Program-made: the position numbers and the translations under genes
The notes under the pieces: generated by a model
Database searches by the model: none
What the model was told of the DNA's origin: nothing
The model's input: the letters and a program-made list of their open reading frames with translations, nothing else
In this document: piece by piece, positions 1 through 54,959 of the stretch
Position numbering within the stretch: the stretch's first letter is position 1
How the letters are laid out: the number at the start of each line of letters is the position of its first letter
NCBI GenBank assembly: GCA_903884455.1
Contig: CAISEW010000015.1
Span: 1 to 54,959, forward strand
Length of the DNA stretch: 54,959 bases
Reading direction: 5' to 3'
Source: an uncultured Chloroflexota bacterium
GTDB taxonomy: Bacteria; Chloroflexota; Dehalococcoidia; GIF9; AB-539-J10

Positions 1-395
1 GCAATCAGACGGGCCATTAAATCAGCCTGATTGACTGCCACGTCTACTCCCATCACCGGTGTGAACATCCAGGCATTCTTGGGGTTATTCACACGGGCAA
101 CAACGCGTGGGACGTTGAACACAAAACGCGCCAAGTTGGTGACCACTAAATTCGTTTCGTCCTGGCCTGTAGTAGCTGCCACAACATCCACCCCCAAAAT
201 ACCCGCTGCCTCAAGCACGACTGGATCAGTTCCATTGCCCAGCGCGACTACATCAGCTGGCAGATCTTGCTGCAATCGGGAAATTTTCTCCCTCGCTGCC
301 TCAACGACCTTCACATTATATCCCTTTTCTAAGAGCAGTAGCGCCAGAGAAGTGCCGACTTTACCACCACCTACAATAATTATTTTCATGGCCAT
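1..395 (-). CDS. TrkA-type K+ uptake regulatory protein, NAD-binding domain (cut by window edge)
   Basis: Reading the minus strand from ATG at 395 gives a protein beginning MAMKIIIVGGGKVGTSLA, a Rossmann-fold GGGKVG nucleotide-binding loop, followed by an acidic position (VVEAAREK) and the RCK/TrkA pattern VVAATTGQDETN and NVPRVVARVNNPKN. It is still open at base 1, so only about 131 N-terminal residues are seen. GGAGG lies 7 nt before ATG 395. It starts 13 bp after the stop of a second TrkA-domain gene, so both belong to one minus-strand operon with the P-type ATPase. RCK proteins sit on the cytoplasmic face of Trk/Ktr K+ channels and sense NAD(H) or ATP/ADP. A TrkH-type membrane subunit may lie beyond the edge; that is inference. 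Confidence 0.85.
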   Translation of the reverse strand, partial: MAMKIIIVGGGKVGTSLALLLLEKGYNVKVVEAAREKISRLQQDLPADVVALGNGTDPVVLEAAGILGVDVVAATTGQDETNLVVTNLARFVFNVPRVVARVNNPKNAWMFTPVMGVDVAVNQADLMARLI

Positions 396-408
396 CTTGT
401 AACCTCCT

Positions 409-1059
409 TCATGCTAATCCCAACAAGGTTTTGAGACGGTCGGTAGATGTGGCCAACACCACCAGGTAGACTATGTCGCCCCAACAAAACTCTGTGCCCA
501 GCGTGGGTAGAAAGACCCGGCCACCCCGACTTATTGCCACTACATGGATTTCACCGCGTACTGTTAGTTCACTCACCGTCTGGCCAACCAGGAGAGGAGG
601 GATTTCTGTCGTTACAATATTTACCTCACCACTCCCCAAGTTGAGGATTGCATCCAACTGAGAGTAACAGAGAACTTCGGCCGCTTGGTTAATACCCCAG
701 ATTGTTGGGCTTATGGTGTGCAATCCCAATCGTCCGTAGATATTGGCTTTGCGCGGGTCATAAAGTCGTGCCACAACCCTGGGCACACGAAATACTTGGC
801 TGGCAACGCGGCCGATTACGACATTGACATCATCGCTGGCTGTCAAGGCGGCCAGACCATCAGCCCTCTCAATACCAGCAGCCAGAAGCACCTTACGGTC
901 AAGTCCAACACCTTCAATAACCTCACCTTTGAACGAGGGCCCTAACCGCTCGAAGTTAGTGGGGTCCTTATCAACAACAGCTACCGCATGGCCGCGCTGA
1001 CTCATGGTCAATGCCAATCCAGCCCCCATCCGGCCACAACCAATAACAATAATCCTCAT
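409..1059 (-). CDS. TrkA-family K+ transport regulator (RCK_N + RCK_C)
   Basis: About 216 residues: N-terminal Rossmann fold (MRIIVIGCGRMGAGLA, then VVDKDPTNF), the RCK pattern LTASDDVNVVIGRVA and VPRVVARLYDPRK, and a C-terminal TrkA_C-like domain (SELTVRGEIHVVAISRGGRVFLP). The start is chosen at ATG 1059 because AGGAGGT (1067-1073) is 7 nt upstream of it; a GTG at 1068 and an ATG at 1065 are too close to that site. The upstream P-type ATPase stops at 1065, so the two are translationally coupled. Two successive TrkA-type proteins suggest a two-subunit RCK assembly or one regulator per partner. The link to the ATPase is inferred from the operon only. Confidence 0.88.
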   Translation of the reverse strand: MRIIVIGCGRMGAGLALTMSQRGHAVAVVDKDPTNFERLGPSFKGEVIEGVGLDRKVLLAAGIERADGLAALTASDDVNVVIGRVASQVFRVPRVVARLYDPRKANIYGRLGLHTISPTIWGINQAAEVLCYSQLDAILNLGSGEVNIVTTEIPPLLVGQTVSELTVRGEIHVVAISRGGRVFLPTLGTEFCWGDIVYLVVLATSTDRLKTLLGLA

Positions 1060-1064
1060 ACGCA

Positions 1065-3881
1065 TCACCTCCTAAGAACGTATTTATTCCGCAGATGAAA
1101 TACTGCCTTGCGCAGTTCGTCAGCGAACAATACTATTGGACTTAAGGCAAGCAGAAAGAGCCAGTTGCTTGCCGGGAAACCTGCCGTGTGAAAGGACCGC
1201 TGGAAAAACGGGACATAGATGACTATGGACACGACAGCAAGAGCGACTGCCACGGCTACCCATATCAATCGGTTAGAAAATGGCTTGCTACGGAAGACAG
1301 AGGTATGCTCCGAGCGCTGGGCAAACAGATTGCCCATCTGGGTGACCACGATGGCAGCAAGAGTCATGGCGGTGGCCGATTGGTAGAGAAGCCCTTGTGA
1401 GGGTAAATCCAACCACTGGCCCCAGTAGCCATGCGTCCAATATTGAAAGTAGAAAGCTGCCACCGCCACCAAGCCCTGGACCAGGCCCAACCACACAAAT
1501 GCTCGCAGTAGAAGTGGACGAGTAATGATGTGCTCATTCAGGTTGCGCGGTGGCCTATCCATGATGCCCTCTTCCGGCGGATCAACTCCTAGGGCTAAGC
1601 CCGGCACGATATCAGCCCCCAGGTCGATGGAGAGAACTTCCATTACCGTGAGCCCCAGTGGAATTCGCCCACCGCTAAAGCCAAAGAAGACAAAGGGTGC
1701 AGCTTCAGCGGTGTTGTGGGTAAAGATATAGGTGACGAACTTCTTGGCGTTAGCGTAAACTGCCCGGCCTTCCTCGACCGCATTGACAATGGAGGCAAAA
1801 TTATCGTCGATTAGAATCATATCGGCTGTCTCTTTAGCTACATCGGTACCGGCAATGCCCATAGCCACACCGATATTCGCCTTTCTAAGTGCAGGCGCAT
1901 CATTGACACCATCACCAGTGACTGCCACGACATGTCCCATGTCCTGCAGCGAGCTGACTATTCGCAGCTTATGCCCTGGGGCAACGCGTGCAAATATGAC
2001 CTCACCCTGCAGCACTTCCTTCAGCGACTTATCATCCATGGCATCCATGTCAGAACCATTGATAATACGCGGCCGATCTCCCCTAATGATGCCAATGCGT
2101 CGCGCTATGCTTTCTGCCGTCAACCCATAGTCGCCAGTAATCATCACGATGCGGATGCCAGCACGGTGGCATTTCTCCACCGCCATCCTTACCTCCACGC
2201 GTGGTGGGTCCATCATAGCAGTCAAGCCCAGAAAAGTCAGGTCATGCTCAATAGCCTCTGGTGTATACTCTCCCACCAGTTGTGCCTTCACCGTCGGCTC
2301 CGGCAATGAGCGCATGGCAACAGCGAGCACCCTCAGACCCTCACGGGCAAAGTTGTCATTCGCTGCTAAGACCTTTGCCCGAAGACTATCGTCCAGCGGG
2401 CAGTCCCGTCCATCCATCCGTATATGAGTGCACAGCTCTAGCGTTTCTCTTGGCGCTCCCTTGACATAGGCCACCAGCGAATTTTGCACCCGATGAATTG
2501 TGCTCATCCGCCTGCGCCGCGACTCAAAAGATAGTTGACGCGCGCAGGGGTTTTGCTCCCTTTCAGTTTCGATGTTCAACTCGCCTTTGAGTGCTGCCAC
2601 CAGCAAGGCTGCTTCCGTGGGGTCGCCCAGCACTGTCCATCTGGTGGAACCATGGTTTGGCGGCAACAAACGCGCAGTGTTACATAGCGCACCTGCAACG
2701 AGCAACTGACGCAGGTCTCCAACCACCGGAACATTGACTGCGCGCCCATCGTCGAGGATATACCCCCTAGGCCCATACCCAACGCCCGTCACCTTGAGGC
2801 GTCGGCCAGCCAGCCACAGATCAGATACCGTCATTTCATTTTCTGTAAGTGTCCCGGTCTTGTCAGTACAGATCACCGTTGTGCAGCCCAGGGTTTCCAC
2901 CGCCGACAACCTCTTGATGAGCGCATGGCGTTTGGCCATGCGTTGTACTCCCATAGCCAGCGACAGGCTTACCGTCGGCAGCAAACCCTCTGGCACGAAA
3001 GCCACAATCATACCCAGAGCAAAAATGAAACTATCGGTCACGCTAAATGCAACTCGCAAAATCATCAGCATGGCAAAGAAAACCAGACCAATTCCGACTG
3101 CGAGGAATGTCACCCGCCTTGTCACATGGGTCAATTCTTTCTGTAGCGGACTGGGTTCATCTTTCACAGATTGCGTGAGGTGAGCGACCTTGCCAAACTC
3201 GGTGTGTGTGCCCGTGGCAAAGACAACAGCCATGCCTTCCCCAGCAACCACACTCGTGCCACCAAATACCAGGTTGCGTACTTCAAAACGAGATGGTACA
3301 GGCCGCAGGACAGCCTCTCTTATCTTGAGCACTGCATGCGACTCTCCGGTTAAGGTGGACTGATCCACCCGCAGCCCGGCCTCATCTACCAAACGTCCAT
3401 CGGCTGAGATATGGTCGCCTTCGGCCAGCAACATGATGTCGCCGGGCACCAGCTCTTCCGCCAGAATGCGTTGCTTTTCTCCATCCCGCAACACATTGGC
3501 ATAACTGGGAATCAGTTGACGCAGGGCTCTGATCGCTCTCTCTGCCCTGTATTCCTGCCAGAAACTGAATACACCGTTGATCACGTTAACCAGCCAGATA
3601 GCAATAGCCAGTTCGGGCATCCGGCCTATAAGAGCAATTACGCCACCAACCCACAACAGGATAGCCATCATGTGCGTGAAGTTAGCCAAGAACTGAAAGA
3701 TGAGAGGTTTTCCTCTGACCTCACGAATGACGTTGCTACCGAACTGTTGCAGCCGTTCCGCAGCCTCAGCCTGGGTGAGCCCTTGGGGTCGCGTGGCTAG
3801 GACCCCATAGACTTCTCGGATGGGCAATTTATGGATAGACTCCGTGGGACCCCCTTCCAGGGGTTTGTCTATTAACTTCAT
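1065..3881 (-). CDS. P2-type cation-transporting ATPase (Na,K-ATPase-like core)
   Basis: 938 residues, full length for a P2 ATPase. Visible in order: cation-ATPase N domain, TM pair near 65-105, actuator loop TLTGES, the M4 motif VPEGLLPTVSLSLAMG, phosphorylation site CTDKTGTLTENEMT (near 340), nucleotide-binding KGAPRE, hinge TGDGVNDAPALRKANIG, and a C-terminal six-helix region ending in NKYVLRR. PEGLLxTV followed by MAKRxxLIKRLxAVETLG resembles Na,K/H,K-ATPases more than SERCA-type PEGLPAVV, so monovalent cation transport is possible; substrate cannot be settled from motifs. It is first in an operon with two TrkA-type K+ regulators, which fits K+/Na+ homeostasis. No separate beta-type subunit is seen. 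Confidence 0.93.
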   Translation of the reverse strand: MKLIDKPLEGGPTESIHKLPIREVYGVLATRPQGLTQAEAAERLQQFGSNVIREVRGKPLIFQFLANFTHMMAILLWVGGVIALIGRMPELAIAIWLVNVINGVFSFWQEYRAERAIRALRQLIPSYANVLRDGEKQRILAEELVPGDIMLLAEGDHISADGRLVDEAGLRVDQSTLTGESHAVLKIREAVLRPVPSRFEVRNLVFGGTSVVAGEGMAVVFATGTHTEFGKVAHLTQSVKDEPSPLQKELTHVTRRVTFLAVGIGLVFFAMLMILRVAFSVTDSFIFALGMIVAFVPEGLLPTVSLSLAMGVQRMAKRHALIKRLSAVETLGCTTVICTDKTGTLTENEMTVSDLWLAGRRLKVTGVGYGPRGYILDDGRAVNVPVVGDLRQLLVAGALCNTARLLPPNHGSTRWTVLGDPTEAALLVAALKGELNIETEREQNPCARQLSFESRRRRMSTIHRVQNSLVAYVKGAPRETLELCTHIRMDGRDCPLDDSLRAKVLAANDNFAREGLRVLAVAMRSLPEPTVKAQLVGEYTPEAIEHDLTFLGLTAMMDPPRVEVRMAVEKCHRAGIRIVMITGDYGLTAESIARRIGIIRGDRPRIINGSDMDAMDDKSLKEVLQGEVIFARVAPGHKLRIVSSLQDMGHVVAVTGDGVNDAPALRKANIGVAMGIAGTDVAKETADMILIDDNFASIVNAVEEGRAVYANAKKFVTYIFTHNTAEAAPFVFFGFSGGRIPLGLTVMEVLSIDLGADIVPGLALGVDPPEEGIMDRPPRNLNEHIITRPLLLRAFVWLGLVQGLVAVAAFYFQYWTHGYWGQWLDLPSQGLLYQSATAMTLAAIVVTQMGNLFAQRSEHTSVFRSKPFSNRLIWVAVAVALAVVSIVIYVPFFQRSFHTAGFPASNWLFLLALSPIVLFADELRKAVFHLRNKYVLRR

Positions 3882-4378
3882 GGTAAGGTCCTGCTAGTTG
3901 AAATCGGGCATCAGTCTATCATACATTAGAAGGAATTGCATGAAGTACATTTCCTGTGGATGTGTTGACAGTTTGGAGTTCTGACAATGATGTAGCTATC
4001 AATGTTACTGGGGCTGAGAGTCCTAATTCGGCAAGTGCTAGAATCACGATTGCTTGGACAACTGCACCTTTGTCTGTTTTGTTACCTCATTACACAAACT
4101 GACGAAATGTTAACTAAGGGATAGCTTACGGGAGAAGTTATTTAGGAACCAAGTTGGTGGGCCTTGGGGAACAGTTCTCGAACTTTTGTGTGAGAAGAAG
4201 CTAATTCCGGCACTACATCAGTTGCTTGCTTCACATTTTTCTTAAATTCCTCTAGTGCTCATTTTCATTGCCGCCGCATTTACAATATTGAACCAGCCAA
4301 ATCATAGGATTACAATAGAAGGAATGAACATAATCGGTTCAGCTTAATTTTTGATTTGGAAAGAATAACAATCAAACG
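3882..4378. other. intergenic region between divergent P-type ATPase genes
   Basis: About 500 bp separating two divergently transcribed P-type ATPase genes. It must hold promoters for both. A TTGACA hexamer is present near 3964, but I could not pair it confidently with a -10. I see no gene and no recognisable M-box Mg2+ riboswitch. It contains one copy of a roughly 70-bp repeat (4161-4230) that recurs at 8180-8250. Confidence 0.5.
4161..4230 (+). repeat. direct repeat, left copy (flanks mgtA/corA-like pair)
   Basis: Imperfect match to 8180-8250 in the same orientation. Shared blocks include CCTTGGGG, ACAGT, CGAACT, GAGAAGAA and ATTCCGGC. The centre is a DNA palindrome with a single central base, GGGAAC-A-GTTCTC (4167-4179); the right copy has GGGGAC-A-GTCCCC, so symmetry is kept although bases differ. 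Confidence 0.6.
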
Positions 4379-7042
4379 ATGGCGAACAAGCAATACACTA
4401 ATAGGATAACAGCCGCCGAGCTCATCAAAACACAGGATGCTTTGTCTCTTGCTGCGGATGAGTTTCTTGGTCGGCTGGGTACTTCAGCAAACGGCCTGAC
4501 CGTTGAAGAAACAGAAAAACGGCTAGCAGTTTATGGTCCCAACGAGATAGTCAGCAAGAGAAAAAGACATGTTTTCCTTGAATTCCTCTCCCATTTCAGA
4601 AGCCCGGTAACCATCATACTTATAATTGCCGCTGTTATATCAGGTTTTTTGGGTGAACCGCTGAATGCTATCATCATCGTTTCCATTGTTTTAGTAAGCG
4701 TATCTCTCGATTTTACCCAAGAATATCGGGCAGGAAGAGCCGCCGAAGCGCTGATAAAGAGGGTGGCGACCACAGCCACCGTCTTGAGAAATGGTACCAG
4801 GCAGGATATTGAAATTTCGCAACTGGTGCCAGGGGACCTCATCTTACTCTCTGCCGGGGATATTGTCCCGGCGGACGCCAGAGCAATCTCCGCCAGGGAC
4901 TTCTTTGTCGACCAGTCGGCCTTGACTGGAGAATCCTTTCCGGTAGAAAAGACTGTGGAACCTGTCCAAGACACGGCTATCGCAGACTCGAATAAATGGA
5001 ATAACTATCTGTTTATGGGTACCTCGGTCACCGCCGGTACAGCTACTGCAGTCATAGTCAAAACCGGCAGTTCTACGGAGTATGGGGAAATCGCCAAAAA
5101 GAGCGCCGAGAGGAAGCCGGAGACCGATTTCGAGGGAGGACTGAGGAGGTTTGGTTATCTCATCATGCAGGTCACCTTTGTCCTCATCATCGCGGTCTTC
5201 TTCATCAACGCTCTGTTCAAACGCAGTGTCATTGATTCTCTGCTCTTTTCAGTGGCCCTGGCCGTCGGCCTGACGCCGGGACTGTTGCCGGTAATCCTCT
5301 CCATCAACCTCTCTCGAGGCGCAACAGCCATGTCCAGAAAAGGCGTCATCGTCAAGCGCCTGGTTGCAATACAGAATTTTGGGAGTATGGACGTCCTGTG
5401 TTGTGACAAGACCGGAACTTTAACGGAGAACAGGGTCACTCTCATACGCCATGTCGACATAGAAGACAAGGATTCCAACAAAGTATTGCTCTACTCAGTT
5501 CTGAACAGCCACTTCCAGACCGGGCTGCGCAGTCCGCTAGATGAAGCTATACTCCAGCACCGGGAAATAAGCACCGACCAGTACCATAAGATTGATGAAA
5601 TCCCCTTTGACTTCGTCCGCAAGCGGCTTTCCATCGTAGTCAAAGCGAATGGGGAGAATCTTCTCATTACCAAGGGAGCCCCTGAGGAAATCGTAAAGGT
5701 CATTTCACAGTATGAGTTGAATGAGTCGGTCTATGGGTTGACGGTTGATGCCAGTAGTAAAATCGAAAAGGAATACCGCGATTTAAGTTCCCGGGGGTTC
5801 CGTGTGCTGGGCGTCTGTTATCGAAAAGTAGATAGTAAACCTCTCTATTCTGTTCCTGATGAAATTGATATGATTTTTCTGGGTTTTATTGCCTTCGTTG
5901 ACCCGATTAAGGAAACCGCCGGAGAATCCCTGGAATTATTGAGAGGCGCCGGCGTTAAACTTAAGATTCTGACCGGTGATAATGAAGTTGTGTCGGGTAA
6001 GGTTTGTGACCAGCTTGGTTTCCAGGTCTACCAGTACCGTCGTGGGAAAATATATGATGAGCGGACTCACTCTCTCAGGCGAACTATTGAAACCGAGCCC
6101 ATCAACATTGTACAAGGTAGCGAAATTCAAAACATCGCTGACGATGCACTAGCCCAGATTGTAGAGAAGGCAGACGTCTTCACAAGGGTTACTCCCGGGC
6201 AAAAGAACCGCATCATGAACGCGCTGAAGGCTAATGGACACGTAGTAGGTTACCTTGGAGATGGCATCAACGACACCCCATCAATGAAGGTCGCGGATGT
6301 CAGCATTTCCGTCACCAATGCCGTGGACATTGCCAAAGAATCGGCGGATATCATACTCCTGCAAAACGATTTGAAAATAATCGCCGATGGTGTGGCTGAA
6401 GGCCGGAAGACCTTTGGCAACACCATGAAGTATATCCAGATGGCCATCAGCTCCAATTTCGGTAACATGTTCAGCGCTGCCGGTGCTTCACTCTTCTTAA
6501 GCTTCCTGCCCATGCTACCTGTCCAGTTGCTCTTAAATAACCTGCTTTATTCCTTCGCGCAACTAACTCTCCCCGCAGACAATGTGGACCAGACTTCTAT
6601 TCAGCAGCCGCAGCGATTGGGGACTTCTTTTATCCGGAATTTCATGGTCGCCTTCGGTCCGGTCAGCTCTATTTTCGATTTCGCCACCTTTTTCGTCATG
6701 CTGTACGTCTTTAGAGCCACCGCACCCTTGTTCCAGACAGCCTGGTTCGTAGAATCGCTGTTCACTCAGTCACTGGTGATATTTGTCATCAGGACCAGGA
6801 CGATCCCCTTCTTCCGGAGCAAGCCGAATAAATTACTTCTGGTTAACATCATTATTGTTCTGGCCCTGGCGATGGTGCTGCCATTTACGCCATTGGGCGG
6901 CAAGATTTTTGGCTTCGTGCCCCTTCCGATGACTTTCTTGCTCGTGTTGGCAGGCTTTATCGTGATCTATTTGGGGCTGACCGAACTTATGAAAAAGTGG
7001 TTCTATCGCCGGTTTGCCAATGAAAGTAAAGCGACGGGTTAA
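4379..7042 (+). CDS. mgtA: magnesium-translocating P-type ATPase (MgtA/MgtB type)
   Basis: 887 residues, normal for P3B Mg2+ ATPases that import Mg2+ at the cytoplasmic membrane. Visible: N-terminal cation-ATPase domain, VDQSALTGESFPVEK actuator motif, GLTPGLLPVILSINLSRGA followed by VIVKRLVAIQNFGSMD, phosphorylation site CCDKTGTLTENRVT (near 344), KGAPEEIV, hinge LGDGINDTPSMKVADVSISV, then SSNFGNMFSAAGASLFL and LPMLPVQLLLNNLLY, characteristic of MgtA rather than Ca2+ pumps. It is convergent with a CorA-like gene only 30 bp downstream, suggesting a Mg2+ transport module. No strong Shine-Dalgarno is evident before ATG 4379. Confidence 0.93.
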   Translation: MANKQYTNRITAAELIKTQDALSLAADEFLGRLGTSANGLTVEETEKRLAVYGPNEIVSKRKRHVFLEFLSHFRSPVTIILIIAAVISGFLGEPLNAIIIVSIVLVSVSLDFTQEYRAGRAAEALIKRVATTATVLRNGTRQDIEISQLVPGDLILLSAGDIVPADARAISARDFFVDQSALTGESFPVEKTVEPVQDTAIADSNKWNNYLFMGTSVTAGTATAVIVKTGSSTEYGEIAKKSAERKPETDFEGGLRRFGYLIMQVTFVLIIAVFFINALFKRSVIDSLLFSVALAVGLTPGLLPVILSINLSRGATAMSRKGVIVKRLVAIQNFGSMDVLCCDKTGTLTENRVTLIRHVDIEDKDSNKVLLYSVLNSHFQTGLRSPLDEAILQHREISTDQYHKIDEIPFDFVRKRLSIVVKANGENLLITKGAPEEIVKVISQYELNESVYGLTVDASSKIEKEYRDLSSRGFRVLGVCYRKVDSKPLYSVPDEIDMIFLGFIAFVDPIKETAGESLELLRGAGVKLKILTGDNEVVSGKVCDQLGFQVYQYRRGKIYDERTHSLRRTIETEPINIVQGSEIQNIADDALAQIVEKADVFTRVTPGQKNRIMNALKANGHVVGYLGDGINDTPSMKVADVSISVTNAVDIAKESADIILLQNDLKIIADGVAEGRKTFGNTMKYIQMAISSNFGNMFSAAGASLFLSFLPMLPVQLLLNNLLYSFAQLTLPADNVDQTSIQQPQRLGTSFIRNFMVAFGPVSSIFDFATFFVMLYVFRATAPLFQTAWFVESLFTQSLVIFVIRTRTIPFFRSKPNKLLLVNIIIVLALAMVLPFTPLGGKIFGFVPLPMTFLLVLAGFIVIYLGLTELMKKWFYRRFANESKATG

Positions 7043-7072
7043 TTCTGGCACCAATAACTATAGGTTGCTTTT

Positions 7073-8020
7073 CTAAATCAAATGCTTGCGGCGCAAAAAA
7101 TAGAGTATTGCGCCGATAAGCGCCGCAATTATCAATAATAACCCTGCAAAGGTCTGAAGGCTGCCTTTCTCCAAACCTCCGGGTAAGATGAGGTAAATAC
7201 AAGCAACAACCACAAAGGGCAGCCCAATGGCTAATAAAATAGCAATGGCGCGGATAGCACGGTTGGAACGGTAACCACTCAGGAGATAATCCGAGTCTTT
7301 GAATACCTCTATTACCTCTTTGTATTCATCCAGGGTATTACATACTTTGTTCACATGGTCCATCAGGTCACTAAAATAGAGGGTCAAATCTATCTTAGAA
7401 TACGGCTTTAGTTTAGCTTCCAGTTCCGCGAGAAGCGCTCGGGTCGGGAACATCACTTGTCTCTGGTCAATAATGTCTCTCCTGAGACTGCTCAATGGGC
7501 TGGCCACTTCAACATCTTCCCGGAAGACACCCTCTTCGATATCTTCCATTAAGCCGAGAATCTTGTCCAGTACCTTAAAATACTGGTCTATTGTCCGGTC
7601 AAATATCTGGTACAGCAAGTAGCCAGAGCCCTGGCTCAAATACTGCTCACGAGTTTCCACGTTAGTTTCGCACTCCTGGAATAGCTCGCCCGCGACCTTA
7701 AACTCCGGAGGTCTGATTGTCACCAAGTAATTAGGGCCAACAAATGCTGACCATTGTTTCCTTGAACTTACCCGCCTCGCTTTCTCAAATACTGAGAGAT
7801 GAAAGATAACAAAGAGGTATTCCGGGTATTCTTCTATTTTGGAAACCTGCCGGGGACTCAAAGCGTCCTCAATATCCAGAGGGTTGAAACCATAATGCTC
7901 CACTAAATACTTCGCTGCTTCTTTGGTCGGTTGAATGATATCAACCCACGTGAAGTCCCCGGAGGTTATTGTCTTTATGTTAACCTGGTTCTCTTTGGTA
8001 ACTTTATTGGATTTGGCCAT
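7073..8020 (-). CDS. CorA-family divalent cation transporter-like protein lacking the GMN signature
   Basis: 315 residues with CorA architecture: a long cytoplasmic alpha/beta and coiled-coil N-terminal part (RQYLSQGSGYLLYQIFDRTIDQYF, LEDIEEGVF, RRDIIDQRQVMFPTRALLAELE, LMDHVNKVCNTLDEYKEVIEVF) and two C-terminal helices followed by a basic RRK tail. The usual YGMN at the end of TM1 is replaced by CIYLILPGG, so the canonical selectivity signature is absent. It may be a GMN-less subfamily, an altered transporter or an accessory. It is convergent with mgtA. ATG 8020 has only a weak ribosome-binding site. Confidence 0.82.
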   Translation of the reverse strand: MAKSNKVTKENQVNIKTITSGDFTWVDIIQPTKEAAKYLVEHYGFNPLDIEDALSPRQVSKIEEYPEYLFVIFHLSVFEKARRVSSRKQWSAFVGPNYLVTIRPPEFKVAGELFQECETNVETREQYLSQGSGYLLYQIFDRTIDQYFKVLDKILGLMEDIEEGVFREDVEVASPLSSLRRDIIDQRQVMFPTRALLAELEAKLKPYSKIDLTLYFSDLMDHVNKVCNTLDEYKEVIEVFKDSDYLLSGYRSNRAIRAIAILLAIGLPFVVVACIYLILPGGLEKGSLQTFAGLLLIIAALIGAILYFLRRKHLI

Positions 8021-8179
8021 TCCCGACTCCTTTGATAATACTCACCATTTTTATCATAAGCTATGCTGTTTTACAGATGATATTAGGCTTACTTACGTGG
8101 AACTCGGTCTTATTATAGGAGTATTCTTGCCAATTCAGCAACTTTGAACAGGAGATAACCACTTTCCACGGAAGGTGAG

Positions 8180-8250
8180 CCCTTGGGGGACAGTCCCCGA
8201 ACTCTTGTTTGAGAAGAAAGGGCTGATTCCGGCTTTGCAGTAGTTACTCG
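8180..8250 (+). repeat. direct repeat, right copy (flanks mgtA/corA-like pair)
   Basis: Second copy of the element at 4161-4230, same orientation, with the palindromic core GGGGAC-A-GTCCCC (8186-8198). It lies about 160 bp downstream of the CorA-like start and runs into the PrsW remnant. Together the two copies bracket the mgtA/corA-like pair. Confidence 0.6.
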
Positions 8251-8520
8251 TCTCCCGCTGGACACGCAGCCTGGACCGGGCTGGTATGCTCTGTCATTTG
8301 GCGAGAGCGGGCACGAGGTCGTTCAATATTAAATCGCATAGTTATTGGAATGTTTGTATTAGTCGTAATGTTACACGCTCTCTGGGATTTCTTTGATATT
8401 CTCCCAGCACAAACTCCGACCTGGTCAGTTATCTCCAACTTGGCAAACCTTGCCATTGCTGCAATAAGCCTAGTTCTCCTCCTTCGGCGGATACGCGAGT
8501 CAGCTCAGGTTACCACCTGA
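8227..8520 (+). pseudogene. C-terminal remnant of a PrsW-family intramembrane protease
   Basis: The + strand frame from 8227 to the TGA at 8518-8520 is open for 97 codons but has no plausible start in its first part. It reads SPAGHAAWTGLVCSVIW and later MLHALWDFFDILPA, then a hydrophobic helix and RRIRES. GHAxWTG and HALW are late motifs of PrsW (glutamic-type) proteases. The N-terminal half with the EE metal/catalytic motif is missing, so this looks like a truncated relic. The 5' break coincides with the repeat at 8180-8250. Confidence 0.6.
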
Positions 8521-8524
8521 GCTG
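8501..8524 (+). terminator. hairpin at the end of the PrsW remnant
   Basis: Perfect 10-bp inverted repeat CAGCTCAGGT / ACCTGAGCTG with a 4-nt loop (TACC). It overlaps the stop of the PrsW remnant, as expected for a leftover terminator. No U-run follows, so Rho-independent function is uncertain. Confidence 0.45.
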
Positions 8525-8642
8525 GTAGGCTGTATACAGACTTGAATATGCGAAAAATGGGGTGGGGGGAAGATTATAAATGTGGAGCTTCCCTTTTTGG
8601 CATCGCCTGGAGAAAATACACCACTGTCGCAGGTTTGCGAAC

Positions 8643-9644
8643 TTAACTCCGCCTTCGCAAGAGCCTCCTATACACTGCCAGACTAATAAAGAAAGGAACA
8701 AAGTCATAAACGACTCGGAAAAGGACCGAAACCAGGACCCCTTGTGCGAAGGGTACACCAAACAGTGCATATATGCCAGCCATGGAAGCTTCCTGTACGC
8801 CGAGGCCTCCAGGCACCATAGAAAGGTTCCCCGCAGAAATACCAATGACGAAGCCCGTCACGAGGACCCCAAAGCCTAGTGGATTCCCAATAGCAGCAAA
8901 ACAAAACCAGAGTGAGACCAAAGTGAATACTAGATTAGCTAACATTGATCCCAGCGGTAGGGCTAGTGCCAACGGGTGGCTCCGTATTTTGGCCGCACCA
9001 AGTGTCAGGGTGGCATCGAAGTCACTCAGAAAAGATGTGCTGGTTCTATGCTTAAAGAGGTGCCATAGTCTGTTCAAGATTCGTAGCACTAGCGATCTTA
9101 TCGGGCTAACAAAAACAATAGCGGTGGCAACAATGATGGCTAAAATGAGCATTACTATAGCAAATCTGAGACCTGTGGCAACGCCTTCGCCCAGCTGGTG
9201 GTTGGCAATAAGATAAATGAGACCTATCGGAAGCAAACCGAGCAGTGTTACAATATAGAGATAGGTATGAGAAATTGATGCAGCAAGTATATTACCCGAA
9301 GGCCTTCCCTGTCGCTGCATCACCACAAGGCGCAGCGAATGCGCCGCGGCACCACCAAGACCTGTAACATTGGCTAGTGCGGTGGACACAAAGCCTATCT
9401 CGAGGAGTTCTCGCCATACCATACCGATGTCGAAGACTCTGTTTACCGTCACGAAACTGTAGCTCAAGCACAGGTAAGAAAGGGCAGTGAATAGCAGTGC
9501 AACAAGTGTTAATCCCCAGTCCGCCTTGTCCACTAATTGGCTAACTGCGTTCCAGTCAAGGGCGACTAATAGGATAGCCAGCAGCACAAATGCGACCACG
9601 GTCACAGTGATAATTCTCTGCTGACGGGATTGGCCCAGCTTCAT
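8643..9644 (-). CDS. YbhN/UPF0104-type integral membrane protein (LPG-synthase TM / flippase-like)
   Basis: 333 residues with about eight hydrophobic helices. Family-type segments: GLTLVALLFTALSYLCLSYS, FVSTALANVTGLGGAAAHSLR, FVIGISAGNLSMVPGGLGVQEASM (the conserved PGGLGxxE region) and a terminal FVPFFISLAVYRRLLRRRS. The family resembles the transmembrane half of lysylphosphatidylglycerol synthase; proposed roles are lipid flipping or lipid modification, and the substrate here is unknown. No soluble aminoacyl-transfer domain follows. It is a stand-alone gene; ATG 9644 has only a weak ribosome-binding site. Confidence 0.82.
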   Translation of the reverse strand: MKLGQSRQQRIITVTVVAFVLLAILLVALDWNAVSQLVDKADWGLTLVALLFTALSYLCLSYSFVTVNRVFDIGMVWRELLEIGFVSTALANVTGLGGAAAHSLRLVVMQRQGRPSGNILAASISHTYLYIVTLLGLLPIGLIYLIANHQLGEGVATGLRFAIVMLILAIIVATAIVFVSPIRSLVLRILNRLWHLFKHRTSTSFLSDFDATLTLGAAKIRSHPLALALPLGSMLANLVFTLVSLWFCFAAIGNPLGFGVLVTGFVIGISAGNLSMVPGGLGVQEASMAGIYALFGVPFAQGVLVSVLFRVVYDFVPFFISLAVYRRLLRRRS

Positions 9645-9830
9645 AATTTGTGCTCCGTAGCCTCAATGTCTACCATGGCAGCAGAATGGCTTCCCTCTAC
9701 TTCATAATGGCAATAGCGGCTCACATTTTCTACTATGATAGTAACATATGTAGCATCTTTAGCAAATAAGACGCCCGACTGTAACTCTAGCGTTTGGGCA
9801 AGTCGAGACAAACACCGCTATAATTGGATG

Positions 9831-9917
9831 TGGTGGGGAAGGGGGGACTCGAACCCCCACGCCTTTTAAAGCACATGATCCTAAGTCATGCTCGTCTGCC
9901 AATTCCGACACTTCCCC
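9831..9917 (-). tRNA. tRNA-Leu (UAG anticodon)
   Basis: The minus strand folds as a class II tRNA: acceptor GGGGAAG / CTTCCCC, anticodon loop CTTAGGA giving UAG, a long variable arm, and T arm GGTTCGAGTCC. The 3' CCA is encoded (bases 9831-9833), unlike the four other tRNAs in this window. Confidence 0.95.
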
Positions 9918-10090
9918 GATAGGAAATCACCTAATACAATAACATTTTATGGGACTCGCCTCAAGCTATCGCCATTCTGGCATTGAGCACCGCAAGCCGA
10001 TGCCGTCTGTTCAATAGGGAATAAAAATATATACGCAAAATTAATTTTGTGGTAAGATAGACAATAAACTCTTCGAGGTAGTTTGAGACT

Positions 10091-10339
10091 ATGAGTATAC
10101 AGGCAGGAGAACTAAAAAGCATGGCCGAGAAAGTCCTATCCATCCTGGGCGTTACAGACTATTCCGAGTTGCAGCTTACATACGCACTAAAGGCTGAGGG
10201 AAAATGGAAAGTAACCTTTGCGTATGAACCTTATCATCGTGCTTTTAGCAGCGGTGTTATTAGAAAGATAGGATCTTTTGCGGTTGATGTGAAAAGTGGA
10301 GAGATTGAAGGGATGTGGTTGGATAGATCATGGAAGTGA
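10091..10339 (+). CDS. small hypothetical protein, 82 aa
   Basis: MSIQAGELKSMAEKVLSIL start with GAGGTAG about 10 nt upstream. The pattern of an N-terminal helix, then GKWKVTFAYEP and FAVDVKSGEIEGMWLDRSW (beta hairpins ending in a DxxSGEIxG turn), resembles small PepSY- or GvpO-like alpha/beta folds, but I do not recognise the family firmly. No signal peptide or membrane segment. It stands alone between tRNA-Leu and a repeat. Confidence 0.6.
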   Translation: MSIQAGELKSMAEKVLSILGVTDYSELQLTYALKAEGKWKVTFAYEPYHRAFSSGVIRKIGSFAVDVKSGEIEGMWLDRSWK

Positions 10340-10439
10340 CTAGAAATATTAGGGTCTAGATGACCGTTGCCATCGCCCTGTCAGTTTCAAAATGAGGTTC
10401 TAACCCCTTTCAGACTCTTGAATAAACCTCAGCAAATTC

Positions 10440-10489
10440 CAAGGACACCACGCCAATCGGGCCTACTATAAATTAAGCCCGTTATTGTC
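10440..10489 (+). repeat. interspersed repeat, copy A
   Basis: Most diverged of three copies; the others are at 12958-13004 and 16284-16330. Shared: GGACACCA, GCCAAT, GGCCTACTA and TATTGTC/TATTATGTC. This copy also has a CGGGC / GCCCG inverted repeat absent from the other two. Its right end touches the stop codon of the zinc-finger gene. Confidence 0.6.
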
Positions 10490-10745
10490 ACCTACAGGAT
10501 GTAGGTGGTTCCCTCCAGCCTGTTCCATGGCAATTTTTGCACTGCACCCAACGTGGGGCGAATTCCCCTATGTTCTTTTTTCCACTACCATGACAAATTG
10601 GGCAAGTTCCATAGCTGCTGGGGACACGGACTTTGCCAAACCCTGTGCATACAGGGCATGGCTGGTAACTTGCCGCGGATTCGCCAACATTTATTCGTCC
10701 GCTACCATCGCAATATCCACAACGCCTGTTGACCAGATCAACCAT
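10488..10745 (-). CDS. DnaJ-type cysteine-rich zinc-finger protein, 85 aa
   Basis: Four CxxCxGxG-like modules (CGYCDGSG, CPVCTGFG, CPICHGSG, CKNCHGTG) in 85 residues, the arrangement of the zinc-binding domain of DnaJ, but without J domain or C-terminal substrate domain. AGGAGG is 6 nt before ATG 10745. Expected to bind two zinc ions; stand-alone forms have been linked to chaperone or assembly roles. Partner and function here are unknown. Confidence 0.8.
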   Translation of the reverse strand: MVDLVNRRCGYCDGSGRINVGESAASYQPCPVCTGFGKVRVPSSYGTCPICHGSGKKNIGEFAPRWVQCKNCHGTGWREPPTSCR

Positions 10746-11128
10746 TTTAAACCTCCTGCGTTATCGTATTATAATTTTGGCTCATCTTGCTTCTTATTCA
10801 TTGGGCTCCTCTCCGCATTATACCACTTGCTAAGTCAGCGGAATCTGAGAGGCGATATCGGCCTAGCAGGGCCCAAAGCCTTTTGCCAGCTGACCACTAT
10901 CTTGCCAAAGATATAGGAGAGTTCATCGAGGGTTAATGGAGAGTTCACGGAGGGTTCATTGCGGTAATGGTAGCATATAACCGCACCGTAGCGAGGTTTC
11001 CTCTGCTATTGTGTTCAATCCTCAACCTCCTTTACCCGTGGGGGTCCCGGTTAGCTCAGCCGAGACCCCCAGCCTTACGGTAAAACACGCTGCGAGAGGC
11101 AGAAGTATGTTCCAGAATTGATTCCCTC
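10746..11128. other. intergenic region with tandem repeat and hairpin
   Basis: Upstream of the zinc-finger gene and downstream of the carboxyltransferase gene (both minus strand). Contains two adjacent imperfect 22-nt units beginning GGAGAGTTCA (10916-10937, 10938-10959) and a stem-loop at 11040-11070. On the minus strand a GGAGG-preceded TTG could start a 20-codon peptide ending near 10958; I see nothing to support it further. Confidence 0.4.
11040..11070 (-). terminator. probable hairpin terminator after the carboxyltransferase gene
   Basis: Inverted repeat GGGGGTC / GACCCCC extended inward by CGG / CCG after one mismatch. It lies about 60 bp beyond the stop of the minus-strand carboxyltransferase. 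No clear U-tract follows, so the termination role is tentative. Confidence 0.45.
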
Positions 11129-12766
11129 TCACCAGGTATCAACAAAATCATGACCTGTTCTCTCGGCGCGTTCGGCAGGAACGGCTCTCAAGCCCTCCAT
11201 AATCCATCTGCGTGTATCCGCCGGGTCGATAACCGCGTCGATTTCGAGGTAAGAGGCCATATTGATGGCTTTCCCTCTCTCATATAACGAGGCAAGCAGT
11301 TTCTCGTAGAGCGCTTCGCGTTCCTGCGAGTCTTTCACTGCCTCAAGTTCTTTCCTGAAACCAGCCCTGACAAAGCCCTCCAATCCCATCCCGCCAAATT
11401 CTCCGGTCGGCCAGGCAACCGCAAAAAAAGGCTCGTGGAAGCCCCCCTTCGCCATAGCCTGCGCTCCCAGTCCGTATCCCCTGCGCAAAAAAACTGTAAA
11501 GAAAGGTACCGTTAAATGCGAGCCGACCACAAACATACGGCAAATGTGGCGAACCTGAGCGCGGTGTTCAATCTCCGGCCCCACCATGAATCCCGGAGTA
11601 TCGACCAGAGACACCATGGGCAAACCATGCGCATTGCAAAGCTGCATGAGGCGTGCTGCCTTGTCCGCGCCTTCCGCTTCAATGGCCCCGGCCTGGTGTT
11701 TGCAGTTATTGGCTATAACACCAAAAGGCTTGCCCTCGATGCGTATAAGACCCGTAATCATCTCCCGGCCGAATTTGGGTCTTAGCTCAAGGAATGAGTC
11801 TGTATCGGCTATCGTTTTTATGATAGCCCGCACGTCATAAACGTATCTTCGCTGCTCCGGAATCATGTTGCGAAGAAGGCACTGGTCGGCTGCCTCCCAT
11901 TGGGAAATCGCTCCCTGGAAATAGGAAAGATATTTCTTGGCGACTGCGACCGCTTCTGCATCGTCAGCCACGGCAATGTCGACAACGCCATTTTTCGTTT
12001 GCACATCCATAGGCCCAATATCCTCTGGCTTGAAAACCCCGAGTCCCCCGCCTTCGATCATAACCGGGCCGGCCATCCCGATGTTGGCATTTTGGGCGGC
12101 AATAATTACATCGCAACATCCCAGCAAGACAGCATTGCCGGCAAAACATCGGCCCGATACGATGCCCACAACCGGAACTTTCCCGCTCAGTTTGGCAAAC
12201 ATGGCAAAGGTCGCTATGTCTAGACCCGCCACACAGACGCCATCCGCATCGACGTCACCCGGCCTCCCACCGCCACCCTCCGCAAAAAGGACCACGGGCA
12301 GACGCTGCTCGTGAGCCAATCTCAACATGCGGTCCTTTTTCTTGTGACCAAAAAATCCCTGGGTACCGGCCAGGACCGTATAATCGTAGGCTATTATCAT
12401 GCAGCGGGCCTTGTCTTCCCCGAACAACGATCCGTTGACCTGTCCGATGCCTGCAATCACCCCATCGGCCGGGGTTTTGCTCATTAGGTCTTCCATGGTT
12501 CGACGTTGGCGCTGGGCGGCGACCGCCAGGGCACCGTATTCGATAAAGTGCCCGTCGCAGAGATCTTTTATGTTTTCACGAATCGTGCGCTGGCCTGTCT
12601 CTCGCCGTCGCGCCACCGCCTCGGGGCGTTGCTTGTCAAGGCCCCGAGAATGTCTCTCTATCACCTCTTTGAGATCAGCGCGCATCGGCTCCTCATCAAC
12701 TTGTCTATCCTTCGACTTAGAGTCCTTTCCTGCCTCCACTTTGTCTTTGTTCTTAGATTTCTTCAT
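11129..12766 (-). CDS. acyl-CoA carboxylase carboxyltransferase subunit (propionyl/methylmalonyl-CoA type)
   Basis: 545 residues. A lysine-rich N-terminal tail of about 30 residues precedes the carboxyltransferase fold: ARRRETGQRTIRENIKDLCD, VIAYDYTVLAGTQGFFGHKK-type N half, GRCFAGNAVLLGCCDVIIA oxyanion/acyl-CoA region, and a C half with FGVIANN, VDTPGFMVGPEIEHR and YGLGAQAM. Start chosen at ATG 12766, with GGAGG 9 nt upstream; longer frames to 12916 are unlikely. The enzyme transfers CO2 from carboxybiotin to or from an acyl-CoA. No biotin carboxylase, biotin carrier or decarboxylase membrane subunit is nearby, so its complex must be encoded elsewhere. Confidence 0.9.
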   Translation of the reverse strand: MKKSKNKDKVEAGKDSKSKDRQVDEEPMRADLKEVIERHSRGLDKQRPEAVARRRETGQRTIRENIKDLCDGHFIEYGALAVAAQRQRRTMEDLMSKTPADGVIAGIGQVNGSLFGEDKARCMIIAYDYTVLAGTQGFFGHKKKDRMLRLAHEQRLPVVLFAEGGGGRPGDVDADGVCVAGLDIATFAMFAKLSGKVPVVGIVSGRCFAGNAVLLGCCDVIIAAQNANIGMAGPVMIEGGGLGVFKPEDIGPMDVQTKNGVVDIAVADDAEAVAVAKKYLSYFQGAISQWEAADQCLLRNMIPEQRRYVYDVRAIIKTIADTDSFLELRPKFGREMITGLIRIEGKPFGVIANNCKHQAGAIEAEGADKAARLMQLCNAHGLPMVSLVDTPGFMVGPEIEHRAQVRHICRMFVVGSHLTVPFFTVFLRRGYGLGAQAMAKGGFHEPFFAVAWPTGEFGGMGLEGFVRAGFRKELEAVKDSQEREALYEKLLASLYERGKAINMASYLEIDAVIDPADTRRWIMEGLRAVPAERAERTGHDFVDTW

Positions 12767-12957
12767 GTGTGGCATCCTCCTCCATGTCGTAACTATAGTT
12801 GTGTTAGCCAAAAGAATTATAACAGGGGCAGAGAAATTGTTCCGCCTGTCCCGCAGTAAAGCTAATCTTTCCAGAAAGCCGGTAAGAAGTCTCCTGGATG
12901 ACATCCGGCATATCATTCATATGTCTTCTGAGCGGTACCGGGATGTCCTGAATCCGT

Positions 12958-13004
12958 CAGGGACACCATGCCAATTAGGCCTACTACAAATTAGGTATTA
13001 TGTC
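12958..13004 (+). repeat. interspersed repeat, copy B (left flank of accessory cassette)
   Basis: 47 bp, 43/47 identical to copy C at 16284-16330 with no gaps. Includes the 8-bp palindrome TAGGCCTA. Lies between the carboxyltransferase start and the YaaC-like gene. Confidence 0.8.
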
Positions 13005-13089
13005 CGCAGAATGCCCAAGGCGTGATAGAATATTCGCGGAGAATACTTAGGTACATGAAGTTGTGTAGATTTCCCATTCACAGAAGAAC

Positions 13090-14106
13090 ATGAGCGACGC
13101 GGTTTATATTAATAGTGAAAACTCTGCTAAAGATCAATGGAAGTTGCTAGCTCAGTATGCTTATTCAACAAATATTGTAAGGTACTTGCATCAGCATGGA
13201 TTCGCGGATTCTGAAAGGCTTGTTGAATACATTGCCGGTTGTTTTAGACAGAGCGAAGCGTATTTCATCGCAGCAGAGGGCTCCCCGATAGACATTTCTC
13301 CACTTCTTCAGTATTATGGTGCAGTTACTTTGCTCGCCGGCGCATCTGCGCTGACCCGAGGTGGTCAACTCCCTATCAAAGAACACGGAATGTCGCTATA
13401 TGCCTCGAACATCAAGCGAATCGCAGATACTCAAGTAATACCAAGAAGAAATGGAGCTCTTCAGCAATTCGCTGGCATATTCTCACCTGGCTGTCTGTTT
13501 GTAAATGGTGAGCCGTGGACAATGGAGGAAATCTTGGGCTCTATTCCAGACCTTAAACAAGATTTTGAAAACTGTTATGAGGCAGCTATTCCGTATACCA
13601 TTCCGATCGAAATAGTCAAGAGAGACCGTGGTTCACTTGAACGTATCGCAAAAAAGGAACTAACAAGATATGAATCACCAGAAGACGCACTCGGAAATAT
13701 AGAACATTTACCTGATTCTTATCTCACCCCTGAAAATACGAGTCAATATATCATATTACATCGGAAAATTAAGTCGCCTGAAATCGGTGCTTATTCACTC
13801 TTCAACCAGAAACATTTGCAGATAGCTCACTCAAAAAAGGGACAAAAGTTAACGCCAAGTCAAATCATTAACATGTTTATGGGGATGTTTTCGGTAGGTT
13901 TCCTATCGAGATATCATCCTGAATTTTGGAATCCTTTTGTGAGAAGTGATGAGACAGGAGAATTGCTGCTCATTGAGAAGTTCATAGCTGTGTGTCAGCG
14001 TTATTTCCCGAATCTTGTTTTAAATGAGATACTGAAATCGCGCATTCAATTCGTAAATAAAACAAAGGGTATATTGGACTTTTCCACTAAGAGGGAAATG
14101 CTATGA
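13090..14106 (+). CDS. YaaC-like protein, 338 aa
   Basis: Pattern recalls the YaaC family: early YAYSTNIVRYLHQHG, then SEAYFIAAEGSPIDISPLLQYYG at about 55-77 (family form: PLSIxPVLxYYG), KEHGMS near 98-102, and a C-terminal MGMFSVGFLSRYHPEFW block followed by IEKFIAVCQRYFPNLVLNEIL. YaaC proteins have no established biochemical role. No membrane segment or signal peptide. The stop overlaps the next start by 4 bp (ATGA), so the two are coupled. The AT-rich sequence and flanking repeats suggest an accessory origin. Confidence 0.72.
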   Translation: MSDAVYINSENSAKDQWKLLAQYAYSTNIVRYLHQHGFADSERLVEYIAGCFRQSEAYFIAAEGSPIDISPLLQYYGAVTLLAGASALTRGGQLPIKEHGMSLYASNIKRIADTQVIPRRNGALQQFAGIFSPGCLFVNGEPWTMEEILGSIPDLKQDFENCYEAAIPYTIPIEIVKRDRGSLERIAKKELTRYESPEDALGNIEHLPDSYLTPENTSQYIILHRKIKSPEIGAYSLFNQKHLQIAHSKKGQKLTPSQIINMFMGMFSVGFLSRYHPEFWNPFVRSDETGELLLIEKFIAVCQRYFPNLVLNEILKSRIQFVNKTKGILDFSTKREML

Positions 14107-15089
14107 GTGTACGATCTGATGCTTACAGTACCTGTAAGTATGTGTGGAGTTCACCGTCCAGAGAGCGTTTAAAATCAGTTATCGGAAAGTTACAAGCTTC
14201 AGAGTTTGGATATCTTGCTCGCGGGCAGCATGCGCAGATACTGAGTTTCTTGGTTGTTGACCAGAAAAAAACTGAGCTCGAAAAGAAGCTGCAACCACTC
14301 CATATTGTCCCTCTTGAGGATGAAGACCGGATACTTTTATCCAAAGTCCATAAGCAGCTTGTTCAATTGAATATGGCATGTATTGCTCCGCTGTCTGCTG
14401 AACTACCACAATGCGTTAAAGCCGTTGACCCTTATCGTAAATTTAAATATGAGCTCCCCGAAGTTCCAGACGGAGATATTCTCTCTGAAGAAGTCTTCAC
14501 TAAGATGACGACTAGTTTTCTTGAACATCCTGCAATCAAAGTTTTTCTTCAGAGTCTACAATCGGCCAGAATCAAAATGACAGAAGATAATTATATTGAG
14601 GCGGTATCAATATTCTATGAGACCCTCATTAAGGCTGGCGTTAATGATGCTCCAAAGGACATCATTAACATCATGTTGGGCCAAGGCAAAAACTCACTGC
14701 AACGAACGATTGCTCGCCATATTACTGCTTTAACCTGCATACGGGCATCGCTTTCTGTTCTCGACCAACTTCTCTATCAGGCGATATTAAGTAACAAGCT
14801 GCCAGTATTAGATGAAAACAACATCATCGACATTGGACAAATGAGTAATAATCTCGTGGGCAATGGCCTCTCTTTGTTATACCAACCAGGTAAGCAATTA
14901 TTCATGGCTAATATTTGTGACATTGTATTAATCAGGAGTGAGAATCTTTATTTACCGCTTGGTCAGTTATGGCAAGTGGAGGCAGTACATCGTGAGTATT
15001 CGCAGGAGTACGGATCTTATGAAGAACTTGCTCTCAGAGAGATTGATGAAAATCTGAATCCTTTCGGCCACCTACTTGAGCCTATGTAG
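14103..15089 (+). CDS. hypothetical protein, 328 aa, coupled to the YaaC-like gene
   Basis: Not recognised. Predicted mostly helical and cytoplasmic: QHAQILSFLVVDQKKTELEKKL near 43-64, an Ile/Leu-rich middle (EAVSIFYETLIKAGVNDAPKDI), and TIARHITALTCIRASLSVLDQLLYQ near 205-230. No nucleotide-binding loop, zinc site or transmembrane segment seen. Translation start overlaps the YaaC-like stop (ATGA). A partner role with the YaaC-like protein is inferred from coupling only. Confidence 0.7.
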   Translation: MSVRSDAYSTCKYVWSSPSRERLKSVIGKLQASEFGYLARGQHAQILSFLVVDQKKTELEKKLQPLHIVPLEDEDRILLSKVHKQLVQLNMACIAPLSAELPQCVKAVDPYRKFKYELPEVPDGDILSEEVFTKMTTSFLEHPAIKVFLQSLQSARIKMTEDNYIEAVSIFYETLIKAGVNDAPKDIINIMLGQGKNSLQRTIARHITALTCIRASLSVLDQLLYQAILSNKLPVLDENNIIDIGQMSNNLVGNGLSLLYQPGKQLFMANICDIVLIRSENLYLPLGQLWQVEAVHREYSQEYGSYEELALREIDENLNPFGHLLEPM

Positions 15090-15120
15090 TATTAGCCACC
15101 TTGTAATTTCAACTGAAACC

Positions 15121-15208
15121 ATTGCACATTCCTGACATTGGTGCAATCTGATTAGCAGTCTCTTGTAGGTACCTCCTTCACCCCGTAATCGTACTACAAT
15201 GCTATAAT
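15121..15208 (+). promoter_or_regulatory. inverted repeat and possible promoter before the third cassette gene
   Basis: Perfect 7-bp inverted repeat ATTGCAC / GTGCAAT (15121-15147, 13-nt loop), which could be a terminator stem or operator, followed by a consensus -10 TATAAT at 15203-15208. I do not see a good -35 at the right distance. It implies that the third gene can be transcribed separately. Confidence 0.35.
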
Positions 15209-15258
15209 CATGATTAAGCCATTAAGAACATAGCAAGAGGTAAGAGAGAGGACGTCTA

Positions 15259-16173
15259 GTGTCAGAGAAGAACTTCAATGAAAATGAATCTCTACGGAGA
15301 GTGCAATACCTTGGAGCATCAGGGTACACCCGTGAATGCCTTGTCGCTATTGATGCTATCTTAAACAGCGGGTGCCTACCCAGGAAGGCGATCATCGTGT
15401 CCATGTTCCCGCGCGGAAATAATCGCAGACAAGACCACTTATTCGCATTTGTAGACTGGGATTATTTCCCCGTTACTGTGGTACCCAGTGGTTTTGCCAG
15501 CGGATACTCAGGAGAAGGCCCAAGAGGATTCTCACTGGCAATATGCCTAATTAGGGAGAAAGGAATCCCAATTTTGGGGATTGACGTGGACGATGTGAAC
15601 TTTAGAAGAATCGACCGTGGTAATGTCAAATACTCGGATGATCCGCTTTTCAAAGATATTCTTCTCAAATGTGAGGAGTATTCATGGCCTTGGCCAGGGT
15701 GGACTATCGAGGATCATGAGCAGATGCTCGAAAGAGGTCTATTGTGGCAAGAGTGCTACTGGAGACAGCCTCAAACAGATCAAATTACGAGGGCTATTTC
15801 AGAAATCGACATTAAATTTCCTACAATCGGGAAGAAACTAAGATTGGCTAGAAGGAAAGTTGATGAATCACAAAGCAGCGAAGAACTCCAACAGGTTGGG
15901 ATCCTTATTAGGGATGCGTGGATTGAGTTTTCTAAGGATCTTTGTTCATCGCTTCCTGTTGATACTACAGATGTAGAAAAGGATAAGGTAGTTAAACGGT
16001 TAAAGAAGCTGAAGCTAGAAGATGAACTATACGATTCTTGCCGGGCATCCTTTAATTTGAGTCTCAAGGTGCAGCATGACCGCCAAATAAGAAGGGACGA
16101 GGCCGAATTGTGCCTGCTACAATCAGTGTTCTCGATGTATACACTAATTCATCATAAACTAGTAAACCCATGA
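15259..16173 (+). CDS. hypothetical protein, 304 aa, with Abi/HEPN-like helical C-terminal domain
   Basis: Starts at GTG 15259. The N-terminal part (about 1-130) has an alpha/beta look with VVPSGFASGYSGEGPRGFSL and REKGIPILGIDVDD; family not recognised. The C-terminal part (about 185-304) matches in pattern a helical domain found at the end of some abortive-infection-like proteins: KLRLARRKVDESQSSEELQQVG, IRDAWIEFSKDL, a variable linker, then SLKVQHDRQIRRDEAELCL. No R-x4-6-H HEPN nuclease motif is evident. A defence role is a hypothesis from this domain and its setting. Confidence 0.62.
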   Translation: MSEKNFNENESLRRVQYLGASGYTRECLVAIDAILNSGCLPRKAIIVSMFPRGNNRRQDHLFAFVDWDYFPVTVVPSGFASGYSGEGPRGFSLAICLIREKGIPILGIDVDDVNFRRIDRGNVKYSDDPLFKDILLKCEEYSWPWPGWTIEDHEQMLERGLLWQECYWRQPQTDQITRAISEIDIKFPTIGKKLRLARRKVDESQSSEELQQVGILIRDAWIEFSKDLCSSLPVDTTDVEKDKVVKRLKKLKLEDELYDSCRASFNLSLKVQHDRQIRRDEAELCLLQSVFSMYTLIHHKLVNP

Positions 16174-16283
16174 ATTGGTGGCCTATGATAGAGGATCTTG
16201 TGTATCCGGATCGCCTAGTCTCGACGTAAAGCAACAAGTTAAATATGCTGACAAGTATCTTTAATTCCAGTAGGGGGGATTTC

Positions 16284-16330
16284 CAGGGACACTACACCAA
16301 TTAGGCCTACTACAAATCAGGTATTATGTC
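16284..16330 (+). repeat. interspersed repeat, copy C (right flank of accessory cassette)
   Basis: 47 bp, same orientation as copy B and 43/47 identical, located 110 bp after the third cassette gene and 64 bp before dtd. The similarity fades on both sides. Confidence 0.8.
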
Positions 16331-16393
16331 GCCCGAATACACAAGCGGAAATAAATTTGGGAAGGTGGCATAATTATAACAAGCTAAATCAGG

Positions 16394-16852
16394 ATGAAAG
16401 CATTAGTGCAGCGGGTTTCCAGAGCCTCAGTGAGCGTGAATGACAACATAGTAGGCAAGATTGGCCGGGGGCTGGTGGTTTTTCTGGGCGTGGCTCAGGG
16501 TGATTCGAGGGAGGACGCTAGCTATCTGGCAAACAAAGTGGTTAACCTGCGTATTTTTGCTGACGAGTCAAGCAAGTTTTCTCTCTCGGCGCTGGATACA
16601 AGAGGAGATATCTTAGTAGTAAGCCAGTTTACCCTTCTGGCTGATTCACGCAAGGGGAGACGACCCGACTTCACCGCGGCCGCCCCGCCGGACCTGGCTA
16701 AGGAATTATATGAGTTTTTTGTGGAGCAAGTCCACGCCACAGGGCTCAAGGTGGAAACGGGGCTTTTTCAGGAGCATATGCTGGTGGAAATCCACAACGA
16801 CGGGCCGGTCACAATACTATTGGAAAGTAAGAGCACACCAAAGTCAAAATGA
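16394..16852 (+). CDS. dtd: D-aminoacyl-tRNA deacylase
   Basis: 152 residues, normal length. Starts MKALVQRVSRASVSV; carries the two active-site motifs of the DTD family, SQFTLLAD near 76-83 and the NDGPVTILLES block near 135-145. Hydrolyses D-amino acids (and mischarged glycine) from tRNA in the cytoplasm. Only a short AGG precedes ATG 16394. Placed just after repeat copy C, so it marks the return to core genome. Confidence 0.95.
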   Translation: MKALVQRVSRASVSVNDNIVGKIGRGLVVFLGVAQGDSREDASYLANKVVNLRIFADESSKFSLSALDTRGDILVVSQFTLLADSRKGRRPDFTAAAPPDLAKELYEFFVEQVHATGLKVETGLFQEHMLVEIHNDGPVTILLESKSTPKSK

Positions 16853-16900
16853 AAAATGCAAAGAGCAAAATGACAGAGCAAAAATCAAAAGTCTAAATGC
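16838..16900 (+). repeat. A-rich low-complexity tract with short AAAATG/CAAAA units
   Basis: Immediately after dtd: repeated AAAATGA, GCAAA and CAAAA words. It begins inside the last codons of dtd. No coding or structural role seen. Confidence 0.4.
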
Positions 16901-16968
16901 GAGTGAACGTGTTTATGATCATGAGATGCGTTCTATTTGGAATCAATATCATAACGCTCCAATGCGTC

Positions 16969-17016
16969 TTATTGCATTAGCAACTTGTTGCAATAATTTT
17001 TCCGCCCTGCTATAAT
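16969..17016 (+). promoter_or_regulatory. fur promoter with overlapping palindromic operator
   Basis: Consensus sigma-70 promoter: -35 TTGCAA (16988-16993), 17-bp spacer, -10 TATAAT (17011-17016). A perfect inverted repeat TTATTGCA / TGCAATAA (16969-16996) contains nested pairs TTGC..GCAA and GCAAC-TT-GTTGC and covers the -35, as expected for an autorepressor site. The start codon is only 11 nt after the -10, so the mRNA should be leaderless or nearly so. Confidence 0.7.
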
Positions 17017-17027
17017 TCTTTCCAGCA

Positions 17028-17456
17028 ATGAGCTGCCACGAAGTTCTTCGCGAAAAGGGGCACCGCTTAACTCCCCAGCGCATGCTGGTCATCGAGGCAC
17101 TTCATAATGCCGACAGGCACATCAGCGCTGAAGAGCTCTACGAGCAATTACACAGTCGTTATCCCTATGCCAATATATCCACTGTCTATCGCACTCTGGA
17201 GTTACTGAAGAAATTAGATTTAGTTACGGAAAGTGACTTTGGCGAAGGGCGTGTCCGCTATCATGTTGCCGAGAAGGGGCATCACCATCACCTCGTTTGC
17301 CATAGCTGCGGCAAGACAATAGACCTGGAGGAATTTGCGCTACATCCGTTGAAAGATACTTTGCTTCAGAAATATGGCTTTGCTGCTGATTTAAGGCACC
17401 TGGCCATTTCAGGAGAGTGCCGCGGGTGCCGTAGAAGAAAGGGGAAAAAAGCCTGA
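17028..17456 (+). CDS. Fur-family metalloregulator (Zur-like by context)
   Basis: 142 residues. Winged-helix N domain (GHRLTPQRMLVIEAL, HISAEELYEQLH, ISTVYRTLELLKKLDLV), then metal sites in YHVAEKGHHHHLVCHSCGK and a second CxxC (CRGCRR) at the C-terminus for structural zinc. Such proteins repress metal-uptake genes when metal is bound. A related TTGCAA palindrome lies before znuA, so zinc (or nickel) sensing is the likely role. No Shine-Dalgarno precedes ATG 17028, matching a near-leaderless transcript. Confidence 0.9.
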   Translation: MSCHEVLREKGHRLTPQRMLVIEALHNADRHISAEELYEQLHSRYPYANISTVYRTLELLKKLDLVTESDFGEGRVRYHVAEKGHHHHLVCHSCGKTIDLEEFALHPLKDTLLQKYGFAADLRHLAISGECRGCRRRKGKKA

Positions 17457-17480
17457 CCAAACATTGTAAAGGGCATTGCT

Positions 17481-17714
17481 ATGGATGAAGTCCAAAAGAA
17501 ACTACACATTCTCCTTGATTATTGGATTGCACATAATAGCGAACATACGAAAGAGTTCCGCGACTGGGCTGACAAAGTTGCCCCGTCATCCACCGAGGTA
17601 GCACAGCAGCTACAAGCAGCAGCCACCAAGATGGCTGCGGTCAGCGCCGAACTAACAAAAGCAAGGCAGGCTCTATCAAAGAGCAAGGGGGAACATCAGG
17701 ATGTGCATGGCTAA
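17481..17714 (+). CDS. small helical protein, 77 aa, upstream of cooT
   Basis: Sequence LHILLDYWIAHNSEHTKEFRDWADKV followed by an Ala/Gln-rich helix (QQLQAAATKMAAVSAELTKA). The HWIxHNxEHxxEFxxWA-type pattern recalls small domains found beside nickel/cobalt genes; histidines in the first helix could bind metal. Overlaps the CooT start by 14 bp, so they are co-translated. Function unknown. Confidence 0.7.
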   Translation: MDEVQKKLHILLDYWIAHNSEHTKEFRDWADKVAPSSTEVAQQLQAAATKMAAVSAELTKARQALSKSKGEHQDVHG

Positions 17715-17886
17715 ACTTTATGAGACTAAAGAAGGAGACAAGCCGATTCTGGACCATATCGCACGCCTGACAATCACCGATCGGCAAGTAGAAGTAGAGA
17801 CCCTCTTCGGAGAAAAGAAAGTTTTCCGGGGCAAGGTACGACAGATAGACTTCTTAAAGTCTCAAATACAACTGGAAAAGGATTAA
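17701..17886 (+). CDS. CooT-family nickel-binding protein
   Basis: 61 residues beginning MCMAKLYE, with a Cys at position 2 as in CooT, then beta-strand pattern ITDRQVEVETLFGEKKVFRGKVRQIDFLKSQIQL. CooT dimers bind nickel through Cys2 and serve CO dehydrogenase maturation in some bacteria; related proteins are widespread without CODH. It lies between the Fur regulator and the metal importer, which suggests a metal-handling role. Confidence 0.85.
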   Translation: MCMAKLYETKEGDKPILDHIARLTITDRQVEVETLFGEKKVFRGKVRQIDFLKSQIQLEKD

Positions 17887-17902
17887 TTTTTTTGCCCGAT
17901 AA

Positions 17903-17918
17903 TTGCAATTAATTGCAA
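17903..17918 (+). promoter_or_regulatory. probable Fur/Zur-family operator before znuA
   Basis: Perfect 16-bp palindrome TTGCAATTAATTGCAA located 27 bp before the znuA start. Shares TTGCA/TGCAA half-sites with the fur promoter. Likely target of the adjacent regulator. Confidence 0.65.
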
Positions 17919-17945
17919 AAACATGGGGTATTAGAAGGAAAAATT

Positions 17946-18809
17946 ATGAGAAGAAGCCTACGAGACACGCTGGTGGTGGTGCTCGTGGTGATTGTAGCAG
18001 CGTTCCTGGTCCGTGCTCATAGTGCCCCAACTTCGGTTGATATCATGGCTGGGAGCTCGCTTATCTCCAACATTGTTCAGGATGTAGCTGATGGCAAACT
18101 GGAAACTCGCACCCTCATACCGCCAGGCGTGTGTCCGGGGCATTACGACATAGAGTTTGGTGATATTGTGGCGTTAAATAATAGCAAGGCACTTTTTATT
18201 CACGATTACCAACAGAATTTCCAGAATATCAAGGGAGCGATTGAAGCTGCCGAAAACCACAACCTTACCATTACGGTCCTTAATGTTACAGGCAACTGGA
18301 TGGTGCCCGCGGTCCAGGCTGAAGCGGTAGACAAAATTGCTCAGGCATTGGGCGAGATAGACCCGGAGAATGCTGCGTACTATGCGGGGAACGCTACAGA
18401 GAGGGAACAGGCTATTTTAGCTTATGGCGACGAGGTAAAAGGTAGATTGCAAGATGCCGGAGTAGACGGAATAAAGGTAATCTGCGCCGACATGCAAGCG
18501 GATTTCGTGGAGTGGGCGGGGTTTGATGTCGTGGCTACCTTCGGTCGGCCTGAAGACTTAACCCCGGCGCAGGTGGCAGACCTCATAGCTCAAGCTCGAG
18601 AAGCGGGGGTAGCTCTGGTCATCGATAATCTCCAGAGCGGTACCGCAACGCTAGGCACAGCTATGGAACAGGATATTGAAGCCATTCCGGTAACCATATC
18701 CAACTTTCCCGGTGGCTTGGAAAATACCGAAACCTGGGAGAAGGCGATAGATAAGAACGTTGATTTACTGCTGGAAGCTTTGAATGAATGGGAGGAACAA
18801 TATGGATAA
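17946..18809 (+). CDS. metal ABC transporter substrate-binding protein (ZnuA family)
   Basis: 287 residues from ATG 17946, which has AGAAGG upstream; an earlier TTG at 17913 would lie in the operator. Signal anchor LRDTLVVVLVVIVAAFLVRA, no lipobox Cys. Cluster A-1/ZnuA pattern: GSSLISNIVQDVADGK, GHYDIEFGDIVALNNSKALF with the first metal-ligand His, HDYQQNF, a helical backbone and VALVIDNLQSGTA near 220-235. Binds zinc, manganese or a related ion outside the membrane. The stop overlaps the ATPase start. Confidence 0.87.
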   Translation: MRRSLRDTLVVVLVVIVAAFLVRAHSAPTSVDIMAGSSLISNIVQDVADGKLETRTLIPPGVCPGHYDIEFGDIVALNNSKALFIHDYQQNFQNIKGAIEAAENHNLTITVLNVTGNWMVPAVQAEAVDKIAQALGEIDPENAAYYAGNATEREQAILAYGDEVKGRLQDAGVDGIKVICADMQADFVEWAGFDVVATFGRPEDLTPAQVADLIAQAREAGVALVIDNLQSGTATLGTAMEQDIEAIPVTISNFPGGLENTETWEKAIDKNVDLLLEALNEWEEQYG

Positions 18810-19581
18810 CACAGTCATCAAGATTCAAGACGCTGTGGTTTCTTACAGGGAAGATGTGGCCTTACAGGGCGTGTCTCTGGAGGTAAGGAAAGGAGAGTTC
18901 ATTGGCATTATCGGACCTAACGGCGCTGGCAAAACTACCTTGCTCACAGTGATTAATGGCCTGGGCAAACTGGTCCATGGACAAGCCTGGGTATTGGGGT
19001 CGCGGCTGAATGGGAGAAATAGCATTAGTTTAAGGAAGCGCATAGGCTATGTGGCTCAGGTAGAGCGTATCGACCCCAGGTTGCCTATCAACGTTAGAGA
19101 GACGGTAATGGTAGGGTGCTATGGCCGCCTGGGATTATTCCATCGGCCAACACGGGCTCAATGGGAAACAGTAGATAAGGTATTGGAAATGGTCGGCATA
19201 GCTCATTTATCCCAACGCCCGATAGGACATCTATCCGGCGGCGAATACCAAAGGGCAGCTATTGCCCGGGCTTTAGTCCAGCAGCCTGAGATATTTCTTC
19301 TCGATGAGCCGACAGCTTCAATAGACCAAAAAGCTCAACGTGAAATCTTGAGCCTGATACAGCTCATTCACAGGGAATACCATACGACCACTCTATTTGT
19401 TACTCATGACCTTAGAATGCTGCCCCCTATTTGCCAGCGACTGATTCTCATGAAGGACGGTAAGATATGGCAGCAAGGTAGCCCGGAGTCAATGCTCAGG
19501 GAAGAGGTGCTGAGTCAGCTTTACGGAGCTCCGATCTCAGTACCAAACGAGATTGCTTCGTCGCTTCACTCCTCGCAATGA
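18802..19581 (+). CDS. metal ABC transporter ATP-binding protein (ZnuC family)
   Basis: 259 residues from ATG 18802 (GGAGG 6 nt upstream; 8-bp overlap with znuA). Walker A GPNGAGKTT near 37-45, Q-loop in GYVAQVERIDPRL, signature LSGGEYQRAAIARAL, Walker B IFLLDEPTASID, switch His in VTHDLRML. The last residues (NEIASSLHSSQ) are encoded by an interspersed repeat that begins at 19549, so the natural C-terminus has been replaced or extended by it. Confidence 0.92.
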   Translation: MDNTVIKIQDAVVSYREDVALQGVSLEVRKGEFIGIIGPNGAGKTTLLTVINGLGKLVHGQAWVLGSRLNGRNSISLRKRIGYVAQVERIDPRLPINVRETVMVGCYGRLGLFHRPTRAQWETVDKVLEMVGIAHLSQRPIGHLSGGEYQRAAIARALVQQPEIFLLDEPTASIDQKAQREILSLIQLIHREYHTTTLFVTHDLRMLPPICQRLILMKDGKIWQQGSPESMLREEVLSQLYGAPISVPNEIASSLHSSQ

Positions 19582-19698
19582 CAAAAGAGACAAGAGATCC
19601 TCCCAATGACAGAAGTGACAAGAGAGCCTTGCAATGACAAAAGGGACAAAGGAGAGAGTGTCATTGCGAGCCCCGACAAGTCGGGGCGTGGCAATCTC
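19549..19698. repeat. cluster of GAGATTGCTTCG/CGCAATGACA interspersed repeats
   Basis: Forward unit 19549-19582 (GAGATTGCTTCG ... CTCGCAATGACA), degenerate CAATGACA units near 19604-19638, then a reverse-orientation unit TGTCATTGCG ... GGCAATCTC (19659-19698) with an internal CCCCGAC / GTCGGGG hairpin. It supplies the end of znuC and most of the gap before znuB. Confidence 0.8.
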
Positions 19699-19745
19699 GG
19701 TGAAGGAGATAGTTGTTGACATTTGGGAGTTAAGGTAAAGAGGAT

Positions 19746-20585
19746 ATGGATTTTTCTATTTTTCACTACCATTTCATGCAAAATGCCATTCTGGCCGGGT
19801 TATTCGGTGGCATAACCTGTTCTGTGGTGGGCGTCTTCGTAGTTACCATGCACCTCTCCTTTATCGGGGTATGTATTGCCCACGCTGCTTTTGCGGGAGC
19901 GCTCCTCGGCCTCTGGCTGGGGTTTAACCCCTTGATTGGTGCCTTGCTCTTCAGTCTGGCTTCAGCAGCCATTATTGGACCAATGGCTGACCGTGGGGAA
20001 TTAAATCCCGATACTTCCATAGGTATTATTTTCTCCCTGATGCTGGGACTGGCTTTCCTGTTTATGGGTCTGATGCACGGGGCCAGGACTGAAGCCTTAA
20101 ACCTGTTCTGGGGGAGTATATTGACCGTTACGCAACAAGACATCATCTTTTTAGCTGCTATAACAGGCGTAATAGTTGGGCTGGCGGTCGTTTTTTATAA
20201 GGAAATCCAGGCAGTGATTTGCCATCGGGAGATAGCTCTAGCCGTGGGCATACCGGCAACAGTCATTTTCTATGGCTTGTTGTTTTCCACCGGAGTGACT
20301 ATAACCGCCTCGCTGCAAAGTATCGGTGGTCTGCTCATCTACTGCCTTATTCTCAATCCTGCAGCCGCTGCCTATCAACTTACTTATAGCTTAAAGCGGA
20401 TGCTCCTTATCGCTGTTGCCTTTGGTGTTGTTTCCTGCTGGGCTGGGCTCGCAGCCTCATATTTGCTGGACATTCCATCAGGTGCCTCCATAGTGATAAC
20501 TTCGTCAATTATCTTCGGCCTGGCAACGGCATTCTCTCCTAAGAGAAAGGTGAAGGGATGGCAGAAAATTCCGTTGGCCGGTTAG
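19746..20585 (+). CDS. metal ABC transporter permease (ZnuB family)
   Basis: 279 residues with about eight hydrophobic helices: MQNAILAGLFGGITCSVVGVFVV, the GVCIAHAAFAGALLGL segment (family: SHAAFPG), DTSIGIIFSLMLGLAFLFM, and LLIYCLILNPAAAAYQLTYS near the end. ABC-3 family permease; partner of the ATPase and binding protein upstream. Separated from the ATPase gene by the repeat cluster, so co-transcription across it is assumed. Confidence 0.9.
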   Translation: MDFSIFHYHFMQNAILAGLFGGITCSVVGVFVVTMHLSFIGVCIAHAAFAGALLGLWLGFNPLIGALLFSLASAAIIGPMADRGELNPDTSIGIIFSLMLGLAFLFMGLMHGARTEALNLFWGSILTVTQQDIIFLAAITGVIVGLAVVFYKEIQAVICHREIALAVGIPATVIFYGLLFSTGVTITASLQSIGGLLIYCLILNPAAAAYQLTYSLKRMLLIAVAFGVVSCWAGLAASYLLDIPSGASIVITSSIIFGLATAFSPKRKVKGWQKIPLAG

Positions 20586-21187
20586 CTATGCAACTTCAAG
20601 AATATTTCGATCAACTAGCCCCGACCTGGGATAAAGAACTTACCCGAGAGAGGTTGAAGTGTCTGGGCAACATCGTCAAGGAATTAGGCATTAAACCTGG
20701 ATATTATGTGCTGGATATTGGCAGCGGTACAGGCGTCCTTTTACCCTTTCTAATTGCCGAGCTGGGTGATGAGGGAAAAATTGTCGCCCTGGATTTTTCA
20801 GCGGAGATGCTAGGTCAAGCGCAAGCCAAAAACTTCCCGCCTATAGTTGGTTTTGCTCAGGCTGATGTTCTCGCCATTCCCCTGGCTGATAATTCTGTGG
20901 ACCTGGCTATATGCAACAGCGTCTTTCCTCATTTTAACGACAAGGTCAAGGCACTAAAGGAAATAGCCAGGGTGCTCAGAAATAATGGCCGGCTGGTCAT
21001 CTGCCATACCATGAGCCGAGCGATGATTAACCAGCTTCATCAATCCGCTGGTGGCGTAATCGCCAGTGACCTTCTACCGGACGAATCTCAGCTTAGAGGG
21101 CTGATAAAGCAGACTGGTTTTAGGGTAACCCATTTCGAGGACAGCCCAGAACGATATCTAGTTATTGCTGAGAAGAGCGCCCGCTAA
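20558..21187 (+). CDS. class I SAM-dependent methyltransferase
   Basis: 209 residues, UbiE/Methyltransf_11 type: motif I VLDIGSGTGVLLPFL, acidic motif IVALDFSAEML, QADVLAIPLADNSVDLAICNSVFPHF, then KEIARVLRNNGRLVICH. ATG 20558 is preceded by AAAGGTG and overlaps the permease by 28 bp, so it is translated with the importer; an internal ATG at 20588 is an alternative. Substrate unknown. Confidence 0.86.
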   Translation: MAENSVGRLAMQLQEYFDQLAPTWDKELTRERLKCLGNIVKELGIKPGYYVLDIGSGTGVLLPFLIAELGDEGKIVALDFSAEMLGQAQAKNFPPIVGFAQADVLAIPLADNSVDLAICNSVFPHFNDKVKALKEIARVLRNNGRLVICHTMSRAMINQLHQSAGGVIASDLLPDESQLRGLIKQTGFRVTHFEDSPERYLVIAEKSAR

Positions 21188-21219
21188 TGTTTAAATAATA
21201 GTCGTCTATGACTTCTTAG

Positions 21220-22140
21220 TCATTGAGCTTCAAGTTCAAGGCTGATGTCCAAAGCCCTGACGGAGTGGGTAAGGGCGCCAATGGAAATAAAATCAACGCC
21301 GGTTTCAGCTACGGCCCGAACATTATCCAGCGTAATTCCACCCGAGGCTTCAATTAAAGCACGGCCATGAATAGATTTCACCGCCTTACGCATATCCTCG
21401 AGATTCATATTGTCAAGCATGACGATATCTGCCCCAGCTTCCACGGCTTCTAAAGCTTCTGACACGGTCCCGACCTCCACCTCGACTTGAGTTTGCCTTG
21501 CCTGGAGATTGCTTCGTCGCTTCGCTCCTCGCAATGACAACGTGGGGGTAGCTCGCAATGACAACGGAGCATTTTGTCTTGCTTTGGCTACAATCTCCTT
21601 GATATTCAATCCCTGGCTGCGGAGCGCCGCCAGATGATTGTCCTTAATAAGTATGCCATCGCCTAAATTCATACGGTGGTTCTCACCACCACCTGCTTTG
21701 ACGGCATATTTTTCCAGCGACCTCAAGCCTGGGGTGGTTTTTCTGGTATCCATAATGCGCACCGGCAATCCTTCTACTCTCTCCACGTAGCGATTGGTCT
21801 CCGAGGCAATGCCGCTCAAGTGCTGGAGAAAATTTAGGGCGACCCTCTCCGCTTTGAGAATGCTGGCAATGCTGCCTGACACTTTGGCGACTTTACTGCC
21901 TGGCTTAACTCTAGCCCCATCTTCTAGAAGAATCTCCACTTTTAACTCTGGGCCAACTCGATGGAAAACCTGTTTGGCTACTTTTATACCAGCCAGGATA
22001 CCTTCCTTTTTAGCTACAATGAAGCCAGTCCCTTGCCGGTCGCCGGGTATTAAGGCCTCCGTAGTAACATCGCCCTTACCAAGATCCTCGGCTAAGGCGC
22101 AGTCGATAACTTCTTCAATCTGGAGCTTATTTGATGACAT
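21220..22140 (-). CDS. nadC: nicotinate-nucleotide pyrophosphorylase (quinolinate phosphoribosyltransferase)
   Basis: 306 residues from ATG 22140, where the family normally begins (SNKLQIEEVIDCALAEDLGKGDVT). Contains LNFLQHLSGIAS, RIMDTRKTTPGLRSLEKYAVKAGGGENHRMNL and the C-terminal ASGGITLDNVRAVAETGVDFISIG. Converts quinolinate and PRPP to nicotinate mononucleotide. Residues about 192-212 (LSLRGAKRRSNLQ) are an in-frame insertion of an interspersed repeat just before the VEVEVGT strand. Overlaps nadB by 14 bp; a start at 22224 is less likely. Confidence 0.93.
   Translation of the reverse strand: MSSNKLQIEEVIDCALAEDLGKGDVTTEALIPGDRQGTGFIVAKKEGILAGIKVAKQVFHRVGPELKVEILLEDGARVKPGSKVAKVSGSIASILKAERVALNFLQHLSGIASETNRYVERVEGLPVRIMDTRKTTPGLRSLEKYAVKAGGGENHRMNLGDGILIKDNHLAALRSQGLNIKEIVAKARQNAPLSLRATPTLSLRGAKRRSNLQARQTQVEVEVGTVSEALEAVEAGADIVMLDNMNLEDMRKAVKSIHGRALIEASGGITLDNVRAVAETGVDFISIGALTHSVRALDISLELEAQ
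21505..21565. repeat. GAGATTGCTTCG/CGCAATGACA repeat inside nadC
   Basis: GAGATTGCTTCG ... CTCGCAATGACAA followed by a second CTCGCAATGACAA half unit. Length is compatible with the nadC frame. Confidence 0.85.
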
Positions 22141-23746
22141 TTTTCTTAAAAATGATGTGTCGTTGCCATTCTGGCGAAGTCCGTGGGAAATCTGTGCGGA
22201 AGTGAGCGCCACGACTTTCTTCACGGAGCAAAGCCGCCTCAGTCATAAGCCTGGCACATAATACCAAATTATTTAGTTCATAGGAGGGGCGGTCACCGGG
22301 TTGAGACAGGAAGCTTTCCCAAGTGGCCAAGATGCTTGCCGCCTCTTTGAGGCTTTTCCCAGAACGAATGATTCCTACTTTGTCCCACATAAGGGACTGC
22401 AGGTTGGGCAGATTAAGGTGTGGTACCTTGGGTAGCACCTCTCTACGGGGGAGGCAATAGGAGATTGCGGAGCTTGTTCCGAGCCCACCCGGAGGTTGCT
22501 TCGTCACTTCGTTCCTCGCAACGACGGGCGAGGAATCCCGCTCCTCGCCATGACGAGGTGGGGCAGTCATTTCAGTCCTTTGCACTACCCTCTTGCTGAA
22601 AACAACTGACTCAAGCAGGGAATTGGATGCCAGTCTGTTAGCACCATGCACTCCAGTGCAGGCAGTCTCGCCAGCAGCAAATAACCCTGGGATATTGGCC
22701 TCTCCCCAACTATTGACCTTCACCCCTCCCATAAGGTAGTGAGCGGCCGGGGCAACAGGGATAAGTCCCTTGGTGATATCCAGGCCATGGTCCTGACAAA
22801 AGCGATATATGTGGGGAAAGCGAGTGGTAATTAACCGAGATGGCAAATGGGTAACGTCCAGAAAAACTCTATCGTTGTGAGTTTTCTTCATCTCATAGAC
22901 AATGCTGCGAGCTACTATATCTCTGGTCGCCAGTTCGGCCTCAGCAGCATAATCTGGCATGAAACGATGCCCTTCCACATTCCTAAGTATGCCACCCTCT
23001 CCCCTGACCGCTTCCGAGATGAGGAAAGGAGCTACTCCCGGCAGGCGCAGAACAGTGGGATGAAACTGGAAAAATTCCATATCGCTTATTTCGGCGCCGG
23101 CTTCAAAAGCCAACGCTATCCCATCACCAGTGACTACATCGGAGTTAGTGGTATATTTAAACAACCTCCCAGCGCCACCAGTAGCTAAGATGAGAAATTG
23201 GCAGTGATACTCTTCCACAGAGTCAGTGCGACAATCGAGAGCTCTCACGCCAGTTACCTTGCCTTTCTGGACTAAAATTTCGCTAGCCAGGCAATTTTCC
23301 AAGACTCTGATAGGAGTAGAGCGCACCTGGCGACTTAAGGTAACCTCGATATGCTCCCCGGTGGCATCTCCGCCGGCATGCATAATGCGCGGCACACTAT
23401 GAGCTGCCTCTCTGGTCAAAGTAATTTCCCCATTGAGGGTATCAAAGGGCACTCCAAATTTGATTAAATCAGCGGTGCAATCAGCCGCTTCCTCTGTCAA
23501 AATGCGCACTGCCTCGGCATCACATAAGCCGTCTCCCGCAGCCATAGTGTCTTTGAAGTGAAGCTCGGGAGAATCATCCTTGCCCATGGCCACAGCAATG
23601 CCCCCTTGTGCATATTTGGTATTGCAGTCATCTATGCTGCCCTTAGTCAGGATAAGGACGCTGCCCCGCTCGATAGCCAGCAAGGCAATATAAAGCCCGG
23701 CAATGCCACTGCCAACTATAATATAATCACAATAATTCGGTTTCAC
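22127..23746 (-). CDS. nadB: L-aspartate oxidase
   Basis: 539 residues from GTG 23746 (GGGAAA just upstream, inside the previous gene). FAD site YIIVGSGIAGLYIAL, KGSIDDCNTKYAQGGIAVAMG, HEGGA-like AGGDATGEHIE, substrate region EFFQFHPTVL and AAETACTGVHGANRLASNSLLE. Oxidises aspartate to iminoaspartate for NAD synthesis. Between the FAD domain and the C-terminal helical domain there is an extra stretch of about 45 residues (near 390-435), partly encoded by an interspersed repeat. Forms an operon with nadC; nadA is not in the window. Confidence 0.94.
   Translation of the reverse strand: MKPNYCDYIIVGSGIAGLYIALLAIERGSVLILTKGSIDDCNTKYAQGGIAVAMGKDDSPELHFKDTMAAGDGLCDAEAVRILTEEAADCTADLIKFGVPFDTLNGEITLTREAAHSVPRIMHAGGDATGEHIEVTLSRQVRSTPIRVLENCLASEILVQKGKVTGVRALDCRTDSVEEYHCQFLILATGGAGRLFKYTTNSDVVTGDGIALAFEAGAEISDMEFFQFHPTVLRLPGVAPFLISEAVRGEGGILRNVEGHRFMPDYAAEAELATRDIVARSIVYEMKKTHNDRVFLDVTHLPSRLITTRFPHIYRFCQDHGLDITKGLIPVAPAAHYLMGGVKVNSWGEANIPGLFAAGETACTGVHGANRLASNSLLESVVFSKRVVQRTEMTAPPRHGEERDSSPVVARNEVTKQPPGGLGTSSAISYCLPRREVLPKVPHLNLPNLQSLMWDKVGIIRSGKSLKEAASILATWESFLSQPGDRPSYELNNLVLCARLMTEAALLREESRGAHFRTDFPRTSPEWQRHIIFKKNVIK
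22492..22558. repeat. GAGGTTGCTTCG/CGCAACGAC repeat inside nadB
   Basis: Diverged unit GAGGTTGCTTCG ... CTCGCAACGAC followed by CTCCTCGCCATGACGAGG; translated in nadB as VARNEVTKQ and RHGEERDSS on the minus strand. Confidence 0.8.
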
Positions 23747-25181
23747 TTTCCCGCCATGCCCAGTAATCTACTAATTTCTTTAGTGCTTGTGCCGCCCTCT
23801 CCGGAGAAGGGAAAACAGCTAAACCTTGGTCAATAATTTGTCTTCTCGTCTCGGCAATGGCTCTCCATTTCCAGCTTTCCATCTCCGCCAAACCAATTTC
23901 TGCTGTTTCAATAACGCAAACTACCGGCTTACCATTCTTCTTAATTGCCAGTGTGCTATTCAAAAAGTTTGCTGCCAGCACTTTTTCCCATATATCGTTG
24001 GGCAAAGGGTCGTCCTGAGTCAAGTTGGCAACCAAAATATCAGATCCGTCTTCATTACTAAGCCACTCCAGTAAGTTTATATCCACCACAGGTGTGCCCT
24101 GAAAAAGAGAAGCATCTATAGGATTTCTGACCCAATCCCAGAGTTCGGGGACTCTCTCTTTAAGCTTCTTTCTAAACTCCGCAGATAATTCTGGTAACTC
24201 AAAGCCTTCCTCTTCCCAGACATCGGCCGAGACCATGCTCTTCCCACCCCCACCCCCAGCAATAATTACCCTCCTCCCTGTAATAGGTGGCAAAAAGGTA
24301 AATGCCACAACCTGGTCTATTAGCTCTTGAAAATTATTGACCATAATGGCTCCATATTGCTTTAGCACTGCTTGCCAAACCTTGACAGAGCCAGCTAGTG
24401 ATGCAGTATGGGAGAGCGCTAATTTTGCCCCTGTCCTACCTCTTCCCCCTTTGAGAATTATGACTGGCTTCTTTTTCGCAGCCAGGGCTAACGCCCGAGC
24501 AAATTTCCCACCATCTTTCACTCCCTCGATATAGGAGGCAATTATCTTCGTTTCATTATCGTATGTAAAATATTTTAATAATTCAGTCTCATCAATGTCT
24601 GAGGCATTACCATAGCTTATAATTTTACTGAAACGGACTCCCCTTAAAGCAGCGTAGCGGACAAATTCCCCAGCTCCCCCGCCACTCTGAAAAAATCCCC
24701 CCACCGGTCCACTTTCTCTGGGTAGCTCATGGTTAAAAGACAACCCTAACTTCGGGTAATAGATTCCCATACAATTTGGCCCGAGAATTCTAATGCCCAG
24801 CTTTCTCGCTTTTTCCAGGATTTCAAATTGAAGCTTTGTCTCTTTATCTCTTCCTGTCTCTTTCAGCCTGGCTGTAAATAGGTGGACAAGCTTGACATTT
24901 TTCTGGCCACAATCCTCGAGCAAGGACAGGACACCCCCTGCAGGTATGCAGGAGATGACATAGTCCACGCTTGACTCAGGGATTTCTGTTAGCCTGGGAT
25001 AGACTTTAATACCAAAAATCTCACTTGATGTCGGGTTCACCAGATAAAGTTTGCCCTGGAAGCCATGGTCTATAAGGAAACGCGTGAATTGGTGTCCCCC
25101 GGAAAAAGGGGTTGTAGAAGCCCCCACGATAGCAACACTGCTGGGAGAAAAAAGGCGGCCTAGAGAAAATTCCTCAGGCAT
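23727..25181 (-). CDS. acyl-CoA synthetase (ADP-forming) alpha subunit, CoA-binding
   Basis: 484 residues. N-terminal CoA-binding Rossmann domain (FSPSSVAIVGASTTPFSGG), ligase-CoA domains with GPNCMGIYYPKLGLSF and FFQSGGGAGEFVRYAALRG, and the phospho-histidine region GRTGAKLALSHTASLAGS. The ATP-grasp beta subunit needed for ADP + Pi to ATP conversion is not adjacent. In anaerobes these enzymes conserve energy from acyl-CoA; substrate unknown. Its 3' end overlaps the nadB start by 20 bp. Confidence 0.85.
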   Translation of the reverse strand: MPEEFSLGRLFSPSSVAIVGASTTPFSGGHQFTRFLIDHGFQGKLYLVNPTSSEIFGIKVYPRLTEIPESSVDYVISCIPAGGVLSLLEDCGQKNVKLVHLFTARLKETGRDKETKLQFEILEKARKLGIRILGPNCMGIYYPKLGLSFNHELPRESGPVGGFFQSGGGAGEFVRYAALRGVRFSKIISYGNASDIDETELLKYFTYDNETKIIASYIEGVKDGGKFARALALAAKKKPVIILKGGRGRTGAKLALSHTASLAGSVKVWQAVLKQYGAIMVNNFQELIDQVVAFTFLPPITGRRVIIAGGGGGKSMVSADVWEEEGFELPELSAEFRKKLKERVPELWDWVRNPIDASLFQGTPVVDINLLEWLSNEDGSDILVANLTQDDPLPNDIWEKVLAANFLNSTLAIKKNGKPVVCVIETAEIGLAEMESWKWRAIAETRRQIIDQGLAVFPSPERAAQALKKLVDYWAWRESETELL

Positions 25182-25186
25182 AAACG

Positions 25187-25483
25187 TCAGAATATTCCCT
25201 TACCACTTTCCTCAACTTCTTGTTTGCCAAGTATACTGCTTCTAACAACCTTCATTGTTGCTCCCGACTCTATCCTCAGAATTGCAGTATCTTCACTAAG
25301 ACTTTCAATTTGCCCGTAAATTCCGCCAGCTATAATCACTTTGTCTCCCGCTCTCAGTTCCTGCATCCTTTCCTCGTGTTCTTTTTGTTGCTTCTGCCTC
25401 GGTCTGATCATCAACAAATACATAACGGCAAAAATTACTACCAAAAAGATGATCATTCCATATTTGCTTAGAATTTCTGACAT
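25187..25483 (-). CDS. yajC: preprotein translocase subunit YajC
   Basis: 98 residues: one N-terminal transmembrane helix (MIIFLVVIFAVMYLLMI) then RPRQKQQKEHEERMQELRAGDKVIIAGGIYGQIESL, the standard YajC pattern. Accessory membrane protein of SecDF. GGAGG precedes ATG 25483. Spaced 14 bp from miaB and 5 bp from the acyl-CoA synthetase gene, so it is inside one minus-strand operon. Confidence 0.92.
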   Translation of the reverse strand: MSEILSKYGMIIFLVVIFAVMYLLMIRPRQKQQKEHEERMQELRAGDKVIIAGGIYGQIESLSEDTAILRIESGATMKVVRSSILGKQEVEESGKGIF

Positions 25484-25497
25484 GTATCCTCCTTTAA

Positions 25498-26787
25498 TTA
25501 ATTATTTTTTAACCTCGCCCCCAGCGACCAGGGACTTGTTTTCTCAATCTGGATTCTCGCCAATTGGCCCAGCCAGTCACCGGCATCTTCAAAGAATACC
25601 AGCTTATTGCTCCGGGTGCGCCCGAACCATTTCCCTCCCTTCCTGCCTTCTCCCAGTATCTCCACTTCTTTGTCCTGAAGTTGTGAATTAATCTCGCTAG
25701 CTATAGTCGCTTGAACCTCCTCAATCTTATTGAGCCTTTCTTTCTTCACCTCCGCAGGAATGTCATCTTGATATTCCCGCCAGGCAATGGTGCCCGGGCG
25801 AGGAGAATAAGCCGCCACATGAATAACATCAAACCTCAATTCCTGGACTAAAGACAGGCTGTGCTCAAATTGCTCCTCTGTTTCTCCCGGAAAACCCACG
25901 ATTATATCTGTGCTCAAAGATATTTGAGGGACCTTATGGCGAATGATGTGAACAAGCTCTTTATATCGTTCCACGGTATACTCCCGCCTCATAGCCTTCA
26001 ATATATCATTATCCCCTGATTGAACCGGCAGCTCCAGATGCTCACAAACTTTGTTTAGAGAAGCCATAGCCTCAATGAGCTTCAGACTTATATCCTTGGG
26101 ATGATTTGTCAAGAAGCGAATCCGGGCAAGGTCATCTATGCCGCTTAATTCGTTCAACAAATCAGCAAGGTCGGGATGCCCGGGCAAATCGTGTCCGTAA
26201 GAATCGACATTCTGCCCCACCAGAGTCACCTCTTTTATGCCCCGTCTTACTAGCTCCTCTACTTCACAAACTATCTCCTCCACAGGGCGACTCACCTCCC
26301 TTCCCCTCCTGTAGGGGACAATGCAATATGAGCAAAAATTATCACAGCCCTGGATGATGGGGATAAGAGCGCATGGCGAAGGAGCCATCCCAGCGTCATT
26401 GCGAGGGTAGCGAAGCAATTTTTGCTCAATTGGTATGCCTTGTTTTTGTCCCCAGGCAATCAGCTCAGGGTAATCGCCGGGCTTAAATAGTAAGTCAACA
26501 TGAGGAAATCGCCTCTGCAATTCCTGGGTGTGGGAGTTGACCAAACATCCGGTAACAAGTATCTGGAGATTAGGATGGTCGTTTTTCAAGCCTTTCAATA
26601 AACTCAGAGTGCCTAGAACCTTATTCTCAGCGCTTTGCCTTACCACGCATGTATTTAGAACCACTAAATCGGCATGGGGAAAAGAAGTCGCTGCCTGACA
26701 GCCAGCAGAATCTAGGTAGCCAGCTATTTGCTGGGATTCTGCCTTATTCATCTGGCAGCCGATGGTCCAAATAAAATAGCGTGGCAT
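25498..26787 (-). CDS. miaB: tRNA-2-methylthio-N6-dimethylallyladenosine synthase
   Basis: 429 residues. N-terminal UPF0004 cysteines in TIGCQMNKAES, LNTCVVR and VTGCLVNS; radical-SAM cluster CDNFCSYC followed by IVPYRRGREVSRP; then GFPGETEEQFE and a C-terminal TRAM-like region. Adds a methylthio group to i6A37 of tRNA. Residues about 122-131 (RYPRNDAGM) derive from an interspersed repeat between the UPF0004 and radical-SAM domains. MtaB/RimO paralogs are less likely given RREYTVERYKEL and overall layout. Confidence 0.9.
   Translation of the reverse strand: MPRYFIWTIGCQMNKAESQQIAGYLDSAGCQAATSFPHADLVVLNTCVVRQSAENKVLGTLSLLKGLKNDHPNLQILVTGCLVNSHTQELQRRFPHVDLLFKPGDYPELIAWGQKQGIPIEQKLLRYPRNDAGMAPSPCALIPIIQGCDNFCSYCIVPYRRGREVSRPVEEIVCEVEELVRRGIKEVTLVGQNVDSYGHDLPGHPDLADLLNELSGIDDLARIRFLTNHPKDISLKLIEAMASLNKVCEHLELPVQSGDNDILKAMRREYTVERYKELVHIIRHKVPQISLSTDIIVGFPGETEEQFEHSLSLVQELRFDVIHVAAYSPRPGTIAWREYQDDIPAEVKKERLNKIEEVQATIASEINSQLQDKEVEILGEGRKGGKWFGRTRSNKLVFFEDAGDWLGQLARIQIEKTSPWSLGARLKNN
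26394..26420. repeat. CATTGCGAGG...CGAAGCAATT repeat inside miaB
   Basis: Short unit (CGTCATTGCGAGG, GCGAAGCAATT) in reverse orientation to the copies in nadC and pheT. Confidence 0.7.
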
Positions 26788-26816
26788 GATGCTATTGCCT
26801 TCCCTTCAGCTTATAT

Positions 26817-27386
26817 TTATTCGATGATTATATCATTCAGAGGTCGCTTGGGCACGTGATGCACACTCTTGCTATCACGCCAGTACTTGGTATCTCCGCT
26901 GGGTCCAATCGTTTCTATCACTACCTTTTCTTTGGGCTTGCCCAGAGCCAGGACAAGCAGTATTTCATATCGTGGCGGTATCTCTAAAGCTTTACGAAGT
27001 TCCTCTCTATCTACTGAAGCAATCATACAGCCACCCAGACCCTTTTCAGTCGCCCCCAGCATAATACTCTGGGCGGCTATCCCGGCGTCGTAATCAACAA
27101 ACCGGCTTATCTCTGTGTCTCCCAGAATAATAATGTATGCCGATGGTCTTTCCCCTTCACAGGGACCGGACCAATCAGGGAGATACCTACCCAAGACCAG
27201 ATGTGGGAATATCAGCGAATTTCTCTGAGGCTCGCAGGAAAGGATATATTTAAGCGGTTGGGCATTTCTGGCCGATGCTGAGAGTCGGGCAAGGTCGACA
27301 AGTTCTTTCAAGGTCTCAAGTTTTATGTCAACTTCTTCATAAAACCGCCGGTAGCTTCTGTTCTTTAATATTAAATCTCGTATCAT
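26817..27386 (-). CDS. nitroreductase-family FMN oxidoreductase
   Basis: 189 residues. Starts with RDLILKNRSYRRFYEEVDI (family RRSxRxF), FMN-binding LARLSASARNAQPLKYIL, and AQSIMLGATEKGLGGCMIASVDREELRKAL followed by ILLVLALGKPKE. Uses NAD(P)H to reduce nitro compounds, quinones or similar. AGGAAGGAG lies just before ATG 27386. Physiological substrate unknown. Confidence 0.9.
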   Translation of the reverse strand: MIRDLILKNRSYRRFYEEVDIKLETLKELVDLARLSASARNAQPLKYILSCEPQRNSLIFPHLVLGRYLPDWSGPCEGERPSAYIIILGDTEISRFVDYDAGIAAQSIMLGATEKGLGGCMIASVDREELRKALEIPPRYEILLVLALGKPKEKVVIETIGPSGDTKYWRDSKSVHHVPKRPLNDIIIE

Positions 27387-27400
27387 CCTGAGCTCCTTCC

Positions 27401-27425
27401 TGTCATTGCGAGGCCTTTGCCTCTT
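27401..27425. repeat. partial TGTCATTGCGAGG repeat, intergenic
   Basis: TGTCATTGCGAGGCCTTTGC, between the alcohol dehydrogenase and nitroreductase genes; a truncated member of the family seen in nadC, nadB and pheT. Confidence 0.55.
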
Positions 27426-27426
27426 G

Positions 27427-28446
27427 TTATTCGGTTATTTTCAGAACTCCTGCCCCGCGGATTTTGCCTTCCTTGAGCAGAATTAAGGCTTCGTTGGCCT
27501 CTTCCAATCTAAATTCCTGGGTTTCAGGGACGATGGGAATTTCGGCAGCCAGGGGAAGAAATTCTTGAGCATCCCTTCTGGTCACATTAGCCACGCTTTT
27601 CACTTCTTTTTCATACCAGAGGTGCTCGGTGTAGTCCAACTCTGGAATAGGCATTGCCTTGCGAATGGCATTTATGACCACCCTTCCTCCCTTCTGTAAA
27701 TTCCTTAAAGCTTCGCGCACTGGCTCCCCCACAGGAGTAAAGTCAATGGCGCAGTTGAGCTTTTCCGGAGGAGTATCGCCCGTGGCACCAATCCAGTCAG
27801 CTCCCAATTTCCTGGCTAAACTCTGGTGTTCTTTCTGGTTAGGTCGGGTAAAGACGAAAACCTTGCCGTCGGGATATTTATACTTGGCAACCTGGATAGC
27901 AATATGGGCAGAGGCTCCAAAGCCATAAAGCCCAAGCACTCTGCCGTCTTCCATCCCGGAGAGTCTTAAGGCGCGGTAGCCAATCACCCCGGCACATAAA
28001 AGCGGAGCGGCCTTCACATCGGTAAACCTCTCGGGAATAGGATAGGCAAAATCTTCTGATACTACGGTATATTGGGCATAGCCTCCATGGGCATCCTTCC
28101 CCGTCCACTTCGCTGTGTCACAAAGATTTTCCTCGTCTTGGAGGCAAAATGAACATTTACCACAAGCCCAGTTAATCCAGGCAATTCCCACTCTATCGCC
28201 TTTTTCGAATTTGCTTGCCCCCGGCCCCAAGCCTTCCACCCTGCCAACAATTTCGTGACCTAAAATCATGGGAAATCTGGAAGGAGAAACCCGGCCTTCA
28301 ATTTCATCAAGCTCGGTGTGACAGACTCCACAGGCAGAGACCTTGACCAAAATTTGGCCTCTCCCGGGAACAGGTTGGGGCAAATCCACCAGCTTCAGAG
28401 GTTTTTCTTCGACCGAGGAGATTTTCTCAAGCACCATCGCCTTCAT
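27427..28446 (-). CDS. zinc-dependent alcohol dehydrogenase, MDR superfamily
   Basis: 339 residues from ATG 28446 (GGAAGGTGGG upstream); a frame up to 28539 exists but its start is poorly placed. Catalytic zinc region CGVCHTELDEIEGR and GHEIVGRVEGLG, structural zinc loop CGKCSFCLQDEENLC, and cofactor site LGLYGFGASAHIA. The YGFGAS form and YTVVSEDFAYPIPE resemble YahK/AdhP-like NAD(P)-alcohol dehydrogenases. Separated from the downstream nitroreductase by 40 bp. Confidence 0.9.
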   Translation of the reverse strand: MKAMVLEKISSVEEKPLKLVDLPQPVPGRGQILVKVSACGVCHTELDEIEGRVSPSRFPMILGHEIVGRVEGLGPGASKFEKGDRVGIAWINWACGKCSFCLQDEENLCDTAKWTGKDAHGGYAQYTVVSEDFAYPIPERFTDVKAAPLLCAGVIGYRALRLSGMEDGRVLGLYGFGASAHIAIQVAKYKYPDGKVFVFTRPNQKEHQSLARKLGADWIGATGDTPPEKLNCAIDFTPVGEPVREALRNLQKGGRVVINAIRKAMPIPELDYTEHLWYEKEVKSVANVTRRDAQEFLPLAAEIPIVPETQEFRLEEANEALILLKEGKIRGAGVLKITE

Positions 28447-28535
28447 TTTCCCACCTTCCTTCCCCTTAGACAGCAAAACATCAAGCTGCTTTTGTGTCAT
28501 ACCTGCAGTGCGCGCTAAATAGCTCCGATACTCCC

Positions 28536-30110
28536 TCATATCACAAAGATACTTTCATAAAGATTTTCCGAGATTTCGGCAAAGTTATCTCTATAAAGCT
28601 TCATCGTTTCGGGGAGATAGTCCAGTATGTCCTGCGCAGTTATCCCGTCCTCACCTTTATCTACAGCAGCAACATCGCCGGAAAACCCATGGATGAACAC
28701 GCCCATCCTCACCGCGTCCTCAAGGGCTAATCCCAGACCATACATGGCGGCAATAGTTCCCGTCAGGACATCGCCGCTCCCAGCCGTAGCCATGCCGGAG
28801 TTGCCGCTTACGTTGATGAAAACAGTCCCATCGGGATAGCCTATGAGAGAATGGGCTCCCTTCAAGATAATTATGGCATTGAGTTCCCTTGTCGTGCGTT
28901 GCAAAACATCTATCTTGTTTTTATTTATCTCGCTTATCTCCATTTTGGTAATTCGGGACATCTCTCCCAGATGAGGCGTAAGTATCGTCGGCGCTTCCCT
29001 ATTTTTTATTTTTCCTAAGTCCTCAGCAATGGCAGTAATTCCATCGCCATCTATGAGCAGAGGCTTGTCGATTTTTGGGACTAGCTTCCGCACCAGCTCC
29101 TGTGTCTCCCTGGCTAAAGAAAGACCGGGACCCAGGACTACCATATCCACCGTTTGGGAAAATTCTAAGAGCTCATCCTTATTTTCCAGTGCTATGCTTC
29201 CTGAAGACGTTTCTTTTTGAGGAACAAAGACAACCTCGCTTCCCTTACTGGCCAAGAATGGTGAAATAGATTTAGGTGTCGCCAAGTATGAAAGCCCGCC
29301 TCCGGCTTTGAGGAAAGATGAAGCAGAGAAATATGGCGCACCAAGATAGCTTGAGGAGCCTGCAATGAACAGAGCCTTTCCATAGCTGCCCTTGTGAGTA
29401 TCTTTGGCTCTTTCTGGCAGCTCTACAGGATTATTGATTGCCACCTTTATGGCGTGGGAATTATAGAGGGCAGGTGGGAAAGATATATATGAAACATACA
29501 ACTTTCCGCAGTGCTCATACCCAGGATAAATCATAGTTCCAACCTTGGGAAGCCCAAATGTTACGGTATAATCTGCCTCTACTGCCACACCCATAACCTC
29601 TCCGGTATCGCCATTTATGCCTGAAGGAATGTCCACGCTAAATACTGTACTTTGGCTCTCGTTTATCAGTTGAATTACATCTTTGTATATCCCGCTGACC
29701 TTTCGGACAAGACCTGTGCCAAATATGGCATCCACGACGGCATCACAATCAAGAAGCTCAGGTATTACGGAATCAATTGAGCTAACTTTGGACATCTCTA
29801 TGGGCATTCTGGATACTATTTCAAAGTTCTTTTTTGCTGCCCCTTTAAATTTGGCTTCATCGTCCAAAAGAAAGACTTTTACTTCCCCACCATTGGAGTG
29901 AATCTTCCTGGCAACAACCAACCCGTCCCCACCATTGTTACCACCACCACAAAGGACAACGAATTTGTTGTTCTTTATGCCGAATTCCTGCAACATGACG
30001 AAGTACACTGCCTGACCGGCGTTCTCCATCAAAAGGTCTTCCGAGATGCCAAATTCTTCCGTAGCACGCCTGTCCAGGTCTTTCATTTCGCCCACTTTAG
30101 CTACTTTCAT
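28536..30110 (-). CDS. nnr: bifunctional NAD(P)H-hydrate epimerase / ADP-dependent dehydratase
   Basis: 524 residues from ATG 30110 (GGGGGTGAAA upstream; the ATG at 30146 has none). N-terminal YjeF_N epimerase domain: RRATEEFGISEDLLMENAG, VVLCGGGNNGGDGLVVAR, DAIFGTGL, VDIPSGINGDTGEVMG. C-terminal ribokinase-like dehydratase: GKALFIAGSSSYLGAPYF, VVLGPGLS, LLIDGDGI, LTPHLGEMSRI, NSGMATAGSGDVLTG. Repairs damaged hydrated NADH/NADPH. Confidence 0.95.
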   Translation of the reverse strand: MKVAKVGEMKDLDRRATEEFGISEDLLMENAGQAVYFVMLQEFGIKNNKFVVLCGGGNNGGDGLVVARKIHSNGGEVKVFLLDDEAKFKGAAKKNFEIVSRMPIEMSKVSSIDSVIPELLDCDAVVDAIFGTGLVRKVSGIYKDVIQLINESQSTVFSVDIPSGINGDTGEVMGVAVEADYTVTFGLPKVGTMIYPGYEHCGKLYVSYISFPPALYNSHAIKVAINNPVELPERAKDTHKGSYGKALFIAGSSSYLGAPYFSASSFLKAGGGLSYLATPKSISPFLASKGSEVVFVPQKETSSGSIALENKDELLEFSQTVDMVVLGPGLSLARETQELVRKLVPKIDKPLLIDGDGITAIAEDLGKIKNREAPTILTPHLGEMSRITKMEISEINKNKIDVLQRTTRELNAIIILKGAHSLIGYPDGTVFINVSGNSGMATAGSGDVLTGTIAAMYGLGLALEDAVRMGVFIHGFSGDVAAVDKGEDGITAQDILDYLPETMKLYRDNFAEISENLYESIFVI

Positions 30111-30426
30111 TTTCACCCCCTTGCCAGAGACTGACTCGAAGTTCATATTTAAGTATGATACATAAGGTACTCAAGTAGAATGGTACCTCACTCTTGATAG
30201 AAAGCACAAGGGTAACCCACAACCCAGCGGATGTATCACTATTCTCAAACAAGTGCCTTATTCCTTTGAGCCATCCCGACAGTCTGAGACATGTAGTATC
30301 CTGACGGCTACTGCCGTAGTTCAGTAGGAATTCTACGGGCTGAAAACTGGCGGCTGACATTTACCAATAGTATAATGGAGCCTATTCACCCGCTAAGGTC
30401 TAGTATCAAGAGGAGGGAAAGTAGCT

Positions 30427-30924
30427 ATGTCGAAGACTGAACAAGACTTAAGAGACGCCTTTGGCGGAGAATCCCAGGCAAATCGCAAGTATCTTGCGTT
30501 TGCTGCCGCTGCCGACAGGGAGGGCTATCCGCAGGTAGCAAAGCTATTTAGAGCCGCTGCCGAAGCTGAGACTATTCATGCCCACAATCATCTTAGAGCG
30601 CTCAAGGGAATCAAGAGTACCAAAGAGAACCTGCTGGAGGCTATAACAGGTGAGACCCATGAATTCAAGACCATGTATCCCAAGATGCTGGAGTCTGCCA
30701 AAGTTGAAGGAAATAAAGAGGCAGAACGGTCATTCCATCTTGCCAATGAGGTAGAAAAGATTCATGCACAGCTTTACCAGAAGCTCCTTGATAATCTGGG
30801 CGCAGCCAAAGAGACGTATGCTTACTATGTGTGTCCTGTCTGCGGCTACACCTCGGAAAAAGAACCACCTGATAGCTGTCCCGTGTGTGGAACCAAGGGC
30901 AAGATGTTCAAAAAGATAGACTGA
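30427..30924 (+). CDS. rubrerythrin
   Basis: 165 residues. Ferritin-like di-iron domain with the paired ExxH ligands (EAETIHAHNHLRAL and EVEKIHAQLYQKLL) and a C-terminal rubredoxin-type iron site, CPVCGY ... CPVCGTKG. Reduces hydrogen peroxide in anaerobes. GGAGGGAAAG precedes ATG 30427. First gene of a plus-strand redox cluster. Confidence 0.95.
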   Translation: MSKTEQDLRDAFGGESQANRKYLAFAAAADREGYPQVAKLFRAAAEAETIHAHNHLRALKGIKSTKENLLEAITGETHEFKTMYPKMLESAKVEGNKEAERSFHLANEVEKIHAQLYQKLLDNLGAAKETYAYYVCPVCGYTSEKEPPDSCPVCGTKGKMFKKID

Positions 30925-30961
30925 GATTGTCAGTTCGTTTTTCCGGCTGACACAGTCTCTT

Positions 30962-30983
30962 ACAGGCTCAACCACGAGCCTGT
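30962..30983 (+). terminator. hairpin after rubrerythrin
   Basis: Perfect 8-bp stem ACAGGCTC / GAGCCTGT, loop AACCAC, 15 bp before the next start codon. No U-run follows; it may terminate, attenuate or shape translation of the next gene. Confidence 0.4.
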
Positions 30984-30998
30984 CAGGGGTCGGCTAAC

Positions 30999-31373
30999 AT
31001 GGGCAAGAAAATTCAGATAAGCGCGGGAGCGATTGAAGCAGAGGCTGAGCTAAATAATACCAGCACGGCTCAGGCAATCTGGGAAGCGTTGCCTGTTAAA
31101 GGACGTGTCAATCTCTGGGGAGACGAAATATATTTCTCGATTCCTCTTAGACTTAAGTTAGAGGCTGGACAAGAATTGGTAAGCATAGGAGATTTAGGTT
31201 ACTGGCCTGATGGCAATGCGTTTTGTATCTTCTTTGGCCCCACTCTTGTAAGCCAGGGAGATGAAATTCGCCCGGCGAGCCCGGTTACTGTGTTTGGCAA
31301 AGTCATCGGCGACGCCACGATATTTAAAAGGGTAGCCGCAGGAACGAAAATCATTGTCAGGAGCAGGGAATAG
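30999..31373 (+). CDS. cyclophilin-like fold protein (TM1367 type)
   Basis: 124 residues: beta-rich pattern AQAIWEALPVKGRVNLWGDEIYFSIP, LGYWPDGNAFCIFFGPT, SPVTVFGKVIGDATIFKRV. Matches the small cyclophilin-like family lacking the eukaryotic active-site residues; function unproven. GGGGT about 8 nt upstream of ATG 30999. Confidence 0.78.
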   Translation: MGKKIQISAGAIEAEAELNNTSTAQAIWEALPVKGRVNLWGDEIYFSIPLRLKLEAGQELVSIGDLGYWPDGNAFCIFFGPTLVSQGDEIRPASPVTVFGKVIGDATIFKRVAAGTKIIVRSRE

Positions 31374-31404
31374 TTTTTTGAATATCATTTAGGAGGTAAG
31401 GACA

Positions 31405-31986
31405 TTGGAAAACAAAGCAGAGACTAAGCAAGTACTGGTCATTTTAGGTAGTCCGAGGAGAAAGGGAAATAGCTCCACCTTAGCAGCCCGGATTTCCCGA
31501 GGGGCAAAATCCGCTGGCGCAGAAGTGGAAACCGTGTTTCTTCAAGGTATGAAGATCAGTCCCTGCAAGGGTTGTGACACTTGTCAAAAGCCTGATAGCA
31601 AAGGATGTGCGACCAAAGACGACATGCAGAAAATATACCCGCAGTTAATAAGTGCAGACGCCTGGGTCATTGCCAGCCCGGTTTATTGGTTTACCATGTC
31701 TGCCCAGACAAAGATATTTATGGATCGCTGTTACGCACTCACTGCTTATGCAAAGAATCCTTTTGCGGGCAAACGGATCGCCATCGCAATGAGTTACGGG
31801 GATGCTGATCCGGTCAAATCCGGGTGTGTGAATGCGTTGCGAACATTTCAAGATGCTTTCCGTTACACAGGATCAAAAATCGTTGGTATGGTGTATGGCA
31901 GTGCGATGGAGGCCGGTGAGATTGCAAATAATGAAGCGTTGATGCGGGAAGCTGAAGAACTTGGGAAACGGCTGGTGAGCCATTAA
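31405..31986 (+). CDS. NADPH-dependent FMN reductase / iron-sulfur flavoprotein
   Basis: 193 residues from TTG 31405, with AGGAGGT 7 nt upstream. FMN loop ILGSPRRKGNSSTLA, compact cysteines CKGCDTCQ for an iron-sulfur cluster, and ASPVYWFTMSAQTKIFMDR. An electron-transfer flavoprotein common in anaerobes. Convergent with the flavodoxin gene. Confidence 0.88.
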   Translation: MENKAETKQVLVILGSPRRKGNSSTLAARISRGAKSAGAEVETVFLQGMKISPCKGCDTCQKPDSKGCATKDDMQKIYPQLISADAWVIASPVYWFTMSAQTKIFMDRCYALTAYAKNPFAGKRIAIAMSYGDADPVKSGCVNALRTFQDAFRYTGSKIVGMVYGSAMEAGEIANNEALMREAEELGKRLVSH

Positions 31987-32000
31987 TTGGACAACAATGT

Positions 32001-32480
32001 CTAATTGAGATATGAGTCCCCAGAATTTTTGAGGCTTCTGGCGAAATCTTCTGCTTGTTTTAAGTCTTTGGCATTGGGCCTGCCCTTGTTTATTCCGCCA
32101 ACGAGCTTAGTTGCCCTGTATGTATCAAGTCCCCTACAGGAGAATTCGCCGATAATATCGAAGCCTTTCCGCTGCAATTTTTCTTTGAGCGGTTTGTCGA
32201 AATTATGGACAAGCCGTATTCTCCTTAGTCCGCTTGTGGAAAAAATGAACGCCTTCTTGTTTCTGAGCACGGGCAGCTTATCAACAAAATCTAAAAGACT
32301 TTCATGATGTTTGCCAAAATAAATCCCTGAGCCAAAACCGATTAAATCATACTGCTCAAGCATACTGGCATTCGCTTGCTTCACCTGTAACAAGGTGGCA
32401 TCAAGAGTATTTGCCATTACCTTAGCAACCTTTTCAGTGTTGCCATGGTGTACAGAGATATAGATTATTAGAGCTTTCAT
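32001..32480 (-). CDS. flavodoxin domain protein
   Basis: 159 residues: phosphate-binding loop IYISVHHGNTEKVAKVMA, GFGSGIYFGKHHESLLDFVDKLP, FIFSTSGLRR, GLDTYRATKLVGGINKGRPN. Long-chain flavodoxin-like FMN protein; the last motif with GRPN is typical of the HemG-related flavodoxin-domain group. No strong Shine-Dalgarno. Confidence 0.86.
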   Translation of the reverse strand: MKALIIYISVHHGNTEKVAKVMANTLDATLLQVKQANASMLEQYDLIGFGSGIYFGKHHESLLDFVDKLPVLRNKKAFIFSTSGLRRIRLVHNFDKPLKEKLQRKGFDIIGEFSCRGLDTYRATKLVGGINKGRPNAKDLKQAEDFARSLKNSGDSYLN

Positions 32481-32607
32481 TGTTTATTGTCTTTCGTGTC
32501 TCAAGTTTATATGAATGTCTCCTGTGATAATCCCAGTAGATGCAGGCATGGAAATAGCAACTTCCTTGAATACAGGGCCCTATAAGATTTGGTAGCCTCC
32601 GGTCAGG

Positions 32608-33330
32608 TTACTTGCTCAAAAGACTTGACACAGCAAGCACAGATGAAATATCCAGCTTGAATCCTGGCCCCATGGCGGTAGATAGAAACGCGCTCTTGAT
32701 GTATTGCCCTTTAGATCCACTGGGCTTCGCTTTAACAATAGCTTCGACCGCTGCTGCCAAGTTCTCCAAGAGCTTGTCCTTATCAAAACTGATTTTGCCA
32801 ATGGGCAAATGGATAATAGCTGTCCTATCCAAACGAAATTCAGTTCTACCCTTACGAGCTTCTTTCACAACTCGCGCTAGGTCCTGAGACTGTACTACGG
32901 TGCCAGACTTGGGATTGGGCATCAAACCTCGCCGCCCTAAAATACGACCGAGCTTGGCTACTTTAGGCATCACATCAGGGGTAGCAATAGATACATCAAA
33001 CTCAAGCCAGCCACCTTCAATTTGTTTAATAAGCTCGTCTGCTCCAGCATAGTCAGCACCTGCTTCCTCCGCCAACTTTACACCCTCACCTTGGGTAAAG
33101 ACTAGCACCCGTATCTTTTTCCCCAGTCCGTTAGGCAATAGAATTACACCACGCACCTGTTGGTCAGCAGCGCGGGGATCGATTCCCATCCTCAAATGGA
33201 GCTCAACGGTCTCATCAAATTTGGCGTAGGAAGCTTTCTTAGCCAACTCGATTGCTTCTTCAGGGGAATAGGCTTTGGACTTATCTACAAGTTTACTAGC
33301 TTCCTGATATTTCTTACCGTGTTTTTCCAC
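32608..33330 (-). CDS. rplA: 50S ribosomal protein L1
   Basis: 240 residues, usual length. Motifs: [73 protein letters not shown]. Binds 23S rRNA at the L1 stalk. Last gene of the tuf-rpmG-secE-nusG-rplK-rplA run; rplJ and rplL, usual next genes, are not present. Confidence 0.97.
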
Positions 33331-33368
33331 TTATTTATACCCTCAAAATTCTACGAACTTTTAAGAAC

Positions 33369-33797
33369 TTAAATTTGTTCTACCTCAACTCCCATACTTC
33401 GAGCCGTGCCAGCAACAATTTTTGCTGCCTTATCAATATCAGTCGTATTGAGGTCCTTCATTTTATTTCGCGCGATCTCATAAACTGTATCTTTGCTTAT
33501 CTTGCCTATCTTCTCGCTCCCGGCATTACCGCTACCCTTCTCTACTCCCAAAGCACGCCGTAATAGATCAGAAACAGGTGGCATCTTGGTCACAAAGTTA
33601 AAGGACCGATCCTCATATACAGTTATCTCAGCAGGAATGATGAAACCTTCTTGAGAAGCAGTCCGTTCATTATATTCCTTACAAAAAGCCATGATATTAA
33701 TACCATGTTGCCCTAAAGCAGGCCCCACAGGTGGTGCTGGAGTAGCTTTACCTGCCTGTATCTGCAACTTAATGACCGCTTTAACCTTCTTCGCCAT
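33369..33797 (-). CDS. rplK: 50S ribosomal protein L11
   Basis: 142 residues: [71 protein letters not shown]. Binds the GTPase-associated region of 23S rRNA. Follows nusG by 46 bp. Confidence 0.97.
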
Positions 33798-33843
33798 TAC
33801 TGATTCTCTCTTTCATTGCGTCCTGGGTTCTACTCAGGACACG

Positions 33844-34371
33844 TTATATCTTTTCTATCCCCAGGAGGTCCAATTCCACAGGTGTTTCCCGGCCAAAGAG
33901 CGATAGTAAAACTATTGCCTTACCTTTGTTCAGATTAAGTTGCTCCACTTTGCCGATGAAGTCAATAAAAGGCCCACTCGTTACACGTACACTATCTTTT
34001 TCCTTAAAAGTCATTTCAACTTCGGTAGGAGCTTCCTCCATACGTTGCAGGATGGCATCCGCCTCTTGTTTAGGTAAAGGAACAGGCTTAGTACCAGCAC
34101 TCACAAAGCCAGCGACCCCAGGGGTGTTGCGTACCATATCCCAGCTATGCTCGTCTAATTTCATATTTACCATGATATAGCCTGGGAAAGCTTTCTTGGT
34201 CATCGTATGCCGCTTTCCAGCTTTGATTTCAATCTCTTTAGTTGTGGGTATCACCACATCAAATATCTTGTCACCTACATCCATATACTTGATACGCTGT
34301 TCTAAATTCCTTCTGGCCTGCTCCTCGTGACCCGAAGAGACGTATAATAAGTACCATTCTCCATCAATCAT
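33844..34371 (-). CDS. nusG: transcription termination/antitermination protein NusG
   Basis: 175 residues from ATG 34371 (MIDGEWYLLYVSSGHEEQA); longer frames overlap secE. NGN domain with FPGYIMVNMKLDEHSWDMVRNTPGVAGF, then KOW domain VRVTSGPFIDFIGKVEQLNLNKGK. Couples RNA polymerase with ribosome and Rho. Starts 5 bp after the secE stop. Confidence 0.96.
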   Translation of the reverse strand: MIDGEWYLLYVSSGHEEQARRNLEQRIKYMDVGDKIFDVVIPTTKEIEIKAGKRHTMTKKAFPGYIMVNMKLDEHSWDMVRNTPGVAGFVSAGTKPVPLPKQEADAILQRMEEAPTEVEMTFKEKDSVRVTSGPFIDFIGKVEQLNLNKGKAIVLLSLFGRETPVELDLLGIEKI

Positions 34372-34376
34372 TGATA

Positions 34377-34604
34377 CTAACCGCCTAGAAGCAAAAATAG
34401 TCTTGTAAAAGCCAAATCTAAAACACCCAAAATAGCTCCCACAACAATACACACAGTGAGTACCAAAATACTCAACCTCAAAGCTTCCTGCCTTGTTGGC
34501 CAGTGTGCTTTTCGCAGTTCAGCTACTACCTCGACAAAGAAACTGAACCTCGATTTTTTGGCCGGAGCGGACTTGGCACTCGCTTTATTAGCACGGGTTG
34601 TCAT
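34377..34604 (-). CDS. secE: preprotein translocase subunit SecE
   Basis: 75 residues: basic N-terminus, SFFVEVVAELRKAHWPTRQEALRLS, then one transmembrane helix. Sec translocon subunit. Starts 3 bp after the rpmG stop. Confidence 0.93.
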   Translation of the reverse strand: MTTRANKASAKSAPAKKSRFSFFVEVVAELRKAHWPTRQEALRLSILVLTVCIVVGAILGVLDLAFTRLFLLLGG

Positions 34605-34607
34605 AAG

Positions 34608-34778
34608 TTACTTTGTTTCTTTATGAATAGTGTAGCCACGACAATAAGGGCAATACTTATTCAATTCCAGCCGTTGCGAATCATTTTTCTTGTTCTTTGT
34701 CGTAGTATATGTTCTCCGCGAGCATTGACCGCAAGCTAACTGGATAATTACGCGTAAATCGCCCTTCTTCTTAGCCAC
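34608..34778 (-). CDS. rpmG: 50S ribosomal protein L33
   Basis: 56 residues from GTG 34778: [21 protein letters not shown] ... [18 protein letters not shown] ... HKETK. Two CxxC pairs make it a zinc-binding L33. Sits between tuf and secE, the usual place. Confidence 0.93.
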
Positions 34779-34817
34779 GTCTATTTAAAAGTTTGCAAAA
34801 TGCGTATGAGTCGATAT

Positions 34818-36020
34818 TTATGCGATAACCTTGCTAATCACACCAGCACCAACTGTCTTGCCACCCTCCCTGATAGCAAAGCGCAATCCTTGTTCCATAG
34901 CCACAGGGTAAATGGTCTTAATCTTCATGTGCGCCAGGTTGTCACCGGGCATAGCCATCTCCACACCCTCGGGAAGACTTATTTCGCCCGTAACGTCCAG
35001 GGTTCTGATAAAAAACTGGGGTTTATAACCATTGAAGAAAGGTGTATGCCTGCCGCCTTCCTCCTTGGTCAAAATATATACTTCAACCTCGGCTTCGGTA
35101 TGAGGTTTGACCGTCCCTGGCGCTGCTAGAACCTGACCCCGTTCTATTTCATCTCGTTCTACGCCTCGCAATAGGACTCCAACAGCATCGCCGGCCTCTG
35201 CTTCGTTCATGGTCTTATGAAACATCTCTAAGCTAATCGCCACTGTTTTCTTCGTCTCCTTTAATCCTACTATCTCTATTTCATTACCGCCTTTGATCAC
35301 CCCTCGTTCTACTCGGCCTGTAGGCACAGTCCCCCGTCCTTTGATACTGAAAACATCTTCTATCGGCATCAAGAATGGTTTGTCCCTTTCCCTCTTGGGC
35401 ATAGGAATATAACTATCTATAGCGTCCAACAACTTCCAAATTGCTCCACACCAGGGGCACTCTCTTTTTCCACAGCCACATTCCAGAGACTTAAGAGCAC
35501 TTACCCGCACAACAGGGACTTCATCACCAGGAAAGTTATACTTTTTCAGTAAGTCTCGAACCTCCATCTCTACCAAATCTAACAACTCCGGGTCATCTAC
35601 CAGGTCTACCTTATTGAGAGCCACCATTATGCGAGGAACGTTCACCTGCCGGGCTAGAAGGATGTGTTCCCTGGTTTGTGGCATAGGACCGTCATCAGCA
35701 GCGACTACCAAAATAGCCCCATCCATCTGAGCAGCTCCAGTTATCATGTTCTTGATATAGTCAGCATGGCCGGGACAGTCAACATGGCAATAATGACGCT
35801 TCTCAGTCTCATACTCAATATGGGAAATGGCAATCGTTAGTCCACGAGCTTTTTCTTCAGGAGCATTATCTATGGAATCATAGGGTCGGAATTGTGCAAA
35901 GCCTGCTTTCGATAATACCTGTGTCATGGCTGCAGTCAGTGTGGTTTTCCCATGGTCAACATGTCCTATAGTGCCCACATTGATATGTTGCTTAACACGC
36001 TCATAAACTTTCTTAGCCAT
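34818..36020 (-). CDS. tuf: elongation factor Tu
   Basis: 400 residues. G1 [10 protein letters not shown], switch region [10 protein letters not shown]3 DCPGHADY, G4 NKVD, effector domains 2 and 3 ending [12 protein letters not shown]-like [14 protein letters not shown]. Near residue 180 the family SALKAL..E segment is replaced by a Cys-rich insert, [11 protein letters not shown], that could bind zinc. AGGAGG before ATG 36020. tRNA-Thr lies directly upstream. Confidence 0.97.
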
Positions 36021-36041
36021 CTTAACCTCCTTTTATTTCAA

Positions 36042-36114
36042 AGCCCACAACCAGATTCGAACTGGTGACCCCATTCTTACCAAGAATGTGCTCTACCTAC
36101 TGAGCTATGTGGGC
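36042..36114 (-). tRNA. tRNA-Thr (GGU anticodon)
   Basis: Minus strand: acceptor GCCCACA / TGTGGGC, D arm TAGCTCAGTAGGTAGAGCA, anticodon stem-loop CATTC TTGGTAA GAATG (GGU), T loop GTTCGAATC. No encoded CCA. Its 5' half is duplicated at 38031-38072. Confidence 0.95.
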
Positions 36115-36267
36115 ATTATGCACGAAAATATATTCTAAGTCAACATGGACAAACAGTCAATAAAGTATGGATTTTCTACTTTAGAACGTGATGTACATGT
36201 TTAGGCAAATTAACGGAGGGATTTTAAATCAGTGGCTGGCTGAAAGTCAAGTTAGGAGGTGCGGAAG

Positions 36268-36567
36268 ATGGCAAGTCTAGCTGAAAAGGTATACATGGAC
36301 TTGATGGCAAGAGGCAAGGATATTGAGACTGCTAGATACATTGGAAAGTATCTCAATATGCAGTTGTATCATGTGCGTAAGTATATTATGAGTGCTGGTT
36401 GGGTGTTCCCAGGCTGGGTGTCTTGGTCACGGTGGTTTAAACAACATTATGGCGTTTATCCTGACCAGATGTACCCTGGTATATTGGTAAAGCTGGCGCG
36501 TATGCCTAAGAGCGTGCGGGATAAGATTATCCTGCCCGAGTTGATGAAAATGGAAAGTTCATCGTGA
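36268..36567 (+). CDS. hypothetical protein, 99 aa, in the tRNA-Thr insertion
   Basis: Starts at ATG 36268, AGGAGGT 9 nt upstream. Sequence ASLAEKVYMDLMARGKDIETARYIGKYL suggests an N-terminal helix-turn-helix-like bundle; later part is rich in Trp and Tyr (GWVFPGWVSWSRWFKQHYG). Family not recognised. Next gene starts 27 bp after its stop. Confidence 0.6.
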   Translation: MASLAEKVYMDLMARGKDIETARYIGKYLNMQLYHVRKYIMSAGWVFPGWVSWSRWFKQHYGVYPDQMYPGILVKLARMPKSVRDKIILPELMKMESSS

Positions 36568-36593
36568 TTCATTTGCTAGTTGAAGGAGGTAGT

Positions 36594-36836
36594 ATGGATT
36601 CTAAAGATAATAGGCTAGGTTTGAATGTAGAGCGTTTGCAGAAGATAGGTCGCAAGGTTAGTAGGTTATTGAGGAAAGAATGTAAGGACCCGATTGAAGC
36701 GATGTATGTGCTGAAGGCTATTTTATATCTGTTGAGATGTGAGCTTAGTGAAGCTGGTGTAGTTCTTGGCAATGAGGCTCAATTAGACGCTGAACTGACT
36801 AGTATGATTGATAAGGCTATGAAGAAAAGCGAGTGA
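36594..36836 (+). CDS. hypothetical protein, 80 aa, in the tRNA-Thr insertion
   Basis: Starts at ATG 36594 with AAGGAGGT upstream. Helical: LNVERLQKIGRKVSRLLRKE, DPIEAMYVLKAILYLLRCEL. No motif recognised. Part of a tight plus-strand operon. Confidence 0.6.
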   Translation: MDSKDNRLGLNVERLQKIGRKVSRLLRKECKDPIEAMYVLKAILYLLRCELSEAGVVLGNEAQLDAELTSMIDKAMKKSE

Positions 36837-36892
36837 AGCAAGAGAGAGATGTGAACCTTACATGAGTATTGGAGAGGTGGTAGAATTAATGT

Positions 36893-37549
36893 ATGGCATT
36901 TGTGGGTCTTGTCTTTATCATAGTGGGTTTGGTGCTGTCGTTGGTGGCTGGGGTAATAATGATGGCTGGCATGCCTTGGTGGATGTGGTTGGTAGGTCCT
37001 ATCATGACAGGAGTTGGAGTAATAATAAGCCTTCCGGGTTGGTTGCAGATGACAATAGGGAGCGCGAAGTTGATAGTGGAGTTTGACAGGATTGTGAAAG
37101 AGGAGAAAAGGAGCTTAGCTATATTTATGAAGAACCCGCAGTTGGGAGATGCGTCTAAAGGCAAGAAATCAATTTGGAGAAAAATTGGAGTTAAGAGACG
37201 AAGCATAGAAAGTCTGGTAGTATCGTTTCGCATTTCTGAAGTCGGCACTGAGAAGATAGTGGTCCCTGATGTGAATGCAAGGATTTATTCGGATGCTGAT
37301 TCATCAGGGCAAGGGAATTGGCAAGTTACAGTTCCACCAACTCTGAGGTTTGCGACAAGTGTGATAGCAGCTCTGTGGAATGAAAATAGGAAAGTGGCTA
37401 TTGTGCCTGGGGATAATGATAGAGCACAAGTAGAATTACCCAAAGGAGTTTACCGAATTGATGCGACTTTTGTAGTGGATGGCGAACCACAGAAGAAGTC
37501 CAGGGAGTTCATTGTTGGGGATACTGCAGATAGTCTTCATTGGAGATGA
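36893..37549 (+). CDS. hypothetical membrane-anchored protein, 218 aa
   Basis: Two N-terminal transmembrane helices (AFVGLVFIIVGLVLSLVAGV; WLVGPIMTGVGVIISLPGW) then a soluble region with KEEKRSLAIFMKNPQLGD and a beta-rich C-terminal part (VPDVNARIYS, QVTVPPTLRF, LPKGVYRIDATFVVDGE) that may be an immunoglobulin-like fold. Family unknown. Followed by a terminator-like hairpin. Confidence 0.6.
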   Translation: MAFVGLVFIIVGLVLSLVAGVIMMAGMPWWMWLVGPIMTGVGVIISLPGWLQMTIGSAKLIVEFDRIVKEEKRSLAIFMKNPQLGDASKGKKSIWRKIGVKRRSIESLVVSFRISEVGTEKIVVPDVNARIYSDADSSGQGNWQVTVPPTLRFATSVIAALWNENRKVAIVPGDNDRAQVELPKGVYRIDATFVVDGEPQKKSREFIVGDTADSLHWR

Positions 37550-37559
37550 TAGCATCAGA

Positions 37560-37582
37560 CCCCATTCTCATCTGGAATGGGG
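37560..37582 (+). terminator. Rho-independent-like hairpin in the insertion
   Basis: Perfect 8-bp stem CCCCATTC / GAATGGGG with a 7-nt loop, 11 bp after the stop of the 218-aa gene. An ATTTTT run comes about 15 nt later. Confidence 0.5.
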
Positions 37583-37642
37583 CGATTGACAGAGATTTTT
37601 GTCAGGATATAATGAAGTTGAGTCATATATAAGGAGGGTAAT

Positions 37643-37903
37643 ATGCGAGGAAAGTATAGAGGTTTAGTTGTTGCTTCGACGCTGTTGAGGGTTATTGCGG
37701 TTGTTGTGATGGTTGTAGGTATTGGGTGGTGCTTGTGGTCTTCTATAGGCAGTATCCATGATGGGTTGATGACACTTACTATTGTTCTCGGCATTTGTAT
37801 TTCTTTGTTAACTGGTTTTATGGTTTATTCGTTTGCTGAGGTTATCGACTTATTGCTTGATATAAGGGATGAGGTTCGAGATAAAAATTCTAAGAAGGAA
37901 TAG
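37643..37903 (+). CDS. hypothetical small membrane protein, 86 aa
   Basis: AAGGAGGGTAAT precedes ATG 37643. Two hydrophobic helices (VIAVVVMVVGIGWCLWS; LTIVLGICISLLTGFMVYSF) and a charged C-terminal tail. Family not recognised. Confidence 0.6.
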   Translation: MRGKYRGLVVASTLLRVIAVVVMVVGIGWCLWSSIGSIHDGLMTLTIVLGICISLLTGFMVYSFAEVIDLLLDIRDEVRDKNSKKE

Positions 37904-38007
37904 TGGCAATAGCACTAGTGGATATTGTGGGGTGGCCCGCTTTTACCAAGAAAAGGGAGTTGTATGAGTGGTTGTGGAAATTTCGGGAGAGGATTATTAG
38001 TAATTAA
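37903..38007 (+). CDS. possible micro-protein, 34 aa, overlapping the preceding stop
   Basis: GTG 37903 overlaps the TAG of the 86-aa gene (TAGTG) and has AGAAGGAA just upstream. Product contains DIVGWPAFTKKRELYEWLWKF, a plausible amphipathic helix. It ends about 24 bp before the tRNA remnant, so it could be the truncated start of a longer gene. Weakly supported. Confidence 0.3.
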   Translation: MAIALVDIVGWPAFTKKRELYEWLWKFRERIISN

Positions 38008-38030
38008 GCCCTATGATAGCGTCAGGTCCG

Positions 38031-38072
38031 ATTCTTACCAAGAATGTGTTCTACCTACTGACCTATGTGGGC
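38031..38072 (-). pseudogene. remnant of tRNA-Thr 5' half
   Basis: 42 bp matching 36073-36114 at 40 positions: anticodon stem-loop to the 5' end of tRNA-Thr(GGU). The two changes fall in the D-stem region and the T-arm half is absent, so it is non-functional. Confidence 0.85.
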
Positions 38073-38090
38073 CTCTTACACTTTGTAAAG

Positions 38091-38175
38091 TGGAGGGGGT
38101 AGGATTCGAACCCACGCAGCCCGTAAGGGCGGCAGATTTACAGTCTGCTCCGATTAACCACTCCGGCACCCCTCC
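38091..38175 (-). tRNA. tRNA-Tyr (GUA anticodon)
   Basis: Class II tRNA on the minus strand: acceptor GGAGGGG / CCCCTCC, anticodon stem-loop CAGAC TGTAAAT CTG (GUA), variable arm GCCCTTACGGGC, T loop GTTCGAATC. No encoded CCA. Confidence 0.95.
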
Positions 38176-38211
38176 TTGGCATAACTCTATCAAAAAATGC
38201 TTGAAAAACCT

Positions 38212-38284
38212 AGCCCGAGGGGGGATTCGAACCCGCCAACCTACCGATTACAAATCGGTTGCTCTACCATTGAGCTACTCGGGC
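38212..38284 (-). tRNA. tRNA-Thr (UGU anticodon)
   Basis: Minus strand: acceptor GCCCGAG / CTCGGGC, anticodon stem-loop ACCGA TTTGTAA TCGGT (UGU), T loop GTTCGAATC. First tRNA of the cluster leading to tuf. Confidence 0.95.
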
Positions 38285-38438
38285 AACTTCTAGCTATAAT
38301 TTTGGCTCAATAGTATAGATAAGGGCAGATTCTCTGTCAACTCAGAGACAGGCGGAGGCAATCTCTTGTTGCATTATCCAAATCAATCATGCTACATTAT
38401 ACTGGTTTTGTTGACCAACATTATTTGAGATTGTAAAC

Positions 38439-39275
38439 ATGATAGAGAATGCTTTATTAAAACAATTGCTGGAAGCAGGTGCTCACTTTGGTCACCACAC
38501 CAGTTACTGGCATCCCAAGGCGAAGAAATATATTTTTACCCAGCGCAATAGTATCCACATCATCGATTTGGAGCAGACAGTTACCATGTTAGAAAAGGCC
38601 TGTACCTTTGTCCAAGATTTAGCAGCTCGAGGGCAAAGTATTCTTCTTGTCGGCACTAAAAAACAGGCTCAGCAGACCATAGAAGAAGAGGCTGTGCGGT
38701 GCGGTATGAGCTATGTTAATCAAAGATGGTTAGGTGGCATGTTAACGAACTTCGCCGTCATACAAGCTCGGATCGATCATTTGGTGCGTTTGGAGAATAA
38801 AAAGGATAAAGGCGAGCTTGACCGCTTGCCTAAAAAAGAACGGGTGAAGATAGACAAAGAAATTTCCCACCTGAATACTCAAATGGGGGGTTTTAAGGAA
38901 ATGACTACCCTTCCTGGAGCCCTCTTCATCGCTGATCCTATTAAAGATAAGATTGCCTTTACTGAAGCTAAAAAATTAGGCATACCCGTGATTGCCATTG
39001 CAGATACTAATTGTAATCCCGACGGCATCGATTATCCTATTCCCGCCAATGATGACGCTGTTAAGGCGATTAAATTAATTTGTAGTAAAATAGTTGATGC
39101 CATAATTAAAGGTAAAACTGAAGCGTTTTCTGCAGAGGCGGGAGTTACTAAATCAGGTGCTAAGGAAGAGCGCGAAGGAGCCATTGAAATTTTAGGTTCC
39201 TATACCTTTGAGCCTGAGAAGCCAGGTGAGTCAGAGGAGCCAAAGGAGTCAGAAGGAGAAATTGCATCTCCATGA
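38439..39275 (+). CDS. rpsB: 30S ribosomal protein S2
   Basis: 278 residues: LLEAGAHFGHHTSYWHPKAKKYIF, ILLVGTKKQAQQTIEEEA, YVNQRWLGGMLTNF, PGALFIADPIKDKIAFTEAKKLGIPVIAIADTNCNPDGIDYPIP. Acidic Glu/Pro-rich C-terminal tail. Stop overlaps the tsf start (ATGA). Confidence 0.97.
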   Translation: MIENALLKQLLEAGAHFGHHTSYWHPKAKKYIFTQRNSIHIIDLEQTVTMLEKACTFVQDLAARGQSILLVGTKKQAQQTIEEEAVRCGMSYVNQRWLGGMLTNFAVIQARIDHLVRLENKKDKGELDRLPKKERVKIDKEISHLNTQMGGFKEMTTLPGALFIADPIKDKIAFTEAKKLGIPVIAIADTNCNPDGIDYPIPANDDAVKAIKLICSKIVDAIIKGKTEAFSAEAGVTKSGAKEEREGAIEILGSYTFEPEKPGESEEPKESEGEIASP

Positions 39276-39781
39276 AAATATCAATTGAAGCAGTAAAAGA
39301 GTTAAGAAATAGAACTAATGTAGGCATAGCTGACTGTAATAAGGCTCTGTTAGAGGTGGGTGGTGATATGGAGAAGGCAATCGAATTCTTGAAACAGCGT
39401 GGGGCAGCAATTGCTGCAAAGAAGAAAGATATAGCTGCAACCGAAGGCGTAATCGAAGCTTATACTCATCATACCAAGCACATCGGAGCATTAGTGGAGT
39501 TAAACTGTGAAACCGATTTTGTGGCTCGCACTGCTGAATTTAAAGAACTTGCTCATGACTTAGCCATGCAAATAGCTGCGACAGCTCCGCAATTTATCAC
39601 AAGTGAAGAGATGCCACCAAAAGCGGAAATAGACCCTCAAGTTGCTTGCCTTCTTAGCCAGCCTTTTATTAAAGATCCTACCAAGACCGTACAGGAAATT
39701 ATTGCTGAAACAATTGCCAAAGTAGGTGAAAACATAAAAGTACGCAGATTTGCTAGGTTCGAGCTTGGTGTTGACCACTAA
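39272..39781 (+). CDS. tsf: elongation factor Ts (short form)
   Basis: 169 residues: VKELRNRTNVGIADCNKALLEVGGDMEKAIEFLKQRGAAIAAKK, the EF-Tu-contacting HTKHIGALVELNCETDFVART. Single core subdomain, shorter than the 280-residue E. coli protein. Nucleotide exchange factor for EF-Tu. Only 3 bp before frr; pyrH, often between them, is absent. Confidence 0.95.
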   Translation: MKISIEAVKELRNRTNVGIADCNKALLEVGGDMEKAIEFLKQRGAAIAAKKKDIAATEGVIEAYTHHTKHIGALVELNCETDFVARTAEFKELAHDLAMQIAATAPQFITSEEMPPKAEIDPQVACLLSQPFIKDPTKTVQEIIAETIAKVGENIKVRRFARFELGVDH

Positions 39782-39784
39782 GCC

Positions 39785-40342
39785 ATGTTAGATGAATTAT
39801 TCGCTGAACTGAACTCCAGAATGCAGAAGGCCACAGATGGATTGGCTAAAGAATTCGCTACCATCCGGGCCGGGCGTGCCACTCCAGCCTTGTTTGACAA
39901 CATCATGGTTGACTATCAAGGCACCTCTGTTCCCCTCCGTCAACTTGCTACCCTGTCTATACCTGAGGCTAATTTAATCATTATTCAACCTTGGGATCGC
40001 ACATCGTTGCGCGACATTGAAAGAGCCATTCTCACAGCCAACATCGGCCTTAACCCTGCGAATGATGGTAATATAATTCGGGTGGTCATTCCTCCTCTTA
40101 GTGAGGAGCGGCGCAAGGAGTTGGTAAAGTTCGTATCCAGGAAAGTGGAGGAGCGGCGGATTGCCATACGCAATATAAGAAGAGATGGCATTGAGAAATT
40201 AAGAGAGATGGAGAAAAATAAAGAAATATCTGAAGACGAACTCAAGAATAATACTAAGAAAATCGACCAGCTTACAGAGGCTTGCGTGGATAGGGTAAGT
40301 GAATTAGGACAAAGCAAGGAAAAGGAAATACGGGAAATATAA
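39785..40342 (+). CDS. frr: ribosome recycling factor
   Basis: 185 residues: LAKEFATIRAGRATPALFDNIMVDYQGTSVPLRQLATLSIPE, RNIRRDGIEKLREMEKNKEISEDELK, coiled-coil end. Splits post-termination ribosomes with EF-G. Confidence 0.97.
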   Translation: MLDELFAELNSRMQKATDGLAKEFATIRAGRATPALFDNIMVDYQGTSVPLRQLATLSIPEANLIIIQPWDRTSLRDIERAILTANIGLNPANDGNIIRVVIPPLSEERRKELVKFVSRKVEERRIAIRNIRRDGIEKLREMEKNKEISEDELKNNTKKIDQLTEACVDRVSELGQSKEKEIREI

Positions 40343-40347
40343 TCTAA

Positions 40348-40374
40348 CCCCACAAAGTCTTACGCTTTTTGGGG
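40348..40374 (+). terminator. hairpin downstream of frr
   Basis: Stem CCCCA-C-AAAG / CTTT-T-TGGGG with one mismatch and a 7-nt loop, 6 bp after the frr stop. No U-run follows. The rest of the 200-bp gap before cdsA holds no gene. Confidence 0.5.
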
Positions 40375-40544
40375 ACCCCGCTAAACTTGCTCTAATCTCA
40401 GCCTTTCGCTATTTGCCATTCTGCCTCTGAATCCTTCGCTACTGCTCAGGGCTACCTATCAGACATTACGCTGGTCTGATACCCCATTCATGAGACTACA
40501 CACTATCAAGCCTATAACCGCTCAAAAGCTGCTAAAATAGACCT

Positions 40545-41354
40545 ATGCTCAAGCACAGAGTTATTACTGCCGCTGTGGGCGTGCCCCTTGTCATCCTTGC
40601 TATCTGGTTTGGTGACCCCTGGCCTTGGTTTACTCTTCTCATAGCCGCAGCGGCGTTAGCCGGCACCTACGAGTTCTACCACATGGCCAATTTTGACAGA
40701 AAGGAGCCCTTAATTTATTTGGGTTTGCTATGGGCGCTGGCGCTTGTCTTAAGCCCTCATTACAGGAACCTTGACGTTTTACCCATAGTTATTACTGCCA
40801 CTATGTTGGTTTCCTTGATTGGGCTATTACTCCGCCCATCGAGAGAAAAAACATTCCATGACTGGGCATGGACAATAGTCGGTGCTCTCTATGCAGGTTG
40901 GATGCTCAGCTACTGGCTGAATTTGCGTGGTTTAGAGGATGGCCGAAACTGGGTTTACCTGGCTATGCTTACCACATTTGCCAATGATACCGGCGCTTTT
41001 TTTATTGGCAGGGCAAGGGGTAAACATAAGCTGGCACCCACCATAAGCCCAGCTAAAACTTGGGAAGGAGCGATAGGAGGCTTAATAAGCGCCATTCTGG
41101 CCGCTGTTGTAATAGCGCTGGTTCTTAATCTCATTTCTCCTTTTACTTTTAAATACTGGCAAATTATACTCCTGGGCTTTCTCGTTGGCCTCTTTGCTCA
41201 GCTTGGCGATTTGGTTGAATCCTTGCTCAAGCGTAGTATGGGGGTGAAAGAATCAGGTAGTTTGCTACCGGGACATGGTGGTATCCTTGATCGCTTCGAT
41301 AGTCTCATCTTCGTGGGGGCAGTGGTATACTATTACGTGCTATGGGTGGTGTGA
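40545..41354 (+). CDS. cdsA: phosphatidate cytidylyltransferase
   Basis: 269 residues, about seven transmembrane helices. Signature near the C-terminus: GDLVESLLKRSMGVKESGSLLPGHGGILDRFDSLIF, plus FANDTGAFFIGRARGKHKLAPTISPAKTWEG. Makes CDP-diacylglycerol for phospholipids. Overlaps dxr by 13 bp. Confidence 0.95.
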   Translation: MLKHRVITAAVGVPLVILAIWFGDPWPWFTLLIAAAALAGTYEFYHMANFDRKEPLIYLGLLWALALVLSPHYRNLDVLPIVITATMLVSLIGLLLRPSREKTFHDWAWTIVGALYAGWMLSYWLNLRGLEDGRNWVYLAMLTTFANDTGAFFIGRARGKHKLAPTISPAKTWEGAIGGLISAILAAVVIALVLNLISPFTFKYWQIILLGFLVGLFAQLGDLVESLLKRSMGVKESGSLLPGHGGILDRFDSLIFVGAVVYYYVLWVV

Positions 41355-42499
41355 AAAAAGTAGCTATCCTGGGCTCAACAGGTTCCATAGGGCAGCAGGC
41401 TCTAGATGTAATCCGTGCCCTGCCTGACAAATTAAAAGTAGTAGCTCTGACAGGGAACAAAAATCGTAAGCTTCTGGAAAAACAAATCCGGGAATTTCAG
41501 CCCAAAATGTTTTGTTCCTCAGTCAAGCCTGACGTTAGTTACGGCGGGGAATTTTTGTCCGTAGAAGAAATAGCCAGCCATCCCGAGGTCGACTTCGTTA
41601 TCGTGGCCACTGCGGGTAAGGCAGGGCTAAGCCCTACTCTAGCGGCTTTACAGGCAGGCAAGACAGTTGCCCTGGCTGACAAGGAAGTATTGGTGATGGC
41701 CGGTGAAATTATTGTTCGTGAAGCCAGCATCCATCATGCTCAAATTCTGCCTATTGATAGTGAGCATAGTGCCATCTGGCAATGTTTGCAGGGGGAAGAA
41801 AGTAAACCGCAGAGGCTTTTTCTTACTGCCTCTGGGGGACCTTTTTATCACTATTCACAGTCACAATTGGCTAAGGTAACTCCGGAGCAAGCTCTTCAGC
41901 ATCCCGTATGGAAGATGGGAAGGAAGGTAACCATAGATTCAGCCACGCTTATGAATAAAGGATTAGAGGTCATCGAAGCTCATTGGCTTTTCTCTTTCCC
42001 CTTTGATAGTATTGAAATATTAATTCATCCCCAGTCTATCGTTCATTCCATGGTGGAATTTATGGATGGTTCCCTGAAAGCTCAGCTTAGCTGGCCTGAT
42101 ATGAGGCTGCCCATTCAATATGCTCTTTCCTACCCCCGGAGATGGTCTAATTCAGAACTACCTCGCCTTGATTGGAATAAAATCGACTCTCTGAACTTTG
42201 AGCCCATAGACCATGATAGCTTTCCCTGTCTTAAACTGGCTGTGGATGCTGGCAAATCAGGAGGAACTTACCCGGCAGTGCTTTGCGCCGCAGATGAAGT
42301 GGCTGTAGAGCTTTTTCTCAGCCATAAAATAAGTTTTACCGATATAGCCAAAATCGTGCAAAAAACGCTGGAGCAACACCGGAACATCGGTCAGCCATCT
42401 CTAGAGGAAATACTGGCTGCTGACAACTGGGCAAGGGAATGTACTACACGCCTTTCCCTCGGTCACTGCGAGGAGCCTGAGCGACGAAGCAATCCCTAG
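41342..42499 (+). CDS. dxr: 1-deoxy-D-xylulose 5-phosphate reductoisomerase
   Basis: 385 residues. NADPH site VAILGSTGSIGQQALDVI, metal and substrate residues in LPIDSEHSAIWQCLQG, TASGGPFYHY, KMGRKVTIDSATLMNKGLEVIEAHWLF. Second step of the MEP isoprenoid pathway; ispG is two genes downstream. The last 12 residues (CEEPERRSNP) come from an interspersed repeat. GTG 41351 is an alternative start. Confidence 0.96.
   Translation: MGGVKKVAILGSTGSIGQQALDVIRALPDKLKVVALTGNKNRKLLEKQIREFQPKMFCSSVKPDVSYGGEFLSVEEIASHPEVDFVIVATAGKAGLSPTLAALQAGKTVALADKEVLVMAGEIIVREASIHHAQILPIDSEHSAIWQCLQGEESKPQRLFLTASGGPFYHYSQSQLAKVTPEQALQHPVWKMGRKVTIDSATLMNKGLEVIEAHWLFSFPFDSIEILIHPQSIVHSMVEFMDGSLKAQLSWPDMRLPIQYALSYPRRWSNSELPRLDWNKIDSLNFEPIDHDSFPCLKLAVDAGKSGGTYPAVLCAADEVAVELFLSHKISFTDIAKIVQKTLEQHRNIGQPSLEEILAADNWARECTTRLSLGHCEEPERRSNP
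42462..42496. repeat. GTCACTGCGAGG...CGAAGCAATCCC repeat at the dxr 3' end
   Basis: Supplies the last codons of dxr; stop codon immediately after the unit. Confidence 0.8.
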
Positions 42500-42514
42500 A
42501 TAGAGAGATAAAAG

Positions 42515-43825
42515 ATGAGTGTGGCTATAATCATTATCCTTTTCCTCGTAACTCTCTTCGTGGCAATGTATCTTCACGAATTGGGGCACTTCATTGCTGC
42601 CAAGCGTGCCGGAGTGAAGGTGGAAGAGTTCGGCATAGGCATTCCTCCACGACTTTTTGGTATTAAACGAGGCGAGACAATATACTCAGTCAATGCCATA
42701 CCTATAGGGGCCTTCGTTAAGGCTGCTGGGGAAAATGACCCTACAGTACCCCGAAGCCTGGCCGGCAAAGGACCATGGACCAGGTTAGGAATCTATGCTG
42801 CCGGTCCGCTGGTCAACATCTTTTTGGCCTTTGTTCTCTTCAGTGCTTTTCTTGCGCTCCCCACAAGTACGGTTGCCGGCAATGGACTCATGGTGCATTC
42901 TGTAGCAGTGAATTCTTCTGCGGAAGAAGCAGGCATTGAGCCTGGGGACATCATCCTGAAGGTAGAGGAGCAACCTGTTCATAGCTGGCAAGATATGCAG
43001 GACATAGTAAATTCAGTCGAAGAAGGGGCAGAAATAACTTTGCTTCTACTAAGGAACGGGCAAGAAGAACAACACACGCTGAAGCCGAAATTCGATCCCG
43101 AATTGCAACGACGAATAATTGGCGTCTTGCTTTGCTGGAATATGGTGAGTCAAGTGGAGGAAGGCTCGCCAGCCTACGAAGCTGGCATTAAAGCTGGGGA
43201 TACCATCATAAGCATCAATGGACAAGGTGTATACAATGATGAGAGTATATCTAGTGCCCTGCGTTCCGTTGAGGAAGGTGAAAAAATAAACCTGGTTCTG
43301 CTCCGAGACGGGAACGAGACTGCGGTCTCTTTAACTAATGCCGGCTACGAGACCTTGCCTGGTGTAGAGCTACGATGGGTAGACGGGACTTATATCGAAC
43401 AAGAGCGACTTCCTGTGTGGAGGGCAGTCTATTTGGGAGCTAGGTATATCATTTATATGCCTGTGCTCATAATAGAAGCTATTCCTCAAATCATAAAATC
43501 TCCCGACCTGGCATTGGTTGGGCCAATAGGTGCTGGTCAGTTAACAGTGGAGGTAGTGCGCTCCTCTGGCTTCAGCAGCATACTATTTATGGCCAGTATA
43601 ATCAGCCTGGGTCTCGGCATATTTAATCTCTTCCCCATACCTCCTCTAGATGGAGGTGGTATGCTGGTGGCACTCATTGAAGGTTTTAGGCGTGGGAAGC
43701 GTCTTTCCCTTCGAGCAGTGCATTTAGCCTACACCATAGGCACCACTTTTTTAATCGCACTCATGGTCTTAGTAACCATTTTGGATATTTGGCGTATATG
43801 GAGTGGAAAGGGTTTCGGATTATGA
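42515..43825 (+). CDS. rseP: site-2 membrane metalloprotease (RseP family)
   Basis: 436 residues. Zinc motif HELGH at about 20-24 in the first helix, two PDZ domains (near 115-185 and 205-275; EPGDIILKVEEQPV, KAGDTIISINGQGV), and FNLFPIPPLDGGGM carrying the third zinc ligand. Cleaves transmembrane proteins such as anti-sigma factors. Stop overlaps the ispG start. Confidence 0.94.
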   Translation: MSVAIIIILFLVTLFVAMYLHELGHFIAAKRAGVKVEEFGIGIPPRLFGIKRGETIYSVNAIPIGAFVKAAGENDPTVPRSLAGKGPWTRLGIYAAGPLVNIFLAFVLFSAFLALPTSTVAGNGLMVHSVAVNSSAEEAGIEPGDIILKVEEQPVHSWQDMQDIVNSVEEGAEITLLLLRNGQEEQHTLKPKFDPELQRRIIGVLLCWNMVSQVEEGSPAYEAGIKAGDTIISINGQGVYNDESISSALRSVEEGEKINLVLLRDGNETAVSLTNAGYETLPGVELRWVDGTYIEQERLPVWRAVYLGARYIIYMPVLIIEAIPQIIKSPDLALVGPIGAGQLTVEVVRSSGFSSILFMASIISLGLGIFNLFPIPPLDGGGMLVALIEGFRRGKRLSLRAVHLAYTIGTTFLIALMVLVTILDIWRIWSGKGFGL

Positions 43826-44883
43826 CACGTCGGACCTCCAAATTCTTAAGAGTTGGCAATGTGCCCGTTGGCGGCGACGCCCCCATCGTGGTGCAGTCTA
43901 TGACCAAGACTGATACCCGTGATATTCCGGCCACTATAAACCAGATTAAGGAGCTAGAGGATTGCGGCTGTGAAATTGTGCGGGTGGCAGTCCCTGACAA
44001 CGAAGCTGCTAAAAGCCTGGCAACTATAAAAAAGAGCGTTTCTCTACCGCTTATTGCTGATATACACTTTGACTACCGCCTGGCTTTGGCTGCGCTACGG
44101 GCGGGTGTTGATGGACTTCGCCTCAATCCCGGCAACATAGGAGACAAAGAACAGATTGCCAAGGTAGTAGCTGCTGCTAAAGAAAGAGAGGTGCCTATCC
44201 GTATTGGGGTAAATGCTGGCAGTTTACCTGCCAATTTTCAGCCCAAGGCTCCACTGGCTAAGCGCATGGTTAATATGGCATTAGAGCAGATAAGGCTTAT
44301 GGAAAGCTTGGACTTCGATTTAATCAAGGTCTCCCTTAAAGCCTTTGATGTTCCCACTACCATTCAGGCTTATCAGATGATTGCCGATAAAATGCCCTAT
44401 CCACTACATCTGGGCGTCACTGAGGCTGGGCTTCCCCGGACGGGAGCCATACGCAGCGCCATAGGCATCGGTATACTTCTCTATCAGGGGATTGGCGATA
44501 CCATACGCGTTTCTCTCAGTGCTCATCCCCGTGAGGAAGTATTTGTGGCTTACGAGATTCTAAAAAGCTTGGGACTTCGTCAGCGAGGTCCAACCTTGGT
44601 GAGCTGCCCTTCCTGCGGCCGGGCTGAAGTTGATATCATTGCCCTGGCTGAGGCGGTGAGCAAACGCCTGGAAAAATTAAACAAGCCTATCAAAGTGGCA
44701 GTTATGGGTTGTGTAGTCAATGGCCCTGGCGAGGCTAAAGATGCCGATGTCGGCATTGCCTGCGGCAAGGGCAAAGGTGCTATATTTAGGAAGGGGAAGG
44801 TAGTGAAGACAGTGAGAGAAGATAACATGCTAAAAGCTCTGCTAGTAGAAGTAACCTCTCTTGATAGGAGAGGATTAGAGTAA
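43822..44883 (+). CDS. ispG: 4-hydroxy-3-methylbut-2-en-1-yl diphosphate synthase
   Basis: 353 residues from ATG 43822, which overlaps the rseP stop; an upstream ATG at 43789 is less likely. VGGDAPIVVQSMTKTDTRD, LIADIHFDYRLAL, GLRLNPGNIG, GVTEAGL, and [4Fe-4S] ligands in SCPSCGR and MGCVVNGPGEA. Late step of the MEP pathway. Confidence 0.96.
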   Translation: MTRRTSKFLRVGNVPVGGDAPIVVQSMTKTDTRDIPATINQIKELEDCGCEIVRVAVPDNEAAKSLATIKKSVSLPLIADIHFDYRLALAALRAGVDGLRLNPGNIGDKEQIAKVVAAAKEREVPIRIGVNAGSLPANFQPKAPLAKRMVNMALEQIRLMESLDFDLIKVSLKAFDVPTTIQAYQMIADKMPYPLHLGVTEAGLPRTGAIRSAIGIGILLYQGIGDTIRVSLSAHPREEVFVAYEILKSLGLRQRGPTLVSCPSCGRAEVDIIALAEAVSKRLEKLNKPIKVAVMGCVVNGPGEAKDADVGIACGKGKGAIFRKGKVVKTVREDNMLKALLVEVTSLDRRGLE

Positions 44884-44894
44884 AGATAAGAGAA

Positions 44895-46625
44895 ATGCGT
44901 TTTTCTAAACTTTTTGGCAAGACATTACGGCAGGCACCCGCAGAAGCCGAGAGCATAAGCCATCAGCTATTGCTCAGGGCGGGCATGATTGCCCAAGAGG
45001 CTGCTGGAATTTATTCATACCTGCCTTTAGGGTGGCGGGTGCTAAGGAAGATAGAAAACATAATCAGAGAGGAAATGGATAAAGCTGGTGGGCAGGAATT
45101 GATGCTGCCCGTGTTGCAGCCTTTTGAATTGTGGCAGCAATCAGGCAGAGATGTATCCTTCGGCAAGTCTCTATTCACTTTGACCGACCGCAAAGAGCAC
45201 ACGCTGGCTCTAGGACCCACACATGAAGAAGTTATCACCGACCTTGTCCACCGCTACGTGCAAAGCTATCGGGAGCTTCCCTTGCTCCTCTATCAAATAC
45301 AGACTAAGCTACGTGATGAGCCTCGACCTCGCGGTGGCTTATTAAGAGTCCGTGAGTTCATCATGAAGGACCTTTACAGCTTTGATGCTGACGAAGCTGG
45401 CCTCGATGAAAGTTACCAAAAGATGTGCCAGGCCTATAAAAATATCTATGCCCGCCTTGACTTGCCCGCATTGATGGTGGAGGCTGATAGCGGCGCCATA
45501 GGGGGCAAGGATTCCCACGAATTTATGGTTATCACGGAGACTGGCGAAGACGAGGTTATTCGTTGTTCCAGTTGTGGCTACGCCGCCAATGCGGAGAAAG
45601 CTCAATTTGCCAAAACTGACAAAACCACCGTCCTGAGCAAAGCGGCGAAGCTATTGCCTTTAGAAGAGCTAGCCACGCCGGAGGCAAAAACCATAGAGGA
45701 GGTGGCTAAATTTGTGGGTGTGCCGACGAGTCAAACTCTTAAGGCGGTGTTTTATTCTGCTGACGGAGAATTTATCTTCGTTATCATTAGGGGCGATCTG
45801 GAAGTCAACGAAACGAAGTTAAGAAATACTTTAAAGCGCTCTGAGCTTCGCCTGGCTACGGAAGGCGAAGTAAATGAAGCTGGGCTTGTGGCTGGTTTTG
45901 CCTCACCCATAGGTGCAAAGGGAGTCAAAGTCGTTGCTGATGATTCCATAACCTCGAGCTCCAACTTCACCGTTGGCGCTAATAAGCCAGGGTATCATCT
46001 CAGGAATGCTAATTACCCCAGGGATTTCCAGGTTGACCTCATAGCTGATATCGCCCTGGCTCGGCCTGGAGATAGCTGCTCCAAATGTCGAGACAAATTA
46101 TCCTCGGCCCGGGGCATTGAAGTGGGGCATGTATTTAAGTTGGGCACCTTCATCAGTGAGAAATTCGGAGCATCCTTCTTAGATGATGCGGGCAAATCCC
46201 GGCCTATTATCATGGGATGCTACGGCATCGGACTGGGACGTTTGCTGGCAGCCATAATAGAACAAAGCCACGACGACAAGGGCATTATCTGGTCGCTTTC
46301 CTTAGCCCCTTATCAAGTCTATCTTTGTCCTCTGTCGTTGGACAAGTCGGCAGTCGCTCCTACGGCTGAAAAGATTTATCAAGAATTACAAAAAAAAGGC
46401 ATTGAAGTGCTTTTCGATGACCGTGACGACTCCCCCGGCGTTAAATTCAACGATGCTGACCTTCTGGGAATACCACTGCGATTGACCCTGTCCCCACGCA
46501 CCTTACAGAGCCAGAGCATAGAGGCAAAATGGCGCACGGAGAAGGAAACTCAGCTTCTGCCTTTAGATAATCTGGCGGCACAGGTAAAGAAGCTTCTAAA
46601 TGAGGATGTAAAAGCTCAGTCTTGA
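44895..46625 (+). CDS. proS: prolyl-tRNA synthetase (bacterial, with editing domain)
   Basis: 576 residues. Motif 2 KLRDEPRPRGGLLRVREFIMKDLYSF, editing (INS/YbaK) domain near 265-385 (SQTLKAVFYSADGEF, GDLEVNETKLRN), motif 3 MGCYGIGLGRLLAAIIEQ, anticodon domain at the C-terminus. No T-box leader seen. Convergent with pheT. Confidence 0.96.
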   Translation: MRFSKLFGKTLRQAPAEAESISHQLLLRAGMIAQEAAGIYSYLPLGWRVLRKIENIIREEMDKAGGQELMLPVLQPFELWQQSGRDVSFGKSLFTLTDRKEHTLALGPTHEEVITDLVHRYVQSYRELPLLLYQIQTKLRDEPRPRGGLLRVREFIMKDLYSFDADEAGLDESYQKMCQAYKNIYARLDLPALMVEADSGAIGGKDSHEFMVITETGEDEVIRCSSCGYAANAEKAQFAKTDKTTVLSKAAKLLPLEELATPEAKTIEEVAKFVGVPTSQTLKAVFYSADGEFIFVIIRGDLEVNETKLRNTLKRSELRLATEGEVNEAGLVAGFASPIGAKGVKVVADDSITSSSNFTVGANKPGYHLRNANYPRDFQVDLIADIALARPGDSCSKCRDKLSSARGIEVGHVFKLGTFISEKFGASFLDDAGKSRPIIMGCYGIGLGRLLAAIIEQSHDDKGIIWSLSLAPYQVYLCPLSLDKSAVAPTAEKIYQELQKKGIEVLFDDRDDSPGVKFNDADLLGIPLRLTLSPRTLQSQSIEAKWRTEKETQLLPLDNLAAQVKKLLNEDVKAQS

Positions 46626-46647
46626 TTGACCCTAACTCGCCCTTAAC

Positions 46648-49107
46648 TCAACTTCTCAAAGTAGCGCCTAGTTCCTGATGTAGTCTAGCGAGCATCTGTT
46701 CTTGAGTTTGGTCAACTTCCTCGTCGGTCAAGGTATGGCTGGGCGATTGGTAGACAATCCTTATGGCAAAAGATTTCTTGCCCTCAGCTATTTGCTCACC
46801 TCGATAAAGGTCAAAGAGAGTTACCTTTGTCACTAGCGGAAAGCTTTGAATTATTTCCTCCACTCCCCCATAGCTCACTTGCTCATCTATTACTAAAGCG
46901 ATGTCCCGGGTTACGCTGGGAAACCGTGGGATAGGTTGGTATTCCTTTGTCCCGGTAAGTTTGGTCAACACTTTCTCCAGGTCAATTTCTATAAGGCAAA
47001 TAGTATTAGAAAGCTCAAAGGCTTGTGTTACCTTGGGATGCAGGTCCCCTACAATACCTACTTTGTCATCTTCAACGATTATGTTAGCCCCTCTCCCGGG
47101 GAATAGCCCTTCATCATCGCTATTCTCAAAACTGGCTTTCAGCCCCAATTGGTTCAGAATATTTTCCACTATCCCCTTGGCGTCAAAGAAATCGAGCGGC
47201 TCTTTATCAGCTTGCCAGGATAATTCTGCCCTGGCGCCGCTGAGCACAGCACAGAACACCTCTTTTTCCTGGGGTAGCTCCCTTTCTTCTTGAGATTGCT
47301 TCGCTTCGCTCGCAATGACAGGATGGTGCTGCGGTAAGAATACCTTGCCAATTTCAAAGAGCCTTATGCCGGCTTGCTCAAATTTCTGGTTATGTGCCAA
47401 CGTGGCCAGAAGACCAGCCCGTAAGCTGGTACGCAGATATTCTTGTTCCCTCGTCATAGGGTTAGCTACCTTTAACGGCGGAAGTTTCAACTCAAGCTTC
47501 GGGGAAAGCTTCTGCAACTTTTCCAGGCTGACTAAAGAATAAGTTAATATCTCTTGAAAGCCAAAGCCGGTCAGAATATTGCATAATTTCTCCTTGAGAT
47601 TACTTCGCTGTGCTGGCAATGACAATCCTGATTCCTGCCGAGGCAAAGGAGAACTGAGCCTGGTGATTGGAATTTTTTCATAACCAAGGATGCGAACTAC
47701 CTCTTCCACGAGGTCAGCAGAGCATTTAATGTCGCTACGCCAATAAGGCACAGACACCAAAATCTGCGAGCCTGAATCGCCCTCCTGGCACTCAAAACCC
47801 AGGGCTTTTAATACCTTAAGAATTTCATCAATGTTGACCTTCAAGCCTGAAAGGCGCTTCACCTCCCGGGTGGTAAGTGATATGAGCTTTGGTTCTGATT
47901 TTCCGGGATAAACATCAATTATGCCCTTGGCTGCTCTGCCACCGGCTAGCTCCAGCAGCAGTTGAGTGGCTCGTTTCAATGGTAGTAACGGAAGCCCACT
48001 GTTAAGCCCTTTGTCAAAACGAATCGAGGCCTCGCTTTGGAATTGAAGATGGCTACAGCCTCGACGAATGGTAGCTTGGTTAAAATTCGCTGACTCCAGG
48101 AGAATAGTGTCAGTTTTGTCCATAACTTCGGAATCCAGACCACCCATGATTCCAGCAACAGCAACAGCTTCTTCTTTATCGGCAATAACCAATATGTCCG
48201 GGTTAAGAGCACGCTCTGAACCATCGAGGGTAGTTATGGTTTCACCATTCCCGGCTCTGCGAACGATAATTTGTCGGCCCTTAAGCTTATGATAATCGAA
48301 GGCATGAAGGGGCTGACCATATTCCAGCATCACATAATTAGTAACGTCAACTACGTTGTTAATGGGACGCATTCCGCAGCTATTCAGACGCTGCTGTAGC
48401 CAGCTTGGGGAGGGGGCTATCTTGATTCCGGTAATCAGACTAGCACAGTATCTGGGGCATAGGTCTGGCTCGGCTAAGTTGACGGTGGCAAAGGAATCTA
48501 TTGACTCTTCCGTTTCTTCGTAATGAATTTCGGGCAAGCAGAGTGGTTCACCAGTTAAGGCAGCAATCTCGCGAGCAATACCAATTACGGATAAGCAATC
48601 CGGGCGGTTGGGTGTTACATCTAAGTCTAAAATCACATCGCCCAGATACGCACCGAGAGGTACACCTATGGGCGCCTCCGGCGGCAATACCAAAATGCCC
48701 TCGTGACTCTCGGAAATCCCTAGCTCCTTTTCGGAGCAGACCATACCCTCGGAAACGACGCCGCGGATTTTAGCCGGCTCTAGCACTATAGCTTCCCCAG
48801 TGTGCGGATCTATAAGCCGGGCTCCTATATGGGCAAAAGTCACCCTCTGACCAAGGCTGATATTGGGGGCACCACAAACCGTGGTGACTTGCTCAGTGCC
48901 GAGGTCAACTGTAGCTAGCTTAAGGCGGTCAGCATTAGGGTGAGGATTTAATGCTATCACTTCCCCTATTACCACATTATCCCAGGTGCCACCTATCGCC
49001 TGTATGCTTTTGACCTCAAGGCCAGCCATAGTCAGACTTTCGGCTAGTTCTCCGGCAGTGAGTTTTACGTCAATATAATCCCTGAGCCACTTGAGGGAAA
49101 CTTTCAT
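46648..49107 (-). CDS. pheT: phenylalanyl-tRNA synthetase beta subunit
   Basis: 819 residues: EMAP-type tRNA-binding domain (NPHPNADRLKLATVDLG), B3/B4 editing domain (LDVTPNRPDCLSVIGIAREIAALTGEPL), B5, catalytic-like domain, and FDX-ACB (PRFPSVTRDIALVIDE). Two short in-frame insertions near 494-504 (LPAQRSNLK) and 596-605 (VIASEAKQSQ) derive from interspersed repeats. Starts 16 bp after pheS. Confidence 0.96.
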   Translation of the reverse strand: MKVSLKWLRDYIDVKLTAGELAESLTMAGLEVKSIQAIGGTWDNVVIGEVIALNPHPNADRLKLATVDLGTEQVTTVCGAPNISLGQRVTFAHIGARLIDPHTGEAIVLEPAKIRGVVSEGMVCSEKELGISESHEGILVLPPEAPIGVPLGAYLGDVILDLDVTPNRPDCLSVIGIAREIAALTGEPLCLPEIHYEETEESIDSFATVNLAEPDLCPRYCASLITGIKIAPSPSWLQQRLNSCGMRPINNVVDVTNYVMLEYGQPLHAFDYHKLKGRQIIVRRAGNGETITTLDGSERALNPDILVIADKEEAVAVAGIMGGLDSEVMDKTDTILLESANFNQATIRRGCSHLQFQSEASIRFDKGLNSGLPLLPLKRATQLLLELAGGRAAKGIIDVYPGKSEPKLISLTTREVKRLSGLKVNIDEILKVLKALGFECQEGDSGSQILVSVPYWRSDIKCSADLVEEVVRILGYEKIPITRLSSPLPRQESGLSLPAQRSNLKEKLCNILTGFGFQEILTYSLVSLEKLQKLSPKLELKLPPLKVANPMTREQEYLRTSLRAGLLATLAHNQKFEQAGIRLFEIGKVFLPQHHPVIASEAKQSQEERELPQEKEVFCAVLSGARAELSWQADKEPLDFFDAKGIVENILNQLGLKASFENSDDEGLFPGRGANIIVEDDKVGIVGDLHPKVTQAFELSNTICLIEIDLEKVLTKLTGTKEYQPIPRFPSVTRDIALVIDEQVSYGGVEEIIQSFPLVTKVTLFDLYRGEQIAEGKKSFAIRIVYQSPSHTLTDEEVDQTQEQMLARLHQELGATLRS
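47292..47320. repeat. GAGATTGCTTCG...CGCAATGACA repeat in pheT (copy 1)
   Basis: Short intact unit; read by pheT as IASEAKQSQ. Confidence 0.85.
47596..47625. repeat. GAGATTACTTCG...GGCAATGACA repeat in pheT (copy 2)
   Basis: Diverged unit read by pheT in a different frame as LPAQRSNLK. Confidence 0.75.
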
Positions 49108-49123
49108 GTTATCACCTTAAAAT

Positions 49124-50218
49124 TTAGAACTGCCTCAAAAACCTGAGATCATTGCTATAAAATAGACGGATATCGTCAATACCATAGCGCAGCATAGGTA
49201 TACGCTCAACTCCCAACCCGAAGGCAAAACCACTGTAAAGCTTGGGGTTGATATCGACGCGTGCCAAGACGTCGGGATGCACCATTCCCGCCCCCAGTAT
49301 TTCAAGCCAGCCGCTGTAGCCACACAGCCGGCAGCCCGCTCCATTGCAGGCTAAACACCCGATGGCTACCTCTACTCCGGGTTCCACAAAAGGAAAATAA
49401 TCGCAGCGGAAGCGCACTTTCCTTTCCTCACCGAAAATACAACGGCAAAATTCAAACAAGGTGCCTTTTAAATCAGCCAGGGTGATGCCTTTATCCACAG
49501 CCAAACCTTCAACTTGATAAAACATAGATTCGTGAGTAGCGTCAGTCGCTTCATATCTATAAGCTCGCCCCGGTACTATGGCTCTTATTGGCGGACGTTC
49601 CTTCTCCATCAACCTAATCTGCATGGGGGAAGTGTGGGTGCGCAAAAGTCTAGCTTTCTCTCCCATGCCTACATCTATCCATAAGGTAGCAAACATATCT
49701 CGCGCCGGATGATGTTGAGGGATATTTAAGGCTCCAAAGTTATAGTAATCCCACTCCACGTCAGGTCCTTCAATTACCTGGAAGCCCATGCTTTTAAAGA
49801 CGTCGCAAATTTCCTTAAGTATTTGAGTGGTGGGGTGAAGTCGCCCTGTCGGGAGAGGCCGACCAGGCAAGGTAACGTCTAATCTTTGGGATTCCCGAGG
49901 AGAAGTCAAAAGGGCTTCCTGAAGTAATTTTCCTTTCTCTTCCAGGCTTGACTCTAAAGCTCTCTTGATTTCATTAGCTTGGGCACCAACCTCGCGCCGT
50001 TCTTCCAAGGGCAAGGCGGCCAAGGAACGCAGGATTTGAGTTAAACTGCTTTTCTTACCCAGGTGGCGGATGCGCCACAACTCCAGCTCCCGAGGATTAT
50101 CAACTTTATTTAGCTCCTCGATAGCTTGTGCATGAAGGTCTTTGAGTTGTTTCAGCATTGACTGCCACGCAATGTTATCCTTGTTCAAAAATCCTGGAAT
50201 TTCCAGGCATAACGTCAT
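49124..50218 (-). CDS. pheS: phenylalanyl-tRNA synthetase alpha subunit
   Basis: Up to 364 residues. ATG 50218 overlaps the rplT stop (TAATG); the family usually begins near the internal ATG 50158 ([16 protein letters not shown]), so the first 20 residues are uncertain. Motif 2 region [39 protein letters not shown]-like [15 protein letters not shown], a [16 protein letters not shown] zinc-like loop, motif 3 [18 protein letters not shown]. Confidence 0.95.
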
Positions 50219-50583
50219 TACAAGCGGGGTGAGTTAGTCTCAGCTACCGAAGCTACTAATGTAGCAAACCCTTCAGGATCTTTGACTGCCATCTCAGCTA
50301 ACATCTTGCGATCGATTTCTACATTTGATTTTTTTAACCCGACTATAAACTGACTGTAAGTAAGTCCTTTAGCCCGTGCCGCAGCATTAATGCGGGTAAT
50401 CCACAGCCTTCTGAAGTCGCCTTTCCGCTCACGACGATGACGATAGGAATAATCTAAAGCATGAAGCATGGACTGATTAGCTATGATATAAAGATTGTGC
50501 CTGCCAGCCCGATGCCCTTTAGTCAGCTCAAGCACCTTTTTATGTCGTCTATGTGTGGTTTTTCCACTCCTAGCTCGTGGCAA
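50218..50583 (-). CDS. rplT: 50S ribosomal protein L20
   Basis: 121 residues: [78 protein letters not shown]. Early 50S assembly protein. Separated from rpmI by a small membrane-protein gene instead of being adjacent. Confidence 0.97.
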
Positions 50584-50642
50584 GTTCTTCCTCCTTTAAT
50601 CCTTGGGTGTTATCTTTTTCTCTTTAGCAATGAAATAAACTA

Positions 50643-50924
50643 TTAACAATGCAATGCCAATAAATAGGAAATAAACCCTGGCACGCCTATCGCCTTGCCT
50701 ATCTGGAAAACAAAAGCACTGACAATGAGGGCTATGCCTATCCCAGCCAATATGGAGCCGGCGACCAAGAATCCCCACCCCGGGGGGCCCGCTGTCTCTG
50801 ATTTTTCGGGCTGGTATAGCCCTTTTTCAATTAAAGCCCTGTCTCTCCTATATCCAGCCCAGATTGCCAGCAAAGCTATTCCGCAGCCAAAGATTATGCC
50901 AAAAATGGGAACTAAATTAGCCAT
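50643..50924 (-). CDS. small membrane protein (DUF6249-like), probably frameshifted
   Basis: Helix, charged linker RRDRALIEKGLYQPE, then a second helix, the pattern of small DUF6249-type proteins. In frame it ends VFQIGKAIGVPGFISYLLALHC. Near 50680 a one-base shift continues as RARVYFLFIGIALLIVYFIAKEKK to a stop at 50596, which is the helix-plus-basic-tail ending expected. So either the gene is frameshifted or there is a sequencing error. Start ATG 50924 (GTG 50930 possible). Confidence 0.62.
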   Translation of the reverse strand: MANLVPIFGIIFGCGIALLAIWAGYRRDRALIEKGLYQPEKSETAGPPGWGFLVAGSILAGIGIALIVSAFVFQIGKAIGVPGFISYLLALHC

Positions 50925-50944
50925 ATCCACTTTTCTTCCTTATA

Positions 50945-51148
50945 CTATTTGTATTTGTAGGGTAAAAGCCTCTTTATTCTCTTCTTATCCGCTGAGGAGG
51001 TCATGATCATTTCATCATAGAGGCGCTTAGTTCTAGGAGCCTTTTTTCGTCTGAAATGGCTCTTGCCGCATTTAGTGCGCATCAGCTTGCCGCTACCCGT
51101 TATATGAAAACGGCTCTTGGCCCCTTTATGGGTTTTAAGTTTTGGCAT
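50945..51148 (-). CDS. rpmI: 50S ribosomal protein L35
   Basis: 67 residues: PKLKTHKGAKSRFHITGSGKLMRTKCGKSHFRRKK. Overlaps the infC stop by 14 bp. Confidence 0.95.
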   Translation of the reverse strand: MPKLKTHKGAKSRFHITGSGKLMRTKCGKSHFRRKKAPRTKRLYDEMIMTSSADKKRIKRLLPYKYK

Positions 51149-51680
51149 CTGTTCCTGTCTCCTTAGATTTCTTCTGGGGAACTGGGGATAAGACCAAGGC
51201 TATATTATTCCCCACATTAACAGAGTTGCTTACTACCGCTATTTCCTGAGAGGCTTCAGCTACTTTACGCAGCACCTTCCAACCTAGTTCAGGATAAATA
51301 ATTTCACGCCCTCTAAACCTTAGCATTAACTTTACTTTATTGCCCTCCTCCAATAGTTTCTTCGTGGTCTTAATTTTTGCCTGTAAATCATGCTCTTCTA
51401 TCTTGGGTCTTAAACGGACTTCCTTGAGTAAGCCCACTCTTTGGCCCCGCTTCGCCTTGCGTTCCTTTTTAGTTTGCTCATACTTATATTTACCATAATC
51501 AAGAAGTCGGCATACTGGCGGAGTCATCGTTGATGCTACCTGCACCAAATCGAAGCCGCGCTCATAAGCAATTTGCAATGCTTTCTGTAGAGGCACCACG
51601 CCCAGCTGTTCCCCTTCTTCCCCTATGAGGCGAACTTCCTTGGCTCTGATTCTCCTATTGGTTAATAATTCTTTAACTAT
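51135..51680 (-). CDS. infC: translation initiation factor IF-3, apparent AUA start
   Basis: 181 residues if begun at ATA 51680, the usual IF-3 length. The conserved N-terminal block is intact upstream of the first ATG/GTG (TNRRIRAKEVRLIGEEGEQLG), then GVVPLQKALQIAYERGFDLVQV, PPVCRLLDYGKYKYEQTKKERKAK, HDLQAKIKTTKKLLEEGNKVKL. GGGGGT lies 9 nt before the ATA. No in-frame ATG, GTG or TTG exists between that site and the conserved block; GTG 51599 would delete it. E. coli infC uses AUU for autoregulation, so AUA fits known biology. Confidence 0.9.
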   Translation of the reverse strand: MVKELLTNRRIRAKEVRLIGEEGEQLGVVPLQKALQIAYERGFDLVQVASTMTPPVCRLLDYGKYKYEQTKKERKAKRGQRVGLLKEVRLRPKIEEHDLQAKIKTTKKLLEEGNKVKLMLRFRGREIIYPELGWKVLRKVAEASQEIAVVSNSVNVGNNIALVLSPVPQKKSKETGTDAKT

Positions 51681-51706
51681 GCTCTTTCTACCCCCTGGAA
51701 CAGTAT

Positions 51707-53437
51707 TCAGGACTTGGCTTCTATAGCTGCCCTTATTCTACTCTTAACTTGTACCACAGTTTCTAAGCCCCGATCCTCGCCACTCCTTAAGCGAAGTGAC
51801 ACACTGGATGAAGCCATTTCTTTATCACCAATTATAAGCATATATGGGACTTTCTCCAGTTGGGCTTCTCTTATTTTCAAATTCATCCTCTCAGAGCGGT
51901 CGTCAACTCGAACTCGAATACCCTCATTTTTAAAATCGCTCTCTACCTTATGTGCATAGCCAACATGGCGATCTGCTATAGGAATTATTATTGTTTGAAC
52001 CGGCGATAACCATACCGGGAAGGCACCACCATAATGTTCTGTGAGGCAAGCTAAAAAACGCTCCATGCTGCCTAAGACTGTGCGATGTATCATCACCACA
52101 CTATGCTCCAGTCCATCTTCACCAATATAACAGACATTAAAGCGTTGTGGCAAATTGAAATCGACCTGGATGGTAGGACCTTGCCAGACATGCCCTAAAG
52201 CGTCCTTGAGTTTAATATCGATTTTAGGCCCGTAGAAAACCCCCTCGCCAGGATCCACTTCATAATGCAGGTCAAGTTTCTTTAGAACGTGTTTCAAGGA
52301 TCCTGTGGCTTCTTCCCACATTGAAACTGTGCCAGCATATTTCTCAGGACGCGTTGATAACAACAACTCATACTCTTTAAAGCCAAAGCTAGACATCATG
52401 AATTGTGCCAAGTTCAAAACTTCCCTTACTTCCTCTTCAACTTGCTCAGGTCGGCAAAAAATGTGAGCATCATCTTGAGTAAATCCCCTGACTCTGGCAA
52501 GACCATATAATACGCCAGTTCGCTCATACCTATATACTGTGCCTAATTCGGCATATCTCAAGGGCAAATTGCGATAACTGCGCAATTGGCTTTTATAAAT
52601 CAAAATATGGCCCAAGCAATTCATGGGCTTCAGCATATACTGCTGTCCCTCAATTTCCATCGGTGAGAACAGATAATCCCGATAGAATTCCCAATGCCCG
52701 CTAGTTTTCCACAAATCTAGCTTGGCAATGTGGGGAGTGTAAACAATATCATAGCCTCGCTTGGTGTGCTCTGCCTTCCAGAAATCCTCGATGATTCGTC
52801 GAATCACAGCACCTTTAGGGTGCCAGCAAATTAAGCCAGGACCAATTTCCTCGTGAATACTGAAGAGGTCAAGTTCCTTGCCCAACTTCCTATGGTCGCG
52901 TTTAGCAGCTTCAGCTTGCAACGATAAATAATCGTCAAGCTCCTCTTGGCCTTCAAAAGCCACGCCGTAAATTCTTTGTAGCATGGGGCGCTTCTCATCA
53001 CCATGCCAGTATGCTCCAGCTAGATGAGTAAGTTTAAATGCTTTTACCTCACCCGTAGAGGCTAGATGAGGACCACGACATAAATCGGTGAAAGAACCTT
53101 GTTTATAGATAGTTACACTAGTATCGGTGATTTCGTTGATAAGCTCCAGTTTATAGGGCTGGGTAGTAAAGAGCTTGCGCGCTTTATCCTTACTCATTTC
53201 CTCTGCAACAAACGGTACATCCTGACTAATAATCTCCCTCATCTTGTTCTCAATTACAGGCAAATCTTCCGGTGTTAATGGGCGCGGCAGCTCAAAGTCA
53301 TAATAGAAGCCATTCTCAATGGTCGGTCCGATGCCAAATTTAGCCTCGGGAAAAAGACATTGTACCGCCTCAGCCATGATATGAGATGCAGAGTGGCGCA
53401 TCCTTTCCACTTGCTCACCATTTTTTTTGGATTTCAT
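51707..53437 (-). CDS. thrS: threonyl-tRNA synthetase lacking the TGS domain
   Basis: 576 residues; begins directly with the editing domain (RMRHSASHIMAEAVQCLFPEAKFGIGPTIENGFYYDF), so the N-terminal TGS domain of about 60 residues is missing. Zinc/catalytic parts: KPMNCLGHILIYKSQLRSYRNLPLR (zinc Cys), RVRGFTQDDAHIFC motif 2, IHRTVLGSMERFLACLTEHYGGAFP motif 3, C-terminal anticodon domain. Leads the infC-rpmI-rplT operon; tRNA-Val is upstream. Confidence 0.96.
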   Translation of the reverse strand: MKSKKNGEQVERMRHSASHIMAEAVQCLFPEAKFGIGPTIENGFYYDFELPRPLTPEDLPVIENKMREIISQDVPFVAEEMSKDKARKLFTTQPYKLELINEITDTSVTIYKQGSFTDLCRGPHLASTGEVKAFKLTHLAGAYWHGDEKRPMLQRIYGVAFEGQEELDDYLSLQAEAAKRDHRKLGKELDLFSIHEEIGPGLICWHPKGAVIRRIIEDFWKAEHTKRGYDIVYTPHIAKLDLWKTSGHWEFYRDYLFSPMEIEGQQYMLKPMNCLGHILIYKSQLRSYRNLPLRYAELGTVYRYERTGVLYGLARVRGFTQDDAHIFCRPEQVEEEVREVLNLAQFMMSSFGFKEYELLLSTRPEKYAGTVSMWEEATGSLKHVLKKLDLHYEVDPGEGVFYGPKIDIKLKDALGHVWQGPTIQVDFNLPQRFNVCYIGEDGLEHSVVMIHRTVLGSMERFLACLTEHYGGAFPVWLSPVQTIIIPIADRHVGYAHKVESDFKNEGIRVRVDDRSERMNLKIREAQLEKVPYMLIIGDKEMASSSVSLRLRSGEDRGLETVVQVKSRIRAAIEAKS

Positions 53438-53488
53438 CTCGTACTTTCCATTATAAACTTAGAAATCAAACATGATTTCATCAAAAAA

Positions 53489-53561
53489 TGGGCAGTACTG
53501 GACTTGAACCAGTGACCTCTGCGATGTCAACGCAGCGCTCTAACCACTGAGCTAACCGCCC
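53489..53561 (-). tRNA. tRNA-Val (GAC anticodon)
   Basis: Minus strand: acceptor GGGCGGT / ACTGCCC, anticodon stem-loop CTGCG TTGACAT CGCAG (GAC), T loop GTTCAAGTC. No encoded CCA. 50 bp upstream of thrS and probably co-transcribed. Confidence 0.95.
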
Positions 53562-53687
53562 ATTTGACGATTTTATCAAACATAGCTAAATAGGGCAAAC
53601 CTTTGATAATATGGCAGAAATAGAAGATTACTTATCATTGGGTGGCTTAGAAATTAAACATTGATAAAAATACGATGCTTGCTATGG

Positions 53688-53927
53688 CTATTCTTTACCT
53701 CGCAGCCTTACACCACTGGTGACATTGATCTGTATAGTTTGACCACAATTAGGGCAGGTTACTTCTATAACAAGAGGCCTTCCCATCACCCTTTCTATAA
53801 GCGATGTTACTATAGAATCTATATTATCCAGCCTCTCATCTAACATATCGAGGCGCTTAATTAACTGCCCTATATCCCGGTCTTGGTTGACCTGTTTGCC
53901 TAGCTTAGCTCTATCTTGTGAAGCCAA
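53688..53927 (-). CDS. small protein with coiled coil and single CxxC, 79 aa
   Basis: N-terminal coiled coil (GQLIKRLDMLDERLDNIDSIVTSLIERV) then a C-terminal knuckle VTCPNCGQTIQINVTSG with one CxxC. A dimer could bind zinc through paired CxxC units. Spaced 1 bp from the upstream 112-aa gene, so in one operon. Family not recognised. Confidence 0.65.
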   Translation of the reverse strand: MASQDRAKLGKQVNQDRDIGQLIKRLDMLDERLDNIDSIVTSLIERVMGRPLVIEVTCPNCGQTIQINVTSGVRLRGKE

Positions 53928-53928
53928 T

Positions 53929-54267
53929 TTATAGACTCTTCTCTACAACGCCTAATGATTCTAGCTCAGTTTTATCCTCTTTCATCAACTTTTCTATTTG
54001 TTCAGAGACAGTGTGTTCCAAATACTTACGGAAAGCTTCCCGTGCTGCTGGTGTTGACCTTACCGTGTCCTTTACCCTCTGCCATTCACTCGAGATCACC
54101 TCATTCACCTGCTCAACATTTATAGGCTGCTTTCCCTGCCACAATTCTTCTATCCTATCCAAAACCCTACTTGTCATAGCCCTCTTGATGCGGTCGAAAG
54201 AAAGCATCTCCTCCGGACTATATGGTTGCCCTTCTTTTTTTTCCTCTTTCCTTTCAGTCATGGACAC
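53929..54267 (-). CDS. hypothetical charged helical protein, 112 aa
   Basis: Acidic/basic N-terminus, then SFDRIKRAMTSRVLDRIEELWQG and QVNEVISSEWQRVKDTVRSTPAAREAFRKYLEHTV. No membrane segment. Coupled to the 79-aa gene. Function unknown. Confidence 0.65.
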   Translation of the reverse strand: MSMTERKEEKKEGQPYSPEEMLSFDRIKRAMTSRVLDRIEELWQGKQPINVEQVNEVISSEWQRVKDTVRSTPAAREAFRKYLEHTVSEQIEKLMKEDKTELESLGVVEKSL

Positions 54268-54702
54268 TACCTCCGCTTAGATTTATTTAACTTACTATCA
54301 TAAGCATAGCAGCGCGACTTGTCAAGGAGGTAAAAAGCAGGACTTTAGCAACAAGAAGGGATTACGATAAAAGTGCCAGATACAGAGTAGTAATCCTTAA
54401 GATGCCGGATATTTTCAAAGGCCCAATTGTCCCACTTTTGTTGACTACATACACCTATCTACTTCTTCCGGGAAACAGGAGCAAGCCCCTAAATGTCCCT
54501 TAACCTTCGTCTCAATTATGTCCCATTTTGGCTGATAATACACAATCACCCCTCGAGTTTGAAGGCCCTATCTATTTGCTCGGCTCTTTTGCTTCGAATT
54601 AAACTTCTAACCAAGATATCTTGAATAGTGCAATATATTCGTCTTGGACTAGACTTCAACCGCTACCAATTCTGTGTTTAGCTCACAAGTTGTGCCTTTC
54701 GG
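54268..54702. other. intergenic region, no gene seen
   Basis: 435 bp with no convincing coding frame, RNA or repeat. Presumably holds the promoter for the two small genes to its left. Confidence 0.5.
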
Positions 54703-54903
54703 TTAGCGGTAACGCACATTCCACTTGTTGCACAGAGTCATGACGAAGCTCTTAGTATCCGTGTTTGACTCCGTATACAAATCCGCTAGAAAACCATGCA
54801 ATAGCTCACCACCTGTCATTCCGTCGACCGGCTGGCTTGGACCAGGTAAATTGATATACACTATCTCCGTCATTAGTTTGTGATACTCTATTGACTGTGG
54901 CAT
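54703..54903 (-). CDS. hypothetical protein, 66 aa
   Basis: AAGGAAGGTG precedes ATG 54903. Sequence MPQSIEYHKLMTEIVYINL, then a Gly/Pro-rich turn and HGFLADLYTESNTDTKSFVMTLC. Not recognised; weak support other than the ribosome-binding site. Confidence 0.45.
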   Translation of the reverse strand: MPQSIEYHKLMTEIVYINLPGPSQPVDGMTGGELLHGFLADLYTESNTDTKSFVMTLCNKWNVRYR

Positions 54904-54959
54904 GAAATCACCTTCCTTTTGAATATTTTTGGTTCACATTGGCTTAACTTCTTCCCTTA

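Follow-up and report, generated by a model that had tools for sequence, protein, structure and literature searches.

A split tRNA operon with a repeated tRNA half

The window (the whole stretch of 54,959 nucleotides analysed here; G000 in the comparisons below) carries on its minus strand a tRNA-Thr(GGU) gene (36042-36114), which both ARAGORN and Rfam call as an intact tRNA-Thr(GGT), and, downstream of it, tuf (34818-36020, minus strand; taken from the ORF list). The rest of the operon, tRNA-Tyr (38090-38175) and tRNA-Thr(UGU) (38212-38284), was called by the same two programs on the same strand (38090-38284), on the far side of an insert that amounts to 1.96 kb in the window. Four ORFs, of 102, 90, 218, and 86 aa, lie in this insert on the plus strand, opposite to the tRNA/tuf operon, just as the initial annotation had described unknown small genes splitting a Thr-Tyr-Thr-tuf cluster. 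The EF-Tu encoded by the window contains a four-cysteine insertion, which possibly binds metal. The public contigs that match come from Dehalococcoidia/Chloroflexota MAGs.

The insert is bordered by two stretches in the same orientation, 36073-36114 and 38031-38072, which on direct reading are equal at 40 of 42 bases (two mismatches), as had been noted before. A repeat search returned these two copies as the top direct repeat of the window (54 nt, 87%, spacing 1958), and the probability of a match of at least 40/42 arising by chance anywhere in the window is ~6e-13. The earlier reading of the left copy as part of an intact tRNA and of the right copy as a remnant also stood, with neither ARAGORN nor Rfam calling a tRNA at the right copy. 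An intact tRNA gene (36042-36114) and a fragment in the same orientation (38045-38072) are thus present at opposite ends of the insert, with the fragment upstream of the tRNA on the minus strand, as in islands of the 5′-fragment class.

Uninterrupted and occupied sites in relatives

The comparison proposed with the initial annotation was carried out by searching 60 related genomes, complemented by tRNA scans; the counts of occupied and empty sites within the genus leave out G002 and G008. The order tRNA-Thr(UGU)-Tyr-Thr(GGU)-tuf was found uninterrupted in eight genomes of the same genus (G004, G006, G009, G012, G014, G015, G016, and G019), which is again what a 5′-fragment-class island leads one to expect, and likewise in the other genera checked. 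The Tyr-Thr spacer of the empty sites is ~15 nt long. Inserts, ranging in size from ~0.75 to 4.7 kb, are present at the identical point in 10 genomes, the window included. Both junctions lie on one contig in six of these (G000, G001, G003, G007, G013, and G018), and a single junction, at the same base, was found in the other four (left in G005, G010, and G011; right in G017). All genomes are draft assemblies, and the contigs of G005, G010, and G011 end inside the element, so that their right junctions lie beyond the contig end. When the flanks of the window were joined in silico within the core shared by the two junctions, the distance between tRNA-Thr(GGT) and tRNA-Tyr became 16 nt, like that in the empty sites.

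Tandem duplication of tRNA-Thr might also produce a pair of similar copies with the same orientation if one of them was later lost for the most part, in which case the genes in between would be ancestral. Empty sites, however, contain a single tRNA-Thr(GGU) and no genes between; the cargo differs in each genome; the right copy ends exactly at the crossover core, where the element sequence starts; and a recombinase is present in relatives (see below). Tandem duplication was rejected on the basis of the empty-site comparison and retains hardly any probability. The same observations dispose of the two objections raised with the initial annotation, namely that all relatives might share the four genes as ancestral content, and that the 42-bp match might stem from the loss of a second tandem tRNA-Thr gene.

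Origin of the two halves and the crossover core

Beyond the 5′ end of tRNA-Thr, empty sites continue with an CTCCTGCACTTT-like spacer and then tRNA-Tyr. Exactly this ancestral CTCCTGCACTTT-like spacer and tRNA-Tyr lie beyond the right copies of the occupied genomes, whereas the left copies have a different flank, common to occupied genomes only. By this flank comparison, the right piece (38045-38072, minus strand) is the host's own 5′ half of tRNA-Thr(GGU), displaced and decayed, and the left 5′ half (36087-36114, minus strand) is element-borne, its flank being element sequence and not the Tyr spacer of empty sites. The intact gene at 36042-36114 is, by this comparison, a hybrid of a host 3′ half and a 5′ half from the element. 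The left 5′ halves of nine genomes are mismatched to the empty-site consensus at 3 of 252 positions, and the right copies at 22 of 196. Both changes in the right copy of the window fall on one D-stem pair (11-24), which is broken. As the number of changes in the right remnants lies between none (G017, pristine) and eight (G001), the insertions, or their decay, differ in age.

With integration of the usual kind, into the 3′ half, the left tRNA would be the original gene and the element would have brought the right piece; 3′ fragments are indeed the common class (3760 of 3919 islands; PMC4383910). Here, however, the right piece is a 5′ half that runs directly into the ancestral Thr-Tyr spacer and tRNA-Tyr, and what lies 5′ of the left tRNA belongs to the element and is conserved in occupied genomes only. 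This reading was rejected by the flank comparison and is extremely unlikely, which leaves the element as the donor of the 5′ half.

Tyrosine recombinases use tRNA genes as attachment sites, and some cross over in the anticodon stem-loop. At the left junction, TTCTTACCAAGAA (36074-36086), an imperfect palindrome made up of the anticodon loop and inner stem, is common to the host sites and to both junctions of all occupied genomes. At the right end of the element, a comparison of right ends delimited an arm, ATGATAGCGTCAGGTCCGA, followed by the crossover core (38013-38044, plus strand). Judging from these sequences and from established tyrosine-recombinase biology, the exchange would take place in this 13-bp anticodon core. 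According to the earlier proposal, the crossover took place in the anticodon arm and the 5′ half came from the element. This proposal is supported by the empty sites, by the contiguity with the Tyr spacer, and by the in-silico excision, and it is further backed by the cognate integrase genes found at the junction in four relatives.

Positions 36087 and 38045 are T in both window copies and C in all other checked genomes except G001 (left). The host half of the window contains the matching A, so that an A-T pair replaces G-C. The common T suggests either conversion between the copies or an unusual, or adapted, donor.

Integrase and Rep in relatives and their remains in the window

The search for related elements with an integrase, which had likewise been proposed, revealed an intact gene at the same junction in four relatives (G013, G010, G005, and G011). 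It encodes a full tyrosine recombinase of 272-281 aa and starts ~150 bp from the 5′ end of the tRNA. The protein matches the phrog_216 integrase profile (1e-6); R133/R134, K153, H204-x-x-R207, W230, and Y245 are invariant in nine integrase relatives. A predicted model of moderate quality (pLDDT 76, pTM 0.60) gave XerA (Foldseek 3e-7), Brujita Int, Cre, IntI, and lambda Int as the best folds. Thus, by sequence and model, the protein has the R-K-H/x-x-R-H/W-Y catalytic set and the predicted fold of a tyrosine recombinase. Integrase relatives at 32-39% identity are located at other places, and no match to the integrase was found in phage or plasmid records. The only match on a viral contig (L087, IMG/VR) was rejected as a phage carrier, the contig being an apparent chimera in which a phage tail region is joined inside tuf to the locus.

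Behind the integrase gene, G013 encodes a 201-aa Rep (P0002) that matches Pfam REP_ORF2-G2P (31.1 bits; cut-off 27.8) and contains HIH and YIGKY, i.e., both the profile and the HxH and YxxKY motifs of an HUH rolling-circle Rep. A Rep relative (42%) in G005 is incomplete because the contig ends within it, and G010 has the C-terminal end of a Rep.

In the window, the corresponding region is occupied by the 102-aa ORF (36259-36567, plus strand), which, by identity to G013, joins integrase residues 1-23 (ATG at 36268) in frame with the C-terminal part of the HUH Rep. Residues 3-26 of the fusion are 96% identical to integrase residues 9-32, and residues 24-87 are 59% identical to residues 120-180 of the G013 Rep; except for the Y motif, Rep is lost. 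The fusion junction (~36329-36336) lies in an 8-bp repeat, CTGCTAGA. Because CTGCTAGA is found in both int and rep of G013, a single in-frame microhomology deletion removed int and most of rep. The deletion points in G018 and in G003/G007 are different, and the loss of int and rep has, therefore, recurred. The statement of the initial annotation that no integrase is present holds insofar as there is no intact gene, but the 102-aa ORF does start with the N-terminus of the integrase. The window element is a remnant that is no longer able to move on its own.

Taken as a whole, the locus is very probably best explained by a tRNA-targeting element that integrated in the anticodon stem-loop of tRNA-Thr(GGU) and gave the gene its 5′ half. 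A small element, equipped with a tyrosine recombinase, a rolling-circle HUH Rep, and cargo, would recombine with the anticodon stem-loop of the tRNA gene. As the comparison of occupied and empty sites shows, it supplies the 5′ tRNA half together with ~130 bp of upstream DNA, and the 5′ half of the host is moved to the far end, where it decays. The recombinase presumably cleaves at the borders of the anticodon loop, and the near-palindromic core would allow the element to insert in the direction in which the 5′ half is restored.

Mobility and history

At this locus, empty sites can be compared directly with intact and with decayed elements. In the tree of the tuf region, the occupied G005 is sister to the empty G006 (100/100), which requires at least two gains or losses. 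The integrase DNA of G005 and G010 is 92.3% identical, compared with 86.0% for tuf; between G010 and G013 the relation is reversed (87.7% for the integrase, 93.8% for tuf). The placement of G005 and G006, together with these identities, suggests transfer between species, as judged from draft genomes, of which G005 has an estimated contamination of 7%.

Alternatively, a single ancient insertion could have been inherited vertically and have become a fixed exchange hotspot, the exchange proceeding by homologous recombination through the flanking operons and not via the integrase. Such a history would fit the tuf tree, in which eight of the nine occupied genomes group together (weakly supported, 85/87), and the varied cargo retained by several genomes without int and rep. 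It is at odds, however, with an occupied G005 next to an empty G006, with integrase identities that conflict with those of tuf, with right remnants of differing ages (pristine in G017, eight changes in G001), and with the persistence of intact integrases. A lone ancient insertion is, thus, unlikely, and transfer of the element between species is the favored reading.

Probable replacement of the operon promoter

The left end of the element contains a predicted outward promoter, TTGACT-17-TAGAAT (36132-36160, minus strand), which was recognized by its match to the consensus, points toward tRNA-Thr-tuf, and has a −35 hexamer that is invariant in nine genomes. The empty operon has no room for a separate promoter before tRNA-Thr(GGU); the predicted ancestral operon promoter (38340-38312; 11/12 match) is located upstream of Thr(UGU). 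If integration renews the 5′ half of a tRNA gene, the promoter of this gene is necessarily replaced, too. In the proposed mechanism, the outward promoter of the element would take over tRNA-Thr and tuf, and, going by the sequence, the promoter at 36160-36132 may now drive these and the genes behind them in place of the operon promoter. Behind the tRNA lies tuf with the nusG/ribosomal-protein region, and the element probably controls core translation genes in the whole clade. The promoter takeover may account for conservation of the left end long after int and rep were lost. Direct repeats of AGTCAA are present at 36138, 36155, and 36245, the first two of which overlap the predicted outward promoter; the repeats might be integrase arm sites instead of promoter hexamers.

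Cargo and internal att-like sites

Beside the fusion, the window insert contains a 90-aa ORF (36564-36836, plus strand), which on comparison is also present in G018 (85 aa), behind the Rep remnant of that genome, and two cargo genes from the ORF list. The first (36893-37549, plus strand) encodes a 218-aa protein with a hydrophobic N-terminus, which belongs to no family and is not found at this site in relatives; genome-wide tblastn yielded no relatives of it, and family searches gave nothing credible. The second (37643-37903, plus strand) encodes an 86-aa protein predicted to be a two-helix membrane protein. Cargo differs from genome to genome: G013 has Band_7, G007 and the window have small membrane proteins, and G018 has a TIR protein (PADLOC TIR-TM, 5e-79) together with a proteasome-like protease. 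In the G018 insert (L035), an att-like site lies between the TIR-TM defence-like gene and the protease gene, with a core that continues into a second fragment of the Rep C-terminus.

Between the two cargo genes of the window, an internal att-like site (37546-37577, plus strand) consists of the arm ATGATAGCATCAGACCCCA, which matches the terminal site at 38013-38031, and the core TTCTCATCTGGAA; members of this family of sites are present in G001, G007, and G013. A consensus sigma-70 promoter, TTGACA-16-TATAAT (37586-37613, plus strand; 12/12 match), follows, and the same motif lies behind the internal sites of G001 and G013. With a weight matrix of the right end, applied leave-one-out, internal copies were detected in G013, G018, G001, and G007 (two), each at p = 0.003, which is the floor of this test. 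A profile detected a second form of the site, in which a variant core is followed by ATTGACA..TATAAT, a near-consensus promoter; it is present in G001, G007 (two), G013 (two), and the window (37546-37613), and the E-values are inflated for the five sites that built the profile. The strict arm-plus-core pattern occurs at these loci only. Internal sites number approximately one per cargo gene after the first (G013, G007, G018, G001, and the window). A site plus a 56-aa gene is common to G001 and G007, at different positions of the array. Another core-like sequence, TTACCAAGAA at 37940-37949, has no significant arm and was treated as chance or decay.

With att-like sites lying between the cargo genes, the inserts may have grown in a modular and perhaps cassette-like manner, each added cargo module having an att-like site at its end. 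Simple serial accretion, with the internal sites being old element boundaries and without any cassette exchange, has a little less than an even chance of being correct. Tandem arrays with repeated att sequences are known (Dehalococcoides ssrA islands; additive islands at tRNA-Lys), and deletion of int and rep, with the cargo left behind, is frequent; yet, the internal sites come without the tRNA 5′ half that serial insertion into the tRNA would be expected to leave, and most of them precede a shared promoter sequence. Because the tRNA half is missing, cassette-like capture is kept as a possibility. It would amount to a tRNA-anchored, integron-like system, whose recombinase, encoded beside the hybrid tRNA, gathers single-gene cassettes, each with an anticodon-mimic att site and a promoter. 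Such a system is rather unlikely; in it, capture would take place at the internal or terminal sites of the array, so that the tRNA need not be hit again. The number of sites relative to cargo genes and the 56-aa gene that G001 and G007 share at different positions speak in its favor. If the internal att-like sites are active, the modules would represent a compact system for capturing genes, in a group of bacteria from which few mobile elements are known.

Relation to known systems

Of the 3919 islands in Islander, 159 have 5′ fragments and 2083 have anticodon-centred sites (PMC4383910). Restoration of the 5′ half, which the initial annotation had set apart from the more usual restoration of the 3′ half, is thus a minority class already on record, and the locus is a well-documented variant of this rare, already known type of integration. 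It shares with the 5′-fragment islands of Islander a tyrosine recombinase, crossover in the anticodon region, a restored gene, and a 5′ fragment displaced upstream (PMC4383910). Unlike these, the window copy, at 1.96 kb and without an intact integrase, falls below the 2-kb and integrase filters of Islander, and internal att-like sites with promoters are not among the features described in the available part of that account (PMC4383910).

The pTN3-like elements of Thermococcales use the 5′ half of a tRNA gene as attB and express the reconstituted tRNA from their integrase promoter; according to the archaeal review on these elements, use of the 5′ half is uncommon in bacteria (PMC8371274). The family described here resembles them in using the 5′ tRNA half as attB and, by prediction for the window, in expressing the tRNA from an element promoter. 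However, integration of pTN3-like elements splits int, the promoter of which serves the tRNA (PMC8371274), whereas int of the window family is intact in G013, G010, G005, and G011, which sets the family apart from the pTN3-like elements, is read away from the tRNA, and is accompanied by a separate predicted outward promoter.

The ssrA islands of Dehalococcoides, a member of the same class, are alike in having a translation-gene target, tandem modules, repeated att sequences, and varied cargo, but they use serine recombinases, are inserted at the 3′ end of tmRNA, and are much larger (PMC3146451). With integrons, the family has in common a tyrosine recombinase at one end and single-gene units bounded by recombination sites, and IntI is among the fold matches. 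Yet, in place of an IntI-type recombinase and attC, a Xer-like, phage-type recombinase (by fold and by the phage integrase profile) and anticodon-core-like sites were found, and the units of the window family are predicted to carry their own promoter. Tycheposons, according to a secondary source, are large cargo elements of the XerD type that are bounded by a tRNA.

Elements at tRNA-Ile (L092, L094, and L096) encode recombinases of the same family (45-52% identical) and have an anticodon-arm core, CAGTCCTGATAAGACTG. The integrase gene of the L092 element, however, overlaps the 3′ end of the tRNA, i.e., the orientation is opposite to that of the window family. The near-palindromic core may permit both orientations, and the related integrases at tRNA-Ile offer a chance to test the choice of orientation at such an anticodon core. 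In L051/L092 (G007:C30), the reading frame of a related integrase starts within the 3′-terminal part of tRNA-Ile(GAU), and there is no ATG in frame nearby. In L096, on a contig labelled Deltaproteobacteria, the 17-bp tRNA-Ile anticodon core occurs alone (7643-7659), without tRNA halves, 360 bp before a related integrase, and is a possible minimal attP.
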